The notes under the pieces: generated by a model | What the model was told of the DNA's origin: nothing | The model's database searches: none | Seen by the model: only the letters and a program-made list of their open reading frames with translations | NCBI RefSeq assembly: GCF_900104815.1 | Contig: NZ_FNTD01000004.1 | Location: 5,889,001-5,953,000, forward strand | Length of the DNA: 64,000 bases | Source of the DNA: Streptomyces misionensis | GTDB lineage: Bacteria; Actinomycetota; Actinomycetes; Streptomycetales; Streptomycetaceae | Direction: 5' to 3' | Shown: piece by piece, positions 1 to 64,000 of the stretch | Position numbering within the stretch: the stretch's first letter is position 1 | Layout of the letters: the number at the start of each line of letters is the position of its first letter | Position numbers and translations under genes: made by a program

Positions 1-670
1 CGCGCAGGGCGTCCTCGTCGGCCGGGAGGCCGGTCAGCCGCGCCCACAGGCGGTGGGCGAGCGGTACGTCGTCCCCGGGATCGCGCAGGGCCGGCGGCAG
101 CGCGGCCACCATGGTGGGGATGAGCACGCGCGCCGTGTTCAGCACGGCGTCCCCGGACAGGTCGAAGCGCAGCGGGTCCTCGGCCGACGCGGCGATCGCC
201 GCGACCCGCAGCCGGTCGGTGGGGGAGGTGTGCTCGGGCAGTGCCTTGACGGCCCGGCGGGCGACCCGCAGGGTCTCCTCCGGCGCGGTGAAGGCCGCAC
301 CGGGGGCGAGCCGGCCGGTCCACAGCCACTCCGCGACCTCCTCGTAGGAGTGGCGGGCGGCCAGCTCGGTGGCGTCGACGCCCCGGTAGTAGTACCGGTC
401 CGCCTCGATCAGCGTGATCCGGGTGCGTACCGAGAGGTCACCGCCCGAGCCGGGGACCCCGGCGCTCTCGCGGCGGTTGCGCCGGGCCAGTTCCTCCACC
501 TCGCGCGCCTCGAAGGTGCTGGCGCGGCCGCCGGGCTCGCGCCTGCTGCTCAGCAGGCCGCGGCTCACATACGCGTAGACCGTCTCGGGCTTCACGCCGA
601 GCAGTTCGGCGGTCTCCTTGGTGGTCAGCCTTCGCCCGGGGCGGTTGGGGACGGGTTCGTGATCGCGCAT
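1..670 (-). CDS. Citrate-synthase homologue with N-terminal helix-turn-helix (partial)
   Basis: Only the first ~223 residues are visible; the gene leaves the window on the left. Reading leftward from the ATG at 670, residues ~15-36 (LTTKETAELLGVKPETVY) look like a MerR/excisionase-type helix-turn-helix. From about residue 75 the protein reads as the N-terminal part of citrate synthase (IEADRYYYRGVDATELA, then EEVAEWLWTGRLAPG). It therefore looks like a citrate-synthase fold attached to a DNA-binding head, either a metabolite-sensing regulator or a regulated enzyme. It is divergent from a second citrate-synthase homologue, with a nested palindromic operator between them. Catalytic residues lie outside the window, so activity cannot be judged. 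Confidence 0.8.
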   Translation of the reverse strand, partial: MRDHEPVPNRPGRRLTTKETAELLGVKPETVYAYVSRGLLSSRREPGGRASTFEAREVEELARRNRRESAGVPGSGGDLSVRTRITLIEADRYYYRGVDATELAARHSYEEVAEWLWTGRLAPGAAFTAPEETLRVARRAVKALPEHTSPTDRLRVAAIAASAEDPLRFDLSGDAVLNTARVLIPTMVAALPPALRDPGDDVPLAHRLWARLTGLPADEDALR

Positions 671-698
671 GGGGGTCACGGTAGCGGCCTCTGCACAC

Positions 699-756
699 CT
701 TGATGGACATCCTGCTGTGTATTGATTCAATCAATATTGACAGAAGATCCATCAAG
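699..756. promoter_or_regulatory. Nested palindromic operator between divergent citrate-synthase genes
   Basis: A perfect 17-bp palindrome, TATTGATTCAATCAATA, lies at 720-736. It is flanked by a 9-bp inverted repeat, CTTGATGGA (699-707) and TCCATCAAG (748-756), whose centre coincides with that of the inner palindrome to within half a base. The TTGAT half-site thus occurs at least four times in symmetric positions. The element is AT-rich in a GC-rich genome and lies between two divergent genes. I infer an operator, perhaps for the helix-turn-helix citrate-synthase homologue on its left. Confidence 0.7.
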
Positions 757-792
757 CATGGACAGTCGAATCAAGTTCAGAGGAGGAGAGAC

Positions 793-1956
793 ATGGCCAT
801 CAACAGGACCGCAACGCCGCTCGTGGACGTGCCGCGGGGCCTCGCCGGCGTCGTCGTCACCGAGACGGAGATCGGTGACGTCCGAGGGCGGGAGGGTTTC
901 TACCACTACCGGCAGTACTCGGCCGTCGACCTCGCGCGCACCCGGCGCTTCGAGGACGTCTGGCACCTCCTCGTGCACGGGGCGCTGCCCGGCGCCGAAC
1001 GCGCCGCCGCCTTCGCCGCCGAGACCGCGGCGCTGCGCCGGCTGCCCGGGGAGGTCCGGGCCGCCCTGCCCGCGATCGCCGCGGCGAGCCGCCGCTCCGG
1101 ACCGCTGGCCGGCCTGCGCACGGCACTGTCGCTCCTGGGTGCGGCCCGCGGCTTCCGGCCGCTGTACGACCTGGACGCCGAGCGGCGCCGCGCCGACACG
1201 CTGGCCGCCTGCGCCGCCGTGCCCACCCTGCTCACCGCCCTGTACCGGCTGGGGCGGGGGCTCGACCCGGTGGAGCCGCGCGACGACCTGTCGTACGCGG
1301 CCAACTACCTCTACATGCTGACCGGTTCGGAACCCGATGCGCGCCGGGCCCGTGCCGTCGAGCAATACTTGATCTCCACCATTGACCATGGTTTCAATGC
1401 GTCAACGTTCACCGCCCGGGTCATCGCCTCCACCGGCGCCGACGTCGCGGCCTGTCTCACCGGGGCCGTGGGCGCGCTGTCCGGCCCGCTGCACGGAGGC
1501 GCGCCCAGCCGGGCCCTGGACACCCTGGACGCGATCGGCACCCCGGAGCGCATCGACCCCTGGATCCGGGAACGGGTGCTGGCCGGCGACCGGATCATGG
1601 GCTTCGGACACGCGGTCTACCGCACCGAGGACCCCCGCTCGCGGATGCTCCGGGAGATCGCCCTCGGCTTCGGCGGCCCGCGGGTGGACTTCGCGGTCGA
1701 GGTCGAACGCCGGGTCGAGGCCATCCTCGCCGAGCTGAAGCCGGGCCGAGAACTCCACACCAACGTCGAGTTCTACGCCGGTGTGGTCATGGAACTGTGC
1801 GGCCTGCCCCGCGAGATGTTCACCCCCACCTTCGCGGCCTCACGGGTCGTCGGCTGGAGCGCCAACCTCCTCGAACAGGCGGCCGACCCGAAGATCATCC
1901 GCCCCGCGGCCCGCTACGTCGGCCCCGATGCCCCCGCCACTCTTCCCGCCGTCTAG
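793..1956 (+). CDS. Citrate/methylcitrate-synthase family protein
   Basis: A 387-residue citrate-synthase family enzyme, normally condensing oxaloacetate with acetyl-CoA (or propionyl-CoA). The ATG at 793 is chosen because AGGAGGAG at 781-788 is an excellent ribosome-binding site; the frame is open upstream, but those codons run through the operator. Family motifs are LHGGAP (H234) and GFGHAVYR (H273). The third catalytic position, normally Asp in a NVDFY motif, is Glu here (NVEFYAG, E326), so activity or substrate preference may differ from the housekeeping enzyme. It is shorter than the usual ~430 residues. Its divergent partner also has a citrate-synthase fold, so the two may act as a heteromer or an enzyme/regulator pair. 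Confidence 0.85.
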   Translation: MAINRTATPLVDVPRGLAGVVVTETEIGDVRGREGFYHYRQYSAVDLARTRRFEDVWHLLVHGALPGAERAAAFAAETAALRRLPGEVRAALPAIAAASRRSGPLAGLRTALSLLGAARGFRPLYDLDAERRRADTLAACAAVPTLLTALYRLGRGLDPVEPRDDLSYAANYLYMLTGSEPDARRARAVEQYLISTIDHGFNASTFTARVIASTGADVAACLTGAVGALSGPLHGGAPSRALDTLDAIGTPERIDPWIRERVLAGDRIMGFGHAVYRTEDPRSRMLREIALGFGGPRVDFAVEVERRVEAILAELKPGRELHTNVEFYAGVVMELCGLPREMFTPTFAASRVVGWSANLLEQAADPKIIRPAARYVGPDAPATLPAV

Positions 1957-2021
1957 ACGAGCCGCCCCCGGGAACCCTTTTATCCTGGTCCGCAGCCGGT
2001 TCACAGGAGAGAGGTCGCCCC

Positions 2022-3110
2022 TTGGGGAACAGCTTGGCGCACAGTGCGGACGGCAGCGGCCGTCCTCGGCAGATCCCGGTCGTCGTACTGGCCGGCTTCC
2101 TCGGCTCGGGGAAGACCACGCTCCTCAACCACCTGCTGCACCACAGCGCGGGCAGCAGGATCGGGGCGATCGTCAACGACTTCGGCGCCATCGAGATCGA
2201 CGCCCTGGCCGTCGCCGGCGCCCTCGGCGACTCCACCGTCTCCCTCGGCAACGGCTGCCTGTGCTGTGCCGTGGACGCCGGTGAACTCGACGTCTACCTG
2301 GACCGGCTCGCCGCGCCCGGCACCGGTATCGACGTGATCGTCATCGAGGCCAGCGGACTCGCCGAGCCCCAGGAACTGGTGCGCATGGTGCTCGCCAGCG
2401 AGCACCCCGGCATCGTCTACGGCGGCCTGGTCGAGGTCGTGGACGCGGCCGAGTTCGACGACACACGCGACAAGCACCCCGAGATCGACCGGCACCTCGC
2501 CCTCGCCGACCTGGTCGTCGTCAACAAGCTCGACCGGGCCGCCGACCCCGAACGGGTGCTCTCCCTGGTGCGCTCCCTGACCGACCGGGCGGCCGTCGCC
2601 CCGGCCACCTACGGCCGGGTCGACCCCGAGTTCCTCTTCGACTGCCGGCCGAGCGAGGAGCGCATCGGCCAGCTGTCCTTCGACGATCTGCACGACCGCG
2701 GCGCGCACGAGCACACCGGGCACCTGCACACCGGCTACGACAGCCTGTCCTTCACCGCCGGCGCCCCCATGGACCCGCGCCGCCTGATGCGCTTCCTGGA
2801 CAGCAGGCCCGAGGGGCTGTACCGGATCAAGGGCCATGTCGACTTCGGCCCGTGCGACCCCCGCAACCGCTACGCCGTGCACGCCGTCGGCCGGTTCCTG
2901 CGCTTCTACCCCGAGCCCTGGCCGCCCGCCGAGGACCGCCGCACCCAACTGGTGCTGATCGGCTCCGGCATCGACACTGAGACGCTCGGCAAGGAACTAC
3001 GGGGCTGCGAGAGCGACGCCCCACACGCCGACGAGCACGGCATGTGGGGCGTCCTGCGCTACGTCCAGGGCTCCGAGGAAGAGCCGGACGCCGAGACCTA
3101 CGACGGTTAG
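2022..3110 (+). CDS. CobW/COG0523 family GTPase, probable metal chaperone
   Basis: A 362-residue G3E-family GTPase of the CobW/COG0523 group, which moves or inserts metals (often zinc) into client proteins in the cytosol. The Walker A motif GFLGSGKTT is at residues 25-33. The metal-binding C-x-C-C signature (NGCLCC) is at 79-82. NKLD gives guanine specificity, and a CobW C-terminal domain follows from about residue 230. The TTG at 2022 is preferred because AGGAGAGAGG at 2005-2014 lies 7 bases upstream and the Walker A motif follows closely; no ATG fits. A histidine-rich stretch near 210 (HDRGAHEHTGHLHTGY) could also bind metal. It may form a unit with the citrate-synthase homologue 65 bp upstream. 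Confidence 0.9.
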   Translation: MGNSLAHSADGSGRPRQIPVVVLAGFLGSGKTTLLNHLLHHSAGSRIGAIVNDFGAIEIDALAVAGALGDSTVSLGNGCLCCAVDAGELDVYLDRLAAPGTGIDVIVIEASGLAEPQELVRMVLASEHPGIVYGGLVEVVDAAEFDDTRDKHPEIDRHLALADLVVVNKLDRAADPERVLSLVRSLTDRAAVAPATYGRVDPEFLFDCRPSEERIGQLSFDDLHDRGAHEHTGHLHTGYDSLSFTAGAPMDPRRLMRFLDSRPEGLYRIKGHVDFGPCDPRNRYAVHAVGRFLRFYPEPWPPAEDRRTQLVLIGSGIDTETLGKELRGCESDAPHADEHGMWGVLRYVQGSEEEPDAETYDG

Positions 3111-3126
3111 GGCAGGCCCGCGGCGG

Positions 3127-5586
3127 TCAGAACACCGGACCCGCGACCACCGAGACCGTCTTCGGCAGCGAGGTGCCCGAGCCGTCCCGGCGCGGGTCCG
3201 GCTCCGGCAGCTCCGCGGGGCTGCCGTTCTTCTGCGCCGCACGGGCGGGCGTCGGGCCCGCCCAGGCCAGCGCGAGGCAGTCCTCGCCCTTCAGGAACCG
3301 CTGGCAGCGCACTCCGCCGGTCGCCCGGCCCTTGCGCGGGTACTGGTCGAACGGGGTCAGCTTGGCCGTCGTCTGCACCGAGTCGTCCAGCGTGCCGCGC
3401 GAGCCCGCCACGGTGAACACCACCGCGTCGACGGCCGGGTCGACGGCCGTGAACGAGATGACCCGCACCCCCTCGGCGAGCTTGATGCCCGCCATACCGC
3501 CCGCCGGGCGGCCCTGCGGACGCACGATGGAGGCCTGGAAGCGCAGCAACTGCGCGTCGTCCGTGATGAAGACCAGGTCCTCCTCGCCGGTGCGCAGCTC
3601 CACCGCGCCGACGATCCGGTCGCCCTCCTTCAGCGTGATGACCTCCAACTCCTCCTTGTTGGACGGGTAGTCGGGCACCACACGCTTGACCACACCCTGC
3701 TCGGTGCCGAGCGCGAGACCCGGGGACGACTCGTCCAGCGTGGTCAGGCACACCACCGTCTCATCGTCCTCCAGGGAGACGAACTCCGCCAGCGGCGCGC
3801 CCCCGGAGAGGTTCGGCGCGGCCGCGGTGTCCGGCAGCTGCGGCAGGTCGACCACGTTGATCCGCAGCAGCCGGCCCGCCGACGTCACCGCGCCGATCTC
3901 ACCGCGCGCGGTCGCCGGCACCGCCGAGACGATCACATCGTGCTTGACCCGCTTGGCGCCCGCCTGCTCCGGGAACGGCTCGGCCGTCGCCGTACGCGCC
4001 AGCAGGCCCGTGGAGGACAGCAGCACCCGGCACGGGTCGTCGGCCACCTGGAGCGGCACCGCCAGCGCGGGGGCGCCCGCCGACTCCAGCAGGACCGTAC
4101 GCCGGTCGGTGCCGAACTTCTTCGCCACCGCGGCCAGTTCGGCCGAGACCAGCTTGCGCAGCTCCGCGTCGGACTCCAGGATCCGGGTCAGCTCCGCGAT
4201 CTCCTCGGTGAGCCTGTCCTTCTCCGCCTCCAGCTCGATGCGGTCGTACTTGGTGAGCCGGCGCAGCGGCGTGTCGAGGATGTACTGCGTCTGCACCTCG
4301 CTCAGCGAGAAGCGCCCCATCAGGCGCTCCTTGGCCTGCGCGGAGTTGTCGCTGGACCGGATCAGCCGGATGACCTCGTCGATGTCGACCAGGGCCGTGA
4401 GCAGGCCCTCCACCAGGTGCAGCCGGTCGCTCTTCTTGCCGCGCCGGAACTCGCTGCGGCGGCGCACCACGTCGAAGCGGTGGTCGAGGTAGACCTCCAG
4501 CAGCTCCTTCAGGCCGAGGGTGAGCGGCTGGCCGTCCACCAGGGCCACGTTGTTGATGCCGAAGGACTCCTCCATCGGCGTCAGCTTGTAGAGCTGCTCC
4601 AGGACGGCCTCGGGCACGAAGCCGTTCTTGATCTCGATGACCAGGCGCAGTCCGTGCTCGCGGTCGGTGAGGTCCTTGACGTCCGCGATGCCCTGGACCT
4701 TCTTGGCGTTGACCAGGTCCTTGATCTTCGCGATGACCTTCTCCGGGCCGACCGCGAACGGCAGTTCGGTGATCACCAGGCCCTTGCGGCGGGCGGTCAC
4801 GGGCTCGACCGAGACCGTCGCGCGCATCTTGAAGGTGCCGCGGCCGGTCGCGTACGCGTCCCGGATGCCGTCCAGCCCCACGATCCGGCCGCCGGTGGGC
4901 AGATCGGGGCCCGGGACGTGCTTCATCAGCGCGTCCAGGTCCGCGTTCGGGTGCCTGATCAGATGGCGGGCGGCGGCGACGACCTCGCGCAGATTGTGCG
5001 GCGGCATGTTCGTGGCCATGCCGACCGCGATGCCCGAGGAGCCGTTGACCAGCAGGTTCGGGAAGGCGGCGGGCAGCGCCACCGGCTCCTGCTCCTGGCC
5101 GTCGTAGTTCGGCGCGAAGTCGACCGTGTCCTCGTCGATCGACTCGGTCATCAGGCTCGTCGCCTCGGCCATCCGGCACTCGGTGTACCGCATGGCGGCC
5201 GGCGGGTCGTCGTTGCCCAGCGAACCGAAGTTGCCGTGGCCGTCGACCAGCGGCAGGCGCATGGAGAAGGGCTGGGCCATGCGCACCAGGGCGTCGTAGA
5301 TCGACGCGTCGCCGTGCGGGTGCAGCTTGCCCATGACCTCGCCGACGACACGGGCGCACTTCACATAGCCGCGCTCGGGGCGCAGGCCCATCTCGTTCAT
5401 CTGGTAGACGATCCGGCGGTGCACCGGCTTGAGACCGTCACGGGCGTCCGGCAGGGCGCGCGAGTAGATGACCGAGTACGCGTACTCGAGGTAGGAGCCA
5501 CGCATCTCGTCCACGACGTCGATGTCGAGGATCTTCTCCTCGTGCGAATCGTCGGGCGGCGGGGTCTTCGTGCTGCGGCGGGCCAT
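3127..5586 (-). CDS. parC: DNA topoisomerase IV subunit A (ParC)
   Basis: An 819-residue type IIA topoisomerase A subunit, the breakage-reunion component that decatenates chromosomes together with ParE. The catalytic tyrosine is Y134 (AMRYTECRM). The quinolone-determining region has HGDASIYDA, with Ala94 where quinolone-sensitive enzymes carry Ser. ParC is preferred over GyrA because no clear GyrA box was found in the C-terminal domain and the gene stands alone rather than beside gyrB; that separation is not absolute. Start: ATG at 5586 behind AGGAGGAG. The frame is open for a further ~420 bases upstream, but that extension is low-complexity Arg/Gly/Pro. It is divergent from the M16 protease pair. 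Confidence 0.9.
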
Positions 5587-6029
5587 CGCTGCCGGCTCCT
5601 CCTGATCTGGTCGCTCGCCTTCGGGGCGCGCACCCTTCGGCTCGCTCTTGCTGAAGCGGTTGACGGATCTGTCGCGGACCATTGTGGACCGGGGCACTGA
5701 CAAGCCGGGCCGCGACCCGGTCCACGAGCCGTCGCCGGCGGGCTCCACGACCCGCCCGCGAACGGCCCCCGACCACGCCGCGTCCGGTTCCGGGCCCGGG
5801 CGTCGCTCCGCCCGGCCCCCTGCCCGCACCCCTGTCCGCACCCCGGCCCGCGCGGCTCGCCCGGCGCCCCGGGCGATCACGGATCCGGGTCCGACGCAGG
5901 CTACGCGATCCGCTGTGGGCGTACGTGCCGCGGGAACTTCGCCGGGGCCTCGCACGCTTTGCATACAGTGGCAGGAACGGCAGGAAAAACGCGGTTTCCA
6001 CAACCGCCTCCGCTCGCGAAGGGACGTAC
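5587..6029. other. Divergent intergenic region, parC / M16 protease
   Basis: 443 bp without a supported gene. It should hold the promoters of parC (leftward) and the protease pair (rightward). A TACAGT at 5964-5969, about 60 bases before the protease start, is a possible -10 element but has no convincing -35. The long frames running through it on both strands are low-complexity, as expected of chance frames at this GC. Confidence 0.6.
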
Positions 6030-7424
6030 ATGCCCATGGGTCACACGACCACAGCCGAGGCAGGCTCCGGGGGCCTGACAGCGACCGAGCACCGCCTGGC
6101 CAACGGTCTGCGCGTGGTGCTCTCCGAGGACCACCTGACCCCCGTGGCGGCCGTCTGCCTCTGGTACGACGTCGGCTCCCGCCACGAGGTCAAGGGGCGC
6201 ACCGGCCTGGCCCACCTTTTCGAGCACCTGATGTTCCAGGGCTCGGGGCAGGTCAAGGGCAACGGCCACTTCGAACTGGTGCAGGGCGCCGGCGGCTCGC
6301 TCAACGGCACCACCAGCTTCGAGCGCACCAACTACTTCGAGACCATGCCCGCCCACCAGCTGGAGCTGGCGCTCTGGCTGGAGGCCGACCGCATGGGCTC
6401 CCTGCTGACCGCCCTGGACGACGAGTCCATGGAGAACCAGCGGGACGTCGTGAAGAACGAGCGCCGCCAGCGTTACGACAACGTTCCCTACGGGACGGCC
6501 TTCGAGCGGCTGACCGCCCTGTCGTACCCCGAGGGCCACCCCTACCACCACACGCCGATCGGCTCCATGGCGGACCTGGACGCGGCCACCCTGGAGGACG
6601 CCCGCCAGTTCTTCCGCACCTACTACGCGCCGAACAACGCGGTGCTCTCCGTGGTCGGCGACATCGACTCCGAGCAGACCCTCGCCTGGGTGGAGAAGTA
6701 CTTCGGGTCCATCCCGTCGCACGACGGCAAGCCCGCGCCCCGCGACGGCTCCCTGCCGGACGTCATCGGCGAGCAGCTGCGCGAGGTCGTCGTCGAGGAG
6801 GTCCCGGCGCGCGCCCTGATGGCCGCCTACCGGCTGCCCCACGACGGCACCCGAGCCTGCGACGCGGCCGACCTCGCCCTGACCGTCCTCGGCGGCGGCG
6901 AGTCCTCCCGGCTCTACAACCGGCTGGTGCGCCGCGACCGTACGGCCGTCGCGGCCGGCTTCGGCCTGCTGCGTCTGGCCGGCGCGCCCTCCATGGGCTG
7001 GCTGGACGTGAAGACCTCCGGCGACGTGGAGGTGCCGGTCATCGAGGCCGCCATCGACGAGGAGCTGGCCCGGTTCGCCGAGGAAGGCCCCACCGCCGAG
7101 GAAATGGAGCGCGCCCAGGCCCAGTTGGAGCGCGAATGGCTGGACCGGCTCGGCACGGTCGCGGGCCGCGCCGACGAACTGTGCCGTTACGCCGTCCTGT
7201 TCGGCGACCCGCAGCTCGCCCTGAACGCCGTGCCGCGCATCCTTGAGGTCACCGCGGAGGAGGTCCGGGAGGTCGCCAAGGCCCGTCTGCGCCCCGACAA
7301 CCGCGCGGTCCTGGTCTACGAGCCCAAGTCCCCGGAGAACGTCGAGGACGCCGACCTGCCCGAGGACCCCGAGTCGGAAGCCACCGTAGAGGCCGGCAAC
7401 GAGAACGAGGAGACGGCCAAGTGA
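6030..7424 (+). CDS. M16 family zinc metalloprotease, catalytic partner
   Basis: A 464-residue M16 (pitrilysin/processing-peptidase-like) protease. The inverted zinc motif HxxEH is present as HLFEH (H62, E65, H66), and the third ligand is probably E144 in VVKNERRQ, the usual ~77 residues downstream. Two ~220-residue M16 halves can be followed. No signal peptide, so cytoplasmic. Start: ATG at 6030 behind GAAGGGACG; a second in-frame ATG is at 6036. Its last codons overlap the next gene (GTGA), which encodes an M16 protein without the zinc motif, the arrangement known for heterodimeric bacterial M16 proteases and mitochondrial processing peptidase. Confidence 0.93.
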   Translation: MPMGHTTTAEAGSGGLTATEHRLANGLRVVLSEDHLTPVAAVCLWYDVGSRHEVKGRTGLAHLFEHLMFQGSGQVKGNGHFELVQGAGGSLNGTTSFERTNYFETMPAHQLELALWLEADRMGSLLTALDDESMENQRDVVKNERRQRYDNVPYGTAFERLTALSYPEGHPYHHTPIGSMADLDAATLEDARQFFRTYYAPNNAVLSVVGDIDSEQTLAWVEKYFGSIPSHDGKPAPRDGSLPDVIGEQLREVVVEEVPARALMAAYRLPHDGTRACDAADLALTVLGGGESSRLYNRLVRRDRTAVAAGFGLLRLAGAPSMGWLDVKTSGDVEVPVIEAAIDEELARFAEEGPTAEEMERAQAQLEREWLDRLGTVAGRADELCRYAVLFGDPQLALNAVPRILEVTAEEVREVAKARLRPDNRAVLVYEPKSPENVEDADLPEDPESEATVEAGNENEETAK

Positions 7425-8812
7425 CCGAGCAGCTCGCCACCATGGACTTCCACCCCCGGCCGGAGCCCGGCGAGGCCAGGCCCTGGGCCTTCCCGGCCCC
7501 CGAGCGCGCCGCGCTCGACAACGGCCTGACCGTGCTGCGCTGCCACCGCCCCGGCCAGCAGGTCGTCGCCGTGGAGGTGCTGCTCGACGCGCCGCTGGAC
7601 GCCGAGCCGGCCGGCCTGGACGGCGTGGCCACCATCATGGCGCGGGCCTTCTCCGAGGGCACCGACCGGCACTCCGCCGAGGAGTTCGCCGCCGAGCTGG
7701 AGCGCGCGGGCGCCACCCTCGACGCGCACGCCGACCACCCCGGCATCCGGCTCAGCCTGGAGGTCCCCGCCTCCCGCCTGGCCAAGGGCCTCGGCCTGGT
7801 CGCCGACGCGCTGCGCGCCCCCGCCTTCGCCGAGAGCGAGATCGAGCGCCTGGTCCGCAACCGTCTGGACGAGATCCCGCACGAGCTGGCGAACCCCGCC
7901 CGCCGTGCCGCCAAGGAGCTGTCCAGGGAGCTGTTCCCGGCGTCCTCGCGCATGTCCCGGCCGCGCCAGGGCACCGAGGAGACCGTCGAGAAGATCGACG
8001 CGCCCGCCGTGCGCGCCTTCTACGAGCGCCATGTGCGCCCCGGCACGGCCACCGCCGTGGTGGTCGGCGACCTCACCGGCATCGACCTGGACGCGCTGCT
8101 CGCCGACACCCTGGGCGCCTGGACCGGCACGCCCGGCGAGCCCCGGCCCGTGCCGGCGGTGACGGCCGACGACACCGGACGCGTCGTCATCGTGGACCGG
8201 CCCGGCGCCGTCCAGACGCAGCTGCTCATCGGCCGGATCGGCCCGGACCGGCACGACCGGGTGTGGCCCGCCCAGGTGCTCGGCACCTACTGCCTGGGCG
8301 GCACCCTCACCTCCCGCCTGGACCGCGTGCTGCGCGAGGAGAAGGGCTACACCTACGGGGTGCGCTCCTTCGGCCAGGTCCTGCGCTCCGCCCCGGACGG
8401 CACCGGCGCGTCGATGCTCGCCATCAGCGGCTCGGTGGACACGCCCAACACCGGCCCCGCCCTGGACGACCTGTGGAAGGTGCTGCGCACCCTCGCGGCG
8501 GAGGGCCTGACCGACGCCGAGCGGGACGTCGCCGTGCAGAACCTCGTCGGGGTCGCGCCGCTGAAGTACGAGACCGCGGCGGCCGTCGCGAGCACCCTCG
8601 CCGACCAGGTCGAGCAGCACCTGCCCGACGACTTCCAGGCGACGCTGTACCGGCAACTGGCCGCCACGGGCACGGTGGAGGCGACCGCGGCCGTCGTCAA
8701 CGCCTTCCCGGTGGACCGCCTGGTGACCGTCCTGGTCGGTGACGCGGCGCAGATCAAGGCGCCGGTCGAGGCGCTGGGCATCGGCGACGTCACCGTGGTG
8801 GCGGCCGAGTAA
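7421..8812 (+). CDS. M16 family protein lacking the zinc motif, non-catalytic partner
   Basis: 463 residues, GTG start overlapping the preceding stop by four bases, so probably translationally coupled. The fold is M16, but where the partner has HLFEH this protein has VATIMARAFSEGT, with no zinc ligands. It keeps the C-terminal Arg/Tyr-type segment (REEKGYTYGVRS) that helps hold substrate in M16 heterodimers. The natural reading is a two-chain protease in which the upstream gene supplies catalysis and this one completes the chamber. A strong terminator follows directly. What the pair cleaves cannot be read from sequence. Confidence 0.92.
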   Translation: MTEQLATMDFHPRPEPGEARPWAFPAPERAALDNGLTVLRCHRPGQQVVAVEVLLDAPLDAEPAGLDGVATIMARAFSEGTDRHSAEEFAAELERAGATLDAHADHPGIRLSLEVPASRLAKGLGLVADALRAPAFAESEIERLVRNRLDEIPHELANPARRAAKELSRELFPASSRMSRPRQGTEETVEKIDAPAVRAFYERHVRPGTATAVVVGDLTGIDLDALLADTLGAWTGTPGEPRPVPAVTADDTGRVVIVDRPGAVQTQLLIGRIGPDRHDRVWPAQVLGTYCLGGTLTSRLDRVLREEKGYTYGVRSFGQVLRSAPDGTGASMLAISGSVDTPNTGPALDDLWKVLRTLAAEGLTDAERDVAVQNLVGVAPLKYETAAAVASTLADQVEQHLPDDFQATLYRQLAATGTVEATAAVVNAFPVDRLVTVLVGDAAQIKAPVEALGIGDVTVVAAE

Positions 8813-8827
8813 CGGCACACAGGGGAC

Positions 8828-8861
8828 GGGGCCCTGGCGACCTACGGGTCGTCAGGGCCCC
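8828..8861 (+). terminator. Rho-independent terminator after M16 pair
   Basis: A 15-bp stem (8828-8842 with 8847-8861, one G-U pair, loop TACG) is followed by TGTTGTT. It lies 16 bases beyond the stop of the second M16 gene. Confidence 0.9.
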
Positions 8862-9030
8862 TGTTGTTCCACTCTCTTCCTCAGATGTCCGAATTGGGGC
8901 GGAGGTTGCCCGTCTGCCCTGTGGGATGCGCTACAAAAACCCCGATCTGTTTGGGGATCGAGAGCCGGTCCGCTTAGCGTCGTCCGGGCTGTTCGTCGGG
9001 CAGTGCGCCGCACCCGCGGCACCGGACAGC

Positions 9031-9177
9031 CATCGCCGAGTCCCCGTACGGCGCGAGCCAGGGGAGCCGGGGACCCACACGTCCCTGGGGTGAATCGGGC
9101 ACCCGCGCGTGACGCGAGGGAGTCCGTAGGAGACCTTCCTGCTCCGAACCCGTCAGCTAACCCGGTAGGCGAGAGGG
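9031..9177 (+). ncRNA. Cyclic-di-AMP riboswitch (ydaO/yuaA class)
   Basis: The leader of the M23 peptidase carries the conserved blocks of the actinobacterial ydaO-type riboswitch in order: CATCGCCGAGTCC (9031), GGGGAGCCGGGGACCCA (9061), TGGGGTGAATCGGGCA (~9087), ACCTTCCTGC (9133), CCGAACCCGTCAGCTAACC (~9144) and GGTAGGCGAGAGGGAAGG. The class binds c-di-AMP and usually lowers expression when ligand is high. In Streptomyces it is known upstream of cell-wall hydrolases such as rpf genes, matching the peptidase that starts 20 bases downstream. The remaining leader, 8870-9030, shows nothing else definite. Confidence 0.93.
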
Positions 9178-9198
9178 AAGGAAAGGAACAGCCACTCC

Positions 9199-9942
9199 AT
9201 GGCGTTCATGTGCGCCACCGGGAAGCACCGCAAGCCCGGCCGGGTCAAGCGAACCACCGCCCAGGCGGCCGGTGTCGCGGCCCTGACGACCACCGGCGTC
9301 ATCGGCACCCTCGCGGCCTCCCCGGCGCTCGCCGCCGAGCGCCCCGCGGAACAGACCGGTCTCACCCCCGTACTCGCCGCGAGCGACGACGTCGCCGCGC
9401 ACATCGACGCGCAGGCCAGCGCCCAGCAGCGGGCAGCCGAGCGCAAGGCGGCCCAGGAGGCCGCTGCCAAGCGGCTGAAGGAGGCGCGCGAGGCGGAGGC
9501 CCGCGCCGCCCGCGAGGCCGAGCGCAAGCGGCTGAACGCCTTCGTCGCCCCGATCGCGCACTCCTATGTGTCCACCGGCTACGAGGCCAGCAGCTCTCTG
9601 TGGTCCTCCGGGTCCCACACCGGCATCGACTTCCATGCCGCCACCGGCACCCCGGTGCACGCGGTCGGCGTCGGCACCGTCGTCTCCACCGGCTGGGGCG
9701 GGGCGTACGGCAACCAGATCGTGATCCGCATGGCCGACGGCATGTACACCCAGTACGGCCATCTGTCGTCCATCGGCGTCACGGTGGGCCAGCAGGTCAC
9801 CGCCGGCCAGCAGATCGGCCTGTCCGGCGCCACCGGCAACGTCACCGGCCCGCACCTGCACTTCGAGGCGCGCACCAGCCCCGACTACGGCTCCGACGTC
9901 GACCCCGTCGCCTACCTGCGCAACCACGGCGTGAACGTCTGA
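9199..9942 (+). CDS. Secreted M23 (LytM) peptidoglycan endopeptidase
   Basis: A 247-residue exported cell-wall hydrolase. Residues 1-48 form a signal peptide ending ASPALA. Residues ~70-115 are Ala/Arg/Glu/Lys-rich and likely coiled coil. The C-terminal M23 domain has the zinc pattern HTGIDFHA (H and D ligands) and GPHLHFE (HxH). This size and layout are common among Streptomyces M23 proteins. Start: ATG at 9199, about 10 bases after AAAGGAA. Expression is probably set by the c-di-AMP riboswitch directly upstream, tying wall remodelling to osmotic or second-messenger state. Confidence 0.93.
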   Translation: MAFMCATGKHRKPGRVKRTTAQAAGVAALTTTGVIGTLAASPALAAERPAEQTGLTPVLAASDDVAAHIDAQASAQQRAAERKAAQEAAAKRLKEAREAEARAAREAERKRLNAFVAPIAHSYVSTGYEASSSLWSSGSHTGIDFHAATGTPVHAVGVGTVVSTGWGGAYGNQIVIRMADGMYTQYGHLSSIGVTVGQQVTAGQQIGLSGATGNVTGPHLHFEARTSPDYGSDVDPVAYLRNHGVNV

Positions 9943-9972
9943 CCGAGCCCGCGCGACCCCGCACGGCACCCG

Positions 9973-9998
9973 AAGCCCCGGCCACCGAGCCGGGGCTT
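9973..9998 (+). terminator. Terminator after M23 peptidase
   Basis: Perfect 10-bp stem, AAGCCCCGGC (9973-9982) with GCCGGGGCTT (9989-9998), 6-base loop, then TCGCCTTTT. It begins 30 bases after the stop codon. Confidence 0.88.
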
Positions 9999-10180
9999 TC
10001 GCCTTTTCCCGCGGTGTTCCGGTGACCCCGTGTTCCGGTGGCCCCTGTCCAAAAAATATCCCCGGATTCCGGTCCGCCGTCGGAAAAGGCCGCGCGGTGG
10101 AATAGAGTCACCGGAATAGAGTCATGGAAAAACGCGTCCGTCGTCGGCGTCGTGTCGCGGGATCAAGACGGAGGTCGGTC

Positions 10181-10867
10181 ATGCGTATTCCGGCGCAGTC
10201 GGTGTGCACGGCGATCCGGGACGACATCGTCGCGGGCGTCCTCGAACGCGGCGGCCGTCTCACCGAGGAGGTGCTGGCCCGTCGCTACGGGGTCTCGCGC
10301 GTCCCCGTGCGCGAGGCCCTGCGCACCCTGGAGGCGGAGGGCTTCGTGGTGACGCGCCGGCACGCGGGCGCCTGTGTGGCCGAGCCGAGCGAGCAAGAGG
10401 CCGCCGACCTGCTGGAGATGCGTCTGCTCCTGGAACCGCTCGGCGCCGCCCGGGCCGCCCGGCGACGCACCGAGGCGCATCTGAAGGTGCTGCGCGGACT
10501 GGTCAGGCTGGGGCAGGAGCGTGCCCGGCGGGGCGACGGCGAGGAACTGCGCGCGTTGGACGGCTGGTTCCACGAGACGCTGGCCCAGGCCTGCGGCAGC
10601 CCTTCGCTGACCTCCACCCTGCTTCAGCTGCGGCACAAGATCGCCTGGATGTACGTGCTCGACACGCCGTCGGACCCGGTCGGCACCTGGGCGGAGCACG
10701 GCACGATCGTGGACGCGGTGGCGCGCGGCGACGGGGCGCGCGCCCGCGCGGTGACCGCGCAGCACGCCGAGCGGGCGGCGGCCGAGCACCGGCTGCGCGT
10801 GCCCGGTGGCGCGGAGCGCGTGAGGACTTCGCAACATGCCGTAAACATGTCGGGCGCACAGAATTAA
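10181..10867 (+). CDS. GntR family (FadR-type) transcriptional regulator
   Basis: 228 residues. The N-terminal winged helix (residues ~10-70) contains the GntR signature RYGVSRVPVREALRTLEAEG. The C-terminal helical FCD-type effector domain has EMRLLLEP and a WFHETLAQACG segment of the kind that forms the small-molecule or metal pocket. Start: ATG at 10181 behind GGAGG at 10170-10174; the frame is open 57 bases further up, but that part is Arg-rich and lacks a ribosome-binding site. No catabolic neighbour identifies the ligand. It converges on ptsH but need not regulate it. Confidence 0.87.
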   Translation: MRIPAQSVCTAIRDDIVAGVLERGGRLTEEVLARRYGVSRVPVREALRTLEAEGFVVTRRHAGACVAEPSEQEAADLLEMRLLLEPLGAARAARRRTEAHLKVLRGLVRLGQERARRGDGEELRALDGWFHETLAQACGSPSLTSTLLQLRHKIAWMYVLDTPSDPVGTWAEHGTIVDAVARGDGARARAVTAQHAERAAAEHRLRVPGGAERVRTSQHAVNMSGAQN

Positions 10868-11213
10868 CACGGGTGCCGTATACAAAGGGGTGGGTATTCT
10901 ACGGGCCCGATTCCCCTATTTCTCCGGTGCCGTGAATTGACGGACCCGGGTGAATGGAATGGGTGTTCTGCTGCGACGAAAGCGCCGGAAATCGCGAATT
11001 CCGCCTCCGCTCGCGACGGCCGCAAGGGGGGCCCGCGGGGCTTCGCCCGTCCGCCGACCACCGTCATGCGGTCCGGGCGGTGGCGGGGCGGCCCGCCCCG
11101 CCACCCCGCCCGCGCCGAGCCGGCGGACCGGCCCGGACCGGGCGTCATGAAAGTGCCGAACCGGGCGTCGCGCCACTGCGCCGAAGCCCGGTCCGTCGAA
11201 GGCCCGATGCCGC
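10868..11213. other. Intergenic region with probable bidirectional terminator
   Basis: 346 bp between convergent genes. It holds a 23-bp perfect palindrome centred at 11,092 (left arm TGGCGGGGCGG at 11081-11091, right arm at 11093-11103), extended by GGGCGG and CCGCCC. Without a T-run it is a GC-type hairpin that could end transcripts from both sides. The frames here are Arg/Pro-rich and unsupported. Confidence 0.6.
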
Positions 11214-11495
11214 TCAGACGGTCTCGGGCAGCTCTTCCAGGCCCTCGGCGACCAGCTTGGCCAGCCGGTCCAGGGCGGCCTCGGCGCCCTCGGCGTCGGA
11301 GGCGAGCACGATCTCCTCGCCGCCCTGGGCGCCCAGCCCCAGGACGCCGAGCATGCTGGCCGCGTTGACCGGGGTGCCGCCGGCCTTGGAGATCGTCACC
11401 GGGATGCCCGAGGCCGACGCGGCCCGGACGAAGATGGAGGCGGGGCGGGCGTGGAGACCCTCGGCCCAGCCGACGTTGACGCGGCGCTCAGCCAT
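11214..11495 (-). CDS. ptsH: PTS phosphocarrier protein HPr
   Basis: 93-residue HPr, the small cytoplasmic protein that carries phosphate from enzyme I to sugar-specific EIIA domains. The active-site histidine is H15 in GLHARPAS. Ser47 sits where Firmicute HPr is phosphorylated by HPr kinase (NAASMLGVL). No enzyme I gene is adjacent, as is usual in Streptomyces where PTS genes are dispersed. ATG at 11495; a near-consensus DasR operator is centred ~32 bp upstream, linking expression to N-acetylglucosamine sensing. Confidence 0.97.
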   Translation of the reverse strand: MAERRVNVGWAEGLHARPASIFVRAASASGIPVTISKAGGTPVNAASMLGVLGLGAQGGEEIVLASDAEGAEAALDRLAKLVAEGLEELPETV

Positions 11496-11519
11496 GTGTT
11501 GCTGCCCTTCACTCTTCAG

Positions 11520-11535
11520 GGTTGTCTAGACCAGT
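11520..11535 (-). promoter_or_regulatory. DasR-responsive element (dre) upstream of ptsH
   Basis: GGTTGTCTAGACCAGT matches the 16-bp dre consensus ACTGGTCTAGACCAGT at 13 positions, with the central TCTAGACCAGT perfect. It lies 25 bp before the ptsH start. DasR, the GlcNAc-responsive GntR repressor, is known to control PTS genes in Streptomyces. Confidence 0.85.
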
Positions 11536-11673
11536 CTTCCATATGGTGAACCATGCCTGGAGAGGGGCTGCGCACCCCCTCCACCGTGCCGTCGTGACCG
11601 CACCCTCGGCCCGGCGTCCGTCTCCACAGACTGCCCCGCGCCGTTGCCGGACGCTAGCCGTACTCTGGGGCGC

Positions 11674-14505
11674 ATGCGAACCTCGGCGGAACCGCAGGGC
11701 CGGTACGAGTATCCCGCGCACTGGGAGGCGGACGTGGTGCTGCGGGACGGGGGCACCGCCCGCATCCGGCCCATCACCGTCGACGACGCCGACCGCCTGG
11801 TCCACTTCTACGAGCAGGTGTCGGACGAGTCCAAGTACTACCGCTTCTTCGCGCCCTACCCCCGGCTGTCCGCCAAGGACGTGCACCGCTTCACCCACCA
11901 CGACTTCGTCGACCGGGTGGGGCTCGCGGCCACCGTGGGCGGCGAGTTCATCGCCACGGTCCGCTACGACCGCATCGGCGCCGGCGGCACCCCCGCGTCC
12001 GCGCCCGCCGACGAGGCGGAGGTCGCCTTCCTGGTGCAGGACGCCCACCAGGGCAGGGGAGTGGCCTCCGCGCTCCTGGAGCACATCGCGGCCGTCGCCC
12101 GCGAGCGGGGCATCCGCCGCTTCACCGCCGAGGTGCTGCCCGCCAACACCAAGATGATCAAGGTCTTCACGGACGCCGGCTACACCCAGAAGCGCAGCTT
12201 CGAGGACGGCGTCGTCCGCCTGGAGTTCGACATCGAGCCCACCGACCGCTCGCTCGCCGTGCAGCGCGCCCGCGAGCAGCGCGCCGAGGCCCGCTCGGTG
12301 CAACGGCTCCTCGCCCCCGGCTCCGTCGCGGTCATCGGCGTCGGCCGCGCCCCCGGCGGGGTGGGCCGCAGCGTCCTGGCCAACATCAAGGACGGCGGGT
12401 ACGCGGGCCGGCTGTACGCGGTGAACAGGGCCTTCCCCGAGGACCTGGCGGAGGTCGACGGGGTGAGCGCGTACCACTGCGTGCGGGACATCGACGGCCC
12501 GGTGGATCTCGCCGTCGTCGCCGTACCGGCCGAGTACGTGCCCGCCGTGGTCGCCGAGTGCGGGGAACACGGCGTCCAGGGGCTCGTCGTGCTCAGCGCC
12601 GGGTACGCCGAGAGCGGACCCGAGGGCAAGGAGCGGCAGCGGGCGCTCGTGCAGCAGGCACGGGCGTACGGCATGCGGATCATCGGGCCCAACGCGTTCG
12701 GCGTCATCAACACCGCCCCCGGCGTACGGCTGAACGCCTCCCTCGCGCCCGAGATGCCGCGCCCCGGCCGCATCGGCATGTTCGCCCAGTCCGGCGCCAT
12801 CGGCATCGCGCTGCTGTCCCGGCTGCACCGGCGCGGCGGCGGGGTCACCGGGGTCAGCGGCGTCTCCACCTTCGTCTCCGCGGGCAACCGCGCCGACGTC
12901 TCCGGCAACGACGTCCTCCAGTACTGGTACGAGGACCCGGACACCGACGTCGTCCTGATGTACCTGGAGACCATCGGCAACCCCCGCAAGTTCACCCGGC
13001 TCGCCCGGCGGACGGCGGCGGCGAAGCCCCTCGTCGTGGTGCAGGGGACCGGCACCGCGCCCCAGGGCCACGCGGTGCGCGCCACCCGGCTGCCGCACGC
13101 GACGGTGTCCGCGCTGCTCCGCCAGGCCGGGGTGACCCGGGTCGACACCATCACCGAACTGGTCGACGCGGGACTGCTGCTCGCCCGCCAGCCGCTGCCC
13201 GCCGGGCCGCGCGTGGCGATCCTCGGCAACTCCGAGTCGCTGGGCGTCCTGACGTACGACCGCTGCCTGGCGGAGGGGCTGCGGCCGGCGCGGCCCCTGG
13301 ACCTGACGACCGGGGCGAGCGCGGCGGACTTCCACCGGGCGCTGAGCGCGGCGCTGGCCGACGACACGAACGACTCCGTCGTGGTGACGGCGATCCCGGC
13401 GATCGGCGAGGCGTCGCCGGGGGACGCGGAGCTGGCGGAGGCGCTGCGGTCCGCCGCGGCGGCGGTGCCGGGGAAGCCGGTGCTGGTGGTGCACGTGGAG
13501 CTGGGCGGACTGGCGCAGGCACTGTCGGCGGCGGCGAGCACCGCGCCGGCCGCCGCGGACAAGGCGTCCGGCGACCGGGGCGGCGCCCAGCCGCCCCGCC
13601 CGGCGGAACGACCGCCCACCGCGGTCTCCCCGCCCGAAGGGGCCCGGCTCATCCCCGCCTACCCCGCCGCCGAACGCGCCGTCCGGGCCCTCGCCGAGGC
13701 CGTCCGCTACGGGCAGTGGCGCAGGGAGGCGACGGACCCGGGAAGGGTGCCGGAGTACGAGGACATCGACGAGAAGGGGGCCGCGCGGCTGATCGGGGAG
13801 CTGCTGGCACGCGGCGAAGGACTCACGATCTCCGAGGCCGAGACCTGCGAGCTGCTCGGCAAGTACGGCATCAGGGTGCGGCGCGCCCTGCCCGCGCCCA
13901 CCCCCGACACCGCCGCCGAGGCCGCCCGCGCCCTCGGCTACCCGGTGGCCCTGAAGGCGACCGCCCCCCACCTCAGGCACCGCGCCGACCTGGGCGGGGT
14001 CCGCCTGGACCTGGCCGACGAGGACCAACTGCGGCGGGCCTACGCCGAGTTGTCCGAGCTGTTCGGCAAGCCGGAGGAACTGCGGCCGGTGGTGCAGGGG
14101 ATGGCGCCCAGGGGTGTCGACACCGTCGTACGGGCCGTGATCGACCCGGCGGCCGGGGCCGTGCTGTCCTTCGGCCTGGCCGGCGCGGTCTCCCAACTGC
14201 TGGACGACACGGCGCACCGGCTGATCCCGGTCACCGACCGGGACGCGACCTCGCTGGTGCGCACGATCCGCACCGCGCCCCTGCTCTTCGGCTGGCGCGG
14301 CTCCACCCCCGTCGACACCCCCGCCCTGGAGGAACTGCTGCTACGGGTGTCCCGGCTGGTCGACGACCACCCCGAGGTGGTCGCGGTCACCCTGGAACCG
14401 GTCGTCGTGGCCCCTCGCGGCGCCAACGTCCTCGGCGCGACCGTCCGCCTCGCCCCACCCCCGGCCCGGGACGACCACGGCCCCCGCACGATGCCGACGT
14501 ACTGA
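11674..14505 (+). CDS. GNAT / acyl-CoA-synthetase fusion, Pat-type protein acetyltransferase
   Basis: 943 residues. The N-terminal GNAT acetyltransferase domain (~25-190) contains QDAHQGRGVASALLEH, the acetyl-CoA loop. It is followed by CoA-binding (~205-310), succinyl-CoA-ligase-like (~320-480) and C-terminal ATP-grasp (~690-940) domains of the ADP-forming acyl-CoA synthetase type. Proteins with these parts acetylate lysines, often silencing AMP-forming acyl-CoA synthetases. The GNAT domain is at the N-terminus, the order described for Streptomyces Pat and reversed relative to Salmonella Pat. ATG at 11674; TACTCT at 11660-11665, eight bases upstream, looks like a -10 of a leaderless transcript. 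A linker at ~630-660 is Ala/Pro-rich. Confidence 0.92.
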   Translation: MRTSAEPQGRYEYPAHWEADVVLRDGGTARIRPITVDDADRLVHFYEQVSDESKYYRFFAPYPRLSAKDVHRFTHHDFVDRVGLAATVGGEFIATVRYDRIGAGGTPASAPADEAEVAFLVQDAHQGRGVASALLEHIAAVARERGIRRFTAEVLPANTKMIKVFTDAGYTQKRSFEDGVVRLEFDIEPTDRSLAVQRAREQRAEARSVQRLLAPGSVAVIGVGRAPGGVGRSVLANIKDGGYAGRLYAVNRAFPEDLAEVDGVSAYHCVRDIDGPVDLAVVAVPAEYVPAVVAECGEHGVQGLVVLSAGYAESGPEGKERQRALVQQARAYGMRIIGPNAFGVINTAPGVRLNASLAPEMPRPGRIGMFAQSGAIGIALLSRLHRRGGGVTGVSGVSTFVSAGNRADVSGNDVLQYWYEDPDTDVVLMYLETIGNPRKFTRLARRTAAAKPLVVVQGTGTAPQGHAVRATRLPHATVSALLRQAGVTRVDTITELVDAGLLLARQPLPAGPRVAILGNSESLGVLTYDRCLAEGLRPARPLDLTTGASAADFHRALSAALADDTNDSVVVTAIPAIGEASPGDAELAEALRSAAAAVPGKPVLVVHVELGGLAQALSAAASTAPAAADKASGDRGGAQPPRPAERPPTAVSPPEGARLIPAYPAAERAVRALAEAVRYGQWRREATDPGRVPEYEDIDEKGAARLIGELLARGEGLTISEAETCELLGKYGIRVRRALPAPTPDTAAEAARALGYPVALKATAPHLRHRADLGGVRLDLADEDQLRRAYAELSELFGKPEELRPVVQGMAPRGVDTVVRAVIDPAAGAVLSFGLAGAVSQLLDDTAHRLIPVTDRDATSLVRTIRTAPLLFGWRGSTPVDTPALEELLLRVSRLVDDHPEVVAVTLEPVVVAPRGANVLGATVRLAPPPARDDHGPRTMPTY

Positions 14506-15600
14506 GCGGGAGCGGGCCCACCACTCCTTTTACCGCCGCCTCGGCCCTCCGGGCTTCCGGGTGTTCCGGTCTCTCGGCCCTCCGGCCTCCGGGTTTACGG
14601 CTTCCCGGCCTCCCAGCGTCCCGCCCTCTGGGCTCCTGGTCTCCCGGCCCCCGGGCCTTCCGGCCTTCCTGCCTCGCGGTCTCCCGACCTTCCGGCCTCT
14701 GGGCTTCTGGGTTTACGGCTTCCCGGCTCTCGGCTTCCTCGTCTCTCGACCTCCTGGGCTCCCGGCTTCCCGGCCTCCGGGCTTCCGGGCGTTCCGGCCC
14801 TTGGGCCTCCCGGCCGCCGGGCTGACCCCGCCTACCACCCCGAGCCGCAGACCCGCGCCTTCACTGGGCCCGACGGCCGCGAGGTACACGGCCCCAGGCG
14901 TTCCGGCTTCCCGGCCTTCCGCCTCTGGGCTTACGGTCTCTGGCCCCCAGGGCTCCGGGCCTTCCGGCCCCGCGCTTCCGGCTTCCCGGCCCCCGGGCGC
15001 TCCGACCTGCCGGTGTATCGGTCACCCGGCCCCCGGGAGTTCCGGCCCCTTGCCTTCCGGCCTTCCTGCCTCGCGGTCTCTCCCGAGCTTCCGACCTCTG
15101 GGCTTCTGGGCCTACGGCTTCCCGGTCTCTCAGGCTTCCGGCTTCCCGGGCTCCGGTCGCCCGGGCGCCCGGTCTCGCGGCTTCCGGGCGTTCCGGCCCC
15201 CGGGTCTCCCCGGCTTCCGGGCTTGCGGCTTCCGGGCGTTCCGGCCTCTTGACCCCCTGGCCTCCCTGGCCTCCCTGGCCTCCCCGGCCTCCGGCCTCCC
15301 CGGCCTCCGGCCTCCTGGCTTCCGGGCGTTCCGGCCCCCGGGCCCCCGGCCCTCCTGGCCGCCTCCCCGTCTCAAGTCCCCCGACTCCCGGCCCCGCCCC
15401 CGCCCCCGCCCACGCCCCCCGCACGGGCTCCTTGCCCGCCCGCCCCGGCGGACATCCGCCACCCCGCGCCCCCCGCAGGCGGTCAGCCACGGACCGGAGT
15501 CCCGGTGTTCATCCGGGTGTCCCCGGGCGGCCCCCGGTCCCGTGGCCGCGGCGCGGCCCGTGGTCCCGGGCGGCCCTGACCCGCCTTGGCCACGGACTAG
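14506..15600. repeat. 1.1-kb pyrimidine-rich degenerate repeat tract
   Basis: Almost the whole interval is built from 8-10-base words such as GGCTTCCCGG, CCTTCCGG, CTTCCGGGCGTTCCGG and GGCCTCCGG. Longer modules recur, for example TCTGGGCTTCTGGG followed by TTTACGGCTTCCCGG near 14700 with a close copy near 15100. A clean 9-bp tandem, CTGGCCTCC, runs for nearly four copies at 15257-15292. The plus strand is strongly C+T-rich. Both strands stay open for hundreds of codons, but the predicted peptides are Pro/Arg/Gly repeats without a start signal, so I read it as non-coding. The last ~200 bp grade into ordinary sequence before the next gene. Confidence 0.85.
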
Positions 15601-15610
15601 GATGGACGCC

Positions 15611-16198
15611 ATGGCCAAGACCAGTACGACGACCCAGGGGCTGCGCGCGGCGATCGAGCGCAGCGGCTACTACCCGGCCCTCGTGGCCGAGGCGGTGGAG
15701 GCCGCGGTGGGCGGCGAGCCCATCCGGTCGTACCTGGTCCACCAGGAGACCACGTTCGACCAGAACGAGGTACGCCGCCATGTGACCGTCCTGGTCCTCA
15801 CCGCCAACCGCTTCATCGTCAGTCACACCGACGAGCAGGCCGCCGACAGCACCTCCCCGACGCCGTACGCCACCACCTCCACCGAGTCGGTCAAGCTCGG
15901 CCGGATCTCCTCCGTCGTGGTCAGCCGGGTGGTGGCCAACCCCGAGCAGTACACCCCGGGCACCCTGCCCCGCGAGGTCGTGCTGACCATCGGCTGGGGC
16001 GCGGTGAGCCGGATCGACCTGGAGCCCGCCGCCTGCGGCGACCCCAACTGCGACGCCGACCACGGCTACACCGGCAACTCCACGGCGGACGACCTCAGCC
16101 TGCGCGTCAGCGAGGCCGGGGACGGCCCGGAGACGGTGCGCGAGGCGCTCGCCTTCGCGCAGGCCATCTCGGAGGCGACCGCGGACGTCGCCCGCTGA
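15611..16198 (+). CDS. DUF5998 family protein
   Basis: 195-residue cytoplasmic protein recognised as the actinobacterial DUF5998 family; function unknown. The ATG at 15611 gives MAKTSTTTQGLR and has GGATGG about 6 bases upstream; an ATG nine bases earlier is also possible. The frame stays open upstream through the low-complexity tract, which is not believed to be coding. Residues ~150-165 contain CGDPNCDADHGY, a Cys/Asp/His cluster that could bind metal. The stop overlaps the next start (TGATG), so it is probably translated together with the phosphodiesterase-like gene. Confidence 0.8.
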   Translation: MAKTSTTTQGLRAAIERSGYYPALVAEAVEAAVGGEPIRSYLVHQETTFDQNEVRRHVTVLVLTANRFIVSHTDEQAADSTSPTPYATTSTESVKLGRISSVVVSRVVANPEQYTPGTLPREVVLTIGWGAVSRIDLEPAACGDPNCDADHGYTGNSTADDLSLRVSEAGDGPETVREALAFAQAISEATADVAR

Positions 16199-17388
16199 TG
16201 TCCCAGCTCTCCGCCTGGGACCACCCGGAACCCCTCGCCCTGGACACCGCGCCGCTGCCCCAGTACGGCACCGGCTCCCTCGCCGACCTGCTGCCGACCC
16301 TCGCCGCCGGCATGGGCGTCCCCGGCATGTCCGCGACGATCACCGAGCTGACCCCGGTCGACCGGGCCTGTGTCTTCCTGGTCGACGGTCTCGGCTGGGA
16401 GCAGCTGCGCGCCCACCCCGACGAGGCTCCCTTCCTCACCTCGCTGCTCGGCAGCTCCCGCGGCGGCACCGGCCGCCCGCTCACCGCGGGCTACCCGGCG
16501 ACCACCGCGACCTCCCTGGCCTCCGTCGGCACCGGCCTGCCGCCCGGCGCGCACGGCCTGCCCGGCTACACGGTCCGCGACCCGGCCACCGGCGCGCTGA
16601 TGAACCAGCTGCGCTGGCAGCCGTACACCGACCCGCGCCCCTGGCAGCCGTACCCCACCGTCTTCCAGCTGGCCCACGACGCCGGGGTGCACGCCGCCCA
16701 GGTGTCCTCGCCCGCCTTCCAGCACACCCCGCTCACCAAGGTCGCGCTCAGCGGCGGCACCTTCCACGGCAGGCTGTCCGGCGAGGAGCGGATGGACCTG
16801 GCCGCCGAGCAACTGGCCGCCGGGGACCGCTCGCTGGTGTACACGTACTACGCCGAACTCGACGGCTCCGGCCACCGCTACGGCGTCGCCTCCGACACCT
16901 GGCGCGGCCAGCTGATGTACGTCGACCGGCTGGCCCAGCGCCTCGCCGAGCAGCTGCCCCCGCGCAGCGCGCTCTACGTCACCGCCGACCACGGCATGAT
17001 CGACGTGCCGTTCGACGACGAGCACCGCATCGACTTCGACACGGACTGGGAACTGCGCGCCGGCGTCGCCCTGTTGGGCGGCGAGGGGCGGGCCCGGCAC
17101 GTGTACGCGGTGCCGGGCGCCCACAACGACGTGCTGACCTGCTGGCGCGAGGTGCTGGGGGAGCAGTTCTGGGTGGCCTCGCGGGACGAGGCGATCCAGG
17201 CCGGCTGGTTCGGGCCGCACGTGGACGAGCGGGTGTACGCCCGGCTCGGGGACGTGATCGCGGCCGCGTACGACGACGTCCTGATCATCGCCTCCGAGCG
17301 GGAACCGAAGGAGTCCGCGCTGGTGGGCAACCACGGTTCGATGACCCCCGTCGAGCAGCTGGTCCCGCTGCTCGAAGTACGCTCCTGA
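16198..17388 (+). CDS. Alkaline-phosphatase-fold phosphodiesterase / nucleotide pyrophosphatase
   Basis: 396 residues of the type I phosphodiesterase/nucleotide pyrophosphatase family. Metal-site motifs: FLVDGLGWEQL (first metal Asp), YPATTATSLASVGTGL with the probable nucleophilic Thr in PATTAT, TADHGMIDVP (Asp-His pair) and NHGSMTPVE (last His). No signal peptide, so probably cytosolic. It starts with the A of the preceding TGA (TGATG), indicating coupling with DUF5998. The substrate, a phosphate mono- or diester, cannot be told. Confidence 0.85.
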   Translation: MSQLSAWDHPEPLALDTAPLPQYGTGSLADLLPTLAAGMGVPGMSATITELTPVDRACVFLVDGLGWEQLRAHPDEAPFLTSLLGSSRGGTGRPLTAGYPATTATSLASVGTGLPPGAHGLPGYTVRDPATGALMNQLRWQPYTDPRPWQPYPTVFQLAHDAGVHAAQVSSPAFQHTPLTKVALSGGTFHGRLSGEERMDLAAEQLAAGDRSLVYTYYAELDGSGHRYGVASDTWRGQLMYVDRLAQRLAEQLPPRSALYVTADHGMIDVPFDDEHRIDFDTDWELRAGVALLGGEGRARHVYAVPGAHNDVLTCWREVLGEQFWVASRDEAIQAGWFGPHVDERVYARLGDVIAAAYDDVLIIASEREPKESALVGNHGSMTPVEQLVPLLEVRS

Positions 17389-17439
17389 CCCCCTACCCCC
17401 ACCGCCTTCCTCCCCTTGCCGAAAGGTGCTCAACTCCTC

Positions 17440-18090
17440 ATGCCCGAGCTGGTGTTCTTCTCCGGAACGATGGACTGCGGGAAGTCGACGCTGGCTCTCC
17501 AGATCGAGCACAACCGCTCCGCTCGCGGCCTGGCCGGCATGATATTCACCCGCAACGACCGCGCGGGCGCGGGCAAGCTGTCCTCCCGCCTCGGCCTGGT
17601 CACCGACGCCGTCGAGGTCGCCGACGACCAGGATCTGTACGTCTACGTCGTGGACCACCTCTCGCAGGGCGGCCGGATCGACTACGTGATCGCGGACGAG
17701 GCGCAGTTCCTCGCGCCCGGCCAGATCGACCAGCTGGCCCGTGTGGTGGACGACCTCGGCGTGGACGTCTTCGCCTTCGGCATCACCACCGACTTCCGCT
17801 CCAAGCTGTTCCCCGGTTCCCAGCGGCTGGTGGAACTGGCCGACCGCATCGAGGTGCTCCAGGTGGAGGCGCTGTGCTGGTGCGGCGCCCGCGCCACGCA
17901 CAACGCCCGCACGGTCGGCGGGGAGATGGTGGTCGAGGGCGCCCAGGTGGTCGTCGGTGACGTCAACCAGGAGGCGGGCGAGGTCGGTTACGAGGTGCTG
18001 TGCCGCCGCCACCACCGGCGCCGGATGACCGCGGCGACGGCCCGCGCGGCGGCCATCTCCCCGGACGTGCTGCCGGTCTCGTCCTCCTGA
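17440..18090 (+). CDS. tdk: Thymidine kinase (TK1-like, type II)
   Basis: 216 residues. The ATP-dependent salvage enzyme converts thymidine to dTMP. P-loop GTMDCGKST is at residues 9-17. The Walker B-like VIADEAQFL contains the catalytic Glu. LEALCWCGARATHNAR and the C-terminal CRRHH segment are the lasso and zinc-binding Cys pairs of this family. ATG at 17440, ~11 bases after AAAGGTG. It lies 51 bp after the phosphodiesterase-like gene, in the same direction. The window also encodes dUTPase at 32,471. Confidence 0.92.
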   Translation: MPELVFFSGTMDCGKSTLALQIEHNRSARGLAGMIFTRNDRAGAGKLSSRLGLVTDAVEVADDQDLYVYVVDHLSQGGRIDYVIADEAQFLAPGQIDQLARVVDDLGVDVFAFGITTDFRSKLFPGSQRLVELADRIEVLQVEALCWCGARATHNARTVGGEMVVEGAQVVVGDVNQEAGEVGYEVLCRRHHRRRMTAATARAAAISPDVLPVSSS

Positions 18091-18168
18091 GCCCGTCCTC
18101 CGCGGTCTCCTGAGCCGGTTCTCCCGAACGGGCCGACCGCATCCGGGGGAGGGACTGCCCGAACCCTT

Positions 18169-18960
18169 TCAGCGCGGCTCCTGGACCACCGAGAACACCG
18201 CGCCCTCCGGGTCCGCAACCGTCGCCACCCGGCCGTGCGGGCCGTCCTCGGCCGGGCGGATCACCCGGCCGCCGAGCGCGGTCACCCGGCGCAGCGCCCC
18301 GTCCGTGTCGGCCACCCGGAAGCAGGTCGCCCAGTACGGTCCCCGGTCCCGGGGCAGCGCCCGGCCCAGGCCGTGCACGGCGGCCACCGGGTGCCCGTCG
18401 ACGCGCAGCGTCACCTGGTCCGCACCCGCGCCGGCCGACGTCTCCGTCTGGTAGCCGAACACGCTCGCGTAGAACTTGGTGACGCTTTCCGTCTCGAACG
18501 TGAGCAGTTCGTTCCAGGCGGGCGTGCCCGGCACCCCGGTGATCGGGGTGCCCAGGCGCGCGGGGCCCTGCCAGATGCCGAACACCGCGCCACAGGGGTC
18601 CGCGGCGATGGCCAGCCGCCCGGCCTCGTCCGCGTCCAGCGGCCCGACCGCCACCGTGCCGCCGCACAGCCGTACCGCCTCGGCGGTGCGGTCCACGTCG
18701 TCCGAGGCGAGGTAGGGCGTCCAGGCGATCGGCAGCCGGTGGTCCGGCGGCAGCTGCCCCATGCCGGCCACCTCGTGCCCGTCGAGCAGCGCCCGCACGT
18801 ACGGGCCGAGCTGCCGCGGGCCCGGCCGGAACTCCCAGCCGAACAGCGCCCCGTAGAACTCCTCGGTGGCGGTGAGCCCGTGCGCCATCAGGCTCACCCA
18901 GCAGGGCGTGCCGGGCGCGCGCAGCGCGTGCGGACCGTCCGACTCCCGTGCCTCGGTCAT
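18169..18960 (-). CDS. VOC (glyoxalase/bleomycin-resistance fold) protein, two domains
   Basis: 263 residues forming two tandem vicinal-oxygen-chelate modules: ~18-130 (TPCWVSLMAHGLTATEEFYGALFGW) is not quoted in full beyond its key WVSLM and EEFYGALFGWEF blocks, and ~140-262 carries NELLTFETESVTKFYASVF. Such proteins in Streptomyces are often annotated as hydroxylases or resistance proteins, but the substrate is unknown. Start: ATG at 18960 behind GGGGAGAGAG. It converges with thymidine kinase; no clear terminator was seen in the 78-bp gap. Confidence 0.82.
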   Translation of the reverse strand: MTEARESDGPHALRAPGTPCWVSLMAHGLTATEEFYGALFGWEFRPGPRQLGPYVRALLDGHEVAGMGQLPPDHRLPIAWTPYLASDDVDRTAEAVRLCGGTVAVGPLDADEAGRLAIAADPCGAVFGIWQGPARLGTPITGVPGTPAWNELLTFETESVTKFYASVFGYQTETSAGAGADQVTLRVDGHPVAAVHGLGRALPRDRGPYWATCFRVADTDGALRRVTALGGRVIRPAEDGPHGRVATVADPEGAVFSVVQEPR

Positions 18961-19293
18961 CGATCACTCTCTCCCCGGCCGCCCGTGTGGCGGCCGTGTC
19001 GCTTCCGCTCCCCCCGGCAGGGGTGCGCACACGCCGTCGGCGCGTACGCCCGTACCGGTGTCCGCATCTTCCACGCTCTCGCGGCCATGTCCCGCCGCCG
19101 CGCCGCCTCTTGGCGGTGTCTTCGGAAGTTTTCCCGGGCCGACGTCTTCCGCCGCCACTTGACGATGTCCGACGGGCGTCCGCCGGACGTACGGTTCGTG
19201 CCCGGTCCCTTACCGTTCGTGACCGAGCCTGTCCGGCCGAGCAGAGTAGTCGTACCTGGACGCCGCGGCCACCCCTGGCGTATGCATGGCGCC
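18961..19293. other. Divergent intergenic region, VOC / rhodanese
   Basis: 333 bp. It should hold promoters for the leftward VOC gene and the rightward rhodanese. I see no confident -10/-35 pair, operator or RNA. The frames crossing it are Arg/Pro-rich. Confidence 0.5.
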
Positions 19294-20145
19294 ATGACAG
19301 TCATCATCACCGCATCCGAACTCGCCCGGGAGCTCGCCGGACAGGCGCCGCCGGTCCTGCTGGACGTCCGCTGGCAGCTGAGCCTGGCGAAGGCGGCGGG
19401 TGCCCCGGCCTTCGACGGTCGGGCCGAGTACGCGGCCGGGCACATCCCCGGTGCGGCCTTCGTCGACCTGGACCGGGAACTGGCCGCGGCCCCGGGCGCG
19501 CGGGGCCGCCATCCGCTGCCGGACATCGCGGAGTTCGGCGCCGCGATGCGCCGCGCGGGCGTGTCGGCGGGCCGTCCGGTCGTCGTCTACGACGGCGGTC
19601 AGGGCTGGGCCGCCGCGCGCGCGTGGTGGCTGCTGCGCTGGACGGGTCACCCGGACGTGCGGGTTCTGGACGGCGGGTTGCCGTCCTGGGAGGGCGAGTT
19701 GGCGACCGGGACGGCCACCCCGGCCGAGGGCGACTTCAGGCCGGTGCCGGGCGCGGCGGGTCTGCTGGACGCGGACGGCGCCGCCGCGCTGGCCCGCACG
19801 GGTGTGCTGCTGGACGCCCGCGCGGGGGAGCGGTACCGGGGCGAGGTGGAGCCCGTGGACCGGGTCGGCGGGCACATCCCGGGCGCGGTCTCGGCGCCGA
19901 CGGCGGAGAACGTCGGCCCCGACGGCCGCTTCCTGCCCGCGGCCGAGCTGAAGGACCGCTTCAAGGCGCTCGGCGTACACGCCGACACGGAGGTGGGCGT
20001 CTACTGCGGCTCGGGCGTGTCGGCCGCGCACGAGGTGCTGGCGCTCGCGGTGGCCGGCATCCCGGCGGCGCTGTACGCCGGTTCGTGGTCGGAGTGGTCC
20101 GCGGACCCGTCCCGGCCGGTCGCGACGGGCGCGGATCCGCAGTAG
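19294..20145 (+). CDS. Thiosulfate/3-mercaptopyruvate sulfurtransferase (rhodanese)
   Basis: 283 residues with two tandem rhodanese domains. The N-terminal domain is inactive: its active-site loop reads VVYDGGQGWAA. The C-terminal domain has the catalytic cysteine in VYCGSGVSA, which carries the persulfide. CGSGVSA resembles mercaptopyruvate sulfurtransferases more than the CRxGxx[R/T] loop of rhodanese proper, so 3-mercaptopyruvate is the likelier donor. ATG at 19294; another in-frame ATG lies nine bases upstream. It ends at a strong bidirectional terminator shared with sepH. Confidence 0.9.
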   Translation: MTVIITASELARELAGQAPPVLLDVRWQLSLAKAAGAPAFDGRAEYAAGHIPGAAFVDLDRELAAAPGARGRHPLPDIAEFGAAMRRAGVSAGRPVVVYDGGQGWAAARAWWLLRWTGHPDVRVLDGGLPSWEGELATGTATPAEGDFRPVPGAAGLLDADGAAALARTGVLLDARAGERYRGEVEPVDRVGGHIPGAVSAPTAENVGPDGRFLPAAELKDRFKALGVHADTEVGVYCGSGVSAAHEVLALAVAGIPAALYAGSWSEWSADPSRPVATGADPQ

Positions 20146-20167
20146 CGAGCCGGCGGCAACGGACGGC

Positions 20168-20197
20168 AGGGGCGGGTCACTCCGGTGATCCGCCCCT
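20168..20197. terminator. Bidirectional terminator, rhodanese / sepH
   Basis: 13-bp stem (20168-20180 with 20185-20197, one G-U pair) closed by a TCCG tetraloop, between convergent stop codons. Confidence 0.85.
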
Positions 20198-20217
20198 CCG
20201 CGTCGTCGTACGGCCGG

Positions 20218-21261
20218 CTACTCCTGCTTCTTGCGGCGGGTGCCGAACACGATCTCGTCCCAGCTCGGGACGGCCGCGCGGCGGCCGGGGCGGACGCCGT
20301 CGGCCTCCGCCTGGCGGTCGGTCGCGCCGATCAGCCGGTCGCGGTGGCTGCCGACCGAGCGGGGCATGAGGACGTCCGCGTAGGCCGAACCGGCCGAGGC
20401 GGCGGGCGCCGGCGGTTCCTCCGCGACGGCCTCCTCGTCGGGCTCGTCCGAGGGGTCCGGGGCGCGCTCCGGGACGACCATGTCGCCGCGGAAGGACGGC
20501 ACGGCCTCCAGGAGGCTGGTCAGCGAGTCCCGTTCACCGGTGCTCTCCTCGGCGGGTTCGGCCGACTGCGCGGGCAGGGTGGGCCGCTCGCGGTCGGTCT
20601 GCCGGTCGAGGGCGCGGTCCATGGAGCGCTCGCGCGGCAGCCGGGCGATGCGCGGGACGAACGGGAAGCTCGGCTCGGGCGCGGCGAGGTCGTCGGACTC
20701 GCCGATCAGCGAGCGGGCCTCGTCGTCCACGGCCTGGACCAGCCGCCGGGGCGGGTCGTACGTCCAGCTCGCGGAGTGCGGTTCGCCCGCGACCCGGTAG
20801 ACGAGCAGGACTTCCCAGGTGCCGTCGTCGCGGCGCCAGGAGTCCCACTGCACGGTGTCCTTCTCGGCGCCGCGCAGCAGCAGCCGTTCCTGGACGGCCT
20901 CGCCGAGCAGGGGACCGGAGTTCTCGCCGGGGCGGCGGACCGGGGTCTTGCGGGCGCGCTCGGCCATGAAGGCGCGCTCGGCCAGTACCGGACCCTCGAA
21001 GCGCCGTACCCGGTCGACGGGGATGCCTGCGAGCTGGGCGACCTCTTCCGCGGTGGCACCGGCTCGTATCCGCGCCTGGATGTCGCGGGGGCGCAGATGG
21101 CTCTCGACCTCGATCTCGATCTGGCCGAGGCGCGGCCGGTCGCCGCGTACGGCGGCGCGCAGCCGTTCGTCGATCGGAAGCGTGTACTCCGTTGAGTCGG
21201 CAGCCTTCAGCACCAGCCGTGTGCCGTCATTCGAGACGGCCACGACACGCAGTTCGGGCAT
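20218..21261 (-). CDS. sepH: SepH, FtsZ-binding cell-division protein (DUF3071)
   Basis: 347 residues. The N-terminal DUF3071 region (residues ~1-180) includes a helix-turn-helix-like segment (ATAEEVAQLAGIPVDRVRRF). Then comes a long acidic, Pro/Ala-rich disordered linker, and a short conserved C-terminal motif, VPSWDEIVFGTRRKK. In Streptomyces SepH binds FtsZ and promotes its assembly during division; the helix-turn-helix is used for protein contact, not DNA. Start: ATG at 21261 behind GGGAGG, five bases upstream; the longer frame to 21348 has no such site. Convergent with the rhodanese gene. Confidence 0.92.
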   Translation of the reverse strand: MPELRVVAVSNDGTRLVLKAADSTEYTLPIDERLRAAVRGDRPRLGQIEIEVESHLRPRDIQARIRAGATAEEVAQLAGIPVDRVRRFEGPVLAERAFMAERARKTPVRRPGENSGPLLGEAVQERLLLRGAEKDTVQWDSWRRDDGTWEVLLVYRVAGEPHSASWTYDPPRRLVQAVDDEARSLIGESDDLAAPEPSFPFVPRIARLPRERSMDRALDRQTDRERPTLPAQSAEPAEESTGERDSLTSLLEAVPSFRGDMVVPERAPDPSDEPDEEAVAEEPPAPAASAGSAYADVLMPRSVGSHRDRLIGATDRQAEADGVRPGRRAAVPSWDEIVFGTRRKKQE

Positions 21262-21741
21262 GGGGACCTCCCGGGTGGTGCCTGCCGACGTCACGTGCGT
21301 CGCTGCTTCCGCTAGTCGAGTGTGGCCTGCCCGGGTGCAGCCTGCCACAACCTTGCCGAGTTGCCCGGCGTGTCGGGCACGGGCCCTGGATCGCCGTTAT
21401 GGCACGGTTACCTGTTCGCCACGCTAAGTGACCAAGTCCGTCACCCTGTGCAACTAGCCCCCTCCCGGCGGTCCTTGGCGGCCGCGGACACCCTGGTGGG
21501 AGACCGGACCCAGGGCTCGCAACAGTACTCCATTCGGGCCACGAGCGTGGATTGGCGCGCCGCCCAACTTCCGGCAACGGACGCGACTCGGCCCGCCGCA
21601 ACGGGATTTGTCGATCATGAACGTGGCGAACTTCACGTAATCTCCAGAAACGGAACTAATGGTTTCGTGCGTACGTCCCTATCTCGTGCAGTCGGCCACT
21701 CAATGTCGATCAAGTACGGGAAAGGCAGGCAAGTTCCGGGT
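21262..21741. other. Divergent intergenic region, sepH / membrane protein
   Basis: 480 bp, noticeably lower in GC after 21,400 than its flanks, as expected for a promoter region. Candidate AT-rich elements lie near 21,640-21,700 (GTAATCTCCAGAAACGG, CTATCTCG). An in-frame ATG at 21703 could extend the downstream gene by 13 residues. No RNA gene recognised. Confidence 0.5.
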
Positions 21742-22488
21742 ATGCGCGAAACACCCGATGCGGGGCGGAAGCGGATCGACCTCAACGTCCCCCAGGTGGC
21801 GGGAAGCGCCCTGGCGGCGGTCGTGGCGGCCAAGCTGGCTTCCTCCTTCGGCGTGTACGGCACGATCCTCGGCGCGGGCGTCGTCAGTGTGATCGCCACC
21901 TGCGGCGGCACCGTCTTCCAGCACTTCTTCAAGCGGACCGGGGAACAGCTGCGGGTGGTCAAGACCGGGGCCCGGCCCCAGGTGCAGGCGCCGCCGGCCC
22001 CGGGGGAGTTCACCGAGGGCACCGTCTACCGGGCGCGGATCAAGAACTGGCGCCGGCCGCTGGTCGCCGCCGCTCTCGTGTTCGGGGTGACCATGGGAGG
22101 CATCACGGTGTACGAACTGGTGTCCGGCAGCAGTTTCAGCGGCGGAACCGGCACGACGGTCGGCGACGCCGTCGGCGGGCGGCACTCCTCGGCGCACCGG
22201 ACGAACGACCCCCAGCCCGGCCAGGCCCCCTCCGGGACCCCCTCGCTCACCACCCCGACCGGCGGTGTCCCCTCTCAGGGCTCCGGCTCCGGCACCGGCG
22301 GCAGCGGTACGACGGACCCGGCGACGCCCACCCCGAGCGCCTCGCCGGACGGGCGGGCGCAGGACGGCGGGACCGGCCCGTCCCCCGCGCCCAGCGGCTC
22401 CGCCCCGGCGACTACGCCCCCAGGACCCTCCGCAGATAGTCGTTCTGGAACAGCCGATCCGGGTCGAGGCGGTCCCGCAACGCCGTGA
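21742..22488 (+). CDS. Membrane protein with Ser/Gly/Pro/Thr-rich extracytoplasmic tail
   Basis: 248 residues, unrecognised function. A first hydrophobic segment is at ~15-55 (VAGSALAAVVAAKLASS and a Gly/Val-rich continuation to VIATCGG). A second is at ~115-135 (RRPLVAAALVFGVTMGGITV). Then follow ~110 residues of low-complexity Gly/Ser/Thr/Pro, typical of a disordered outside tail. Start: ATG at 21742; AAAGGCAGG lies 13 bases upstream, and the ATG at 21703 is the alternative. The 3' end overlaps the convergent oxidase gene by 77 bp, so the last ~25 residues are encoded opposite that gene's C-terminus. Confidence 0.7.
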   Translation: MRETPDAGRKRIDLNVPQVAGSALAAVVAAKLASSFGVYGTILGAGVVSVIATCGGTVFQHFFKRTGEQLRVVKTGARPQVQAPPAPGEFTEGTVYRARIKNWRRPLVAAALVFGVTMGGITVYELVSGSSFSGGTGTTVGDAVGGRHSSAHRTNDPQPGQAPSGTPSLTTPTGGVPSQGSGSGTGGSGTTDPATPTPSASPDGRAQDGGTGPSPAPSGSAPATTPPGPSADSRSGTADPGRGGPATP

Positions 22489-23743
22489 ACTCGGCGAACC
22501 TCGGGTACACCCGGGCGAGGTACTCCGCGTCCCGGGTGTGCACCTTGCCCCAGTGCGGCCGGCCCTCGTGCGCGGTGAAGATCCGCTCGGCGGCGGTGAA
22601 GTACGCCTGGTAGGGCGTGCCCCGGTACATGTGCACGGCGACATAGGCGCTGTCCCGGCCGGAGGCGGTGGACAGGGTGATGTCGTCGGCCGGGGCGGTG
22701 CGCACCTCCACGGGGAAGCTGACGCGCAGGCCCGAGCGCTCCACCATGGTCTTCAGCTCGCGCACCGTCTCCACCAGGGCCGCGCGCGGAACGGCGTACT
22801 CCATCTCCACGAAGCGCACCCGGCGCGGCGAGGTGAAGACCTTGTACGGGATGTCGGTGTACGAGCGCGCGGACAGGGCCTGGCTGGAGATCCGCGCGAT
22901 GGCCGGGATCGCGGCGGGGGCCGCCCGGCCGGCCCACTGGGCCACCTGGAAGACGCCGTTGGACAGGAACTCGTCCTCGAACCACCCGGCCAACCGCCCC
23001 ACGGGCCGCTCGGGCCCGGCGCTGCGGTTGTTGCGCTTGGTGGTGGTGTTCTCGGTGTGCGGGAACCAGTAGAACTCGAAGTGCTCGTTCTCCGCCCACA
23101 GTTGGTCGAACTCGGCGAGGACCCGGTCCAGGGGCATCGGCTCCTCGCGGGCGGTCAGCAGGAACAGCGGTTCCACGGCGAAGGTGATCGCGGTGACGAT
23201 GCCGAGCGCGCCGAGCCCCGTCCGGGCGGCCGCGAAGACCTCGGGGTTCTCCTTCTCGGAGCAGCCGAGCACCGAGCCGTCCGCCATGACGAGTTCGAGG
23301 CCCTTGATCTGGGCGGCGATGGAGGCCGAGTCGCGGCCCGTGCCATGGGTGCCGGTGCTGGTGGCGCCGGAGACCGTCTGCTCCATGATGTCGCCCATGT
23401 TGGTGAGCGACAGGCCCTCGCGCGCCAGGGCCGCGTTGAGCCTCTTGAGCGGGGTACCGGACTCGACCGTGATGGTCATGGCCGCCCGGTCGATCCCGCG
23501 TATGCCCGTCAACAGTTGAGGGCGTATCAAGACGCCGTCGGTGGCGGCGATCGACGTGAAGGAGTGCCCGGTGCCGACCGCCTTCACCTTCAGGCCGTCC
23601 TCGCGCGCCCGGCGCACCGCCGCGGCCAGTTCCTCGACCGAGGCCGGCTCGACCTGCCGGGCGGGCCGGGCCGCGACGTTCCCGCCCCAGTTACGCCATG
23701 TGCCGTTCGCGCCGCTCGTCTTCCCGCTCGCTGTGCTGCTCAA
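22412..23743 (-). CDS. FAD-linked oxidase, D-arabinono-1,4-lactone oxidase type
   Basis: 443 residues. An N-terminal FAD-binding (PCMH) domain at ~20-190 contains VKAVGTGHSFTSIAATDG and GATSTGTHGTG, where the flavin-contacting His is expected. The ALO-type C-terminal domain (~200-440) follows with the terminal HWGKVHT, a signature of sugar-lactone oxidases. Such enzymes oxidise an aldono-lactone or alditol with O2; the exact sugar is not predictable. Start: TTG at 23743 behind GGGAGG. It overlaps the end of the upstream MFS gene by 53 bp, implying co-transcription, and overlaps the convergent membrane-protein gene at its 3' end. Confidence 0.85.
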   Translation of the reverse strand: MSSTASGKTSGANGTWRNWGGNVAARPARQVEPASVEELAAAVRRAREDGLKVKAVGTGHSFTSIAATDGVLIRPQLLTGIRGIDRAAMTITVESGTPLKRLNAALAREGLSLTNMGDIMEQTVSGATSTGTHGTGRDSASIAAQIKGLELVMADGSVLGCSEKENPEVFAAARTGLGALGIVTAITFAVEPLFLLTAREEPMPLDRVLAEFDQLWAENEHFEFYWFPHTENTTTKRNNRSAGPERPVGRLAGWFEDEFLSNGVFQVAQWAGRAAPAAIPAIARISSQALSARSYTDIPYKVFTSPRRVRFVEMEYAVPRAALVETVRELKTMVERSGLRVSFPVEVRTAPADDITLSTASGRDSAYVAVHMYRGTPYQAYFTAAERIFTAHEGRPHWGKVHTRDAEYLARVYPRFAEFTALRDRLDPDRLFQNDYLRRVLGA

Positions 23744-24941
23744 CGGTGCCTCCCCGACCCGCGGCCGGCCTGCGCAGCCGGCGGTACCCGAGGAAACCGA
23801 CCACGACCGCGACGGCCCCGGACAGCGCCGGAACCCCGTACCCGGCCCGCGCGCCGGCGGCGTCGATCACCGTGCCGCCCAGCGAGGAGCCGAGCGCCAC
23901 GCCGACCGCCAGGCCGGTGCTCACCCAGGTCATGCCCTCGGTCAGCTGCGCGCGAGGTACGTGCTCTTCGATGAGGGACATCGTCGTGATCATCGTCGGT
24001 GCGATGGACAGCCCCGCAACGAACAGCGCCACGGCCAGAAGCGGCAGGTTTCCGACCAGTAGGAGGGGGATCATACTCACGGCCATCGCGGCGACGCCCA
24101 GCAGCCAGCGGCGTTCCGGCGCCCCGGCCAGGCGCAGCAGTCCGAAGACCGCCCCGGCCGCACAGGAGCCGGCCGCGTACACGGCGAGGACCACGCTCGC
24201 CGCGCCCTTGTGGCCGCGTTCGTCGGCGAAGGCGACCGTGACCACGTCCACCGACCCGAAGATCGCGCCGGTCGCCACGAAGGTCGCCACCAGCACCTGG
24301 AGCGCCCGCGAGCGCAGGGCGGTGCCGCCGCCGTGCCGCTCGCGCGGGTGTGGCTGCGGCTCGGTGGCCCGCTGTGCGGTCAGCCAGCAGACGCCGGCCG
24401 CCAGGAAGCAGGCGGCCAGCAGCGGACCGGCCTCGGGGAACCAGGCCGTGCACAGGCCGATGGAGATGATCGGCCCGAAGACGAAGCAGACCTCGTCCAT
24501 GACCGACTCGAACGAGTAGGCGGTGTGCAGCTTGGGCGTGCCCCGGTAGATGGCGGCCCAGCGGGCCCGGATCATCGCGCCCAGGCTCGGCACCGCGCCG
24601 ATGCCGGCGGCGCAGACGAACAGCGCCCAGTCCGGCCACCCGAAGTGCGCGACGAGCAGCAGCCCGGCCGTCGCCGCGAGGGCCACGAGGGTCGCGGGCC
24701 GCAGCACCCGGCTCTGGCCGTGCCGGTCCACCAGGCGGGAGACCTGCGGTCCGAGGACCGCCGCGGACAGCGCGATGGTGGCCGACAGCGCGCCCGCGAG
24801 CCCGTAGCGCCCGGTGAGCTGGGAGACCATCGTGACCACGCCGATGCCCATCATGGACAGCGGCATCCGGCCGAGCAGTCCGGCGGCCGAGAAGGCCTTG
24901 GTGCCGGGCACGTCGAACAAGGCTCTGTAGGGGCTGGGCAC
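23691..24941 (-). CDS. MFS transporter
   Basis: 416 residues with about 12 hydrophobic segments (for example LSMMGIGVVTMVSQLTG, ALSATIALSAAVLGPQVS, LLLVAHFGWPDWALFVCAAG). SRLVDRHGQSRVLRPA after helix 2 resembles the MFS motif A loop. It belongs to the drug/metabolite exporter type by length and topology; substrate unknown. GTG start at 24941. It precedes and overlaps the FAD oxidase gene, so the two may serve one pathway. Confidence 0.87.
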   Translation of the reverse strand: MPSPYRALFDVPGTKAFSAAGLLGRMPLSMMGIGVVTMVSQLTGRYGLAGALSATIALSAAVLGPQVSRLVDRHGQSRVLRPATLVALAATAGLLLVAHFGWPDWALFVCAAGIGAVPSLGAMIRARWAAIYRGTPKLHTAYSFESVMDEVCFVFGPIISIGLCTAWFPEAGPLLAACFLAAGVCWLTAQRATEPQPHPRERHGGGTALRSRALQVLVATFVATGAIFGSVDVVTVAFADERGHKGAASVVLAVYAAGSCAAGAVFGLLRLAGAPERRWLLGVAAMAVSMIPLLLVGNLPLLAVALFVAGLSIAPTMITTMSLIEEHVPRAQLTEGMTWVSTGLAVGVALGSSLGGTVIDAAGARAGYGVPALSGAVAVVVGFLGYRRLRRPAAGRGGTVEQHSEREDERRERHMA

Positions 24942-25112
24942 GTGGTCTCCGGGGCGGTCCGTAAGGCGCGAATGCGGCGGATACAGCTTACGAGTTAGGC
25001 GACCCTAAGCGCATCCGGTTTACCGGTGGGAAATATCGCCATAAACCATTTGGGACCAGACTCTTCATCCCGCGGTTGCCGGGCTGTCGGTACCGGGTGG
25101 CAGGATCGAGTC

Positions 25113-26240
25113 ATGCCAGACGCGCTCGATGCCACCCCGTACGACGCCCTGCTCCTGCTGTCCTTCGGCGGCCCCGAAGGACCGGACGACGTGGTCCCGT
25201 TCCTGGAGAACGTGACACGCGGGCGCGGCATCCCCAAGGAACGCCTGAAGGAAGTCGGGCAGCACTACTTCCTGTTCGACGGGGTCAGCCCCATCAACGG
25301 CCAGAACCGCGCCCTGATCGAGGCCCTGCGCGAGGACTTCGCCGGACACGGCCTGGACCTGCCCGTCTACTGGGGCAACCGCAACTGGGCGCCGTACCTG
25401 ACCGACACCCTGCGCCAGATGGCCGCCGACGGCCGCCGCCGCATCCTGGTGCTCGCCACCAGCGCCTACGCCTCCTACTCGGGCTGCCGCCAGTACCGCG
25501 AGAACCTCGCCGACGCGCTGGCCACCCTGGAGGCCGAGGGCCTCGACCTCCCGAGGGTCGACAAGCTGCGCCACTACTTCAACCACCCCGGCTTCGTCGA
25601 ACCCATGATCGACGGCGTGCTGCGCTCCCTCGCCGACCTCCCCGAGGACGTCCGCGACGGCGCCCACATCGCCTTCACCACCCACTCCATCCCCACGGCC
25701 GCCGCCGACACCTCCGGCCCCGTCGAGGACCACGGCGAGGGCGGCGCCTACGTGGAGCAGCACCTGGACGTGGCCCAGCTGATCGCCGACGCGGTCCGCG
25801 AGCGCACCGGTGTGGACCACCCCTGGCGGCTCGTCTACCAGTCCCGCTCCGGCGCCCCGCACATCCCGTGGCTGGAGCCCGACATCTGCGACCACCTGGA
25901 GGAGCGGCACGCGGCGGGCGTCCCGGCGGTCGTCATGGCCCCCATCGGCTTCGTCTCCGACCACATGGAGGTCCTGTACGACCTCGACACGGAGGCCAGG
26001 GCCAAGGCGGAGGAACTGGGCCTGCCGGTGCGGCGCTCGGCCACCGTGGGCGCCGACCCCCGGTTCGCGGCCGCCGTGCGCGAGCTGGTCCTGGAGCGCG
26101 CCGCCACCGAGCGCGGCCAGCCGATCAAACCCTGCGCCCTGGGCTCCCTGGGCGCGAGCCACGACGTCTGCCCGGTCGGCTGCTGCCCGTCCCGGGCGCC
26201 CCGCCCGGCCGCCGCGGGCGCCGACAGCCCCTACGCGTGA
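25113..26240 (+). CDS. cpfC: Coproporphyrin III ferrochelatase
   Basis: 375 residues of the ferrochelatase family, inserting Fe2+ into coproporphyrin III in the actinobacterial/Firmicute heme route. Motifs: [15 protein letters not shown] at the N-terminus, [15 protein letters not shown], and TTHSIPTA with the metal-binding His. Cysteines in [10 protein letters not shown] and at the C-terminus (CPVGCCP) are placed as in actinobacterial ferrochelatases that carry a [2Fe-2S] cluster. Start: ATG at 25113; the frame runs 87 bases further up but lacks similarity. The next gene starts eight bases after its stop. Confidence 0.93.
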
Positions 26241-26248
26241 GGAGACCC

Positions 26249-27064
26249 GTGACCGACGCCCTGCACAGGGAACTGCTGGAACTGGCCCAGGAGGCCGCCC
26301 GCCGCGCCGGCGAGCTGCTGCGGGACGGCCGCCCGGCCGACCTCGCCGTGGCCCGCACCAAGTCCAGCCCGATCGACGTCGTCACCGAGATGGACATCGC
26401 GGCGGAGAAACTGATCACCGATCTGATCTCCGAGCGGCGCCCGGACGACGGCTTCCTCGGCGAGGAGGGCGCCTCCGTCGCCGGCACCAGCGGCGTCCGC
26501 TGGGTGATCGATCCGCTCGACGGCACCGTGAACTACCTCTACGGGCTGCCGACCTGGGCGGTGTCCATCGCGGCCGAACAAGGCGGCGAGACCGTGGCCG
26601 GGGTCGTCGCGGCCCCGATGCGCGGCGAGACGTACCAGGCGGTGCGCGGCGGCGGCGCCTGGGCCACCGGCGCGTGGGAGGGCGAGCGGGCGCTCGCCTG
26701 CCGCCCCGCGCCCCCGCTGGACCAGGCGCTGGTCTCCACCGGCTTCAACTACGTCGCCGAGGTCCGCACCCACCAGGCCGAGGTGGCCGCCCGGCTGATC
26801 CCGCTGCTCAGGGACATCCGGCGCGGCGGCTCGGCCGCCATCGACCTGTGCGACGTGGCCTGCGGCCGGCTCGACGGCTACTACGAGCGCGGACTGCACC
26901 CGTGGGACCACGCCGCGGGGGACCTCATCGCCCGGGAGGCGGGCGCGCTGACCGGTGGACGGCCCGGAGAACGCCCCGGACGCGATCTGGCGGTCGCGGG
27001 GACCCCGGGCGTCTTCGAGCCCCTCCAGCGGCTGCTGGAGGACTTCGGGGCCTGGCACGACTGA
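26249..27064 (+). CDS. Inositol monophosphatase family phosphatase
   Basis: 271 residues of the Mg2+-dependent IMPase/SuhB fold. Motifs in order: FLGEEGAS (metal Glu), WVIDPLDGTVNYLYG (Asp-x-Leu-Asp-Gly-Thr, the catalytic core) and HPWDHAAGDLIAREAG (third metal Asp). Substrates in this family include inositol-1-phosphate, histidinol phosphate, PAP and FBP; none is indicated here. Start: GTG at 26249 with GGAGA five bases upstream. It lies eight bases after ferrochelatase, probably one operon, and is closed by a strong terminator. Confidence 0.9.
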   Translation: MTDALHRELLELAQEAARRAGELLRDGRPADLAVARTKSSPIDVVTEMDIAAEKLITDLISERRPDDGFLGEEGASVAGTSGVRWVIDPLDGTVNYLYGLPTWAVSIAAEQGGETVAGVVAAPMRGETYQAVRGGGAWATGAWEGERALACRPAPPLDQALVSTGFNYVAEVRTHQAEVAARLIPLLRDIRRGGSAAIDLCDVACGRLDGYYERGLHPWDHAAGDLIAREAGALTGGRPGERPGRDLAVAGTPGVFEPLQRLLEDFGAWHD

Positions 27065-27080
27065 CGCCCCCGGGCGCACG

Positions 27081-27119
27081 CGAAGGGACCCCGGCGCTGG
27101 ATTCGCCGGGGTCCCTTCG
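27081..27119 (+). terminator. Terminator after ferrochelatase/IMPase operon
   Basis: Perfect 16-bp stem (27081-27096 with 27104-27119, starting CGAAGGGACCCCGG) and a 7-base loop. It lies between convergent genes and can serve both strands. Confidence 0.92.
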
Positions 27120-27152
27120 CCGTCTGCTGTCACTCCAGCACGCTCGGGCCGA

Positions 27153-27326
27153 TCAGACGCGTGACGCGCCGACCTCCACACCGTGTTCGGCGGCGAGGCG
27201 GCGCAGGTCGTCGAGCTCTGCCTGCTCCACCTCGACGAGGAAGTCGTCGCCTTCGTCACGAGCCCGAGACAGGTCGGACTCGGTCGCCTTTATGCGCTGG
27301 AGAAGTCCTGCGGTGAAAGCGTCCAT
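27153..27326 (-). CDS. Small conserved-looking coiled-coil protein
   Basis: 57 residues starting MDAFTAGLLQRIKATES. It is almost entirely helix-forming and rich in Glu/Asp/Arg/Ala with a heptad-like pattern, ending EHGVEVGASRV. The ATG at 27326 has GAGGGGG about 6 bases upstream; an ATG farther out in the same frame gives an Arg-rich extension unlike the body. Function unknown. It lies between the IMPase terminator and cutR, on the opposite strand. Confidence 0.7.
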   Translation of the reverse strand: MDAFTAGLLQRIKATESDLSRARDEGDDFLVEVEQAELDDLRRLAAEHGVEVGASRV

Positions 27327-27738
27327 GCTGCGCCCCCTCGTCCAGGGTCGGTGGGTCGGTGGCACGGGGGTGTGCCGTCGGGAAGGGACGATCACGCCTT
27401 CCGCAGGTGCCCGGCGCGCCCTGGCCGGGCGGCTACGGTGCCGGACACCCGCGCCCGCTCTGCACAAGCGGATCGCGAGGTACCGCATGGTGCTGCGGCA
27501 CATGCAGAGCGTGATCGCGGGGTGTAAACCCGTCCTCCCCCCGCTGCATTCCCGGGAAACCTCGCCGGCGGAGAAAATCTCGCATTCCCGCCCCCGGACG
27601 CCCGTTCCCACGGCCGGGACACCGCTTACAGCCGACTTATGACCGAAAAGGGCAGGATGGAGTCACACTCCACGAACATCCCTGCCCGCGCAGGGCGCCC
27701 GGTGCGCCACGCGGGTGGACACAGGAAGGACTAGCGAC
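27327..27738. promoter_or_regulatory. cutRS upstream region with OmpR-type direct repeat
   Basis: 412 bp without a gene. At 27625-27639 CTTA occurs twice, seven bases apart (TAAG-N7-TAAG on the minus strand). Half-sites one helical turn apart are how OmpR-family regulators usually bind, so autoregulation by CutR is a reasonable guess. The cutR ribosome-binding site is AGGAAGGA at 27723-27730. Confidence 0.5.
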
Positions 27739-28392
27739 GTGCGCGTACTCGTCGTCGAGGACGAGCAACTGCTCGCCGATGCGGTGGCCACCGGACTGCG
27801 CCGGGAGGCCATGGCGGTCGACGTCGTGTACGACGGTGCGGCTGCCCTGGAGCGCATCGGCGTCAACGACTACGACGTGGTCGTCCTCGACCGCGACCTC
27901 CCCCTCGTGCACGGCGACGACGTCTGCCGCAAGATCGTCGAGCTGGGCATGCCCACCCGCGTGCTCATGCTCACCGCCTCCGGCGACGTCAGCGACCGCG
28001 TCGAGGGCCTGGAGATCGGTGCGGACGACTACCTGCCCAAGCCGTTCGCGTTCAGCGAGCTGATCGCGCGCGTACGCGCCCTGGGCCGCCGCACCAGCGT
28101 GCCGCTGCCGCCCGTCCTGGAGCGCGCCGGCATCAAGCTGGACCCCAACCGCCGCGAGGTCTTCCGCGACGGCAAGGAGGTCCAGCTCGCGCCCAAGGAG
28201 TTCGCCGTCCTGGAGGTGCTCATGCGCAGCGAGGGCGCCGTCGTCTCGGCGGAGCAGCTGCTGGAGAAGGCCTGGGACGAGAACACCGACCCGTTCACCA
28301 ACGTGGTCCGGGTGACCGTGATGACCCTGCGCCGCAAACTCGGCGAGCCCCCCGTGATCGTCACCGTGCCCGGCTCCGGCTACCGGATCTGA
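27739..28392 (+). CDS. cutR: Two-component response regulator CutR
   Basis: 217 residues, the length known for Streptomyces CutR. The receiver domain has the acidic pair E7/D8, phospho-acceptor D51 (VVVLDRDLP) and LPKPF with the conserved Lys. The OmpR-type winged helix follows (LDPNRREVFRDGKEVQL to VPGSGYRI). GTG at 27739 lies eight bases after AGGAAGGA; the ORF extends 24 bases further, but that would pass the ribosome-binding site. It works with CutS, encoded six bases downstream, and has been linked to secretion and copper-related phenotypes and antibiotic production in Streptomyces. Confidence 0.94.
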   Translation: MRVLVVEDEQLLADAVATGLRREAMAVDVVYDGAAALERIGVNDYDVVVLDRDLPLVHGDDVCRKIVELGMPTRVLMLTASGDVSDRVEGLEIGADDYLPKPFAFSELIARVRALGRRTSVPLPPVLERAGIKLDPNRREVFRDGKEVQLAPKEFAVLEVLMRSEGAVVSAEQLLEKAWDENTDPFTNVVRVTVMTLRRKLGEPPVIVTVPGSGYRI

Positions 28393-28398
28393 TCCGCC

Positions 28399-29646
28399 AT
28401 GGCCGCGACACCCGCACCCCCGCAGGCGCCCCCGAAGCCCACCTGGGACCCCCGGCGGCCGCAGGCACCCTTCCCGTGGCTGCGGCCGACCATCCGCATA
28501 CGGCTCACCTTGCTGTACGGCGGGATGTTCCTGATCGCCGGCATCCTGCTGCTGTCGATCATCTACCTGCTGGCCGCGCAGGCCATCAGCACCGGCAACC
28601 AGCCGCTGTTCAAGATCGTCAGCTTCCAGGAGCTGAAGGTCTCCAGCGACAACTGCCCCGCGATCAACACCACCAGCCTGCCGCTGGCGGACTTCAACGA
28701 CGCGATCAGCCAGTGCGTGGACCACCAGCGCCAGGTCGCCCTGGACAACCTGCTCAGCCGGTCGCTGCTGGCCCTGCTGGGCCTCGCCGTGATCGCCTTC
28801 GCGTTCGGGTACGCGATGGCCGGCCGGGTGCTGTCCCCGCTCGGCCGGATCACCCGCACCGCCCGCGCGGTGGCCGGCTCCGACCTGTCCCGCCGGATCG
28901 AGCTGGACGGCCCGGACGACGAGCTCAAGGAGCTGGCGGACACCTTCGACGAGATGCTGGAGCGCCTGCAGCGGGCCTTCACCGCCCAGCAGCGCTTCGT
29001 CGGCAACGCCTCCCACGAGCTGCGCACCCCGCTCGCGATCAACCGCACGCTCCTGGAGGTCCACCTCTCCGACCCGAACGCGCCGGTGGAGCTCCAGCAG
29101 CTCGGCAAGACGCTGCTGGCCACCAACGAGCGCAGCGAACAGCTGGTCGAGGGCCTGCTGCTGCTCGCCCGCAGCGACAACCAGATCGTGGAGCGCAAAC
29201 CGGTCGACCTGGCCGAGGTGGCCACCCAGGCCATCGACCAGGTGCGGTCCGAGGCCGACGCCAAGGGCGTGGAGATCCGCGGCGAGCGCAAACCGGCCGT
29301 GGTGCAGGGCAACGGCGTGCTCCTGGAGCGGATCGCGCTGAACCTCGTCCAGAACGCGGTGCGGTACAACGTGCCCGAGGACGGCTGGGTCGAGGTGGAC
29401 ACCGAGGTCCGGCACGGACAGGCGGTGCTCACCGTCTCGAACACCGGTCCGGTGGTGCCCGCCTACGAGATCGACAACCTTTTCGAGCCCTTCAGACGGC
29501 TGCGCACGGAGCGCACGGGCAGCGACAAGGGCGTGGGTCTCGGCCTGTCCATCGTGCGGTCCGTGGCCCGCGCGCACGGCGGGCACATCGCGGCCCGGCC
29601 CCGCGAGGGCGGTGGCCTGGTGATGCATGTGACACTTCCGCTGTGA
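28399..29646 (+). CDS. cutS: Sensor histidine kinase CutS
   Basis: 415 residues. TM1 is at ~36-60 (LTLLYGGMFLIAGILLLSII), followed by an extracytoplasmic loop at ~61-110 and TM2 at ~117-135. A HAMP domain (RVLSPLGRITRTARAV), H-box NASHELRTPLA with H206, N-box NLVQNAVRYN and G-box GVGLGLSIV follow. The short sensor loop contains exactly two cysteines, C86 (SSDNCPA) and C106 (ISQCVDH), positioned to form a disulfide; redox sensing by such a pair is plausible. It starts six bases after cutR. Confidence 0.93.
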   Translation: MAATPAPPQAPPKPTWDPRRPQAPFPWLRPTIRIRLTLLYGGMFLIAGILLLSIIYLLAAQAISTGNQPLFKIVSFQELKVSSDNCPAINTTSLPLADFNDAISQCVDHQRQVALDNLLSRSLLALLGLAVIAFAFGYAMAGRVLSPLGRITRTARAVAGSDLSRRIELDGPDDELKELADTFDEMLERLQRAFTAQQRFVGNASHELRTPLAINRTLLEVHLSDPNAPVELQQLGKTLLATNERSEQLVEGLLLLARSDNQIVERKPVDLAEVATQAIDQVRSEADAKGVEIRGERKPAVVQGNGVLLERIALNLVQNAVRYNVPEDGWVEVDTEVRHGQAVLTVSNTGPVVPAYEIDNLFEPFRRLRTERTGSDKGVGLGLSIVRSVARAHGGHIAARPREGGGLVMHVTLPL

Positions 29647-30048
29647 TCCATGCCGGAAAACATCGACACACGCGAGAGATGTTCGCTCGACGCGGAATTT
29701 TCCAGGGGCCGAATGGGCTTCTCTCTGTGTGATCGATCACATGGGCGGATTTCCGGCCATGTACTGTCAGTGATCATGACAGATGGCAGAAAGCCCGGAA
29801 AGTCCTGGTTTTCAGGCCTCTTGATCACGGGAAGTACACGATGAGGCGCCTTTGAGGTGCGGTATTCGAAGCGTGTACGGTCCTCACCGCCATCCAAGCC
29901 GATCACTCTCGGGAGATCGGGTTGGGTGTCGATTGAGTAACAGCCCTTGATGTGAGGCAAAATCTCCGCCTCAGGTCGGGCACAAGTCCGGCCTCTCACG
30001 CGTTACGTGCGCTGGAGACACCGCAGACACCCAGAGGGGGAGAGCGAT
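29647..30048. promoter_or_regulatory. Region with two palindromic sites upstream of DUF4193 gene
   Basis: 402 bp of comparatively low GC without a supported gene. TGTGATCGATCACA (29728-29741) is a perfect 14-bp palindrome. CTGTCA (29764-29769) and TGACAG (29777-29782) form a second inverted repeat around TGATCA. The two centres are about 38.5 bp apart. The first resembles a shortened CRP-type half-site pair (TGTGA/TCACA) but with a 4-base spacer, so the factor is uncertain. A 64-codon frame at 29650-29844 overlaps these sites and is not believed. Confidence 0.55.
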
Positions 30049-30345
30049 ATGGCAACCGACTACGACACTCCACGCAAGACCGACGATGACGTCGACTCGG
30101 ACAGCCTGGAAGAGCTGAAGGCCCGGCGGAACGACAAGACCACCTCCGCAGTGGACGTCGACGAGTTCGAGGCCGCCGAAGGACTCGAACTGCCCGGCGC
30201 GGACCTCTCGAACGAGGAACTGGCCGTCCGGGTCCTGCCCAAGCAGCAGGACGAGTTCACCTGCATGAGCTGCTTCCTGGTCCACCACCGCAGCCAGCTG
30301 GCCCGCGAGAAGAACGGTCAGCCGATCTGCCGCGACTGCGACTGA
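30049..30345 (+). CDS. DUF4193 family zinc-ribbon-like protein
   Basis: 98 residues. The first half is highly acidic (DYDTPRKTDDDVDSDSLEEL); the C-terminal half has two CxxC pairs, FTCMSCF and PICRDCD, spaced like a zinc ribbon. The family is widespread in actinobacteria and of unknown role; RNA-polymerase or ribosome association is only a guess from size and charge. ATG at 30049 follows GAGGGGGAGAG. The next gene begins 13 bases after its stop. Confidence 0.87.
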   Translation: MATDYDTPRKTDDDVDSDSLEELKARRNDKTTSAVDVDEFEAAEGLELPGADLSNEELAVRVLPKQQDEFTCMSCFLVHHRSQLAREKNGQPICRDCD

Positions 30346-30358
30346 GGAGGGGTCGGCC

Positions 30359-31273
30359 ATGACTGGCTCGACCCCTCCCCGGAAGCGCCGCCTTTCCCTG
30401 CGGAAGGCGGACCAAGGGCCGCTCGACGGCTCATTCGGCGCGCGTGACGACGAGCGTGGCTCCCCGGACGCGGGGGGCTCGCTCGAACCGACGGCGGACC
30501 GGGCCGACCACCCGGCGCCGGAGAAGGGGCCCGCGCCCGTCGCCAGGCGACGGGTCCGGGTCATCAGTGGCAAGGCCCGGTACTACGCCCGGGAAGGCGC
30601 CCGCAGGAGCGGCTCCCGCGCCCGCGCGGGCCTGGCCCATCTCGCGGACCGGGTCATCGACATCGCCCCGCGTGTGCCCGTACGCGACCTCGCGACGCTG
30701 CGCGGACAGTTCCCGGGCCTCGGCCCCGAGGAACTGGCCGACAAGCTGGTGGCGGGAGCGGCGGCCGGCACCTCGACCATCGGGGCCGGGATCGGTGCGA
30801 TGGCGATGCTCCCCGTGCCGCCCGCCCTGCCGACCGAACTGGCCACGGAGATCACCGGGGTCGCCGCGGTCGAGCTGAAACTCATCGCGGAACTCCACGA
30901 GGTCTACGGCGTACGCCCGCCCGGCGGCCTCAAGACCCGCAGCACCGCGTACCTGACCTCCTGGTCGGGGGAGCGCGGCGTCGACGTGACGAAGCCGTCG
31001 ACCTACGACGCGGCCCTCGGCGGCCGCATGAAACGCGAACTGCGCCAGCAGATCATGAAGCGCATGGTGCGCGACATGCCGACCCTCATGCCGTTCATGG
31101 TGGGCGCCGCGGTCGGGGCGGTCCTCAACCGCCGGGACACCAGAAGACTCGCGGCCCGCATCCGCGCCGACCTGCGCAAGATCCAGGTCCCCTGGGAAGA
31201 GCTGGAGCAGCAGCCGCCCCTGGATCAGCCGGCCGAGCCGCTGAAGATGCGCGATCTGCCCGGAGAACTCTGA
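30359..31273 (+). CDS. Hypothetical protein with Gly/Ala-rich hydrophobic core (EcsC-like?)
   Basis: 304 residues, not firmly recognised. A disordered basic/acidic N-terminus (~1-85) precedes LADKLVAGAAAGTSTIGAGIG (~125-160, hydrophobic, Gly-rich) and an amphipathic stretch ELATEITGVAAVELKLIAEL. A Met-rich segment MKRMVRDMPTLMPFMVG and a second Gly/Ala helix (AAVGAVLNRRDTRRLA) follow. The order resembles EcsC-domain membrane-associated proteins, but I would not annotate beyond that. It follows DUF4193 by 13 bp and converges with DUF3093, with only 14 bp between stops. Confidence 0.7.
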   Translation: MTGSTPPRKRRLSLRKADQGPLDGSFGARDDERGSPDAGGSLEPTADRADHPAPEKGPAPVARRRVRVISGKARYYAREGARRSGSRARAGLAHLADRVIDIAPRVPVRDLATLRGQFPGLGPEELADKLVAGAAAGTSTIGAGIGAMAMLPVPPALPTELATEITGVAAVELKLIAELHEVYGVRPPGGLKTRSTAYLTSWSGERGVDVTKPSTYDAALGGRMKRELRQQIMKRMVRDMPTLMPFMVGAAVGAVLNRRDTRRLAARIRADLRKIQVPWEELEQQPPLDQPAEPLKMRDLPGEL

Positions 31274-31287
31274 CCCTCGCGGACTCC

Positions 31288-31776
31288 TCAGGCGCGGCCT
31301 TCCGGCGCGCTCGGGGCGTTCGCCTCGCGCGCCGCCTCGATCGCCGCCGCCAGCCGCTCGGGCTCCCGCGTCGACAGGTAGAGGTAAGGCGTCGGGTCGT
31401 CGGGGTCCGTGACGATCACCCGCAGCGCCCTGGGGATGTACGCGCGCAGCAGCAGGAACGCGCGGACGTCCGCCTTGTGCGTGCGCCAGGCGCGGGCCTC
31501 CTCCGGGTCCAGCACCTCCGACTCGCCCAGCGCCGACACCGGGATCTTCGCCTCGCCCGCGATCAGCGAGTCGCCCACCACGCGGATGCGCGGGGAGCCG
31601 TACGCGCTGGCGACCACCGCGGCCGCGGCCGTGCCGCCGACCAGGCCGCCGAGGATCGGCAGGGTGCCGAACGGGAACAGGATCAGGGCGAACGAGACAC
31701 CGACGAGAAGGCTGATCAGCCACCACGAGCGGGGGGCGGTGAGGCGTTCTTCGTACGGGGTGGCGGAGTGCTGCAT
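31288..31776 (-). CDS. DUF3093 membrane protein
   Basis: 162 residues. Two close transmembrane helices (~18-60: WWLISLLVGVSFALILFPFG and GTLPILGGLVGGTAAAAVV) are followed by a cytoplasmic domain with VVGDSLIAGEAKIPVSALG, the pattern of the actinobacterial DUF3093 family. Role unknown. Start: ATG at 31776; longer in-frame starts to 32046 give Arg/Pro-rich sequence. Divergent from the thioesterase. Confidence 0.85.
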   Translation of the reverse strand: MQHSATPYEERLTAPRSWWLISLLVGVSFALILFPFGTLPILGGLVGGTAAAAVVASAYGSPRIRVVGDSLIAGEAKIPVSALGESEVLDPEEARAWRTHKADVRAFLLLRAYIPRALRVIVTDPDDPTPYLYLSTREPERLAAAIEAAREANAPSAPEGRA

Positions 31777-31889
31777 GAAGCCAAGCTTGGCACGGGGAGC
31801 CCACTGGCCCGGAACCAGGGGGAGCCGGTGCGGGGCGCCGCCGGGCGGGGCGGTGGTGGGCGGCGGACGGGCGGGTAAGGTCTGCGGCT

Positions 31890-32474
31890 GTGAGTGGTAG
31901 TTCCGCAAGCCTTCAGCCCCCCGCCGACGCGGTGAAACCGGTACGGCACCCCGACGCGCCCGCGCCCGGGGAGCTTCTCGGCGCCCACTACGAACACTGT
32001 TTCGGATGCGGCCCCGGACAGCCGCACGGGCTGCACCTGGAGGCACGGGCGGGCGAGGGCGTCTCGCTGACCGCCGAGTTCACCGTCCAGCCCGCCCACC
32101 AGGGCGCCCCCGGCCTCGCGCACGGCGGAGTGCTGGCCACGGCCCTGGACGAGACCCTGGGCTCACTGAACTGGCTGCTGCGGACCATCGCCGTCACCGG
32201 CCGCCTGGAGACCGACTACGTACGGCCCGTGCCCGTCGGCACCACGCTCCACCTGGAGGCCGAGGTCACCGCCGTCGCCGGACGGAAGATCTACTCCACC
32301 GCCGTCGGCCGCCTCGACGGCCCCGAGGGTCCGGTCGCCGTCCGCGCCGACGCCCTTTTCGTCGAGGTGAAGGTCGACCACTTCGTCGACCACGGCCGCC
32401 CCGAGGAGATCCAGGCCGCGATGAGCGATCCCGACCAGGTCCGCCGGGCCCGCGCCTTCGAGGTGAACCCGTGA
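31890..32474 (+). CDS. PaaI-type hotdog-fold acyl-CoA thioesterase
   Basis: 194 residues, single hotdog domain (~30-160). HCFGCGPGQPHGLHLE and GAPGLAHGGVLATALDETLG are the motifs of the 4HBT/PaaI thioesterase family, with the catalytic Asp/Glu in LDETLG. Substrate unknown. The GTG at 31890 has TAAGGT at 31876-31881, eight bases upstream, so the mRNA is probably leaderless. The stop overlaps the dut start (GTGA). Confidence 0.88.
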   Translation: MSGSSASLQPPADAVKPVRHPDAPAPGELLGAHYEHCFGCGPGQPHGLHLEARAGEGVSLTAEFTVQPAHQGAPGLAHGGVLATALDETLGSLNWLLRTIAVTGRLETDYVRPVPVGTTLHLEAEVTAVAGRKIYSTAVGRLDGPEGPVAVRADALFVEVKVDHFVDHGRPEEIQAAMSDPDQVRRARAFEVNP

Positions 32475-33031
32475 GCCCCGCCGGCCGCGAGCCGCTCGAC
32501 GTGCTGCTCAGGCGCGTGGACCCGGACGTACCGCTTCCGGCGTACGAGCACCCCGGGGACGCCGGCGCCGATCTGCGCACCACCGAGGCGTGCGAACTGG
32601 GCCCCGGAGAGCGGGCCGTTCTGCCCACGGGGGTGTCGATCGCCCTCCCGGAGGGGTACGCGGCCTTCGTGCACCCGCGTTCCGGTCTCGCCGCCCGCTG
32701 CGGTGTCGCCCTCGTGAATGCCCCGGGGACGGTTGATGCCGGGTACCGTGGGGAGATCAAGGTGATCGTGGTGAATCTCGACCCGCGCGAGAGTGTGCGG
32801 TTCGAGCGCTTCGACCGGATCGCCCAACTGGTCGTCCAGCAGGTCGAGCGGGTCCGCTTCCAGGAGGTGGCGGAGCTTCCCGGCTCTGCGCGGGCCGAAG
32901 GGGGCTTCGGGTCCACCGGTGGCCATGCCGCGGTGGGCGACGAGAGCGGCACAAACGGCCGGTCCGCCAACAGCGGTCCGGCGGGTGGGAATCGATACGC
33001 TTCGGTCGTATCCGACCGGGAAGGACAGTGA
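32471..33031 (+). CDS. dut: dUTP diphosphatase
   Basis: 186 residues. It hydrolyses dUTP to dUMP and PPi, keeping uracil out of DNA and feeding dTMP synthesis. Trimeric dUTPase motifs appear in order: HPGDAGADL, HPRSGLAARCG, GTVDAGYRGEIKV, DRIAQLVV and GSARAEGGFGSTG (the P-loop-like fifth motif). An additional ~25-residue C-terminal tail (GDESGTNGRSANSG) exceeds the usual end. GTG at 32471 overlaps the thioesterase stop by four bases. Confidence 0.95.
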   Translation: MSPAGREPLDVLLRRVDPDVPLPAYEHPGDAGADLRTTEACELGPGERAVLPTGVSIALPEGYAAFVHPRSGLAARCGVALVNAPGTVDAGYRGEIKVIVVNLDPRESVRFERFDRIAQLVVQQVERVRFQEVAELPGSARAEGGFGSTGGHAAVGDESGTNGRSANSGPAGGNRYASVVSDREGQ

Positions 33032-33032
33032 C

Positions 33033-33797
33033 GTGTTCGGACGTCGCAACAAGAAGGGTGCCGCCGAGGACGCGGCCGGCGAGGCCGAGCAGGTCGTCGA
33101 CAGCGTCGACACCGAGGCGGACGAGGAAGCGGAGGCCGAGCGCGAGCGCGTCCGGCTGGAGCCCGGACCGCGGCCCGACGGACCGTGGGACAGCACCGAG
33201 GTGCGCGACCCGGCCGAGGGCCGGGTGGATCTCGGGGGGCTGTTCGTGCCGGGCGTGGACGGCATGGAGCTGCGGGTCGAGGTCGCCGGTGACGCGATCG
33301 TGGCCGCCACCGTCGTCCTGAACGACAGCGCCGTCCAGCTCCAGGCCTTCGCCGCGCCGAAGCGCGAGGGGATCTGGGGCGAGGTCCGCGAGGAGATCGC
33401 GTCCGGCATCACCCAGCAGGGTGGCATCGTCGACGAGGTCGAGGGCCCGCTCGGCTGGGAGCTGCGCGCCCAGGTGCCGGTCCAGCTGCCGGACGGCACC
33501 GGTGGCTTCCAGGTGGTGCGGTTCGTCGGCGTGGACGGCCCCCGCTGGTTCCTGCGCGGCGTGATCTCCGGCCAGGGCGCGGTGCAGCCGCAGGCCGCCG
33601 GGCTCCTGGAGCAGATCTTCCGGGACACGGTCGTCGTCCGCGGCGAGGGCCCGATGGCGCCCCGCGACCCGATCGTGCTCAAGCTGCCGAACGACGCGCA
33701 GATGGTTCCCGAGGGCGTGCAGCAGGAGGAGTCCTCGCGGTTCTCCGGCGGGATGGGGCAGCTGCAGCGCGGACCGGAGATCACGGAAGTCCGCTAG
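33033..33797 (+). CDS. DUF3710 family protein
   Basis: 254 residues. It begins with a short basic stretch (FGRRNKKG) and a long acidic helix (~20-45). A globular domain with VDLGGLFVPGVDGMELRVEV and a conserved GVDGPRWFLRGVISG motif follows, as in the actinobacterial DUF3710 family linked to dut and OB-fold genes. Function unknown. GTG at 33033 directly follows the dut stop, with AAGGACA about 5 bases upstream; translation is probably coupled to dut. Confidence 0.85.
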   Translation: MFGRRNKKGAAEDAAGEAEQVVDSVDTEADEEAEAERERVRLEPGPRPDGPWDSTEVRDPAEGRVDLGGLFVPGVDGMELRVEVAGDAIVAATVVLNDSAVQLQAFAAPKREGIWGEVREEIASGITQQGGIVDEVEGPLGWELRAQVPVQLPDGTGGFQVVRFVGVDGPRWFLRGVISGQGAVQPQAAGLLEQIFRDTVVVRGEGPMAPRDPIVLKLPNDAQMVPEGVQQEESSRFSGGMGQLQRGPEITEVR

Positions 33798-33867
33798 GGC
33801 CTCTCGTTTGGATCTTGCCGGGCTCGCGCGAAAGACCCTGGCGCTCCGCCTGCCCCGCAGGGGGTGT

Positions 33868-33901
33868 ACGGGCCGTGCCGTTCCGGGCGCGGCCCGTTTT
33901 T
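33868..33901 (+). terminator. Terminator after dut/DUF3710 operon
   Basis: 12-bp stem (33868-33879 with 33886-33897, one T-G pair), 6-base loop, then TTTTT. It is one of the few in the window with a real T-run. Confidence 0.9.
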
Positions 33902-34000
33902 CGCGGTCGCCGCGCGGCCGCGGGCCGATACGGCGTCCGCGCCCCTTCCGGGGCTCGTCCCGCTCGGTGATACTGGCGCCCTGCCCACGGGGGAGGCGAC

Positions 34001-34705
34001 ATGGTCATGGTGCGGGTGGAGGGCGTCCACAAGTCGTACGGGCGGGGCGCGGCCGCCGTGCACGCCCTGCGCGGGGTCTCCTTCGAAGTGCGCCCGGGTG
34101 AACTGGTGGCGCTCAAGGGGCGCTCGGGGTCCGGCAAGACCACGCTGCTCAACATCGTCGGCGGGCTCGACATCCCCGACCAGGGGCGCGTCGAGGTGGA
34201 CGGGCGGCCGCTGGGCGAGCTGGGGGAGGACGAGCTGCTGCGGCTGCGCCGGGACCGGATCGGTTTCGTCTTCCAGTCCTTCGGGCTGATCCCGATCCTC
34301 ACGGCGGCCGAGAACGTGGGCGTGCCGCTGCGGCTGCGGCGGACCGCGGTCCGTGAGCGCGAGGAGCGCGTGGAGTCGCTGCTGTCCCAGGTGGGACTGG
34401 CGGAGCACGCCGGGCAGCGCCCCGGTGAGCTGTCCGGCGGTCAGCAGCAGCGCGTCGCCATCGCCCGCGCCCTCGCCAACCGCCCGGCCCTGCTGATCGC
34501 CGACGAGCCGACCGGCCAACTGGACGCCGAGACCGGCCACGCCGTCATGGAACTCCTGCGCGCCGTCGTGCACGGCGAGTCCCCCGAGGGGGACGGCACC
34601 CCCGGCACGCCCCCCGCCATCCTGGTCGCCACCCACGACGCGACCCTCCTCGGCCTGGCCGACCGGGTGCTGGAACTCCACGACGGCGAGCTCGTGAGCC
34701 ACTGA
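34001..34705 (+). CDS. ABC transporter ATPase, LolD/MacB type, without adjacent permease
   Basis: 234 residues. Walker A GRSGSGKTTLLN, Q-loop FVFQSFGLIPIL, signature LSGGQQQRVAIARAL, Walker B ALLIADEPTGQLD and switch His in ATHDATLL are all present, so it should hydrolyse ATP. The sequence is of the MacB/LolD (FtsE-like) group that partners FtsX-type permeases, yet no permease lies on either side. Start: ATG at 34001 behind GGGGGAGG; a second ATG at 34007. A Ser/Gly/Pro insertion (GESPEGDGTPGTPP) near residue 200 is unusual. Confidence 0.9.
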   Translation: MVMVRVEGVHKSYGRGAAAVHALRGVSFEVRPGELVALKGRSGSGKTTLLNIVGGLDIPDQGRVEVDGRPLGELGEDELLRLRRDRIGFVFQSFGLIPILTAAENVGVPLRLRRTAVREREERVESLLSQVGLAEHAGQRPGELSGGQQQRVAIARALANRPALLIADEPTGQLDAETGHAVMELLRAVVHGESPEGDGTPGTPPAILVATHDATLLGLADRVLELHDGELVSH

Positions 34706-34831
34706 CGGCCCGGACCACCATCAGGGTTCCGTCAAAGACACCCCGCCTTCCCCGTCTCGTCCGCTTTGTCCGCATCGTTGGCCGTAAGGTCGACGCTGCG
34801 TACACACGGGTCACCGGAAGACAATGGAGCC

Positions 34832-37425
34832 ATGGCACGCGGGAAGCTTCGGATCTATCTCGGCGCGGCACCGGGTGTGGGCAAGACGTACGCGATGCTG
34901 GCCGAGGCCCATCGCCGTACCGAGCGGGGCACCGACTGCGTCGTGGCGTTCGTCGAGCATCACGACCGCCCCCGCACCGAGGTGATGCTGCACGGCCTGG
35001 AGCAGGTCCCCCGCAAGGACCTGGAGTACCGCGGGGGCGTCTTCGGCGAGATGGACGTGGACGCCGTACTGCGGCGCGCGCCCGCCGTCGCCCTGGTGGA
35101 CGAACTCGCGCACACCAACATCCCCGGCTCGCGCAACGCCAAGCGCTGGCAGGACGTGGAGGAACTGCTCGCCGCCGGGATCGACGTGGTGTCGACCGTC
35201 AACATCCAGCACCTGGAGTCACTCGGCGACGTCGTCGAGTCGATCACCGGGGTGCGCCAGCGCGAGACCGTGCCGGACGAGGTGGTGCGCCGGGCCGACC
35301 AGATCGAGCTGGTCGACATGTCCCCGGAGGCGCTGCGCCGCCGGATGGCGCACGGCAACATCTACCAGCCGGACAAGGTCGACGCGGCGCTGTCCAACTA
35401 CTTCCGCCCCGGCAACCTCACCGCCCTGCGCGAACTGGCGCTGCTGTGGGTCGCCGACCGGGTGGACGAATACCTGAACCAGTACCGCAGCGAGCACCGG
35501 GTCTCCAGGATCTGGGGCTCCCGCGAGCGGATCGTGGTCGGCCTGACCGGCGGCCCCGAGGGCCGCACCCTGATCCGGCGTGCCGCGCGGCTCGCCGAGA
35601 AGGGCGCCGGCGGCGAGGTCCTCGCCGTCTACATCGCCCGCAGCGACGGGCTGACCTCGGCCTCCCCGAAGGAACTGGCCGTCCAGCGCACCCTCGTGGA
35701 GGACCTGGGCGGCACCTTCCACCAGGTGGTCGGCGACGACATACCGGCCGCGCTGCTGGACTTCGCGCGCGGCGTCAACGCCACCCAGATCGTGCTCGGC
35801 TCCTCGCGGCGCAAGACCTGGCAGTACGTCTTCGGGCCCGGCGTCGGCGCCACGGTCGCCCGCGACTCCGGGCCCGACATCGACGTCCACATCGTCACCC
35901 ACGAGGAGGTCGCCAAGGGACGCGGACTGCCCGTGGCCCGCGGCGCCCGGCTCGGCCGCACCCGCATCCTGTGGGGCTGGGCCACCGGGATCGCCGGACC
36001 GGCGATCCTGGCGCTGCTGCTGATCACCGTCGACATCGGCCTCGCCAACGACATGCTGCTGTTCCTGGCCGTCACGGTCGCGGCGGCCCTGCTCGGCGGC
36101 CTGCTGCCCGCGCTCGCCTCGGTCGCCTTCGGCTCGCTGCTGCTGAACTACTTCTACACCCCGCCCCTGCACCGCTGGACCATCGCGGACCCGAAGAACA
36201 TCGTCGCCATAGTCATCTTCTTCTGGGTCGCGGTGTCGGTGGCCTCCGTGGTGGACCTCGCCGCCCGCCGCACCCACCAGGCGGCCCGGCTGCGCGCCGA
36301 GTCCGAGATCCTCTCCTTCCTCGCCGGAAACGTGCTGCGCGGTGAGACCAGCCTGGAGGAGCTGCTGGAGCGGGTCCGCGAGACCTTCGCCATGGAGTCG
36401 GCGGCCCTGCTGGAGCGGCAGAGCGACGTCGAGCCGTGGAACTGCGTGGGCCGGGCCGGCTTCGGGCCCGCCCTCCAGCGGCCCGAGGACGCCGATGTGG
36501 ACATGCCCGTCGGCGACCACATGGCGCTCGCCCTGACCGGCCGGCCGCTGCCCGCCGAGGACCGCCGGGTGCTCGCCGCGTTCGGTGCCCAGGCCGCCGT
36601 CGTCCTCGACCGCCGCCGCCTCCAGGAGGAGGCCGACCGGGCCCGCGCCCTCGCCGAGGGCAACCGCATCCGCACCGCCCTGCTCGCCGCCGTCAGCCAC
36701 GACCTGCGCACCCCGCTGGCCGGGATCAAGGCCGCCGTCTCCTCGCTGCGCTCCGACGACGTCGACTGGTCCGAGGCGGACCGGGCCGAACTCCTGGAGG
36801 GCATCGAGGATGGCGCCGACCGGCTCGACCACCTCGTCGGAAACCTGCTCGACATGTCCCGCCTGCAGACCGGCACCGTCACCCCGCTGATCCGCGAGAT
36901 CGACGTGGACGAGGTCGTGCCGATGGCCCTGGGCGGTGTGCCGGAGGACAGTGTCGACCTGGACGTGCCCGAGACGCTGCCGATGATCCAGGCCGACCCC
37001 GGACTGCTCGAGCGCGCGGTGGCCAACCTGGTGGAGAACGCCGTCAAGTACAGCCCGCCCGGACGGCGCGTCCTGGTCTCCGCCAGCGCCCTCGCCGACC
37101 GGGTGGAGGTGCGGGTGGTGGACCGCGGACCCGGCGTCCCGGACGCGGCCAAGGACCGCATATTCGAGCCCTTCCAGCGGTACGGCGACGCCCCGCGCGG
37201 CGCCGGCGTCGGGCTCGGACTCGCCGTCGCCCGCGGCTTCGCCGAGGCCATGGGCGGCACCCTGAACGCGGAGGACACGCCGGGCGGCGGACTCACCATG
37301 GTCCTCAGCCTGCGCAGTCCGAACGGAACACAACCCTCGGCACAGCCCGGCCCCGGCACGGCGGCCACCCCCGCCCCGAGGACGCCGGGGCGGACAACGC
37401 GGAACCAGAAAGGCAGACCCTATGA
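34832..37425 (+). CDS. kdpD: Osmosensitive K+ channel histidine kinase KdpD, 3' end disrupted
   Basis: Sensor kinase for K+ limitation. The N-terminal KdpD/P-loop domain (GAAPGVGKTYAML) is followed by a USP domain (~235-370), four TM helices (~385-475), GAF-like domain, H-box AAVSHDLRTPLAG (H623), N-box NLVENAVKYS and G-boxes DRGPGVPD and GVGLGLAVARG. Conserved homology ends near 37,313. The frame then has no stop: it continues through kdpE in another frame and into the OB-fold gene, ending at 38608 (1259 codons). A TGA overlapping the kdpE start (37423-37425) is in a different frame and would close a normal ~865-residue KdpD ending PERQTL, so one base seems to be missing in the tail. ATG at 34832. 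Confidence 0.88.
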
Positions 37426-38141
37426 TGAGCCCGAATGGGGGGACGCCCCAGACCCCCACGAGGGTCCTCGTGGTCGACGACGAGCCGCAGATCGTGCGCG
37501 CCCTCGTGATCAACCTCAAGGCACGCAAGTACGAGGTGGACGCGGCCGCCGACGGCAGGACCGCCCTCGACCTCGCCGCCTCCCGCCACCCCGACGTGGT
37601 CGTCCTCGACCTGGGCCTGCCCGACATGGACGGCGTCGAGGTGATCAGGGGCCTGCGCGGCTGGACCCGGGTGCCGATCCTGGTGCTGTCCGCCCGCCAC
37701 TCCTCCGACGAGAAGGTCGAGGCCCTGGACGCGGGCGCCGACGACTACGTCACCAAGCCCTTCGGCATGGACGAGCTGCTGGCCCGGCTGCGGGCCGCCG
37801 TGCGCCGCGCCGAGCCGGTCGGCGCCGGCGAGGACGGCCTGACCGCCGTGGACGCCGAGGGGTTCACCGTCGACCTGGCCGCGAAGAAGGTCAACCGCGA
37901 CGGCCGGGACGTCCGGCTCACCCCCACCGAGTGGCATCTGCTGGAGGTGCTGGTGCGCAACACCGGCCGCCTGGTCAGCCAGAAGCAGCTCCTCCAGGAG
38001 GTGTGGGGGCCGTCGTACGGGACGGAGACCAACTACCTGCGGGTCTACATGGCGCAGCTGCGCCGCAAGCTGGAGGCGGACCCCTCGCACCCCAGACACT
38101 TCATCACCGAGCCCGGAATGGGGTACCGGTTCGAGAAGTGA
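37422..38141 (+). CDS. kdpE: Response regulator KdpE
   Basis: 239 residues. The receiver domain has D19/D20 and phospho-acceptor D63 (VVVLDLGLPDMDG), Thr/Ser in LVLSARH and Lys in VTKPFG. The C-terminal OmpR winged helix (RLTPTEWHLLEVLVRN to EPGMGYRFEK) follows. Partner of KdpD; normally activates the kdpFABC high-affinity K+ ATPase, which is not in this window. Either ATG of the doublet at 37422/37425 may be used, with AAAGGCAG upstream. It overlaps the presumed kdpD stop, as coupled kdpDE pairs usually do. Confidence 0.93.
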   Translation: MMSPNGGTPQTPTRVLVVDDEPQIVRALVINLKARKYEVDAAADGRTALDLAASRHPDVVVLDLGLPDMDGVEVIRGLRGWTRVPILVLSARHSSDEKVEALDAGADDYVTKPFGMDELLARLRAAVRRAEPVGAGEDGLTAVDAEGFTVDLAAKKVNRDGRDVRLTPTEWHLLEVLVRNTGRLVSQKQLLQEVWGPSYGTETNYLRVYMAQLRRKLEADPSHPRHFITEPGMGYRFEK

Positions 38142-38209
38142 GGAGGTGCGCGTACCGGGAGTGTGAGCGGGGATACGGCGCTGTCGGAGGGCCCCGGTAC
38201 GCTTCATGT

Positions 38210-38608
38210 ATGAGTGCTGTTCCTCGTTCCGAAAAGCCGGCCGGCCGGCTCCGGCGCATGTTCGACCGGCTGTCCTCGTCGCAGGAGGACCTGGAGTCCG
38301 AGGAGCTGCGCGAGGACGCCGAGACGGCGGGTTGTACGAAGATCGGCGACTGCCAGGACCGGCAGATCGTCACGGTAACTGGTACCTTGCGCACGGTCAC
38401 CCTGCGCCCGCGTGCCGGAGTCCCGGCCCTGGAGGCCGAACTGTTCGACGGCTCGGCCGCGCTGGACGTGGTGTGGCTCGGCAGGCGTTCCATCGTGGGT
38501 ATAGAACCGGGGCGCAAGCTGATCGCATCGGGCCGGATCTCGCTGAGCCGGGGCCGCCGGGTGCTCTTCAACCCGAAGTACGAACTGCGACCCCTCGGAC
38601 GGGAGTAG
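38210..38608 (+). CDS. OB-fold nucleic-acid-binding protein
   Basis: 132 residues. After a basic/acidic N-terminus (RLRRMFDRLSSSQEDLESEE), the rest matches a single OB fold (DRQIVTVTGTLRTVTL, VWLGRRSIVGIEPGRKLIASG), like the tRNA_anti-type domains of RecG- or DnaE-related proteins. It may bind single-stranded DNA or RNA. ATG at 38210 lies six bases after TACGCT (38198-38203), suggesting a leaderless transcript. The kdpD reading frame runs into this gene in the same frame, which I regard as accidental. The next gene follows after three bases. Confidence 0.85.
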   Translation: MSAVPRSEKPAGRLRRMFDRLSSSQEDLESEELREDAETAGCTKIGDCQDRQIVTVTGTLRTVTLRPRAGVPALEAELFDGSAALDVVWLGRRSIVGIEPGRKLIASGRISLSRGRRVLFNPKYELRPLGRE

Positions 38609-38611
38609 CCG

Positions 38612-39394
38612 GTGACGTCCCTCGACAAGCCGACCGAAGACACCGACCAGACCCCGCCCGGCCGGCCCGGCGACGCCCGCGCGGTGACCGAGGCGGCACT
38701 GTTCGAGGCCTTCGGCGGGGTCCGCGGCATGGTCGAGACGGTCGTGCCCGGCCTGCTCTTCGTCGCGATCTTCACGATCAACAAGGACCTGCACCTCTCG
38801 GCGATCGCCGCGCTGGCCGTCTCCCTCGTCCTGGTCGTGGTCCGGCTCGTCAGGAAGGACACCGTCAAGCACGCCTTCAGCGGCGTGTTCGGCGTGGCCT
38901 TCGGCGTGGTCTTCGCGATGTTCACCGGCAACGCCAAGGACTTCTACCTCCCCGGCATGCTCTACACGCTGGGCCTGGCGCTGGCGTACATCGTCACGAC
39001 CCTCGCCGGGGTCCCGCTGATCGGCCTGATCCTCGGCCCGGTCTTCCGGGAGAACCTCTCCTGGCGCACCCGCAACCCCGGCCGCAAGAAGGCCTACGCC
39101 AAGTCCAGTTGGGCCTGGGGCCTGATCCTGCTCGCCAAGTGCGCGATCCTCTTCCCGCTGTACTGGTGGTCGGACACCACCCGGCTCGGCTGGGTGCTGG
39201 TGGCCCTGAAGATCCCGCCCTTCCTGCTGGCGGTCTGGCTCACCTGGGTCTTCCTCGCCAAGGCGCCCGCGCCGATCGACGTCTTCGCGGAGATGGAGGC
39301 GCAGGAGGAGGCCGAGAAGGCCGAGAAGGAGCGCAGGGCGGCACCGGCCGCGGAGGGCGGGGAACCGGAGCCGGGGCGGCACCGCAAGGTGTGA
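38612..39394 (+). CDS. DUF3159 membrane protein
   Basis: 260 residues with about six hydrophobic segments (VVPGLLFVAIFTINKDL, ALAVSLVLVVVRLVR, AFSGVFGVAFGVVFAMFTG, YIVTTLAGVPLIGLILGPVF) and an Ala/Glu/Lys-rich cytoplasmic tail. Matches the actinobacterial DUF3159 family, usually found beside this OB-fold gene and the RCK genes; possible ion-related role by context only. GTG at 38612 behind GGGAG. Confidence 0.87.
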   Translation: MTSLDKPTEDTDQTPPGRPGDARAVTEAALFEAFGGVRGMVETVVPGLLFVAIFTINKDLHLSAIAALAVSLVLVVVRLVRKDTVKHAFSGVFGVAFGVVFAMFTGNAKDFYLPGMLYTLGLALAYIVTTLAGVPLIGLILGPVFRENLSWRTRNPGRKKAYAKSSWAWGLILLAKCAILFPLYWWSDTTRLGWVLVALKIPPFLLAVWLTWVFLAKAPAPIDVFAEMEAQEEAEKAEKERRAAPAAEGGEPEPGRHRKV

Positions 39395-39454
39395 CACCGC
39401 CGCGCGGCGGCACCGAGCCGCTGCCGGCCGTGAGCCATCACCGCGCCCACGACG

Positions 39455-39494
39455 ACGAGAAGGGCGCCCTTGGTGACAAGGGCGCCCTTCTCGT
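39455..39494. terminator. Bidirectional terminator, DUF3159 / TrkA genes
   Basis: Perfect 18-bp stem (39455-39472 with 39477-39494) and a GTGA tetraloop, between convergent genes. The longest perfect hairpin seen in the window. Confidence 0.95.
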
Positions 39495-39529
39495 GTGCTC
39501 GGGCGGTCAGGGCCGCGGCGGACCGGCGG

Positions 39530-40204
39530 TCAGGACTCTTCCGGCCTGCGCACCGACAGCAGCTCCTCCAGTTGCTGCTCGCGGGCCTGGGCGGCCACGA
39601 AGAGCAGTTCGTCGCCCGGCTCCAGGGAGTCGTCCCGCGACGGGGTCAGCACCCGGGTGCCCCGGATGATGGTGACCAGCGAGGTGTCCTCCGGCCAGCG
39701 CACGTCCCCCACCTGGGTGCCGGCCAGCGCCGACTCCTCGGGCAGGGTCAGCTCCACCAGGTTGGCGTCGCCGTGGCTGAAGCGCAGCAGCCGTACCAGG
39801 TCGCCGACGCTCACCGCCTCCTCGACCAGGGCGGACATCAGCCGCGGGGTGGAGACGGCCACGTCCACGCCCCACGCCTCGTTGAACAGCCACTCGTTCT
39901 TCGGGTTGTTGACCCGGGCGACGACCCGGGGGACGCCGTACTCCGTCTTGGCGAGCAGCGACACCACCAGGTTGACCTTGTCGTCACCGGTCGCGGCGAT
40001 CACCACGTTGCAGCGCTGGAGCGCCGCCTCGTCCAGGGACGTGATCTCGCAGGCGTCGGCCAGCAGCCACTCCGCCTGCGGCACCCGCTCCACCGAGATG
40101 GCGGTCGGGGCCTTGTCGACGAGCAGGACCTCGTGGCCGTTCTCCAGCAGCTCGGTGGCGATCGAGCGGCCGACGGCGCCGGCTCCGGCAATGGCGACCC
40201 TCAT
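39530..40204 (-). CDS. TrkA/KtrA-type RCK potassium-uptake regulator (second of pair)
   Basis: 224 residues. The Rossmann RCK_N domain starts MRVAIAGAGAVGRSIATEL (GxGxxG nucleotide motif). The RCK_C domain (~140-220) has DANLVELTLPEESALAGTQV. Such cytoplasmic subunits bind NAD(H), ATP/ADP or c-di-AMP and gate K+ transporters. Start: ATG at 40204, overlapping the upstream RCK gene's stop by one base, so the two are co-translated and may form a mixed ring. No TrkH/KtrB channel is adjacent; the KimA-like permease is divergent. Confidence 0.92.
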   Translation of the reverse strand: MRVAIAGAGAVGRSIATELLENGHEVLLVDKAPTAISVERVPQAEWLLADACEITSLDEAALQRCNVVIAATGDDKVNLVVSLLAKTEYGVPRVVARVNNPKNEWLFNEAWGVDVAVSTPRLMSALVEEAVSVGDLVRLLRFSHGDANLVELTLPEESALAGTQVGDVRWPEDTSLVTIIRGTRVLTPSRDDSLEPGDELLFVAAQAREQQLEELLSVRRPEES

Positions 40205-40875
40205 CAGTGACCGCCCTCCTCTTCCGGGCCCCCGGCGAACGCCGCCTCGACCTTCTCCACGTCGTCCGTCCGCATCATCACGTGCACGAGGTCGCCCTCC
40301 TGCAACACCGTCTGGGAAGTGGGCAGGATCGCCTCGCCCAGCCGGGTCAGGAACGCCACCCGGACGCCCGTGTCCTCCTGCAACTTGCTGATCTTGTGCC
40401 CGACCCACCGCGGGGAGGCGTGCACCTCGGCGAGCTGCACCCCGCCCGTGGGGTCCCGCCACAGCGGCTCCGCCCCGGAGGGCAGCAGCCGGCGCAGCAT
40501 CTGGTCGGCGGTCCAGCGGACCGTGGCCACGGTGGGGATGCCGAGGCGCTGGTAGACCTCCGCGCGGCGGGGGTCGTAGATGCGGGCGGCGACGTTCTCC
40601 ACACCGAACATCTCGCGGGCCACGCGAGCCGAGATGATGTTGGAGTTGTCGCCGCTGGAGACGGCCGCGAACGCGCCGGCCTCCTCGATCCCCGCCTCGC
40701 GCAGGGTGTCCTGGTCGAAGCCGACTCCGGTGACCCGGCGGCCCCCGAATCCCGGTCCCAGCCGACGGAAGGCGGTCGGGTCCTGGTCGATCACGGCGAC
40801 CGTGTGCCCCTGTTGCTCCAGGGTCTGGGCGAGAGCGGAGCCTACTCGCCCGCAGCCCATGATGACGATGTGCAC
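40204..40875 (-). CDS. TrkA/KtrA-type RCK potassium-uptake regulator (first of pair)
   Basis: 223 residues. RCK_N with MHIVIMGCGRVGSALAQTL (GCGRVG nucleotide motif) and acidic VIDQD at the end of strand 2, as in NAD-binding RCKs. RCK_C follows at ~135-215. GTG start at 40875. First gene of a two-gene leftward unit; together they could regulate a K+ importer or a low-affinity channel encoded elsewhere. Confidence 0.92.
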   Translation of the reverse strand: MHIVIMGCGRVGSALAQTLEQQGHTVAVIDQDPTAFRRLGPGFGGRRVTGVGFDQDTLREAGIEEAGAFAAVSSGDNSNIISARVAREMFGVENVAARIYDPRRAEVYQRLGIPTVATVRWTADQMLRRLLPSGAEPLWRDPTGGVQLAEVHASPRWVGHKISKLQEDTGVRVAFLTRLGEAILPTSQTVLQEGDLVHVMMRTDDVEKVEAAFAGGPEEEGGH

Positions 40876-41032
40876 GACCGTCCTTCCGATGTCAAGAGTC
40901 GTTGGCTTGGTCTGAACAGGTTCTCAGACCGCCGCCCAAGCTACACACGCATCGTCCCGGTCGGGCACCCCCGTGCCCCGGTCGCGCCGCTCGCCCGCCT
41001 CGTGCGCCCGCTCATCCGGTCGCCCCACGCGC

Positions 41033-41137
41033 TCATCCGGCCCGTCTTCGAGTGATGCTGCGCACGCTGCACAGGGTCAGGATTCCGAGGCCGGCCAGCG
41101 CGAGCACGGCCCCGATCAGCTCAGCGGTCGGGGGCAT
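41033..41137 (-). CDS. 34-residue single-span membrane peptide
   Basis: ATG at 41137, preceded by GGAGG with five bases between, the best Shine-Dalgarno site nearby. The product begins MPPTAELIGAVLALAGLG and continues with a hydrophobic run to ILTLCSV, then a basic tail RSITRRRAG. That gives one TM helix with a positive-inside C-terminus. Too short for usual gene callers. It sits between the RCK pair and the KimA-like permease, so an accessory role in K+ transport, as small KdpF-like peptides have, is conceivable; there is no sequence resemblance to KdpF. Confidence 0.6.
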   Translation of the reverse strand: MPPTAELIGAVLALAGLGILTLCSVRSITRRRAG

Positions 41138-41299
41138 GAGGGCCTCCAGGCATGGGCGGCAGGCGGGGTTTGCCATCTAGACACGGCCGGAGCCCGGGCC
41201 ACGGAATCCGTACATCACTTCGCCGTCGAGTTCACCCATGGGGAAGATATTGCGGACGGGGTGGGCGGCGCCCAGTGCGAAGGCTTACGATCCTCTCTC

Positions 41300-43348
41300 G
41301 TGTCCAAACTGACCGACGTGCCCAAACGGATTCTGATCGGGCGCGCACTGCGCAGTGACAGGCTGGGCGAAACGCTCTTGCCCAAGCGCATCGCACTCCC
41401 CGTCTTCGCCTCCGACCCGCTGTCCTCCGTCGCCTACGCGCCGGGGGAGGTTCTGCTGGTCCTGTCCATCGCGGGCGTGTCGGCGTACCACTTCAGCCCC
41501 TGGATCGCGGTCGCGGTCGTGGTGCTGATGTTCACCGTGGTCGCCTCCTACCGCCAGAACGTCCACGCCTACCCGAGCGGCGGCGGCGACTACGAGGTGG
41601 CGACCACCAACCTCGGCCCCAAGGCCGGCCTCACCGTCGCCAGCGCGCTGCTCGTCGACTACGTGCTGACCGTCGCCGTCTCCATCGCCTCCGGCATCGA
41701 GAACCTGGGTTCGGCCGTCCCGTTCGTGGTGGAGCACAAGGTCCTCTGCGCGACCGCCGTGATCGTCCTGCTGACGCTGATGAACCTGCGCGGCGTCAAG
41801 GAGTCCGGCAAGCTCTTCGCGATCCCGACGTACGTGTTCGTCGGCGGCGTCTTCATCATGATCCTTTGGGGCGCGTTCCGCGGCCTGGTGCTCGGCGACA
41901 CCATGCGGGCGCCGACCGCCGGCTTCCACATCAAGGCCGAGCACCAGGGCCTCGCGGGTTTCGCGCTGGTCTTCCTGATGCTGCGCGCCTTCTCCTCCGG
42001 CTGTGCCGCGCTCACCGGTGTCGAGGCGATCTCCAACGGCGTCCCGGCCTTCCGCAAGCCGAAGTCCAAGAACGCGGCGACCACCCTCGCGGCGATGGGT
42101 CTGCTGGCCGTCACCATGTTCTGCGGCATCATCGTCCTGGCCATGACGACCAAGGTGCGCATGGCCGCCAACCCGGCCACCGACCTGCTCAGCAACGGCC
42201 ACCCCCTCGGCTCCTCCTATGTGCAGAACCCGGTGATCTCCCAGGTCGCCGAGGCGGTCTTCGGCAAGGGCAGCTTCCTGTTCGTGCTCCTGGCGGCCGC
42301 GACCGCGCTGGTGCTGTTCCTCGCGGCGAACACCGCGTACAACGGCTTCCCGCTGCTCGGCTCGATCCTCGCGCAGGACCGCTACCTGCCCCGCCAGCTG
42401 CACACCCGCGGCGACCGGCTCGCCTTCTCCAACGGCATCGTGCTGCTGGCCGGCGCCGCCGCGCTGCTGACCGTGATCTACGGCGCCGACTCCACGCGCC
42501 TGATCCAGCTGTACATCGTCGGCGTGTTCGTGTCCTTCACGCTCAGCCAGACCGGCATGGTCCGGCACTGGAACCGCCACCTGGCCGTCGAGAAGGACCC
42601 CGCCAAGCGCCGCCACATGGTGCGCTCGCGCGCGATCAACACCTTCGGCGCCTTCCTGACCGGCCTGGTGCTCGTCGTCGTCCTGGTCACCAAGTTCACG
42701 CACGGCGCCTGGGTGGCCCTGCTGGGCATGTGCATCTTCTTCGCGACCATGACCGCGATCCGCAAGCACTACGACCGGGTCGCCGAGGAGATCGCCGCTC
42801 CCGAGGAGCCCGACGACGACCTGGTCCGCCCGTCCCGGGTGCACTCGGTGGTGCTGATCTCCAAGATCCACCGGCCGACCCTGCGGGCCCTGGCCTACGC
42901 CAAGCTGATGCGCTCCGACACCCTGGAGGCGCTCACCGTCAACGTCGACCCGGCCGAGACCAGGGCGCTGCGCGAGGAGTGGGAGCGGCGCGGCATCGAC
43001 GTACCGCTGAAGGTCCTGGACTCGCCGTACCGCGAGGTCACCCGCCCGGTGATCGAGTACGTCAAGAGCCTGCGCAAGGAGTCCCCGCGCGACGCGGTCT
43101 CCGTGATCATCCCCGAGTACGTGGTCGGTCACTGGTACGAGCACCTGCTGCACAACCAGAGCGCCCTGCGGCTCAAGGGCCGTCTCCTGTTCACGCCCGG
43201 CGTGATGGTCACCTCCGTCCCCTACCAGCTGGCCTCCTCCGAGGCGGCCAAGATGCGGGCCCGCAGGCGCCAGGAGTGGAGCGCCCCGGGCGCCGTCCGC
43301 CGCGGCCCGGCGGGGGAGCGGCCGAAGGAGCCGTCGACGAAGGGCTGA
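41300..43348 (+). CDS. APC-superfamily permease, KimA-like potassium transporter
   Basis: 682 residues: 12 predicted TM helices (~45-480) and a ~180-residue cytoplasmic C-terminal domain. The start of helix 1, LPVFASDPLSSVAYAPGEVLL, matches the DxLSSVAY block of KimA (YdaO) K+/H+ symporters, and the C-terminal part (VVLISKIHRPTLRALAYAK) fits their USP-like domain, the site of c-di-AMP inhibition in Bacillus. Amino-acid transport cannot be excluded, but the RCK and KdpDE neighbours favour K+. GTG at 41300; TACGAT at 41286-41291, eight bases upstream, suggests a leaderless transcript. The 162-bp gap upstream holds nothing else definite. Confidence 0.87.
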   Translation: MSKLTDVPKRILIGRALRSDRLGETLLPKRIALPVFASDPLSSVAYAPGEVLLVLSIAGVSAYHFSPWIAVAVVVLMFTVVASYRQNVHAYPSGGGDYEVATTNLGPKAGLTVASALLVDYVLTVAVSIASGIENLGSAVPFVVEHKVLCATAVIVLLTLMNLRGVKESGKLFAIPTYVFVGGVFIMILWGAFRGLVLGDTMRAPTAGFHIKAEHQGLAGFALVFLMLRAFSSGCAALTGVEAISNGVPAFRKPKSKNAATTLAAMGLLAVTMFCGIIVLAMTTKVRMAANPATDLLSNGHPLGSSYVQNPVISQVAEAVFGKGSFLFVLLAAATALVLFLAANTAYNGFPLLGSILAQDRYLPRQLHTRGDRLAFSNGIVLLAGAAALLTVIYGADSTRLIQLYIVGVFVSFTLSQTGMVRHWNRHLAVEKDPAKRRHMVRSRAINTFGAFLTGLVLVVVLVTKFTHGAWVALLGMCIFFATMTAIRKHYDRVAEEIAAPEEPDDDLVRPSRVHSVVLISKIHRPTLRALAYAKLMRSDTLEALTVNVDPAETRALREEWERRGIDVPLKVLDSPYREVTRPVIEYVKSLRKESPRDAVSVIIPEYVVGHWYEHLLHNQSALRLKGRLLFTPGVMVTSVPYQLASSEAAKMRARRRQEWSAPGAVRRGPAGERPKEPSTKG

Positions 43349-43492
43349 CGAAGGACCGAGGGTCGGGTCCCGGGCGGCGAGGCCGTAGACTGGTGGGCTG
43401 TTGTCGGTTCACCGGGCCGCGCTCGACCGCCCGGACCCGTCTCCCGGCCTTCCCTTTCCCCGTGTCGACAAGTCGATCTGGAGTCACCCACC

Positions 43493-44821
43493 ATGCAGGC
43501 AGAACCGACCACGTCTCTGGTGGGCGAGGAGTACGAGGTCGAGATCGGCCCCGTCGCCCACGGCGGCCACTGCATCGCCCGCACCGCGCAGGGCCAGGTC
43601 CTCTTCGTGCGGCACGCGCTGCCCGGTGAGCGGGTGGTGGCGCGCGTGACCGAGGGCGAGGAAGGCGCCCGCTTCCTGCGCGCGGACGCCGTACGCGTCC
43701 TGGAGGCGTCCAAGGACCGCATCGAGGCTCCGTGCCCCTACGCGGGCCCCGGCCGTTGCGGCGGCTGCGACTGGCAGCACGCCAAGCCGGGCGCCCAGCG
43801 CCGCCTCAAGGCGGACGTGATCGCCGAGCAGCTCCAGCGGCTCGCGGGCCTCACCCCGGAGGAGGCGGGCTGGGACGGCACGGTCGTCCCGGCCGAGGGC
43901 GACAAGCTGCCGGCCGGCGAGGTGCCGCAGTGGCGCACCCGGGTGCAGTACGCCGTCGACGCCGAGGGCCACGCGGGTCTGCGCCGCCACCGCTCGCACG
44001 AGGTCGAGCGCATCGACCACTGCATGATCGCGGCGGCCGGCGTCTCCGAGCTGGGCATCGAGAAGCACGACTGGACCGGCATGGAGTCGGTCGAGGCGAT
44101 CGCGGCGACGGGCTCCCAGGACCGCCAGGTCATCCTGACCCCGCGGCCGGGCGCCCGCCTCCCGCTGGTCGAGCTGGACAAGCCGGTCTCGGTCCTGCGG
44201 GTCGACGAGAAGTCCGGCGGCGTACACCGCGTGCACGGCCGCCCCTTCGTCCGCGAGCGGGCCGACGGCCGAACCCACCGGGTCGGCGCCGGCGGCTTCT
44301 GGCAGGTCCACCCGAAGGCGGCGGACACCCTGGTCACCGCGGTGATGCAGGGCTTGCTCCCGCGCAAGGGCGAGATGGCCCTCGACCTCTACTGCGGCGT
44401 CGGCCTGTTCGCCGGCGCCCTCGCCGACCGCCTCGGCGACAAGGGCGCGGTCCTCGGCATCGAGTCCGGCAAGCGGGCGGTGGAGGACGCGCGGCACAAC
44501 CTGGCCGACTTCCCCCGGGTCCGGATCGAACAGGGCAAGGTCGAATCCGTCCTGCCGCGCACCGGCATCACCGAGGTCGACCTCATCGTCCTCGACCCGC
44601 CCCGCGCGGGCGCCGGCCGCGCGACGGTCGCCCACCTCACCTCCCTGCGCGCCCGCCGCATCGCCTACGTGGCGTGCGACCCCGCGGCGCTGGCCCGGGA
44701 CCTGGGCTACTTCCGTGACGGCGGGTACAGGGTGCGGACGCTGCGGGCGTTCGATCTGTTTCCGATGACGCATCATGTGGAGTGTGTGGCGATTCTGGAA
44801 CCGGCCGGGAAGGGCTCCTGA
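43493..44821 (+). CDS. TrmA/RlmD-family 5-methyluridine RNA methyltransferase
   Basis: 442 residues. An N-terminal TRAM domain (~5-70) is followed by iron-sulfur cysteines C81, C89, C92 (CPYAGPGRCGGC) with a fourth in RIDHCMIA. The SAM-binding motif is DLYCGVGLFAGALA, and the nucleophile is Cys in YVACDPAALARDLGYF. Proteins of this layout methylate U54 of tRNA or U747/U1939 of 23S rRNA; the target here is not decidable. ATG at 43493. It is the last core gene before the CRISPR island. Confidence 0.9.
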   Translation: MQAEPTTSLVGEEYEVEIGPVAHGGHCIARTAQGQVLFVRHALPGERVVARVTEGEEGARFLRADAVRVLEASKDRIEAPCPYAGPGRCGGCDWQHAKPGAQRRLKADVIAEQLQRLAGLTPEEAGWDGTVVPAEGDKLPAGEVPQWRTRVQYAVDAEGHAGLRRHRSHEVERIDHCMIAAAGVSELGIEKHDWTGMESVEAIAATGSQDRQVILTPRPGARLPLVELDKPVSVLRVDEKSGGVHRVHGRPFVRERADGRTHRVGAGGFWQVHPKAADTLVTAVMQGLLPRKGEMALDLYCGVGLFAGALADRLGDKGAVLGIESGKRAVEDARHNLADFPRVRIEQGKVESVLPRTGITEVDLIVLDPPRAGAGRATVAHLTSLRARRIAYVACDPAALARDLGYFRDGGYRVRTLRAFDLFPMTHHVECVAILEPAGKGS

Positions 44822-45362
44822 CCTGCGGTTTTGCGTGTGCGCATTATGTGCGGTGTGGGCGTTACGGGCGATATCTTGACGCTGAAATGACGCTCGTGAC
44901 GCTCATTTGACGCTCGTTCTGATGGGATGTCAGGTGCCTTGTCGGGCAGGTCAAACCGTGTCAGGGTGGTGAGCGTGGCTGGTGCGACGAGGGCAGGCGA
45001 TGCTGGGTGCGGACCGACTGATTCCCGCTGGGTAGATGTCCCGGAAGAGACCAGTAAACGCGGTGACCGTCGCGATGAGTGGCTGATGGTGGCTGACCTG
45101 CGCGAATGATCTTTCAGCTGCTTCACGTTCGTGCCGGCTGATGGGGCCGGAAGTCCCAGAAAAGTCCCAGAGGGCTCCGACCGCGACGGGCGCCCCTTCC
45201 TCCTTGTACGCCACTGCGAGCTCTAGGTAGGCCCTGTTGCCGACGAGGGCGCGACAATCTGAAATCGGGCGACTGACGCTCGGTGGATGCCGTGCGAGAT
45301 CGTAGGTTCCTGATAAGCGGTGGCGACCATTCGTCGTGGGCGTGGCCAGTTGACCGCAACGG
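44822..45362. other. Gene-poor boundary between core and CRISPR island
   Basis: 541 bp without a credible gene. TGACGCT occurs four times in direct orientation at 44877, 44888, 44897 and 44908 (spacings 11, 9, 11), and once more at 45271. AGTCCCAGA is repeated in tandem near 45,150-45,165. GC is lower than in the flanks. Frames on the minus strand (44951-45403, 45123-45431) have no recognisable domains and run into the decayed end of array 1. Possibly remnant of an integration event. Confidence 0.5.
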
Positions 45363-47894
45363 CGGTTCATGTTCGCCTGCAAAAGGTGGGCACCGACGAC
45401 CATCCTGGCAAGCCCGGTGCCGCCGGTTCACCTCCGCCTGCGCGCGGCGGTCTTCTCCGTCGAGGGGCCGATGCCGGGAGGAAGCGGTTCACCTCCGCCT
45501 GCGCGGAGTGGACCACCGCACAGGGCGCCCTCATTCACCGGGGTACGGTTCACCTCCACCTGCGCGGAGCGGACGACGAATACGCGGCACGGACTGTGCT
45601 GGAGGACGGTTCACCTCCGCCTGCGCGGAGCGGACAGTCCGACGCCCGCGGGCCATGCGCCGGACGACGGTTCACCTCCGCCTGCGCGGAGCGGACGAAT
45701 CGGCGAGCTGTTCTGGGGCCTGCTGCACCGGTTCACCTCCGCCTGCGCGGAGCGGACTCCAAGGCCCAGCACGACATGACCCAGCAAGACGGTTCACCTC
45801 CGCCTGCGCGGAGCGGACCACTCGCCGGGCATGAGCCGGTGGCCGGCGGCCGGTTCACCTCCGCCTGCGCGGAGCGGGCGTGCTGATGGCGAAGGCGAAG
45901 GTAGCCGACGTCGGTTCACCTCCGCCTGCGCGGAGCGGGCGCCATCGAGCGAGGCCGGCAGTCGAACGGCACCGGTTCACCTCCGCCTGCGCGGAGCGGG
46001 CGGACGGCCGAGCTGCTACGCCTGCGGCAGCTCCGGTTCACCTCCGCCTGCGCGGAGCGGGCCCTTTGGCCAGAACCGGCCAAGGTAGGGGGCCCGGTTC
46101 ACCTCCGCCTGCGCGGAGCGGGCCCCGCCTCCCTCGCGCCGTCCTCCCACAGCCACGGTTCACCTCCGCCTGCGCGGAGCGGGCGGCAGCGGCGCGTTCA
46201 ACCAGCGCATGAGCACCGGTTCACCTCCGCCTGCGCGGAGCGGGCTCCGCGTGACCGTCCTCCAGGCGCTCCTGCCACGGTTCACCTCCGCCTGCGCGGA
46301 GCGGGCTGCCCCTCCGCCAGGGCCGCCCACGCCTCGGGCGGTTCACCTCCGCCTGCGCGGAGCGGGCCTGTCCGGGCTGAGGTACCGGCAGGCGAACCGC
46401 GGTTCACCTCCGCCTGCGCGGAGCGGGCCAGCTCCCAGTCCGCGCAACCTGCGCGGTCGTCGGTTCACCTCCGCCTGCGCGGAGCGGGCCTCCACAGCGA
46501 CCCGCGCGACCCGCCGCCCTGCGGTTCACCTCCGCCTGCGCGGAGCGGGCGACGACACCCCGCTCGCGCGGGCGGCCGGCCCCGGTTCACCTCCGCCTGC
46601 GCGGAGCGGGCATCTGCGTGTGGAGCGCAAAGCGACCAGGCTGCGGTTCACCTCCGCCTGCGCGGAGCGGGCAACTGGATCGGCCACGTCGCCATCCAGC
46701 AGACCGGTTCACCTCCGCCTGCGCGGAGCGGGCGGCGCCGTGACCTGCCTGCCCCTTGGAGGCGTCGGTTCACCTCCGCCTGCGCGGAGCGGGCCCCGGC
46801 ACCGGGCTCGTCCATCACTGCGACGGCGGTTAACCTCCGCCTGCGCGGAGCGGGCGGAAGTTCGACGGGGAGGAAGACGCCCCATGACGGTTCACCTCCG
46901 CCTGCGCGGAGCGGGCCTGGGCGAGCCGGTTGGTGTTGTCGGCTGGCGCGGTTCACCTCCGCCTGCGCGGAGCGGGCAGGGTCTGAAGCTGCGCGGCGAA
47001 CGTGGCGGCCGGTTCACCTCCGCCTGCGCGGAGCGGGCACAGCCCCTCAACTCGGCGAAGAGTCGGGGTACGGTTCACCTCCGCCTGCGCGGAGCGGGCT
47101 GCGCCATCTTCAACGCGCCGACCCCGAGCGCCGGTTCACCTCTGCCTGCGCGGAGCGGGCGATCCAGGGTCGCCACGTCAGTTCACCCGGACCGGTTCAC
47201 CTCCGCCTGCGCGGAGCGGGCCAGCCCGGCGTCTACCCCACCAGCGGCCTGGACGGTTCACCTCCGCCTGCGCGGAGCGGGCGCATTCATGTCGAGCGTG
47301 AAGGCCCGCGACTTCGGTTCACCTCCGCCTGCGCGGAGCGGGCATGCAGGCCGGGCCCTTGGCGTCGTTCCAGAGCGGTTCACCTCCGCCTGCGCGGAGC
47401 GGGCATGCTCCGTCACGCCCCTTTGTTCGTACCGTGCGGTTCACCTCCGCCTGCGCGGAGCGGGCGCGGATCACCGGGGCCGGAGGCCCGAGGCCGGCGG
47501 TTCACCTCCGCCTGCGCGGAGCGGGCGACGTCGACATGGGCGACGCGCAGCCGGTCGACGGTTCACCTCCGCCTGCGCGGAGCGGGCGGCAGGCGGGACC
47601 GGGCTATCTCCCGCCACGCCGGTTCACCTCCGCCTGCGCGGAGCGGGCGACCGCGATGGCCTTGCCGCCGGCCGCGGTGATCTGGTTCACCTCCGCCTGC
47701 GCGGAGCGGGCGCTGGGAACGACCCGCGCTGGGACTTCTTCGCCGGTTCACCTCCGCCTGCGCGGAGCGGGCGTCTCGAAGGCGGTACGCGCGGCGCTGA
47801 GGACTGGTTCACCTCCGCCTGCGCGGAGCGGGCGCATCAGCACCCAGTCCCACAACTCCAGCGGGCGGTTCACCTCCGCCTGCGCGGAGCGGGC
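45363..47894 (-). CRISPR. Type I-E CRISPR array 1 (about 42 repeats, 41 spacers)
   Basis: 29-bp repeats at a 61-bp period (32-nt spacers; one 34-nt spacer at 47649-47682). In crRNA orientation the repeat reads GCCCGCTCCGCG, then CAGGCGGAGGTGAACCG. It folds into a 6-bp CTCCGC/GCGGAG stem with 8-nt handle GTGAACCG. The 34 leader-proximal repeats (45851-47894) begin GCCC; the seven distal ones (45424-45818) begin GTCC. The two most distal are decayed (45424 and especially 45363) but remain in phase. The leader end faces cas2, 18 bp away; transcription runs leftward, away from cas, so it may be co-transcribed with the cas operon. Confidence 0.98.
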
Positions 47895-47912
47895 CCTTCG
47901 TGGCCTGCGGTT

Positions 47913-48230
47913 CTATAGGGGCTTTGCGATTTCTTGGCTTGTGGGGAGGCGTTGGAAGGCGATGAGGGTGAGGCCGTCGAAGTCGAGGGGGTCGCGGCGT
48001 TGGGGGCCGGCTGTATGGAGGGTGAAGCCTTGTTCGTTGGTTGCGGGGTAGGCCAGGACAGCGCTCCCTTCGGTGAGGCAGGCGGTGAGGTTGTTCCAGA
48101 GTTCGGTGCGGACGCGGGCTGAGATGGTGCCGATGTAGAGGGTAGGTGTGACTTCGAGGAGCCAGCGGGTGAGGGCGCCGCGCAGGTGGTCGGGGACGGC
48201 GGTGGCGGAGATGACGGTCATGGCGGGCAC
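47913..48230 (-). CDS. cas2: CRISPR-associated endoribonuclease-fold protein Cas2e
   Basis: 105 residues. TVISATAVPDHLRGALTRWL and VTPTLYIGTISARVRTELWN match the Cas2e (CasF-type) family that bridges two Cas1 dimers in the integrase. Start uncertain: GTG at 48230 has AGGAG 11 bases upstream; ATG at 48221 (MTVISATAV) is closer to the usual N-terminus. TAG at 47913 lies only 18 bp from the first repeat of array 1, so any leader signal must overlap the end of this gene. Confidence 0.93.
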   Translation of the reverse strand: MPAMTVISATAVPDHLRGALTRWLLEVTPTLYIGTISARVRTELWNNLTACLTEGSAVLAYPATNEQGFTLHTAGPQRRDPLDFDGLTLIAFQRLPTSQEIAKPL

Positions 48231-48254
48231 AGGCCGGGATGCTCCTGTCGTGGG

Positions 48255-49244
48255 TCAGGCGTGGTTGGTGCCGCCGGGGAGAGGGCCGGTGACGGGGTCC
48301 CAGAGGTCGACGAGTTGTTCGTCGGGCGTTTCGTCGGGGTCGGGTTGGGGGCTGTCGGGGGCGAGGAGGGTCTGGAGGTCGCGGACGATGCGTGGCATGA
48401 GGCGGAAGAGGCGCAGGCCGTCGCGGAAGGAGCGGCGGGCTTCTGCTTCGGGCCGGTCTGAGGTGTTCAGGGAGAACGCAAGGGGGATGGTGAGTTCGGC
48501 CTTGTAGAGGTCGGCGATGTCGTAGACGAAGGCTTGCTGGTTGCCGCTGTGGACGAATCCGAGGGCGGGGGAGCAGCCGAGGGCGACGATGGCGGCGTGG
48601 ACGATTCCGTACAGGCAGGTGTTGGCGGCGGACAGGGCGAGGTTGACGGGGTCCTGGGTGTCCCAGGAGTCGGGGTCGTAGGAGCGGCGGAAGCGTTGGA
48701 TGCGGTGCTGTCTGGCGAGGAGTTTGTAGAGGGCTTTGACGCGTTGTCCTTCGAGTCCGCGCAGTTGCTGGAGGGTCGCTCCTGGTGGGGCCTGGCCGGG
48801 GCCGAAGCGGTGCTCGTACATGGCGGTGGCGATGGCGAGGCGGCGGGTGTCGTCGGCCCAGGCGCGGGCCTGGTGTTCGAGCCAGGTGGTGGTGAGGGTG
48901 CCGGGGACGGTGGCGGCGTAGCAGCGTACGCCGCCCATGCCGGTGATCAGGACGGTGGTGCCGTGGCGGGCGAAGGTGGCCAGGGCGGGTGCGGTGATGG
49001 AGGTACCGGGGCCGAGCAGGACGCAGGCGAGGGAGGCGGTGGGGAGGTAGACGGTCTCGGTGCCACGGCGTTGGGTGGTGATCTCCGCGCATACGCCGGT
49101 GTCGTCCTGGTGGACGCGGACGATGTCGAGGTAGAGGAAGGAGAGGCTGTCGACGACGCGGGGCAGCATGGCGACGGTGGGTGCGGCAAGACGGCGACGG
49201 CCCCCGCCGTTGGGGCCGGGAGCCGTCGCGGGGACGCTGGTCAT
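48255..49244 (-). CDS. cas1: CRISPR integrase Cas1e
   Basis: 329 residues. With Cas2 it inserts prespacers at the leader end of the arrays. Catalytic metal residues: E165 (LRGLEGQRVKALY), H232 (LGFVHSGNQQAFVYD) and D242/D245 (YDIADLYK). Length is slightly above E. coli Cas1 because of a ~25-residue Pro/Gly-rich N-terminus and an Asp/Pro-rich tail. ATG at 49244 overlaps the cas6e stop (ATGA). The frame is open upstream across cas6e, a chance frame. Confidence 0.97.
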   Translation of the reverse strand: MTSVPATAPGPNGGGRRRLAAPTVAMLPRVVDSLSFLYLDIVRVHQDDTGVCAEITTQRRGTETVYLPTASLACVLLGPGTSITAPALATFARHGTTVLITGMGGVRCYAATVPGTLTTTWLEHQARAWADDTRRLAIATAMYEHRFGPGQAPPGATLQQLRGLEGQRVKALYKLLARQHRIQRFRRSYDPDSWDTQDPVNLALSAANTCLYGIVHAAIVALGCSPALGFVHSGNQQAFVYDIADLYKAELTIPLAFSLNTSDRPEAEARRSFRDGLRLFRLMPRIVRDLQTLLAPDSPQPDPDETPDEQLVDLWDPVTGPLPGGTNHA

Positions 49245-49933
49245 GCGGGATCCGGGGCGGGGGCGATGCTGAGGAGTCCGCAGCCGTATGCCTTGCCGCG
49301 TCCGATGCCGCTGAGGATGGCGGTGCGCAGCAGGTCGGGGTCGGTGACGGTGGCGGTGCCGTCGAAGCGCACGCGGTGGTGGTGGATGCGGTTGCTGTGC
49401 TTGGCGCGGTCGGCGCGGGTGGTGTCGGCGGGGTACTGGCGGTCGCGGGCTGCGTCGACGGGCTGGGAGCGCAGGGTGAGGGTTTTCAGTCCTGCTTGGT
49501 CGGCCTGGCGGTGCCACCATTCGTCTGCGGCGGTGCCGTTGAGGGGGACGACGGCGGGGAGCTTGTAGTGGGCGCGGGTGGTGGCGCCGGGCTTGCGGAC
49601 GGGGGAGGCGGTGCAGCGGTAGTGCAGGGTGCGGCCGGGCTTTAGGGCGTCGAGGAGGGCGTCGAGGGGTCGGGTGGTGAGGGTGGCGTACTGGGCGGGG
49701 AGGCGGGCGGGGTCGGGGGGCTGGTTGGACTGCAGCAGGAGGTGGCTGCCGCGGGGGGTGTCCTCGACGCGGAACAGGACACCGAAGTGGGCACGGGCCT
49801 GTTCGGGGATGCCGTCGGGGAACAGGGACATCACGCGGCGGTGGAGGGAGGCGTGGGAGGTGCCGGCGCCCAGTTCCTGCTGGGCCAGTCGGGAGGAGGG
49901 GTGGGGGATGAGCCGGGTGAGGTAGAGGGTCAC
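49241..49933 (-). CDS. cas6e: crRNA-processing endoribonuclease Cas6e (CasE)
   Basis: 230 residues. It cuts pre-crRNA at the 3' base of the repeat hairpin and remains in Cascade. The N-terminal ferredoxin fold begins TLYLTRLIPHP; the candidate general-base histidines are H27 and H31 (GTSHASLHRRVMSLFP). The C-terminal glycine-rich loop GIGRGKAYGCGLLSI is the family signature. GTG at 49933 overlaps the cas5e stop by three bases; the longer frame to 50032 would start inside cas5e. Confidence 0.95.
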   Translation of the reverse strand: MTLYLTRLIPHPSSRLAQQELGAGTSHASLHRRVMSLFPDGIPEQARAHFGVLFRVEDTPRGSHLLLQSNQPPDPARLPAQYATLTTRPLDALLDALKPGRTLHYRCTASPVRKPGATTRAHYKLPAVVPLNGTAADEWWHRQADQAGLKTLTLRSQPVDAARDRQYPADTTRADRAKHSNRIHHHRVRFDGTATVTDPDLLRTAILSGIGRGKAYGCGLLSIAPAPDPA

Positions 49934-50805
49934 TGGATGCTTCCTTCCCGGGCGGGGTGGGCGGCGGGTGTGTAGGTGGGAGAGGTGTAGGCGGCGAGTC
50001 GGGTCAGTTGTCGGGTTCCGTAGTCGGCGCATTGGGAGGCGGGCAGGGTGAGTGTGCGCCGGTAGAGCGGGCGGGCCCGGTGGCGGCGGTGTAGGGAGGT
50101 GAAGTCGACGGGGGCGTCCAGGATGGTGGAGTGCTCCTGCGTGCCGTCGTCGGGTGTGCTGCGGCCGAGGGGGGCGGGCAGTCCGGTCAGGGGCTGGTCG
50201 GACAGGAACAGCACCGAGACCGTGGCGCCTTTGCCGTCATCAGGGCCGGTCACGGCGTGGCGCGCGTGTACGGCGAGGGGGAGGTGGACGAGGTCGTGGA
50301 GGACGTCGGTGCTGCGGCCCAGGAGGAGCGGGCCCGCTGGGGGACAGGAGCGGCGGCCCAGGTAGGGGGGCCAGCGCGGGGACAGCAAAGCGTCGCTCCA
50401 GGAGGCGGGGGGGGCGGTGTGGTCGGGCAGGGTGAGGGCCACGGTGAAGGCGGCGTCCTGCAGGTACCAGCGGGTGCTGGTGAGGGTGGAGGTGTCGCTG
50501 TCGCGTCGTTTGCCGTCGGCGGTGACCACGGTCCGCTCGCGGCTCAGGCCGCCTCCCACGGTGTGGAAGTCGCGCAGGTGACTGCCGGGACGGTCGGCGC
50601 GGACCGTGACCGACAGGGCGAGGTCGTCGAGGCGGTGGTGGCGGGAGCGGCCCAGGGCCGAGGCGAGGAGGCCGGTGATGGCGGAGCGGGTGGGGAAAGG
50701 CAGGGTGTCACGGTCGTCGAAGTGGCTGTGCTCGCCCCAGGACTGCAGGGGTGAGGCCAGCCGCAGCAACAGGCCCGGCACGTGCGCCCGGCGGGGGGCG
50801 CTCAT
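49930..50805 (-). CDS. cas5e: Cascade subunit Cas5e (CasD)
   Basis: 291 residues. Caps the 5' handle of crRNA in Cascade. GLLLRLASPLQSWGEHSHFD and LPFPTRSAITGLLASALG are typical Cas5e starts, and RHAVTGPDDGKGATVSV falls in the variable thumb region. ATG at 50805 overlaps the cas7e stop (ATGA). The frame is open through cas7e to 52239, but that part is Arg/His/Pro-rich and not believed. It is somewhat longer than E. coli CasD (~225 residues). Confidence 0.95.
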   Translation of the reverse strand: MSAPRRAHVPGLLLRLASPLQSWGEHSHFDDRDTLPFPTRSAITGLLASALGRSRHHRLDDLALSVTVRADRPGSHLRDFHTVGGGLSRERTVVTADGKRRDSDTSTLTSTRWYLQDAAFTVALTLPDHTAPPASWSDALLSPRWPPYLGRRSCPPAGPLLLGRSTDVLHDLVHLPLAVHARHAVTGPDDGKGATVSVLFLSDQPLTGLPAPLGRSTPDDGTQEHSTILDAPVDFTSLHRRHRARPLYRRTLTLPASQCADYGTRQLTRLAAYTSPTYTPAAHPAREGSIQ

Positions 50806-51995
50806 GCGGCGCTGTCCTGGCCGGCGGTCCGGACGTGGCCGACGGCTTCGGTGATGAGGGCGTCGAGGCTGTCGGCGCGCGGGCCGAGGGCGTCGGGAAG
50901 GTCTTTGAGTTCCGGGCTGGTCCAGCTCCGGTAGAGGAGGTGGCTGGTGCCGAGGAAGGAGCCGGCTGCTGCCGCGTACTGGGCGAGGGCGTCCACCGCA
51001 GGGGCGCCGTGGCCGCCGTGCGCGCCGGGGCGTACGGGTTCCTCGAAGGCGGCGGCGAAGGAGACGGGCCGGTCGCCGCGCACGGCGAAGTGGACGAGGT
51101 GGGGCAGGGTGTGGGGGGCGGTGGAGTTCTTCTTGGCCTGCGGCACGACGAGGGTGAACGCGGTCAGGAAGCTGGTGAGAACCTCGTGGACGTCGGCGGT
51201 GCTGTCGGTCCCGGCGAGGTTGTGGGTGAGTTCTTCGAGGTCGAGGGTGGCGTAGCGGTAGAAGGTCCCTGCGCTGAACTCGGCGTGGCCCATGTGGGCG
51301 CTGCCGGTGGTGTCCTGCCAGGTGGAGGTGAGGTCGTCGACCGCGGTGAAGTAGTCGAGGTCGGCGTCGGCTTCGTGGGTGGTCATGGCGTGAGCCACCT
51401 GGACGGCGCCGTCGACGCCGGCCCGGTCGACCTCGGCGAGCATGCGCCCGAAGAGGTTGATGACGTCGTTGCGGCTGCGCAGGATCGCGTCCACACCGGC
51501 CTTGGGCAAGGCAGAGGCTTTGGCCTCGCCCTTCTTCGTGATGTCCTTGGCGGCTTCCAGTGTCTGGCGGTGTTCCTCGGCGTAGTCGGCGAGTTCGCGC
51601 ACGGCGGCCCGGGGGACGTAGACCATCGCGTTGGTGATCACGTGGTTGGGGATCGCGGTCTTGGTCTTCCCTTCGGTCTTCTCCTCGACCTCGAACTTGC
51701 CGACCGAGGCGGCGATGTGGGCTCCCGCCCGCTCGGCGAGTTCCTGCGGCCAGCCGCGGTCTGCGAGTTCGCGGGTGACGGCTTCGCCGATGCGGCGGGT
51801 ACGCAGCGTGCTGCTCCCGGTGATCCTCTCGAACTCGACGCGCGTTGCCCGCTTCCAGGACTGGCTGGAGACACGGGTGCGCAGCTTTGCGCCATAGAGC
51901 ACGGTCTTGACGGAGTTCGTGTCGTCGCGGTTGAGGTTCGCGAATGGTACGGACTGGATGATGTGGATGTCGAGGAATCGGGCGCGCGCAGTCAT
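50802..51995 (-). CDS. cas7e: Cascade backbone subunit Cas7e (CasC)
   Basis: 397 residues. Six copies normally form the Cascade backbone along the crRNA guide, with a thumb flipping out every sixth base. The N-terminus FLDIHIIQSVPFANLNRDD and KTVLYGAKLRTRVSSQSWKR are strongly Cas7e-like. ATG at 51995, 68 bp after cas11, with GGAGG upstream. Every-sixth-base unpairing by this subunit matters for the guide match described at 54,641. Confidence 0.97.
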   Translation of the reverse strand: MTARARFLDIHIIQSVPFANLNRDDTNSVKTVLYGAKLRTRVSSQSWKRATRVEFERITGSSTLRTRRIGEAVTRELADRGWPQELAERAGAHIAASVGKFEVEEKTEGKTKTAIPNHVITNAMVYVPRAAVRELADYAEEHRQTLEAAKDITKKGEAKASALPKAGVDAILRSRNDVINLFGRMLAEVDRAGVDGAVQVAHAMTTHEADADLDYFTAVDDLTSTWQDTTGSAHMGHAEFSAGTFYRYATLDLEELTHNLAGTDSTADVHEVLTSFLTAFTLVVPQAKKNSTAPHTLPHLVHFAVRGDRPVSFAAAFEEPVRPGAHGGHGAPAVDALAQYAAAAGSFLGTSHLLYRSWTSPELKDLPDALGPRADSLDALITEAVGHVRTAGQDSAA

Positions 51996-52063
51996 GAGAG
52001 GTCCTCCAGGGAAGTGGATGCGGCCGGCCGCCGAGGTTGGCGCGAAGTGGTTTGTGAGGGAGG

Positions 52064-52801
52064 TCAGTTCGGGTCGCCGGTCTCGTCGTCCTCGCTGTCG
52101 TGGCGGCGGGCGGCGGCTTCGATGGCGGAGTTCCGGATGCGGTAGAAGTCCTGGAGCCAGCGCCGGGAGATGGCCTTGGAGTACCGGGGCCAGGCCGCCA
52201 GGTCGGCCAGGAGGACGGCGAAGTCGATGTCGGTGTCACTGGCGCGCAACAGTCGCACGCTGCCGGGCAGATGACGGTGGACTCCCTCCAGACTCTGTCG
52301 GGTCAGGAGGTTCAGGCGGGCTTCGGCCGTGTCCTGACGGACCCCGGTCTGTCCGCCCTGCGCGACGACGGCACGGGCGAAGGAAGCGCCCAGGCTGTCC
52401 CGGCGGGCTCGCGCAGGTGGCTTCCGCCCTTCTGCGGGTTCCGCCTCCTTGCCCGCCGTCGATGATGTCTTCGGCTCGTTGCCGGCGGCCGGCAAGTCCT
52501 GTCCGTCGGGCTCCGGCGTCGTCTCGTCGGCGTCGGTGTCGGGGGTGGTGAAGGAGTGGCGGGGCCGGTCGGCGATCATCGCGGCCACGGCGTAGAAGGC
52601 ACGCTCCTCCGCCTCTCCCCTCTCTTCGGGCAACCACGGGGCGACGATGCGGTGCATGGAGCCGACGTCGTTCAGCCCGCGGCGCAGTCCCTTGCGCAGA
52701 GCGACCCGGACACCGGGATCGGCACCGCACCTGGCGGTGATCTCTTCGACGTATGTGCGGTACAGGGAAAGCCGGGTGACAGGTGGGGCGGTGATGGTCA
52801 T
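52064..52801 (-). CDS. cas11: Cascade small subunit Cas11 (Cse2/CasB)
   Basis: 245 residues. Helical small subunit that stabilises the R-loop in Cascade. GSMHRIVAPWLPEE and SLGASFARAVVAQ are Cse2-like; a Thr/Glu/Pro/Ala-rich linker (~85-135) interrupts the family and makes the protein longer than E. coli CasB (160 residues). ATG at 52801 with GGAGG about 9 bases upstream; 66 bp after cas8e. Confidence 0.93.
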   Translation of the reverse strand: MTITAPPVTRLSLYRTYVEEITARCGADPGVRVALRKGLRRGLNDVGSMHRIVAPWLPEERGEAEERAFYAVAAMIADRPRHSFTTPDTDADETTPEPDGQDLPAAGNEPKTSSTAGKEAEPAEGRKPPARARRDSLGASFARAVVAQGGQTGVRQDTAEARLNLLTRQSLEGVHRHLPGSVRLLRASDTDIDFAVLLADLAAWPRYSKAISRRWLQDFYRIRNSAIEAAARRHDSEDDETGDPN

Positions 52802-52867
52802 CGGGAGTTCCTCCGGGGACGGCCGCTGCGGCTGGGCACGGCCAGCGGTCTGACGGACAGGGGCGGA

Positions 52868-54460
52868 TCAGGAGCGCGGACGCCGGTTGCCGCCGTAGAG
52901 CTCGGTACGGGCGTCGGCGACAGCGCGCGCACCGCGCTGGGTGTGGCACACCGGCTCGGTGACGCTCGCGTAGGCCCGTTCCGCGATCCGCAAGAACGCC
53001 CGCCTGGCAGCGTTACGGTCCAGTCCGGCCTCGACGAGGAGCGCGCCGCTCGGATCGAGGCCGTCGAAGCGGGACCAGAACTCCTCCTCGGCGTGCGGCC
53101 AGTACAAGGCGGCGGCCCGCTCTGCCCAGTTGTCAGCTTCCTTCGGCCTGGTCTCACGGGTGTAGAGCTGGCAGGCACGGCGCACCGCGTACTGCACGCG
53201 CCGCCCGTACAGCTCGCCGGTGCGCCGCAGCCAGCCGACCGCCGGCGCGACGGCCGGGTTGGTTTCCTCGGCCCGGTCAAGGACGGGCGGGGTCAGCCCG
53301 GCGACGAACTGCCGGTCCTTGGCCTGCCCGTCCTGCTCGAAGCCGAGAGCACGCACGGCCAGTGGCCTGTCCAGCACGTCGGAGACTTCCAGGGCATGGG
53401 AAGGGGAGAAGACTTCGGGGTGGCGGGCCTGGGCCGTGCCGCCGGGTTTGAGCAGCAGCAGGCTGTCGATGTCCCGCCACAGCGCGCGCCCCGAATCCGC
53501 AGGCCGGGGATAGGGGTTGCCCTGCTGGCTGATCTGCCAGATCAGGAACGGGTCGTCGCGCGGCAGACGCCCGTCGCGGTAGGCCCAGGTGATGAAGGCA
53601 TCCGTCACGACGTTCTCGTCGTCCGGGTCGGGGATCAGGAGCAGGGCATGCTGGGAGACGGCCGTCAGCCGCGAGCAGGGCCCCTGCACGGGGGGCGGTG
53701 GCGCGTCCGGGTCGGGCAGTTCCTCCCACTCCCACATGCAGCGGTCCGTCGTACGGCTCACCTGCGGGTCCGGGTGAAGGAGGCCCGCCAGGAGAGTCTC
53801 GAAGAGGGTGGAGCCCTCGGGATGGTAGGAGAGCGCGCCGCGCAGCGGGCCCGCCTTCATGTTCGCGCTCGCGGTTCCACCGACGGTGCGGGCGGAGCCT
53901 CGTCCGGAGGGGCCGTAGTAGTGCCAGGTCAGCAGGCTCAGGGCGGCTTCACCGGCGGGGACGGGGTCAGGGTCGCCGTCCTGAACGTGGGTGAACCAGG
54001 CGTGATTGTTTCCGGAAGGCCGGGTCGGCACCAGCTTGTTGACCCCGGCCGAACGCGCCGGATCGCACTGTTCGGCCAGGCGCGGGTCCTGCATCCAAGG
54101 CCGCTCGCCGAACAAGCACAGCCGGTGCGCCCAGGCGTCGAAGTAGGCGATGATGCCGTCGGCGGGCAGACGACCCGTGTCCAGAATGTTCAGACGGCGC
54201 TCGGACCAGTCCTCTCCCGATCCGTCGTCGTCCTCATCCAGCGCGCACACCCGGGCGGTGAGCGCGTACAGCGTGCGCAGGACCGCGGAGTAGGCCGGCG
54301 GTTCGGTGATGGCGAGCGAGCTGATCTCGTGACTGCGCGCCAGCACGGTGCGCAGGCCGACCAGCGGCGGGAGGTGCTTGCCGCCTGCTTGGGCGGCCGG
54401 AGTCCACAGGACCGGGATCCACGGTGCTTCGTCAAGGGGAAAGGTGGACACCGTGAACAT
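52868..54460 (-). CDS. cas8e: Cascade large subunit Cas8e (Cse1/CasA)
   Basis: 530 residues. It recognises the PAM and recruits Cas3. FTVSTFPLDEAPWIPVLW at the N-terminus, SGNNHAWFTHVQDG, and YGPSGRGSARTVGG are conserved Cse1 segments; the C-terminal four-helix bundle ends near ARTELYGG. Length is in the normal Cse1 range. ATG at 54460 behind AGGAG, four bases upstream. First gene of a tightly packed Cascade-adaptation operon; its probable promoter is at 54631-54659 and is the predicted target of the crRNA-like element in its leader. Confidence 0.96.
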   Translation of the reverse strand: MFTVSTFPLDEAPWIPVLWTPAAQAGGKHLPPLVGLRTVLARSHEISSLAITEPPAYSAVLRTLYALTARVCALDEDDDGSGEDWSERRLNILDTGRLPADGIIAYFDAWAHRLCLFGERPWMQDPRLAEQCDPARSAGVNKLVPTRPSGNNHAWFTHVQDGDPDPVPAGEAALSLLTWHYYGPSGRGSARTVGGTASANMKAGPLRGALSYHPEGSTLFETLLAGLLHPDPQVSRTTDRCMWEWEELPDPDAPPPPVQGPCSRLTAVSQHALLLIPDPDDENVVTDAFITWAYRDGRLPRDDPFLIWQISQQGNPYPRPADSGRALWRDIDSLLLLKPGGTAQARHPEVFSPSHALEVSDVLDRPLAVRALGFEQDGQAKDRQFVAGLTPPVLDRAEETNPAVAPAVGWLRRTGELYGRRVQYAVRRACQLYTRETRPKEADNWAERAAALYWPHAEEEFWSRFDGLDPSGALLVEAGLDRNAARRAFLRIAERAYASVTEPVCHTQRGARAVADARTELYGGNRRPRS

Positions 54461-54498
54461 CACGCTCCTGCGGTGGGCGGGTTGGCACAATGGGTATC

Positions 54499-54588
54499 GA
54501 GGGCCCCGTGTGAGCGGGGGTGAACCGGGTGCGTGCCACAGCTCGCCGCCGGTGCTTCCCCTCTGCTCGCGCAAGCGGGCTCGTCCGG
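54499..54588 (+). ncRNA. Solitary crRNA-like RNA (CreR/CreA type) in the cas3-cas8e gap
   Basis: A single repeat-guide-repeat unit on the plus strand, antisense to the cas8e leader. Repeat-like 1 (54499-54527) matches the array repeat at 20 of 29 bases: 6-bp stem CCCCGT/GCGGGG, GTGA loop and the complete handle GTGAACCG. The 32-nt guide is 54528-54559. Repeat-like 2 (54560-54588), exactly 61 bp on, has stem GCTCGC/GCGGGC and loop GCAA in the same register, with a decayed tail. CACAAT at 54486-54491 could be a -10 placing the RNA start at the first repeat. A GC-rich hairpin (54587-54623) follows. Neither half lies in an array; see the guide target at 54641. Confidence 0.78.
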
Positions 54589-54630
54589 CCCACCCCTCGT
54601 CTCCCAGTGCCGGGGGGCGGGCCTGGTCCA

Positions 54631-54672
54631 ATCATCCAAGGGTGCCTGGCACAGCTCAAGCGGTTCGGTGAC
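54631..54672 (-). promoter_or_regulatory. Probable cas8e promoter overlapped by PAM-flanked guide target
   Basis: Reading leftward: TTGAGC (54659-54654), 17-base spacer, GATGAT (54636-54631), i.e. -35 and -10 for cas8e with a ~165-base leader. On the plus strand 54638-54640 is AAG, the classic I-E PAM, followed by a 32-nt protospacer, 54641-54672. It equals the crRNA-like guide at positions 1-5, 7-8 and 10-17 (mismatches at 6 and 9) and differs almost everywhere beyond 17. A second -35-like TTGACC lies at 54681-54676. Cascade bound here would cover the -35 and spacer. Confidence 0.72.
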
Positions 54673-54677
54673 CTCGG

Positions 54678-57614
54678 TCAAATTCGATCGATTCCGGTCT
54701 CGCGCGTGAACTCGACGCGTCTGCCGTCGAGTTGACCGTGCCAGACTGCGCCCTCGCTGCCCTCCGCCGTACGGACCATGGGTACGAGGACGAGGTCACG
54801 CAGGTGGGTCTGCTTGCGCCAGGCCGCAGGAAGGTCGGGCCGCTCGCCAGCCGGAGGCAGCCAACTGCCGGGTACGGGTACGGCGCGCGCGACGATCCGT
54901 CGCACCGCCGCCCGGTCCGGAGCACCCTTGTCCGGCATCGGGAGTCGCCCGTCCTCGTCGAGCGAGACTCCCCCCGCATCCTGGGTGAACAGCATGAGCA
55001 GGCGTCCGGTGTCGGCACCGAGCCGGGTGGTGAGCAACTCCGCGGTCATCTCCGCGGTGCCTTTGCTCAGGAGGGACAGATCACCGCGTACCGCATACGG
55101 TGGACTGATCCCAGTCATCACGGCGAGCGTCTCCTCCGCGATCTGAGCACCCGTCCGGCGCTGGTCGAGTGCGTGCAGCCGCCGCGCGGCCGCCTCGGCC
55201 TCCTCCCCGCCGGCCTCCTTCAGCCGATCGGTGAAGTCCTGCGCGTACACGGCGTCCACGAGGTGCTGCACGTCCCCGGGAACAGCGATTCCCTGCCCTG
55301 CCTTCTCCCGCAGCAGGGCGGCCGAGCGCAGCAGAAGCGAGTGGTCGTAGACGTCTCCCCACGACCTGGGGGGCTCGGTCGCACCGTCCGGCCCGGTGGG
55401 CTCCAGGATGACCAGAGCAGGCCGCTCTTCCGCTCGCGCCCAGTGGGGCCGTCCGGCCGCCCCGCGGGCGTGGCGCCGTCCGCGGCCAGCGCGTTGCAGG
55501 AGTAGGGCCAGCGGAGCGAGGTCACTGACCACGAGGTCGAAGTCGAAGTCCAGTGACTGTTCCACGATCTGGGTCGCCACCAGGATCGACGCAGGCCGCG
55601 CACAGGGCTGTTCGTCCGGGCCGGGCTTTCCGTAGGCGTGCTCGCAGTCGGCGGTGATCTCCTGTCGCAGCAGGCCGGGGAAGCGTGAGTGAAGCAGCCG
55701 GAGCCCGCCCTTCCTGCGGGCCAGGGCCGGGAACGCCCTGCGGAGGTCGCGGAAGGTGCGTTGTGCCTCAGCGACGGTCGTGCAGCACACCAGCGCCGTC
55801 CCGCCGAACTCGGCCACGGGAGCAAGGACTTCACGTAGTACGCCGCGTCGCCCGCCCGGCTTCAGCCGGGCTTCGCTGTCATCGCAGTCCCAGGTCACCT
55901 GCCGCAGCGACAGGTCCAGGGTGCGTGGGCGCAAGGTCGCCACCGCGCGCGCATGCGACACCTCTCCCGTCGCGGCGTCCGTGAACAGCCAGCCTGGGTA
56001 GGCCGGTTGAATGTTGCAGGGCGCGGTGTAGCCGGCACCCCGCCGGTACGCGTCGACGAGGGAACTGGCGGAGCGGCCGGTCAACGTCGCCGACAGCAGC
56101 ACCACCGGCGCCCGCAACGCCCCCAGCCATTCCAGAAGGCGGACCATGAGCGTCTGCATCCACGGCCCGTAGGCATGCGCCTCGTCCACGATCAGCACCT
56201 TGTCCGACAGGCCGAACAGACGCAGCGCGTTGAAGGAGACCAGCAGGACCGCAGCGAGAGCCTGATCGATCGTGCCCGCGCCCAACGGCGCGACAAAACC
56301 CCGCTTGCCGCCCTCCCGCAGCCATGCACGCGCCTCCACCGCAGTGGCCGGAGCCGCACTGAACTCATCGTCTGACGCATCCGCGTCCTGCTCACCCTGT
56401 CCGACGGTCTCCTTGAGGCTCCAGGTGTCCGTCGCGCGTCCGCCCTGGACGCCGTCCATCGCGGGGCTCAGCCAGGCCGCGCTGTGCATCAGCAACAGGG
56501 CCCGCTCCCCGGTCAGCACGCGCTCGGCGAACGAGGCCACCCGGGGGAACATCTGGTCCGCGGTCGCCATCGTCGGCAACGCGAAGTACACCCCTCGCGC
56601 CCCCGAGGCCCGACCGAGCGTCGCGGCCGCGAACAGGGCTGCCTCCGTCTTCCCGTCGCCTGTCGGCGCTGTCACCAGTACCAGTCCCGAGCCTTCTTGC
56701 CCCACCAGCCCGGGCAGGACCTCCGCGATGTCCTGCTGCAATGCGTTCGGCGTGAACGGAAACAACTCCTCGAACTTCAAAGCCTTCTTACGCGGGAACT
56801 CGGTACGGCCCAGTCGCGCCGTCGCCACCACGCCAGGCGCGTCCCGCGCAGCCTGCCGGTAGTGCGCATCCAACTGTTCCGCACTGCCCGGCCACGTCCT
56901 GGACGGCAGACCGGGCAGGATCCACTCGACGCTGCTGGCCAGCCAGTCCGCCAATACGACCAGCCCGTACACCCGCACCGACGTCGCCGCCGACAGCTGC
57001 CCTGCCGGCACGGTCTCGGCCCCCACTACCCGCCGAACCGCCTCAAGATGGCAGCGCCGCTGCTCCTGCCACCCGCGCTGCCCCAGCCCCGCCTGATACT
57101 GCCCGGCTGCCGCGGCTTGCCGGGGCGGCACCACATCTGCAAAACACCCGTGGTGCCCGCCCAGCAACTGGGCCACTTGATGCGGCAGACTGCGCGCCTG
57201 CACCCGCGATACCGGATATCCGGCCTCCGCCAACAATGACACCAACGCCCAGTGCGTCCCCAGCTCGTGCCGGAACCCCGCCAACCTCTCGGCCCCTGCC
57301 GCCGCAACGTAGACCCCGTCGCCCGTCAACGCCCTGAACGCATCCGGCACCTGCGCCTGGAACGGTGGCGTGATCTTCCCCAGATCATGCAGACCCGCCC
57401 ACCACGCCAGCACCGCTCGCGCCTCGCCCACACCCAGCCCAAGCTCCCCCGCGACGCGCGCTCGTAACCGAGGGTGCAACAGGACATCCCACAGCGCGCC
57501 GAACACCGCTGCCACATCCAGCAGATGACAGATCAAGGGGTACGGATACGGCAGTCCCCGCTCCTTGCCCCACACCCGCACATCCACCTGGTCCGGGACC
57601 ACCACATCGCTCAT
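54678..57614 (-). CDS. cas3: CRISPR helicase-nuclease Cas3
   Basis: 978 residues from the ATG at 57614. The N-terminal HD nuclease has H30 (LICHLLDV) and H76-D77 (AGLHDLGKITPPF), with further His in GHHGCF. The superfamily 2 helicase has TAPTGDGKTEAALF (Walker A), LIVDEAHAYGPW (DEAH), VLLSATLTG (motif III) and LLQRAGRGRRH (motif VI). It degrades targets marked by Cascade. The frame is open to 57800; an ATG 69 bases earlier is possible, but the sequence from MSDVVVPDQVDVRVWGKERGL on fits family starts. 217 bp separates it from cas8e, enough for an independent promoter. Confidence 0.95.
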   Translation of the reverse strand: MSDVVVPDQVDVRVWGKERGLPYPYPLICHLLDVAAVFGALWDVLLHPRLRARVAGELGLGVGEARAVLAWWAGLHDLGKITPPFQAQVPDAFRALTGDGVYVAAAGAERLAGFRHELGTHWALVSLLAEAGYPVSRVQARSLPHQVAQLLGGHHGCFADVVPPRQAAAAGQYQAGLGQRGWQEQRRCHLEAVRRVVGAETVPAGQLSAATSVRVYGLVVLADWLASSVEWILPGLPSRTWPGSAEQLDAHYRQAARDAPGVVATARLGRTEFPRKKALKFEELFPFTPNALQQDIAEVLPGLVGQEGSGLVLVTAPTGDGKTEAALFAAATLGRASGARGVYFALPTMATADQMFPRVASFAERVLTGERALLLMHSAAWLSPAMDGVQGGRATDTWSLKETVGQGEQDADASDDEFSAAPATAVEARAWLREGGKRGFVAPLGAGTIDQALAAVLLVSFNALRLFGLSDKVLIVDEAHAYGPWMQTLMVRLLEWLGALRAPVVLLSATLTGRSASSLVDAYRRGAGYTAPCNIQPAYPGWLFTDAATGEVSHARAVATLRPRTLDLSLRQVTWDCDDSEARLKPGGRRGVLREVLAPVAEFGGTALVCCTTVAEAQRTFRDLRRAFPALARRKGGLRLLHSRFPGLLRQEITADCEHAYGKPGPDEQPCARPASILVATQIVEQSLDFDFDLVVSDLAPLALLLQRAGRGRRHARGAAGRPHWARAEERPALVILEPTGPDGATEPPRSWGDVYDHSLLLRSAALLREKAGQGIAVPGDVQHLVDAVYAQDFTDRLKEAGGEEAEAAARRLHALDQRRTGAQIAEETLAVMTGISPPYAVRGDLSLLSKGTAEMTAELLTTRLGADTGRLLMLFTQDAGGVSLDEDGRLPMPDKGAPDRAAVRRIVARAVPVPGSWLPPAGERPDLPAAWRKQTHLRDLVLVPMVRTAEGSEGAVWHGQLDGRRVEFTRETGIDRI

Positions 57615-57828
57615 ACCGAGAACTTCTAGCAGCAGCCACCGACAACACGGCCCCACCTGCGGACTTTCCACCGCCGTCTCCATGCCGGAGATAGTCTGAC
57701 TTCTGTCACCGTCGTGGCGCGTCTCTCTGAGACGCCGCGATTTGATCGAGGTCAGGGAGACTCTGATGCGCCGCAACAGCGTTGGTAAAGGAAGTGTCAA
57801 GCCCTTCTGACATCGCAGGTCAGGAAGT
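57615..57828. promoter_or_regulatory. Bidirectional leader between cas3 and CRISPR array 2
   Basis: 214 bp, AT-richer than the arrays. It must contain the array 2 leader and promoter (rightward) and the cas3 promoter (leftward). TGACAGAAGTCA (minus strand, near 57,700) is a small inverted repeat of operator type. TTGATC at 57742-57747 is a possible -35 for the array. If cas3 starts at the earlier in-frame codons, part of this is coding. Confidence 0.6.
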
Positions 57829-59566
57829 GTGTCCGCTCCGCGCAGGCGGAGGTGAAGAAGTCGACGCTCATCCGGGCGTCATCGGTCTGGTGTCCGCTCC
57901 GCGCAGGCGGAGGTGAAGCTCCATCATGACAAGCACTGGGACACGGTGGTGTGTCCGCTCCGCGCAGGCGGAGGTGAAGAAGGAGCGGAGCCGGGGAGGG
58001 TCGAGGGGCGCGTGTCCGCTCCGCGCAGGCGGAGGTGAAGGACCCGCTGGAGGCCGTGGCCGGGGACGTACTGTGTCCGCTCCGCGCAGGCGGAGGTGAA
58101 GACCCACCACATCTCCGCCTCCAGCCGCCGGGCGTGTCCGCTCCGCGCAGGCGGAGGTGAACCGACACCGACCCGCGCTGGGCCGACACCGCCGTCGTCC
58201 GCTCCGCGCAGGCGGAGGTGAACCGTGGCTGCGCAAGACCACCGCGAAGATGCTCCCGTCCGCTCCGCGCAGGCGGAGGTGAACCGGCCCGCCAGCCGCC
58301 GGAGCGGCGGTGGGGGTCGTCCGCTCCGCGCAGGCGGAGGTGAACCAGCTGCTGTTTCAGGCCGTCACCCGCTACGGACGTCCGCTCCGCGCAGGCGGAG
58401 GTGAACCGGGCACCAGCTTCCCGTCCGTACCGCTCGCCTCGTCCGCTCCGCGCAGGCGGAGGTGAACCGGGACCGGTGCCACCCAGCCGTGGAACGAAGC
58501 CGTCCGCTCCGCGCAGGCGGAGGTGAACCGATCGAGGAGATCACCGACCTGTACCTGCTGACGTCCGCTCCGCGCAGGCGGAGGTGAACCGTCCGCTTGG
58601 GCCTGGTTCATCACGTCGGTGATGTCCGCTCCGCGCAGGCGGAGGTGAACCGCCCGCTCGGGCCACCACGCAGCCGGCGGAAGCGTCCGCTCCGCGCAGG
58701 CGGAGGTGAACCGTAATCCTTTGTTCCGAACTGAGGAAAGCCGTAGTCCGCTCCGCGCAGGCGGAGGTGAACCGGCCATCGAGACCGCCGGCGCCGTGGC
58801 CACGGCGTCCGCTCCGCGCAGGCGGAGGTGAACCGGAGCCGGGGCTGAGGTAGTCGTAGACGTTGACGTCCGCTCCGCGCAGGCGGAGGTGAACCGCCGC
58901 CGAGGGCCAGGACGTAGATACCGCCGTCGTCCGCTCCGCGCAGGCGGAGGTGAACCGACGTTGACCTGCTTGGGCAGGCGGGTGCGGGCGTCCGCTCCGC
59001 GCAGGCGGAGGTGAACCGTGGGTGCAGGTCTTCACCGGCTACCTGAACAAGTCCGCTCCGCGCAGGCGGAGGTGAACCGATCACCGCCGCGAACCAGCTG
59101 GCCGCCGACTCGTCCGCTCCGCGCAGGCGGAGGTGAACCGCCGGGCCCGGCGACGACGGCGCCGAGGAGGGCGTCCGCTCCGCGCAAGCGGAGGTGAACC
59201 GTAGAGCGGAAACGTCAGCCTCCGCGTCGAGCCGTCCGCTCCGCGCAGGCGGAGGTGAACCGTCGACCGTGTCGCGCTTGTAGACCATGCCGCGGTCCGC
59301 TCCGCGCAGGCGGAGGTGAACCCGGGGCGGGGCTACCGAGCTGCCGCCCCGCCCCGTCCGCTCCGCGCAGGCGGAGGTGAACCGGAGTCAACGACCGGAT
59401 CCGGAGGGCAGTGATGTCCGCTCCGCGCAGGCGGAGGTGAACCGGTCGACTCGCCCCCTGGATCGTCGGGCTCGTGGTCCGCTCCGCTTACGCGGAGGTG
59501 GACCGCGGTGCTGGCCGGTGGGGTTGGTGCAGGCGACGACCGCTCCGCTGACGCGTAGGTGAGCCG
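57829..59566 (+). CRISPR. Type I-E CRISPR array 2 (about 29 repeats, 28 spacers)
   Basis: Same 29-bp repeat as array 1 in the opposite orientation (GTCCGCTCCGCG, CAGGCGGAGGTGAACCG), 61-bp period throughout except one 60-bp step near 59416. Leader end at the left, next to cas3; crRNA runs rightward. The first five repeats start GTGTCCGC and end GTGAAG; the sixth has the new 5' end and the old 3' end; all later ones have the standard form. The last two (59477 and 59538) are decayed. One variant has CAAGC in the loop (59173) and two have changed last bases (58319, 59295). Confidence 0.98.
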
Positions 59567-59576
59567 CAGGGACACA

Positions 59577-59741
59577 GTGATGGTGACCTCGAACCTGCCC
59601 TTCGGACGCTGGGGAGAGACCTTCTCCGGCGACGTCGTCGCGGCCGTGATGACCGACCGCCTGGTCCACCACGCCGAGGTCCTCACGCTCACCGGCGACT
59701 CCCGCCGGATCCGGGCCCGACGCGAGCTGCGGACTAAGACC
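59577..59741 (+). pseudogene. IS21-family IstB fragment
   Basis: About 55 codons without a start. The sequence VMVTSNLPFGRWGETFSGD, followed by MTDRLVHHAEVLTLTGDS and RELRTK, is the C-terminal end of the IS21 helper ATPase IstB. The N-terminal three quarters, IstA and the terminal repeats are absent. It begins 11 bp after the last decayed repeat of array 2, marking an old IS insertion that may have truncated the array's distal end. Confidence 0.85.
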
Positions 59742-59762
59742 GGGCCGGACGGGAGTGAGCCG

Positions 59763-60224
59763 TCACAGAGTCCACCAGCAATAAAGGCGCAGGTCCGCGG
59801 CGCGAGCCCGTTTGGCCAGGCCGGTCAGGGCCTCCAGGACCACAGCTGCCGTCGCCGCATCATGTCCGACACCCCCACCCCTCCCAGACCAAGCCTCGGC
59901 CGCGGCCGCGACGTCGTCTCCGGAGGCGGAGACCAGGGCATCGCAAAGCGTGTCCGAGACGGTCAGGACGAACGGCGTGTCGACGTCCTCAGAGGACAAC
60001 AGCTGCCCCACCCTCGGGCGCCGGCTTACCTCTTGATAACTGCAGCCGGTCATCACAGCCTCGACCCGGGCGATGGCATCGACCGGATCGATGTCCTTGA
60101 GGAAGATCACGTCCAGCCCTGCACGGACCGGTCCACCAGCCTCGATCACGGCAACGGCGGACTCATCATCGGCGGCAGAGAAGTAGTCAGCGTCTGGCAC
60201 GCCACGGATTCTGACATCTGCCAC
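59763..60224 (-). CDS. Hypothetical protein between mobile-element fragments
   Basis: 153 residues, GTG start at 60224; function unknown. The N-terminus MADVRIRGVPDADYFSAADD is followed by an alternating hydrophobic/acidic stretch (AVIEAGGPVRAGLDVIFLKD), a helical part with MTGCSYQEVSRRPRVGQLLS, and a Trp-rich end (LRLYCWWTL). No signal peptide or TM segment. Composition is ordinary for the genome and the frame intact, so it is probably expressed. It lies back-to-back with an Rhs/AHH toxin fragment; an immunity role is possible but not shown. Confidence 0.65.
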   Translation of the reverse strand: MADVRIRGVPDADYFSAADDESAVAVIEAGGPVRAGLDVIFLKDIDPVDAIARVEAVMTGCSYQEVSRRPRVGQLLSSEDVDTPFVLTVSDTLCDALVSASGDDVAAAAEAWSGRGGGVGHDAATAAVVLEALTGLAKRARAADLRLYCWWTL

Positions 60225-60261
60225 TGACGATCAACGTCTCCGGACCTGGACCGGAACCTCA

Positions 60262-60614
60262 CACAACCGGGCCGACGCCGAGACCGGCGGCGTGCACTAC
60301 AACCACTTCCGCCAGTACTACCCGAGACCGCCCGCTACGTCTCCCCCGACCCTCATGGCCTGGAAGCGGGGCCCAACCCCTGCGCGTACGTCCTCAACCC
60401 GGTGACCTGGCTCGACCTGCTCGGCCTCGCCACCTGCAAGGAGAACGCCAAAAGCCTGCGCGGCAACATGGAAACCAAGGGGCCACCTTCCAGCCCGACA
60501 GGCCGCCTCGCACATCGTTCCGTCCAGCGGCGCGAAAGGCCACGGGGCACCGGGTGCCCGCGCACGCTCGACCACCCCACGCCACGTCGAACTCAGGCTG
60601 GTCTGGTCCAGTGA
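60262..60614 (+). pseudogene. Rhs-core / AHH-nuclease toxin C-terminal fragment
   Basis: Remnant of a polymorphic toxin. GGVHYNHFRQYYP, then after a frameshift ETARYVSPDPHGLEAGPNP and NPVTWLDLLGLA, is the Rhs-repeat-associated core end. After a second frameshift the reading QAASHIVPSSGAKGHGAPGA and, in yet another frame, RTLDHPTPRRTQAGLV resemble an HNH-like AHH nuclease tail. No start, at least three frame breaks, so non-functional. It points to contact-dependent competition genes once present at this site. Confidence 0.8.
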
Positions 60615-60761
60615 TCCCCAAGCCGTACCGCATCCGCGGCCCATGATTTGTAGACGCGTGCCCATGGAGCAGTCGGTCCGGGCCCGGGCCGGCGCCCCCG
60701 CCCAGGCGACGGTGACGCGCCCGGCCGGGGAAATGGCCGCGGCCCCTGGCCGTCGGCGCCC

Positions 60762-61595
60762 TCACGGGGCGGTGGACGTCACCGGCGCGGGCCCGGTCTC
60801 CGCGGCCAGGCGTTGCAGGAAGTCCGTCACGGTGGTCACCGGGCCCTCCCAGCCCAGTCGGCGGCCGAGGTGGGCCAGTTGGGGGAGTTCGAGGCCCTGG
60901 CCGTCCGTGGCGGCGACGTGTGCGAGCCAGCCGGTGATCGGGCCGTCCCAGGCGATGCGGCCGTTCTGCAGGACGAGGACGCGGTCGAAGTGCTCCACGC
61001 AGAAGTCCATGTCGTGGGTGATGGCGAGGACGGTCCGGCCGTCGGCGGCCAGGTCGTCGACCAGGTTGCCCAGCAGGACGACGGAGGCGTGGTCCTGGCC
61101 GGTCGTCGGCTCGTCGAGGACGACGACCGGAGTGTCCATGGCGAGGACCGAGGCGAGGGCGACCCGTTTGCGCTCGCCCAGCGACAGGTGGTGGGGGTGG
61201 GTGTCGCGCCACCGCGTCAGACCCGTTCTGCGCAGGGCGGATTCGACCAGCTCCGCGCGGCGGGCCGGCGGGAAGCCGAGGTTGCGCGGGCCGAACCCCA
61301 CCTCCTTGTCGACGCTCGCCGCGTGGAGCTGGTCGTCCGGGTTCTGGAAGACGAAACCGACGGTGCGGGCGAGTTCGGCGATGCCCAGGCCGTCGGCCCG
61401 CCGTCCGTCGATCTCGATGGTTCCGGAGGCCGGACGTTCGATGCCGACGAGGTGACGGGCGAGGGTGCTCTTGCCCGCGCCGTTGGCGCCGACGATCGCC
61501 ACCCGTTCACCGGCCTCGACGGAGAAGGACACCCCGTCCAGGGCCGTGGTGCCGTTGGGATAGCGGAACGTCAGGGAATCGATCCGTATGATCAT
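60762..61595 (-). CDS. ECF transporter ATPase (EcfA-type, second)
   Basis: 277 residues. Walker A GANGAGKSTLARHL, Q-loop FVFQNPDDQLHA, signature LSLGERKRVALASVL, Walker B VVVLDEPTTGQD and switch His ITHDMDF. FQNPDDQ is typical of energy-coupling-factor ATPases. ATG at 61595 overlaps the upstream ATPase stop (ATGA). Last gene of the four-gene transporter operon; no terminator hairpin with a T-run was seen after it. Confidence 0.92.
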   Translation of the reverse strand: MIIRIDSLTFRYPNGTTALDGVSFSVEAGERVAIVGANGAGKSTLARHLVGIERPASGTIEIDGRRADGLGIAELARTVGFVFQNPDDQLHAASVDKEVGFGPRNLGFPPARRAELVESALRRTGLTRWRDTHPHHLSLGERKRVALASVLAMDTPVVVLDEPTTGQDHASVVLLGNLVDDLAADGRTVLAITHDMDFCVEHFDRVLVLQNGRIAWDGPITGWLAHVAATDGQGLELPQLAHLGRRLGWEGPVTTVTDFLQRLAAETGPAPVTSTAP

Positions 61596-62461
61596 CGCCA
61601 GTCTCCTCGGTCGGGGCGGCCCACCGTCTCGCCGAATCCCGCGGCGGCGGCGTCGAGCGTCACCGGGAGCGGCCTTCGGGCCGGCCAGAGTCCCCGGTCC
61701 GCCGCACGGCGCGCGGCCACCGTGTAGCGCAGCGGTGCGACTCCCCACTCCTCCAGCCGCTCGTCCGCCAGTACCTCCTCGGGCGTGCCGTTCGCCACGA
61801 TCGCCCCCCGGTCGAGCACGAGGACGCGGTCGGCCGCGCGGGCGAGTCGTTCCATCCGGTGTTCGATCAGCAGGACGGTGACGCCCTTCTCCTTGAGGGT
61901 GTCGAGCGCCTCGAAGACCAGCGCGTTTCCGGCCGCGTCCAGTTGCGAGGTCGGTTCGTCGAGCACCATGACGGTGGGCCGCATGACCAGGATCGAGCCG
62001 ATGGCCAGCAGTTGCTGCTGCCCGCCCGACAGCTCGTACGGCGACCGGTCGGCCACCCCGGCGAGCCCGAGGTCGTGCAGGACGGGGTCGATCCGGGCCG
62101 TCATCTCGTCCCGTGGGACGCCGAGGTTCTCCAGGCCGAAGGCGATCTCCTCGCGTACCGAGAAGCGGGCGCCGGAGATCTGGTTGAACGGATTCTGCAT
62201 GACGAGCCCGACCTCGCCCACGAGCCCGGACAGCGGTGTGTCGGCCAGGTCCCTGCCGTTGACCTGGACCGCCCCCTCCGCCGTGCCGCCGGTGAGATGG
62301 GGAACGGTGCCGCTCACCACGCCGGCCAGGGTGCTCTTGCCCGCGCCGCTGCCGCCCACCACCGCGCACAGTTCGCGGGGACCGACCTCGAACTCGATGT
62401 CGCGGAGCGCCGGCCGGGAGCCGGTGGGGTAGGTGAAGGAGAAACCCTTGACTTCGATCAA
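61592..62461 (-). CDS. ECF transporter ATPase (EcfA-type, first)
   Basis: 289 residues. Walker A GGSGAGKSTLAGVV, Q-loop LVMQNPFNQISG, signature LSGGQQQLLAIGSIL, Walker B VMVLDEPTSQLD, switch His LIEHRMERL. Pairs with the second ATPase in a heterodimer. TTG at 62461 overlaps the ecfT stop (TTGA), the best-coupled start; a GTG 15 bases upstream is the alternative. Confidence 0.9.
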   Translation of the reverse strand: MIEVKGFSFTYPTGSRPALRDIEFEVGPRELCAVVGGSGAGKSTLAGVVSGTVPHLTGGTAEGAVQVNGRDLADTPLSGLVGEVGLVMQNPFNQISGARFSVREEIAFGLENLGVPRDEMTARIDPVLHDLGLAGVADRSPYELSGGQQQLLAIGSILVMRPTVMVLDEPTSQLDAAGNALVFEALDTLKEKGVTVLLIEHRMERLARAADRVLVLDRGAIVANGTPEEVLADERLEEWGVAPLRYTVAARRAADRGLWPARRPLPVTLDAAAAGFGETVGRPDRGDWR

Positions 62462-63243
62462 CGCATGACTCCCCACACGTTCACAGTGACCGCGGCCACG
62501 GCGCACAGCATCAAGGCGGCGCGCAGGCATCGTTGTGCCCCGCTGTCCGGGACCGTGGTGAGGCTCGTGGGGTGGCGGGTGGCGCCGAACCCCCGGGTCT
62601 CCATGGCGGCGGCGCGTTCGCCCACGTCGGTGAAGGCGCCGAGGATCAGCGGTCCCATCAGAGGTATCAGCGCCCGCGCCCGGCCGCGCAGACCGTGGAT
62701 CACCTGGCCGCGTGCCTGCTGGGCATGGAGGATGCGCGTGGCGCGACGGCTGAGCGCCGGCACGATCTGCAGCGCCGCCGACGCGATGTAGATGAGGCTC
62801 GGCGACACCCTGCGTTCGCTCAGGGCGCTCATGAAGGCCCCGGGGTGGGTGGTGAGGAGCAGCAGGAAGAACCCGCCCATCAGCACCAGGATGTGCAGTG
62901 CCGTCAGAAAGGCGAAGGAGACGCCCTCGCTCTTCAGTTTCAGCGGTCCGAGTTGGGCAATCACGTCATGGGCATCGGGCAGGAAGAATCCCTGGACCAG
63001 GAACAGGACCACGGCAACCGGAACCCAGAACGTGGCGAGCAGGAGCAGGAAACGCCGTAACACTCCCGCGCCGATCGCGGCCGGAAGGAGCAGGGCGCCG
63101 AAGAGCAGCAGGGGCCACCAGTAATCCACCACGGCGAAAGCGCAGACGGTCACGGTGACGGCGAAGGCGAGTTTCGTCAGGGGATTGAGCCGGTGAATGC
63201 CGGAGGCGCCGGTCGCGGGTGTGGTGTCCCGCACGGCCTTCAC
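62458..63243 (-). CDS. ECF transporter transmembrane component EcfT
   Basis: 261 residues with about five TM helices (LAFAVTVTVCAFAVVDYWW, LLLFGALLLPAAIGAG, LLATFWVPVAVVLFLVQGF, ILVLMGGFFLLLL, IYIASAALQIVPALS). The cytoplasmic coupling helices contain two short Ala-Arg motifs (ARGQVIHG and the MGPLILGAFTDVGERAAAMETRGF block, here given only by its ends), as in CbiQ/EcfT proteins that contact the ATPases. GTG at 63243 overlaps the S-component stop. Confidence 0.9.
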   Translation of the reverse strand: MKAVRDTTPATGASGIHRLNPLTKLAFAVTVTVCAFAVVDYWWPLLLFGALLLPAAIGAGVLRRFLLLLATFWVPVAVVLFLVQGFFLPDAHDVIAQLGPLKLKSEGVSFAFLTALHILVLMGGFFLLLLTTHPGAFMSALSERRVSPSLIYIASAALQIVPALSRRATRILHAQQARGQVIHGLRGRARALIPLMGPLILGAFTDVGERAAAMETRGFGATRHPTSLTTVPDSGAQRCLRAALMLCAVAAVTVNVWGVMR

Positions 63244-64000
63244 CCGGCCCTCACAAGGTCGGGCCGGGGCGCCAGGATGTGCCGGTCCCGGACGAACGGG
63301 AAGCGGTGGAGGAATCCCGGTGGCAGGCCCTTGAGAATGGCCATCGCGAGCACCACCGTCAGTGCCTTGTCGAGCGGATCCGCCACCAGTCCTTGCAGGG
63401 TGGCGGCCTTGAGCATGCCGTTGCCGAACGCCTGGAAGGTCGCGATCAGCGCGGACTGGCCCACCGATCCGCTGGCGTTGCCGAAGACGAAGGCGGTGAT
63501 GGGGGCGGAGATGACGCCGGCGACCACACCGATCAGGCCACCGGCGAGCACCGCTGTGGGGAGCCGCCGGAACAGCCCCGCGCGTGCCAGCGTGCCCGCG
63601 GTGAAGCCGATCATGGCCGCAGTCACGGCGTAGGGCAGGGCGCCGGGTGTGATCGTCATGCCCACGATGACACTGGCGAGCGCCCCGGTCGCGGCCCCGG
63701 CGGCCGGCCCCGCGACCACTCCCACCAGCACGGTTCCGATGGAGTCGAGCTGCAGGGGCAGGCCGCTGAAGTAGACGATCTTGCCCATCACGATGTTCAC
63801 CGTGATGGCCACGGGTAACAGGGCCACGGTGGTGGGAGGCAGCCGGGCCACGGCGCCGGAGACGATCAGGAGGGCACCGAGCGTGTATCCCACCAGGGCC
63901 AGCAGCGCGATCGGGCCACCCACGCCATGCGTCGAGGTGGGGTGGACGGCGATGAGCCCCGCGTAGGTCACGAGCACCACGCCGGTGCCCCACCCTATAC
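63240..64000 (-). CDS. ECF transporter substrate-binding (S) component, partial
   Basis: At least 253 residues, open at the right edge: the frame continues upstream of the GTG at 63980 through IGWGTGVVLVTY to the window end, so the true start is probably outside. About six TM segments (IALLALVGYTLGALLIVSG, TVALLPVAITVNIVMGKIV, GAATGALASVIVGMTITPG, AAMIGFTAGTLARAG, AVLAGGLIGVVAGVISAP). It supplies the vitamin or metal specificity; the ligand cannot be assigned from this. All four genes overlap by 4 bp, so they form a complete dedicated (group I) ECF importer. Confidence 0.85.
   Translation of the reverse strand, partial: IGWGTGVVLVTYAGLIAVHPTSTHGVGGPIALLALVGYTLGALLIVSGAVARLPPTTVALLPVAITVNIVMGKIVYFSGLPLQLDSIGTVLVGVVAGPAAGAATGALASVIVGMTITPGALPYAVTAAMIGFTAGTLARAGLFRRLPTAVLAGGLIGVVAGVISAPITAFVFGNASGSVGQSALIATFQAFGNGMLKAATLQGLVADPLDKALTVVLAMAILKGLPPGFLHRFPFVRDRHILAPRPDLVRAG

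Follow-up and report, generated by a model that had tools for sequence, protein, structure and literature searches.

A putative creR-type guide gene upstream of cas8e in the type I-E CRISPR-Cas locus of Streptomyces misionensis

Introduction

What is a single repeat-guide-repeat unit doing between cas3 and cas8e of a Streptomyces type I-E locus, away from the CRISPR arrays, and what is its guide aimed at? A guide that turns a CRISPR effector onto its own cas promoter, resulting in autorepression, is known from Cas9 systems in the form of tracr-L. The latter is a single guide derived from tracrRNA in type II, Cas9-based systems, in contrast to the type I-E system considered here. A closer relative is CreR, reported for types I-B, I-E, and V-A (Liu et al. 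2023 Cell Host Microbe, as described in PMC13131331, PMC12948488, and PMC12737573). CreR as described there is a mini-CRISPR type of RNA that resembles a crRNA, is partly complementary to the promoter controlling its own cas operon, and has no toxin partner; the unit is predicted to encode an RNA of this kind. The unit shares with CreR the ectopic repeat-spacer-repeat beside a cas operon, the partial guide match just upstream of that operon, and the correct PAM.

We consider it highly probable that the unit is a creR-type gene, i.e., a solitary repeat-guide-repeat. According to this prediction, its RNA would enter the system's own Cascade, which would bind an AAG-flanked target upstream of cas8e and likely repress cas8e to cas2 without cutting. 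This reading draws on the anatomy of the unit, the AAG PAM, a guide-target match at 15 of 17 positions, the presence of eight cas genes, and the co-variation of guide and target in relatives, and it is the relatives that decide the matter.

A solitary guide unit in a complete type I-E locus

The window, i.e., the whole stretch of 64,000 nucleotides that was analyzed, contains a type I-E locus that is complete, as NCBIfam models recognized 8 of 8 cas genes, all of them on the minus strand; 2 arrays flank it (Table 1). The gap between the start of cas8e (54460, minus strand) and the end of cas3 (54678, minus strand) spans 217 bp. The unit within this gap is encoded antisense to cas8e and lies outside both arrays, and cas3, which is not located downstream of the predicted targeted promoter, ends just past the target of the guide.

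Table 1. Features of the type I-E locus and of the guide unit, with coordinates relative to the window.
Feature	Coordinates	Strand	Evidence and remarks
CRISPR array 1	45424..47894	-	41 repeats
cas2e	47913..48230	-	TIGR01873, E 1.9e-20
cas1e	48255..49199	-	TIGR03638, E 1.2e-104; start assumed
cas6e	49241..49933	-	TIGR01907, E 4e-24
cas5e	49930..50805	-	TIGR01868, E 2.3e-54
cas7e	50802..51995	-	TIGR01869, E 1.2e-87
cse2 (cas11e)	52064..52801	-	TIGR02548, E 7.7e-16
cas8e (cse1)	52868..54460	-	TIGR02547, E 4.9e-89; heads the operon that is likely repressed
Predicted creR -10, CACAAT	54486..54491	+	7 nt before psiR1; kept in L115
psiR1, first degenerate repeat	54499..54527	+	GAGGGCCCCGTGTGAGCGGGGGTGAACCG; stem 54504-54509/54514-54519
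psiR1 handle, 8 nt, GTGAACCG	54520-54527	+	same as in the main repeat of arrays 1 and 2
Guide, 32 nt	54528..54559	+	positions 1-5, 7-8, and 10-17 pair-match the target
psiR2, second degenerate repeat	54560..54588	+	same hairpin register as psiR1; without handle
Inverted repeat, psiR2 to target, no T-run	54587..54623	+	by eye; candidate creR transcript end
Predicted cas8e -10, GATGAT	54631..54636	-	comparison with L115 (AATGAT)
AAG PAM	54638..54640	+	PAM-free rescan of relatives
Target (protospacer)	54641..54672	+	matched part 54641-54657
Predicted cas8e -35, TTGAGC	54654..54659	-	within the target, spaced 17 nt from the -10; same spacing in L115; inferred
cas3	54678..57611	-	TIGR01587 and TIGR01596 above cut-off; start assumed
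CRISPR array 2	57831..59566	+	29 repeats; handle GTGAACCG in 20/29

Folding revealed a 6-bp stem with a 4-nt loop in the same columns of psiR1, psiR2 (54560-54588), and the array repeat, with one or two extra outer stem pairs in the array repeat and one extra in the minimum free energy structure of psiR1. When the 90-nt unit was folded alone, a single long hairpin was preferred over the 2 repeat hairpins. The near-identical repeats that characterize an ordinary array were not found, as psiR1 agrees with the array repeat at 20 of 29 positions, and psiR2 shares the hairpin and its register but not the handle. Since the same 20/29 agreement is reached at 4 non-array spots in the window (26762 and 60691 on the plus strand, 4322 and 3683 on the minus strand), overall identity was rejected as evidence for psiR1, and the signal resides in the handle together with the hairpin register. 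Among relatives, the psiR1 handle equals the array handle in only 6 of the 24 cases where both were seen.

The guide matches an AAG-flanked target beyond chance

The target starts 113 bp from the start of the guide and matches it at 15 of the first 17 positions, beyond which agreement falls to background level; the mismatches are found at position 6 and at position 9, the latter not being a flipped position. With 4 AAG sites located 33-450 nt from the guide start, the expected number of matches at 14 or more of the 15 scored positions (1-17 minus 6 and 12) is 1.5e-6, and 0 of 300 shuffled guides scored as well as the real guide. In the 8.47-Mb genome of the strain, AAG followed by the 15 matched bases occurs at exactly 1 site; allowing up to 3 mismatches, 8 sites were obtained, one of which is the guide itself, and a reversed-pattern control likewise yielded 8. 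The sequence-only reading had described a plus-strand repeat-guide-repeat in the 217-bp gap and a guide matching at positions 1-5, 7-8, and 10-17 next to an AAG at 54638-54640 before diverging, and had judged such a seed-plus-PAM match very unlikely to arise by chance. Coordinates, handle identity, hairpin register, and the extent of the match were all reproduced by direct inspection and comparison, and the chance estimates above agree with its judgment.

In Escherichia coli, AAG and approximately 5 seed pairs are described as enough for Cascade binding, and PAM-distal mismatches as abolishing detectable interference (PMC5904413). For the haloarchaeal CreA, pairing at positions 1-5 and 7-11 is reported to be needed, and pairing at positions 6 and 12 not (PMC8501985). 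The PAM of the type I-E system of Streptomyces avermitilis is AAG (PMC4762764).

Predicted promoters place the target in front of cas8e

A consensus scan of the window found no promoters for creR and cas8e and called no terminator. The promoter assignments are therefore based on comparison with relatives, among them Streptomyces sp. SolWspMP-5a-2 (L115), which is the closest named relative among the best 80 of 184 loci (cas8e 93 percent). The only gene following the target within the gap is cas8e, and the stretch between the predicted cas8e transcription start and cas8e consists of the antisense of the creR unit. In S. avermitilis, the genes from cse1 to cas2 are reported to be co-transcribed, with cas3 in a separate operon (PMC4762764), which is consistent with the expectation of a promoter in the cas3-cas8e gap. 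The S. avermitilis system, compared by its description, thus resembles the present one in its PAM and in this operon split, but differs in that no regulatory guide appears in the available text of that account (PMC4762764).

With the predicted targeted promoter located in front of cas8e, it is very improbable that the guide is a CreA-type antitoxin repressing a small toxin RNA, as in CreTA, instead of the cas operon. The resemblance to CreA as described is considerable: the same psiR1-psiS-psiR2 anatomy, a PAM inside the promoter combined with seed pairing at 1-5 and 7-11, free positions 6 and 12, and Cascade as the repressor (PMC8501985). However, the gene behind the targeted promoter is cas8e rather than creT, and the antisense of the unit fills the space between the predicted start and cas8e. 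The system described for CreTA is of type I-B with a TTC PAM (PMC8501985), in contrast to type I-E with AAG here.

Co-variation of guide and target among relatives

For the survey of relatives, 193 cas8e-upstream regions were compiled from sets of 30, 53, 80 (the best 80 of 184), and 30 (top loci), with genomes overlapping between sets and with 6 duplicates or second fragments left out of the first set of 30. The main scan required a hairpin with an octamer resembling the handle immediately behind it, followed further downstream on the same strand by AAG and a match to the guide; it covered the strand antisense to cas8e, and targets were sought downstream of the guide. It was passed by 61 of the 193 regions, which yielded 48 distinct guides after identical guide starts were merged (that of the window included). 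Passing loci were found in Streptomyces, Kitasatospora, Nocardiopsis, Thermomonospora, Actinomadura, Catenulispora, and Sinosporangium, and among the named loci (best 80 of 184), 33 of 80 passed, or 34 when L191 from the relaxed scan described below is included.

Guides and targets belong together within each genome. A full 7-position seed was present in 46 of 48 own guide-target pairs (an AAG target being required by the scan) but in 10 of 2256 combinations when guides were swapped between genomes; 9 of the latter passed the fuller threshold, and all 9 joined similar guides. Because the main scan had used the match, it was repeated with selection by anatomy alone, which resulted in 49 distinct non-array units, 38 of them with an AAG target carrying the seed. 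The corresponding controls gave 0/49 for reversed guides, on one strand as well as on both, and 1/980 for shuffled guides. Full-seed targets were missing for 11 of the 49 units, some of which are probably chance hairpins; L131 is a near miss (13/15).

The comparison with L115 illustrates how the pairing is maintained. Their alignment spans 241 columns, of which 26 differ when gaps are counted. Within positions 1-17, the L115 guide carries a single change (position 7) and its target 4 changes (positions 6, 7, 9, and 12). At position 7, T has changed to C in the guide and in the target alike, so that pairing is kept, and the remaining target changes are located at the 2 flipped positions, 6 and 12, and at position 9, which is mismatched in both. 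Similar co-changes were observed at position 5 between L132 and L204 and at position 9 between L144 and L145, with the limitation that a seed match was required by the selection. In sum, pairing was found conserved and co-varying in dozens of relatives, on which the sequence-only reading had staked its proposal. It is worth noting that the approximately 50 distinct guide-target pairs from Actinomycetota are related to one another and not all independent.

The second hairpin is conserved as well, although the main scan did not select for psiR2: in 43 of 48 units, a hairpin with a 6-bp stem and a 4-nt loop starts +36 to +39 from the guide start (17 of 48 units at exactly one register), compared to 161 of 9600 random sets of 4 offsets and 43 of 9600 in a single-offset control. 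Between psiR2 and the PAM, the fold of the segment has a z of -1.87 in the window and a mean z of -1.88 over 47 units, 28 of which lie below -1.5 (mononucleotide shuffles).

The predicted promoter elements recur among the 48 units, too. CACAAT was found within -22 to -4 of the first repeat in 18 units, and CACAAT variants or TANNNT within -24 to -2 in 37 units, neither count having a computed background. On the cas8e strand, 30 of 48 units have a TANNNT at an offset of 0-9 nt beyond the PAM, most commonly 3, compared to 3, 1, and 0 units at control offsets. The -10 hexamer of the window itself, GATGAT, does not conform to TANNNT, and the window is therefore not among these 30.

The main scan was failed by 132 of the 193 regions. 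A relaxed scan of the failing loci retrieved 8 units whose geometry differs or whose handle is weaker (1 in the reversed-guide control), namely L067, L070, L071, L081, L082, L083, L085, and L191, in which the target lies between the unit and cas8e, the opposite strand is used, or the unit is in sense orientation. These likely represent CreR units in other layouts, while in the other failing regions the unit appears to be absent.

On a tree of cas8e (80 rows; L182, with a stop in its translated stretch, was left out), the window joins L115 among the Streptomyces rows, and the unit switches between present and absent 13-14 times. These changes may reflect repeated gain in one layout, and common descent with loss would explain them equally well. 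A DNA-level search with the gap against 392 genomes of the genus matched 22 genomes, its own included; besides its own genome, only the match in G330 (the same genome as L013) adjoins a known cas8e location, and the rest are short.

Two further observations concern individual relatives. L057, L131, and L183 contain well-formed units upstream of cas8e whose guides lack a full-seed AAG target, which makes them candidates for recent decay or retargeting. L014, a type I-E locus that bears CreR, is located on a contig of 290,055 bp; the unit is probably also plasmid-borne.

Unpaired positions and the PAM fit Cascade geometry

Positions 6 and 12, both of which were unscored in the selection, lack pairing in 43 and 32 of the 48 units, respectively. 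Matches accordingly number 5/48 at position 6 and 16/48 at position 12, compared to 96/96 at positions 5 and 7 combined and 84/96 at positions 11 and 13 combined, the latter 4 positions having been scored. Pairing decays from about position 15, and the background match at positions 19-32 averages 27 percent. The unpaired positions 6 and 12 are thus as predicted from base flipping by Cascade, and the proposal that the mismatch at position 6 in the window reflects a flipped base fits the collection as a whole. At position 6, the match frequency (5/48) even lies below the background of 27 percent (P 0.004, kinship ignored), as if pairing were avoided; since kinship is uncorrected and several of the units in other geometries match at position 6, we do not build on this depletion.

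The array spacers gave no usable protospacers, and the PAM was therefore taken from a PAM-free rescan of the relatives. Searches for phage protospacers returned 0 matches for array 2 spacers and 1 weak match for array 1 spacers. Plasmid matches of the array spacers (63 and 111 records, 20 of each viewed) were taken as repeat-to-repeat matches and set aside. In the rescan, AAG preceded 45 of 77 same-strand matches, with no other triplet occurring more than 3 times, and 0 of 16 opposite-strand matches; this is the same AAG that is described as the PAM of the S. avermitilis type I-E system (PMC4762764).

These patterns argue against a decayed orphan mini-array whose target match is the leftover of a local duplication without present function. 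Degenerate repeats and a match that stops at position 17 are what such a remnant would leave behind, but the joint change of guide and target in relatives already contradicts it, and neither free positions 6 and 12 between conserved neighbors nor a constant PAM with a -10 phased to it would be expected. We regard this explanation as scarcely tenable.

Proposed mechanism of Cascade autorepression

On the preferred creR-type reading, creR would be transcribed from the CACAAT promoter and trimmed by Cas6e, giving a predicted CreR RNA of approximately 61 nt with the 5' start GUGAACCG. Cascade loaded with CreR would form an R-loop over the spacer and the -35 of the cas8e promoter and thereby block RNA polymerase. 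An attack by Cas3 would not be expected, because pairing ends near position 17 and would be too short. The DNA encoding the guide should itself escape binding, as it is preceded by CCG, which is described as a background PAM in E. coli (PMC5904413). Repression would ease once Cascade is drawn off by array crRNAs or by an anti-CRISPR, and relief of CreR by crRNA or anti-CRISPR is described in a review (PMC12737573). Since cas3 is not behind the targeted promoter, Cascade and the adaptation genes would be regulated and cas3 would not. The earlier suggestion that Cascade binds here without Cas3 cleavage is compatible with the PAM, the seed, the mismatch at position 6, the location in the predicted promoter, and the limited match.

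Alternatively, the guide might direct priming or adaptation control, with Cascade parked on the chromosome and recruiting Cas1, Cas2, and Cas3. Imperfect matches can prime in E. coli, but extensive PAM-proximal pairing is described as needed there (PMC5904413). Moreover, the phasing of the target to a -10 speaks against this explanation, and priming on the chromosome would presumably be harmful, which together leave it with a very slim chance. That the inverted repeats are instead sites of a protein regulator or a cas8e attenuator unrelated to Cascade is similarly far-fetched, since stable hairpins are indeed located within the likely cas8e leader, but the handle, the guide length, the AAG, and the co-variation of guide and target would be left unexplained.

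The sequence-only reading treated this case as more singular than warranted, as CreR of type I-E is a kind already in print (PMC13131331). What is new compared to the available text of the CreR accounts (PMC13131331, PMC12737573, and PMC12948488) is the collection from Actinomycetota, the promoter phasing, and the position of creR antisense within the likely leader of its target operon. Among the openly accessible papers listed, no report of CreR in Streptomyces was found, which does not prove that none exists.

The approximately 50 guide-target pairs amount to a natural experiment on Cascade autorepression, with respect to seed, PAM, flipped bases, and promoter phasing. They lead to the prediction that many of these antibiotic producers keep their type I-E immunity in check through its own effector, and such autorepression would bear on phage resistance as well as on Cascade-based engineering of these hosts.

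The antisense leader as a possible switch

In the window, creR lies antisense inside the likely leader of the mRNA that it is predicted to repress. It is conceivable, though we put it forward only tentatively, that the 2 transcripts form a mutual-inhibition switch. CreR-loaded Cascade would shut the cas8e promoter, transcription from cas8e would run against creR, and the cas8e leader, as a perfect complement of CreR, could sequester it. If true, Cascade would be induced in a bistable, all-or-none manner, in place of simple negative feedback, as soon as the crRNA load or an anti-CRISPR tips the balance, and the antisense-leader layout makes the model directly testable.

In an orientation-free scan of the 38 anatomy-selected units with a target, 36 had the antisense-leader layout, 1 was antisense but had its target on the opposite side, and 1 was in sense orientation. 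The layout is hence common but not obligatory, as in some relatives the target flanks the unit on the opposite side or another strand is used.

Irregularities of the CRISPR arrays

Both arrays of the window deviate from regularity in minor ways. The repeats of array 1 mostly start with GCCCGCTCC (29 of 42 sampled places, a few of them out of register), where those of array 2 start with GTCCGCTCC. Toward the far end of array 2 (59356-59566), one period measures 60 nt, corresponding to a 31-nt spacer between 59356 and 59416, and the repeats at 59477 and 59538 are degenerate. In its cas3-proximal part (57831-58103), 5 repeats end in GTGAAGNN in place of GTGAACCG, with an unchanged period of 61 nt and with GAA, GCT, GAA, GGA, and GAC as the last 3 bases. 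These 5 repeats look as if their acquisition had involved a repeat of 26-27 nt together with a longer spacer, or as if a mutated first repeat had served as their template.
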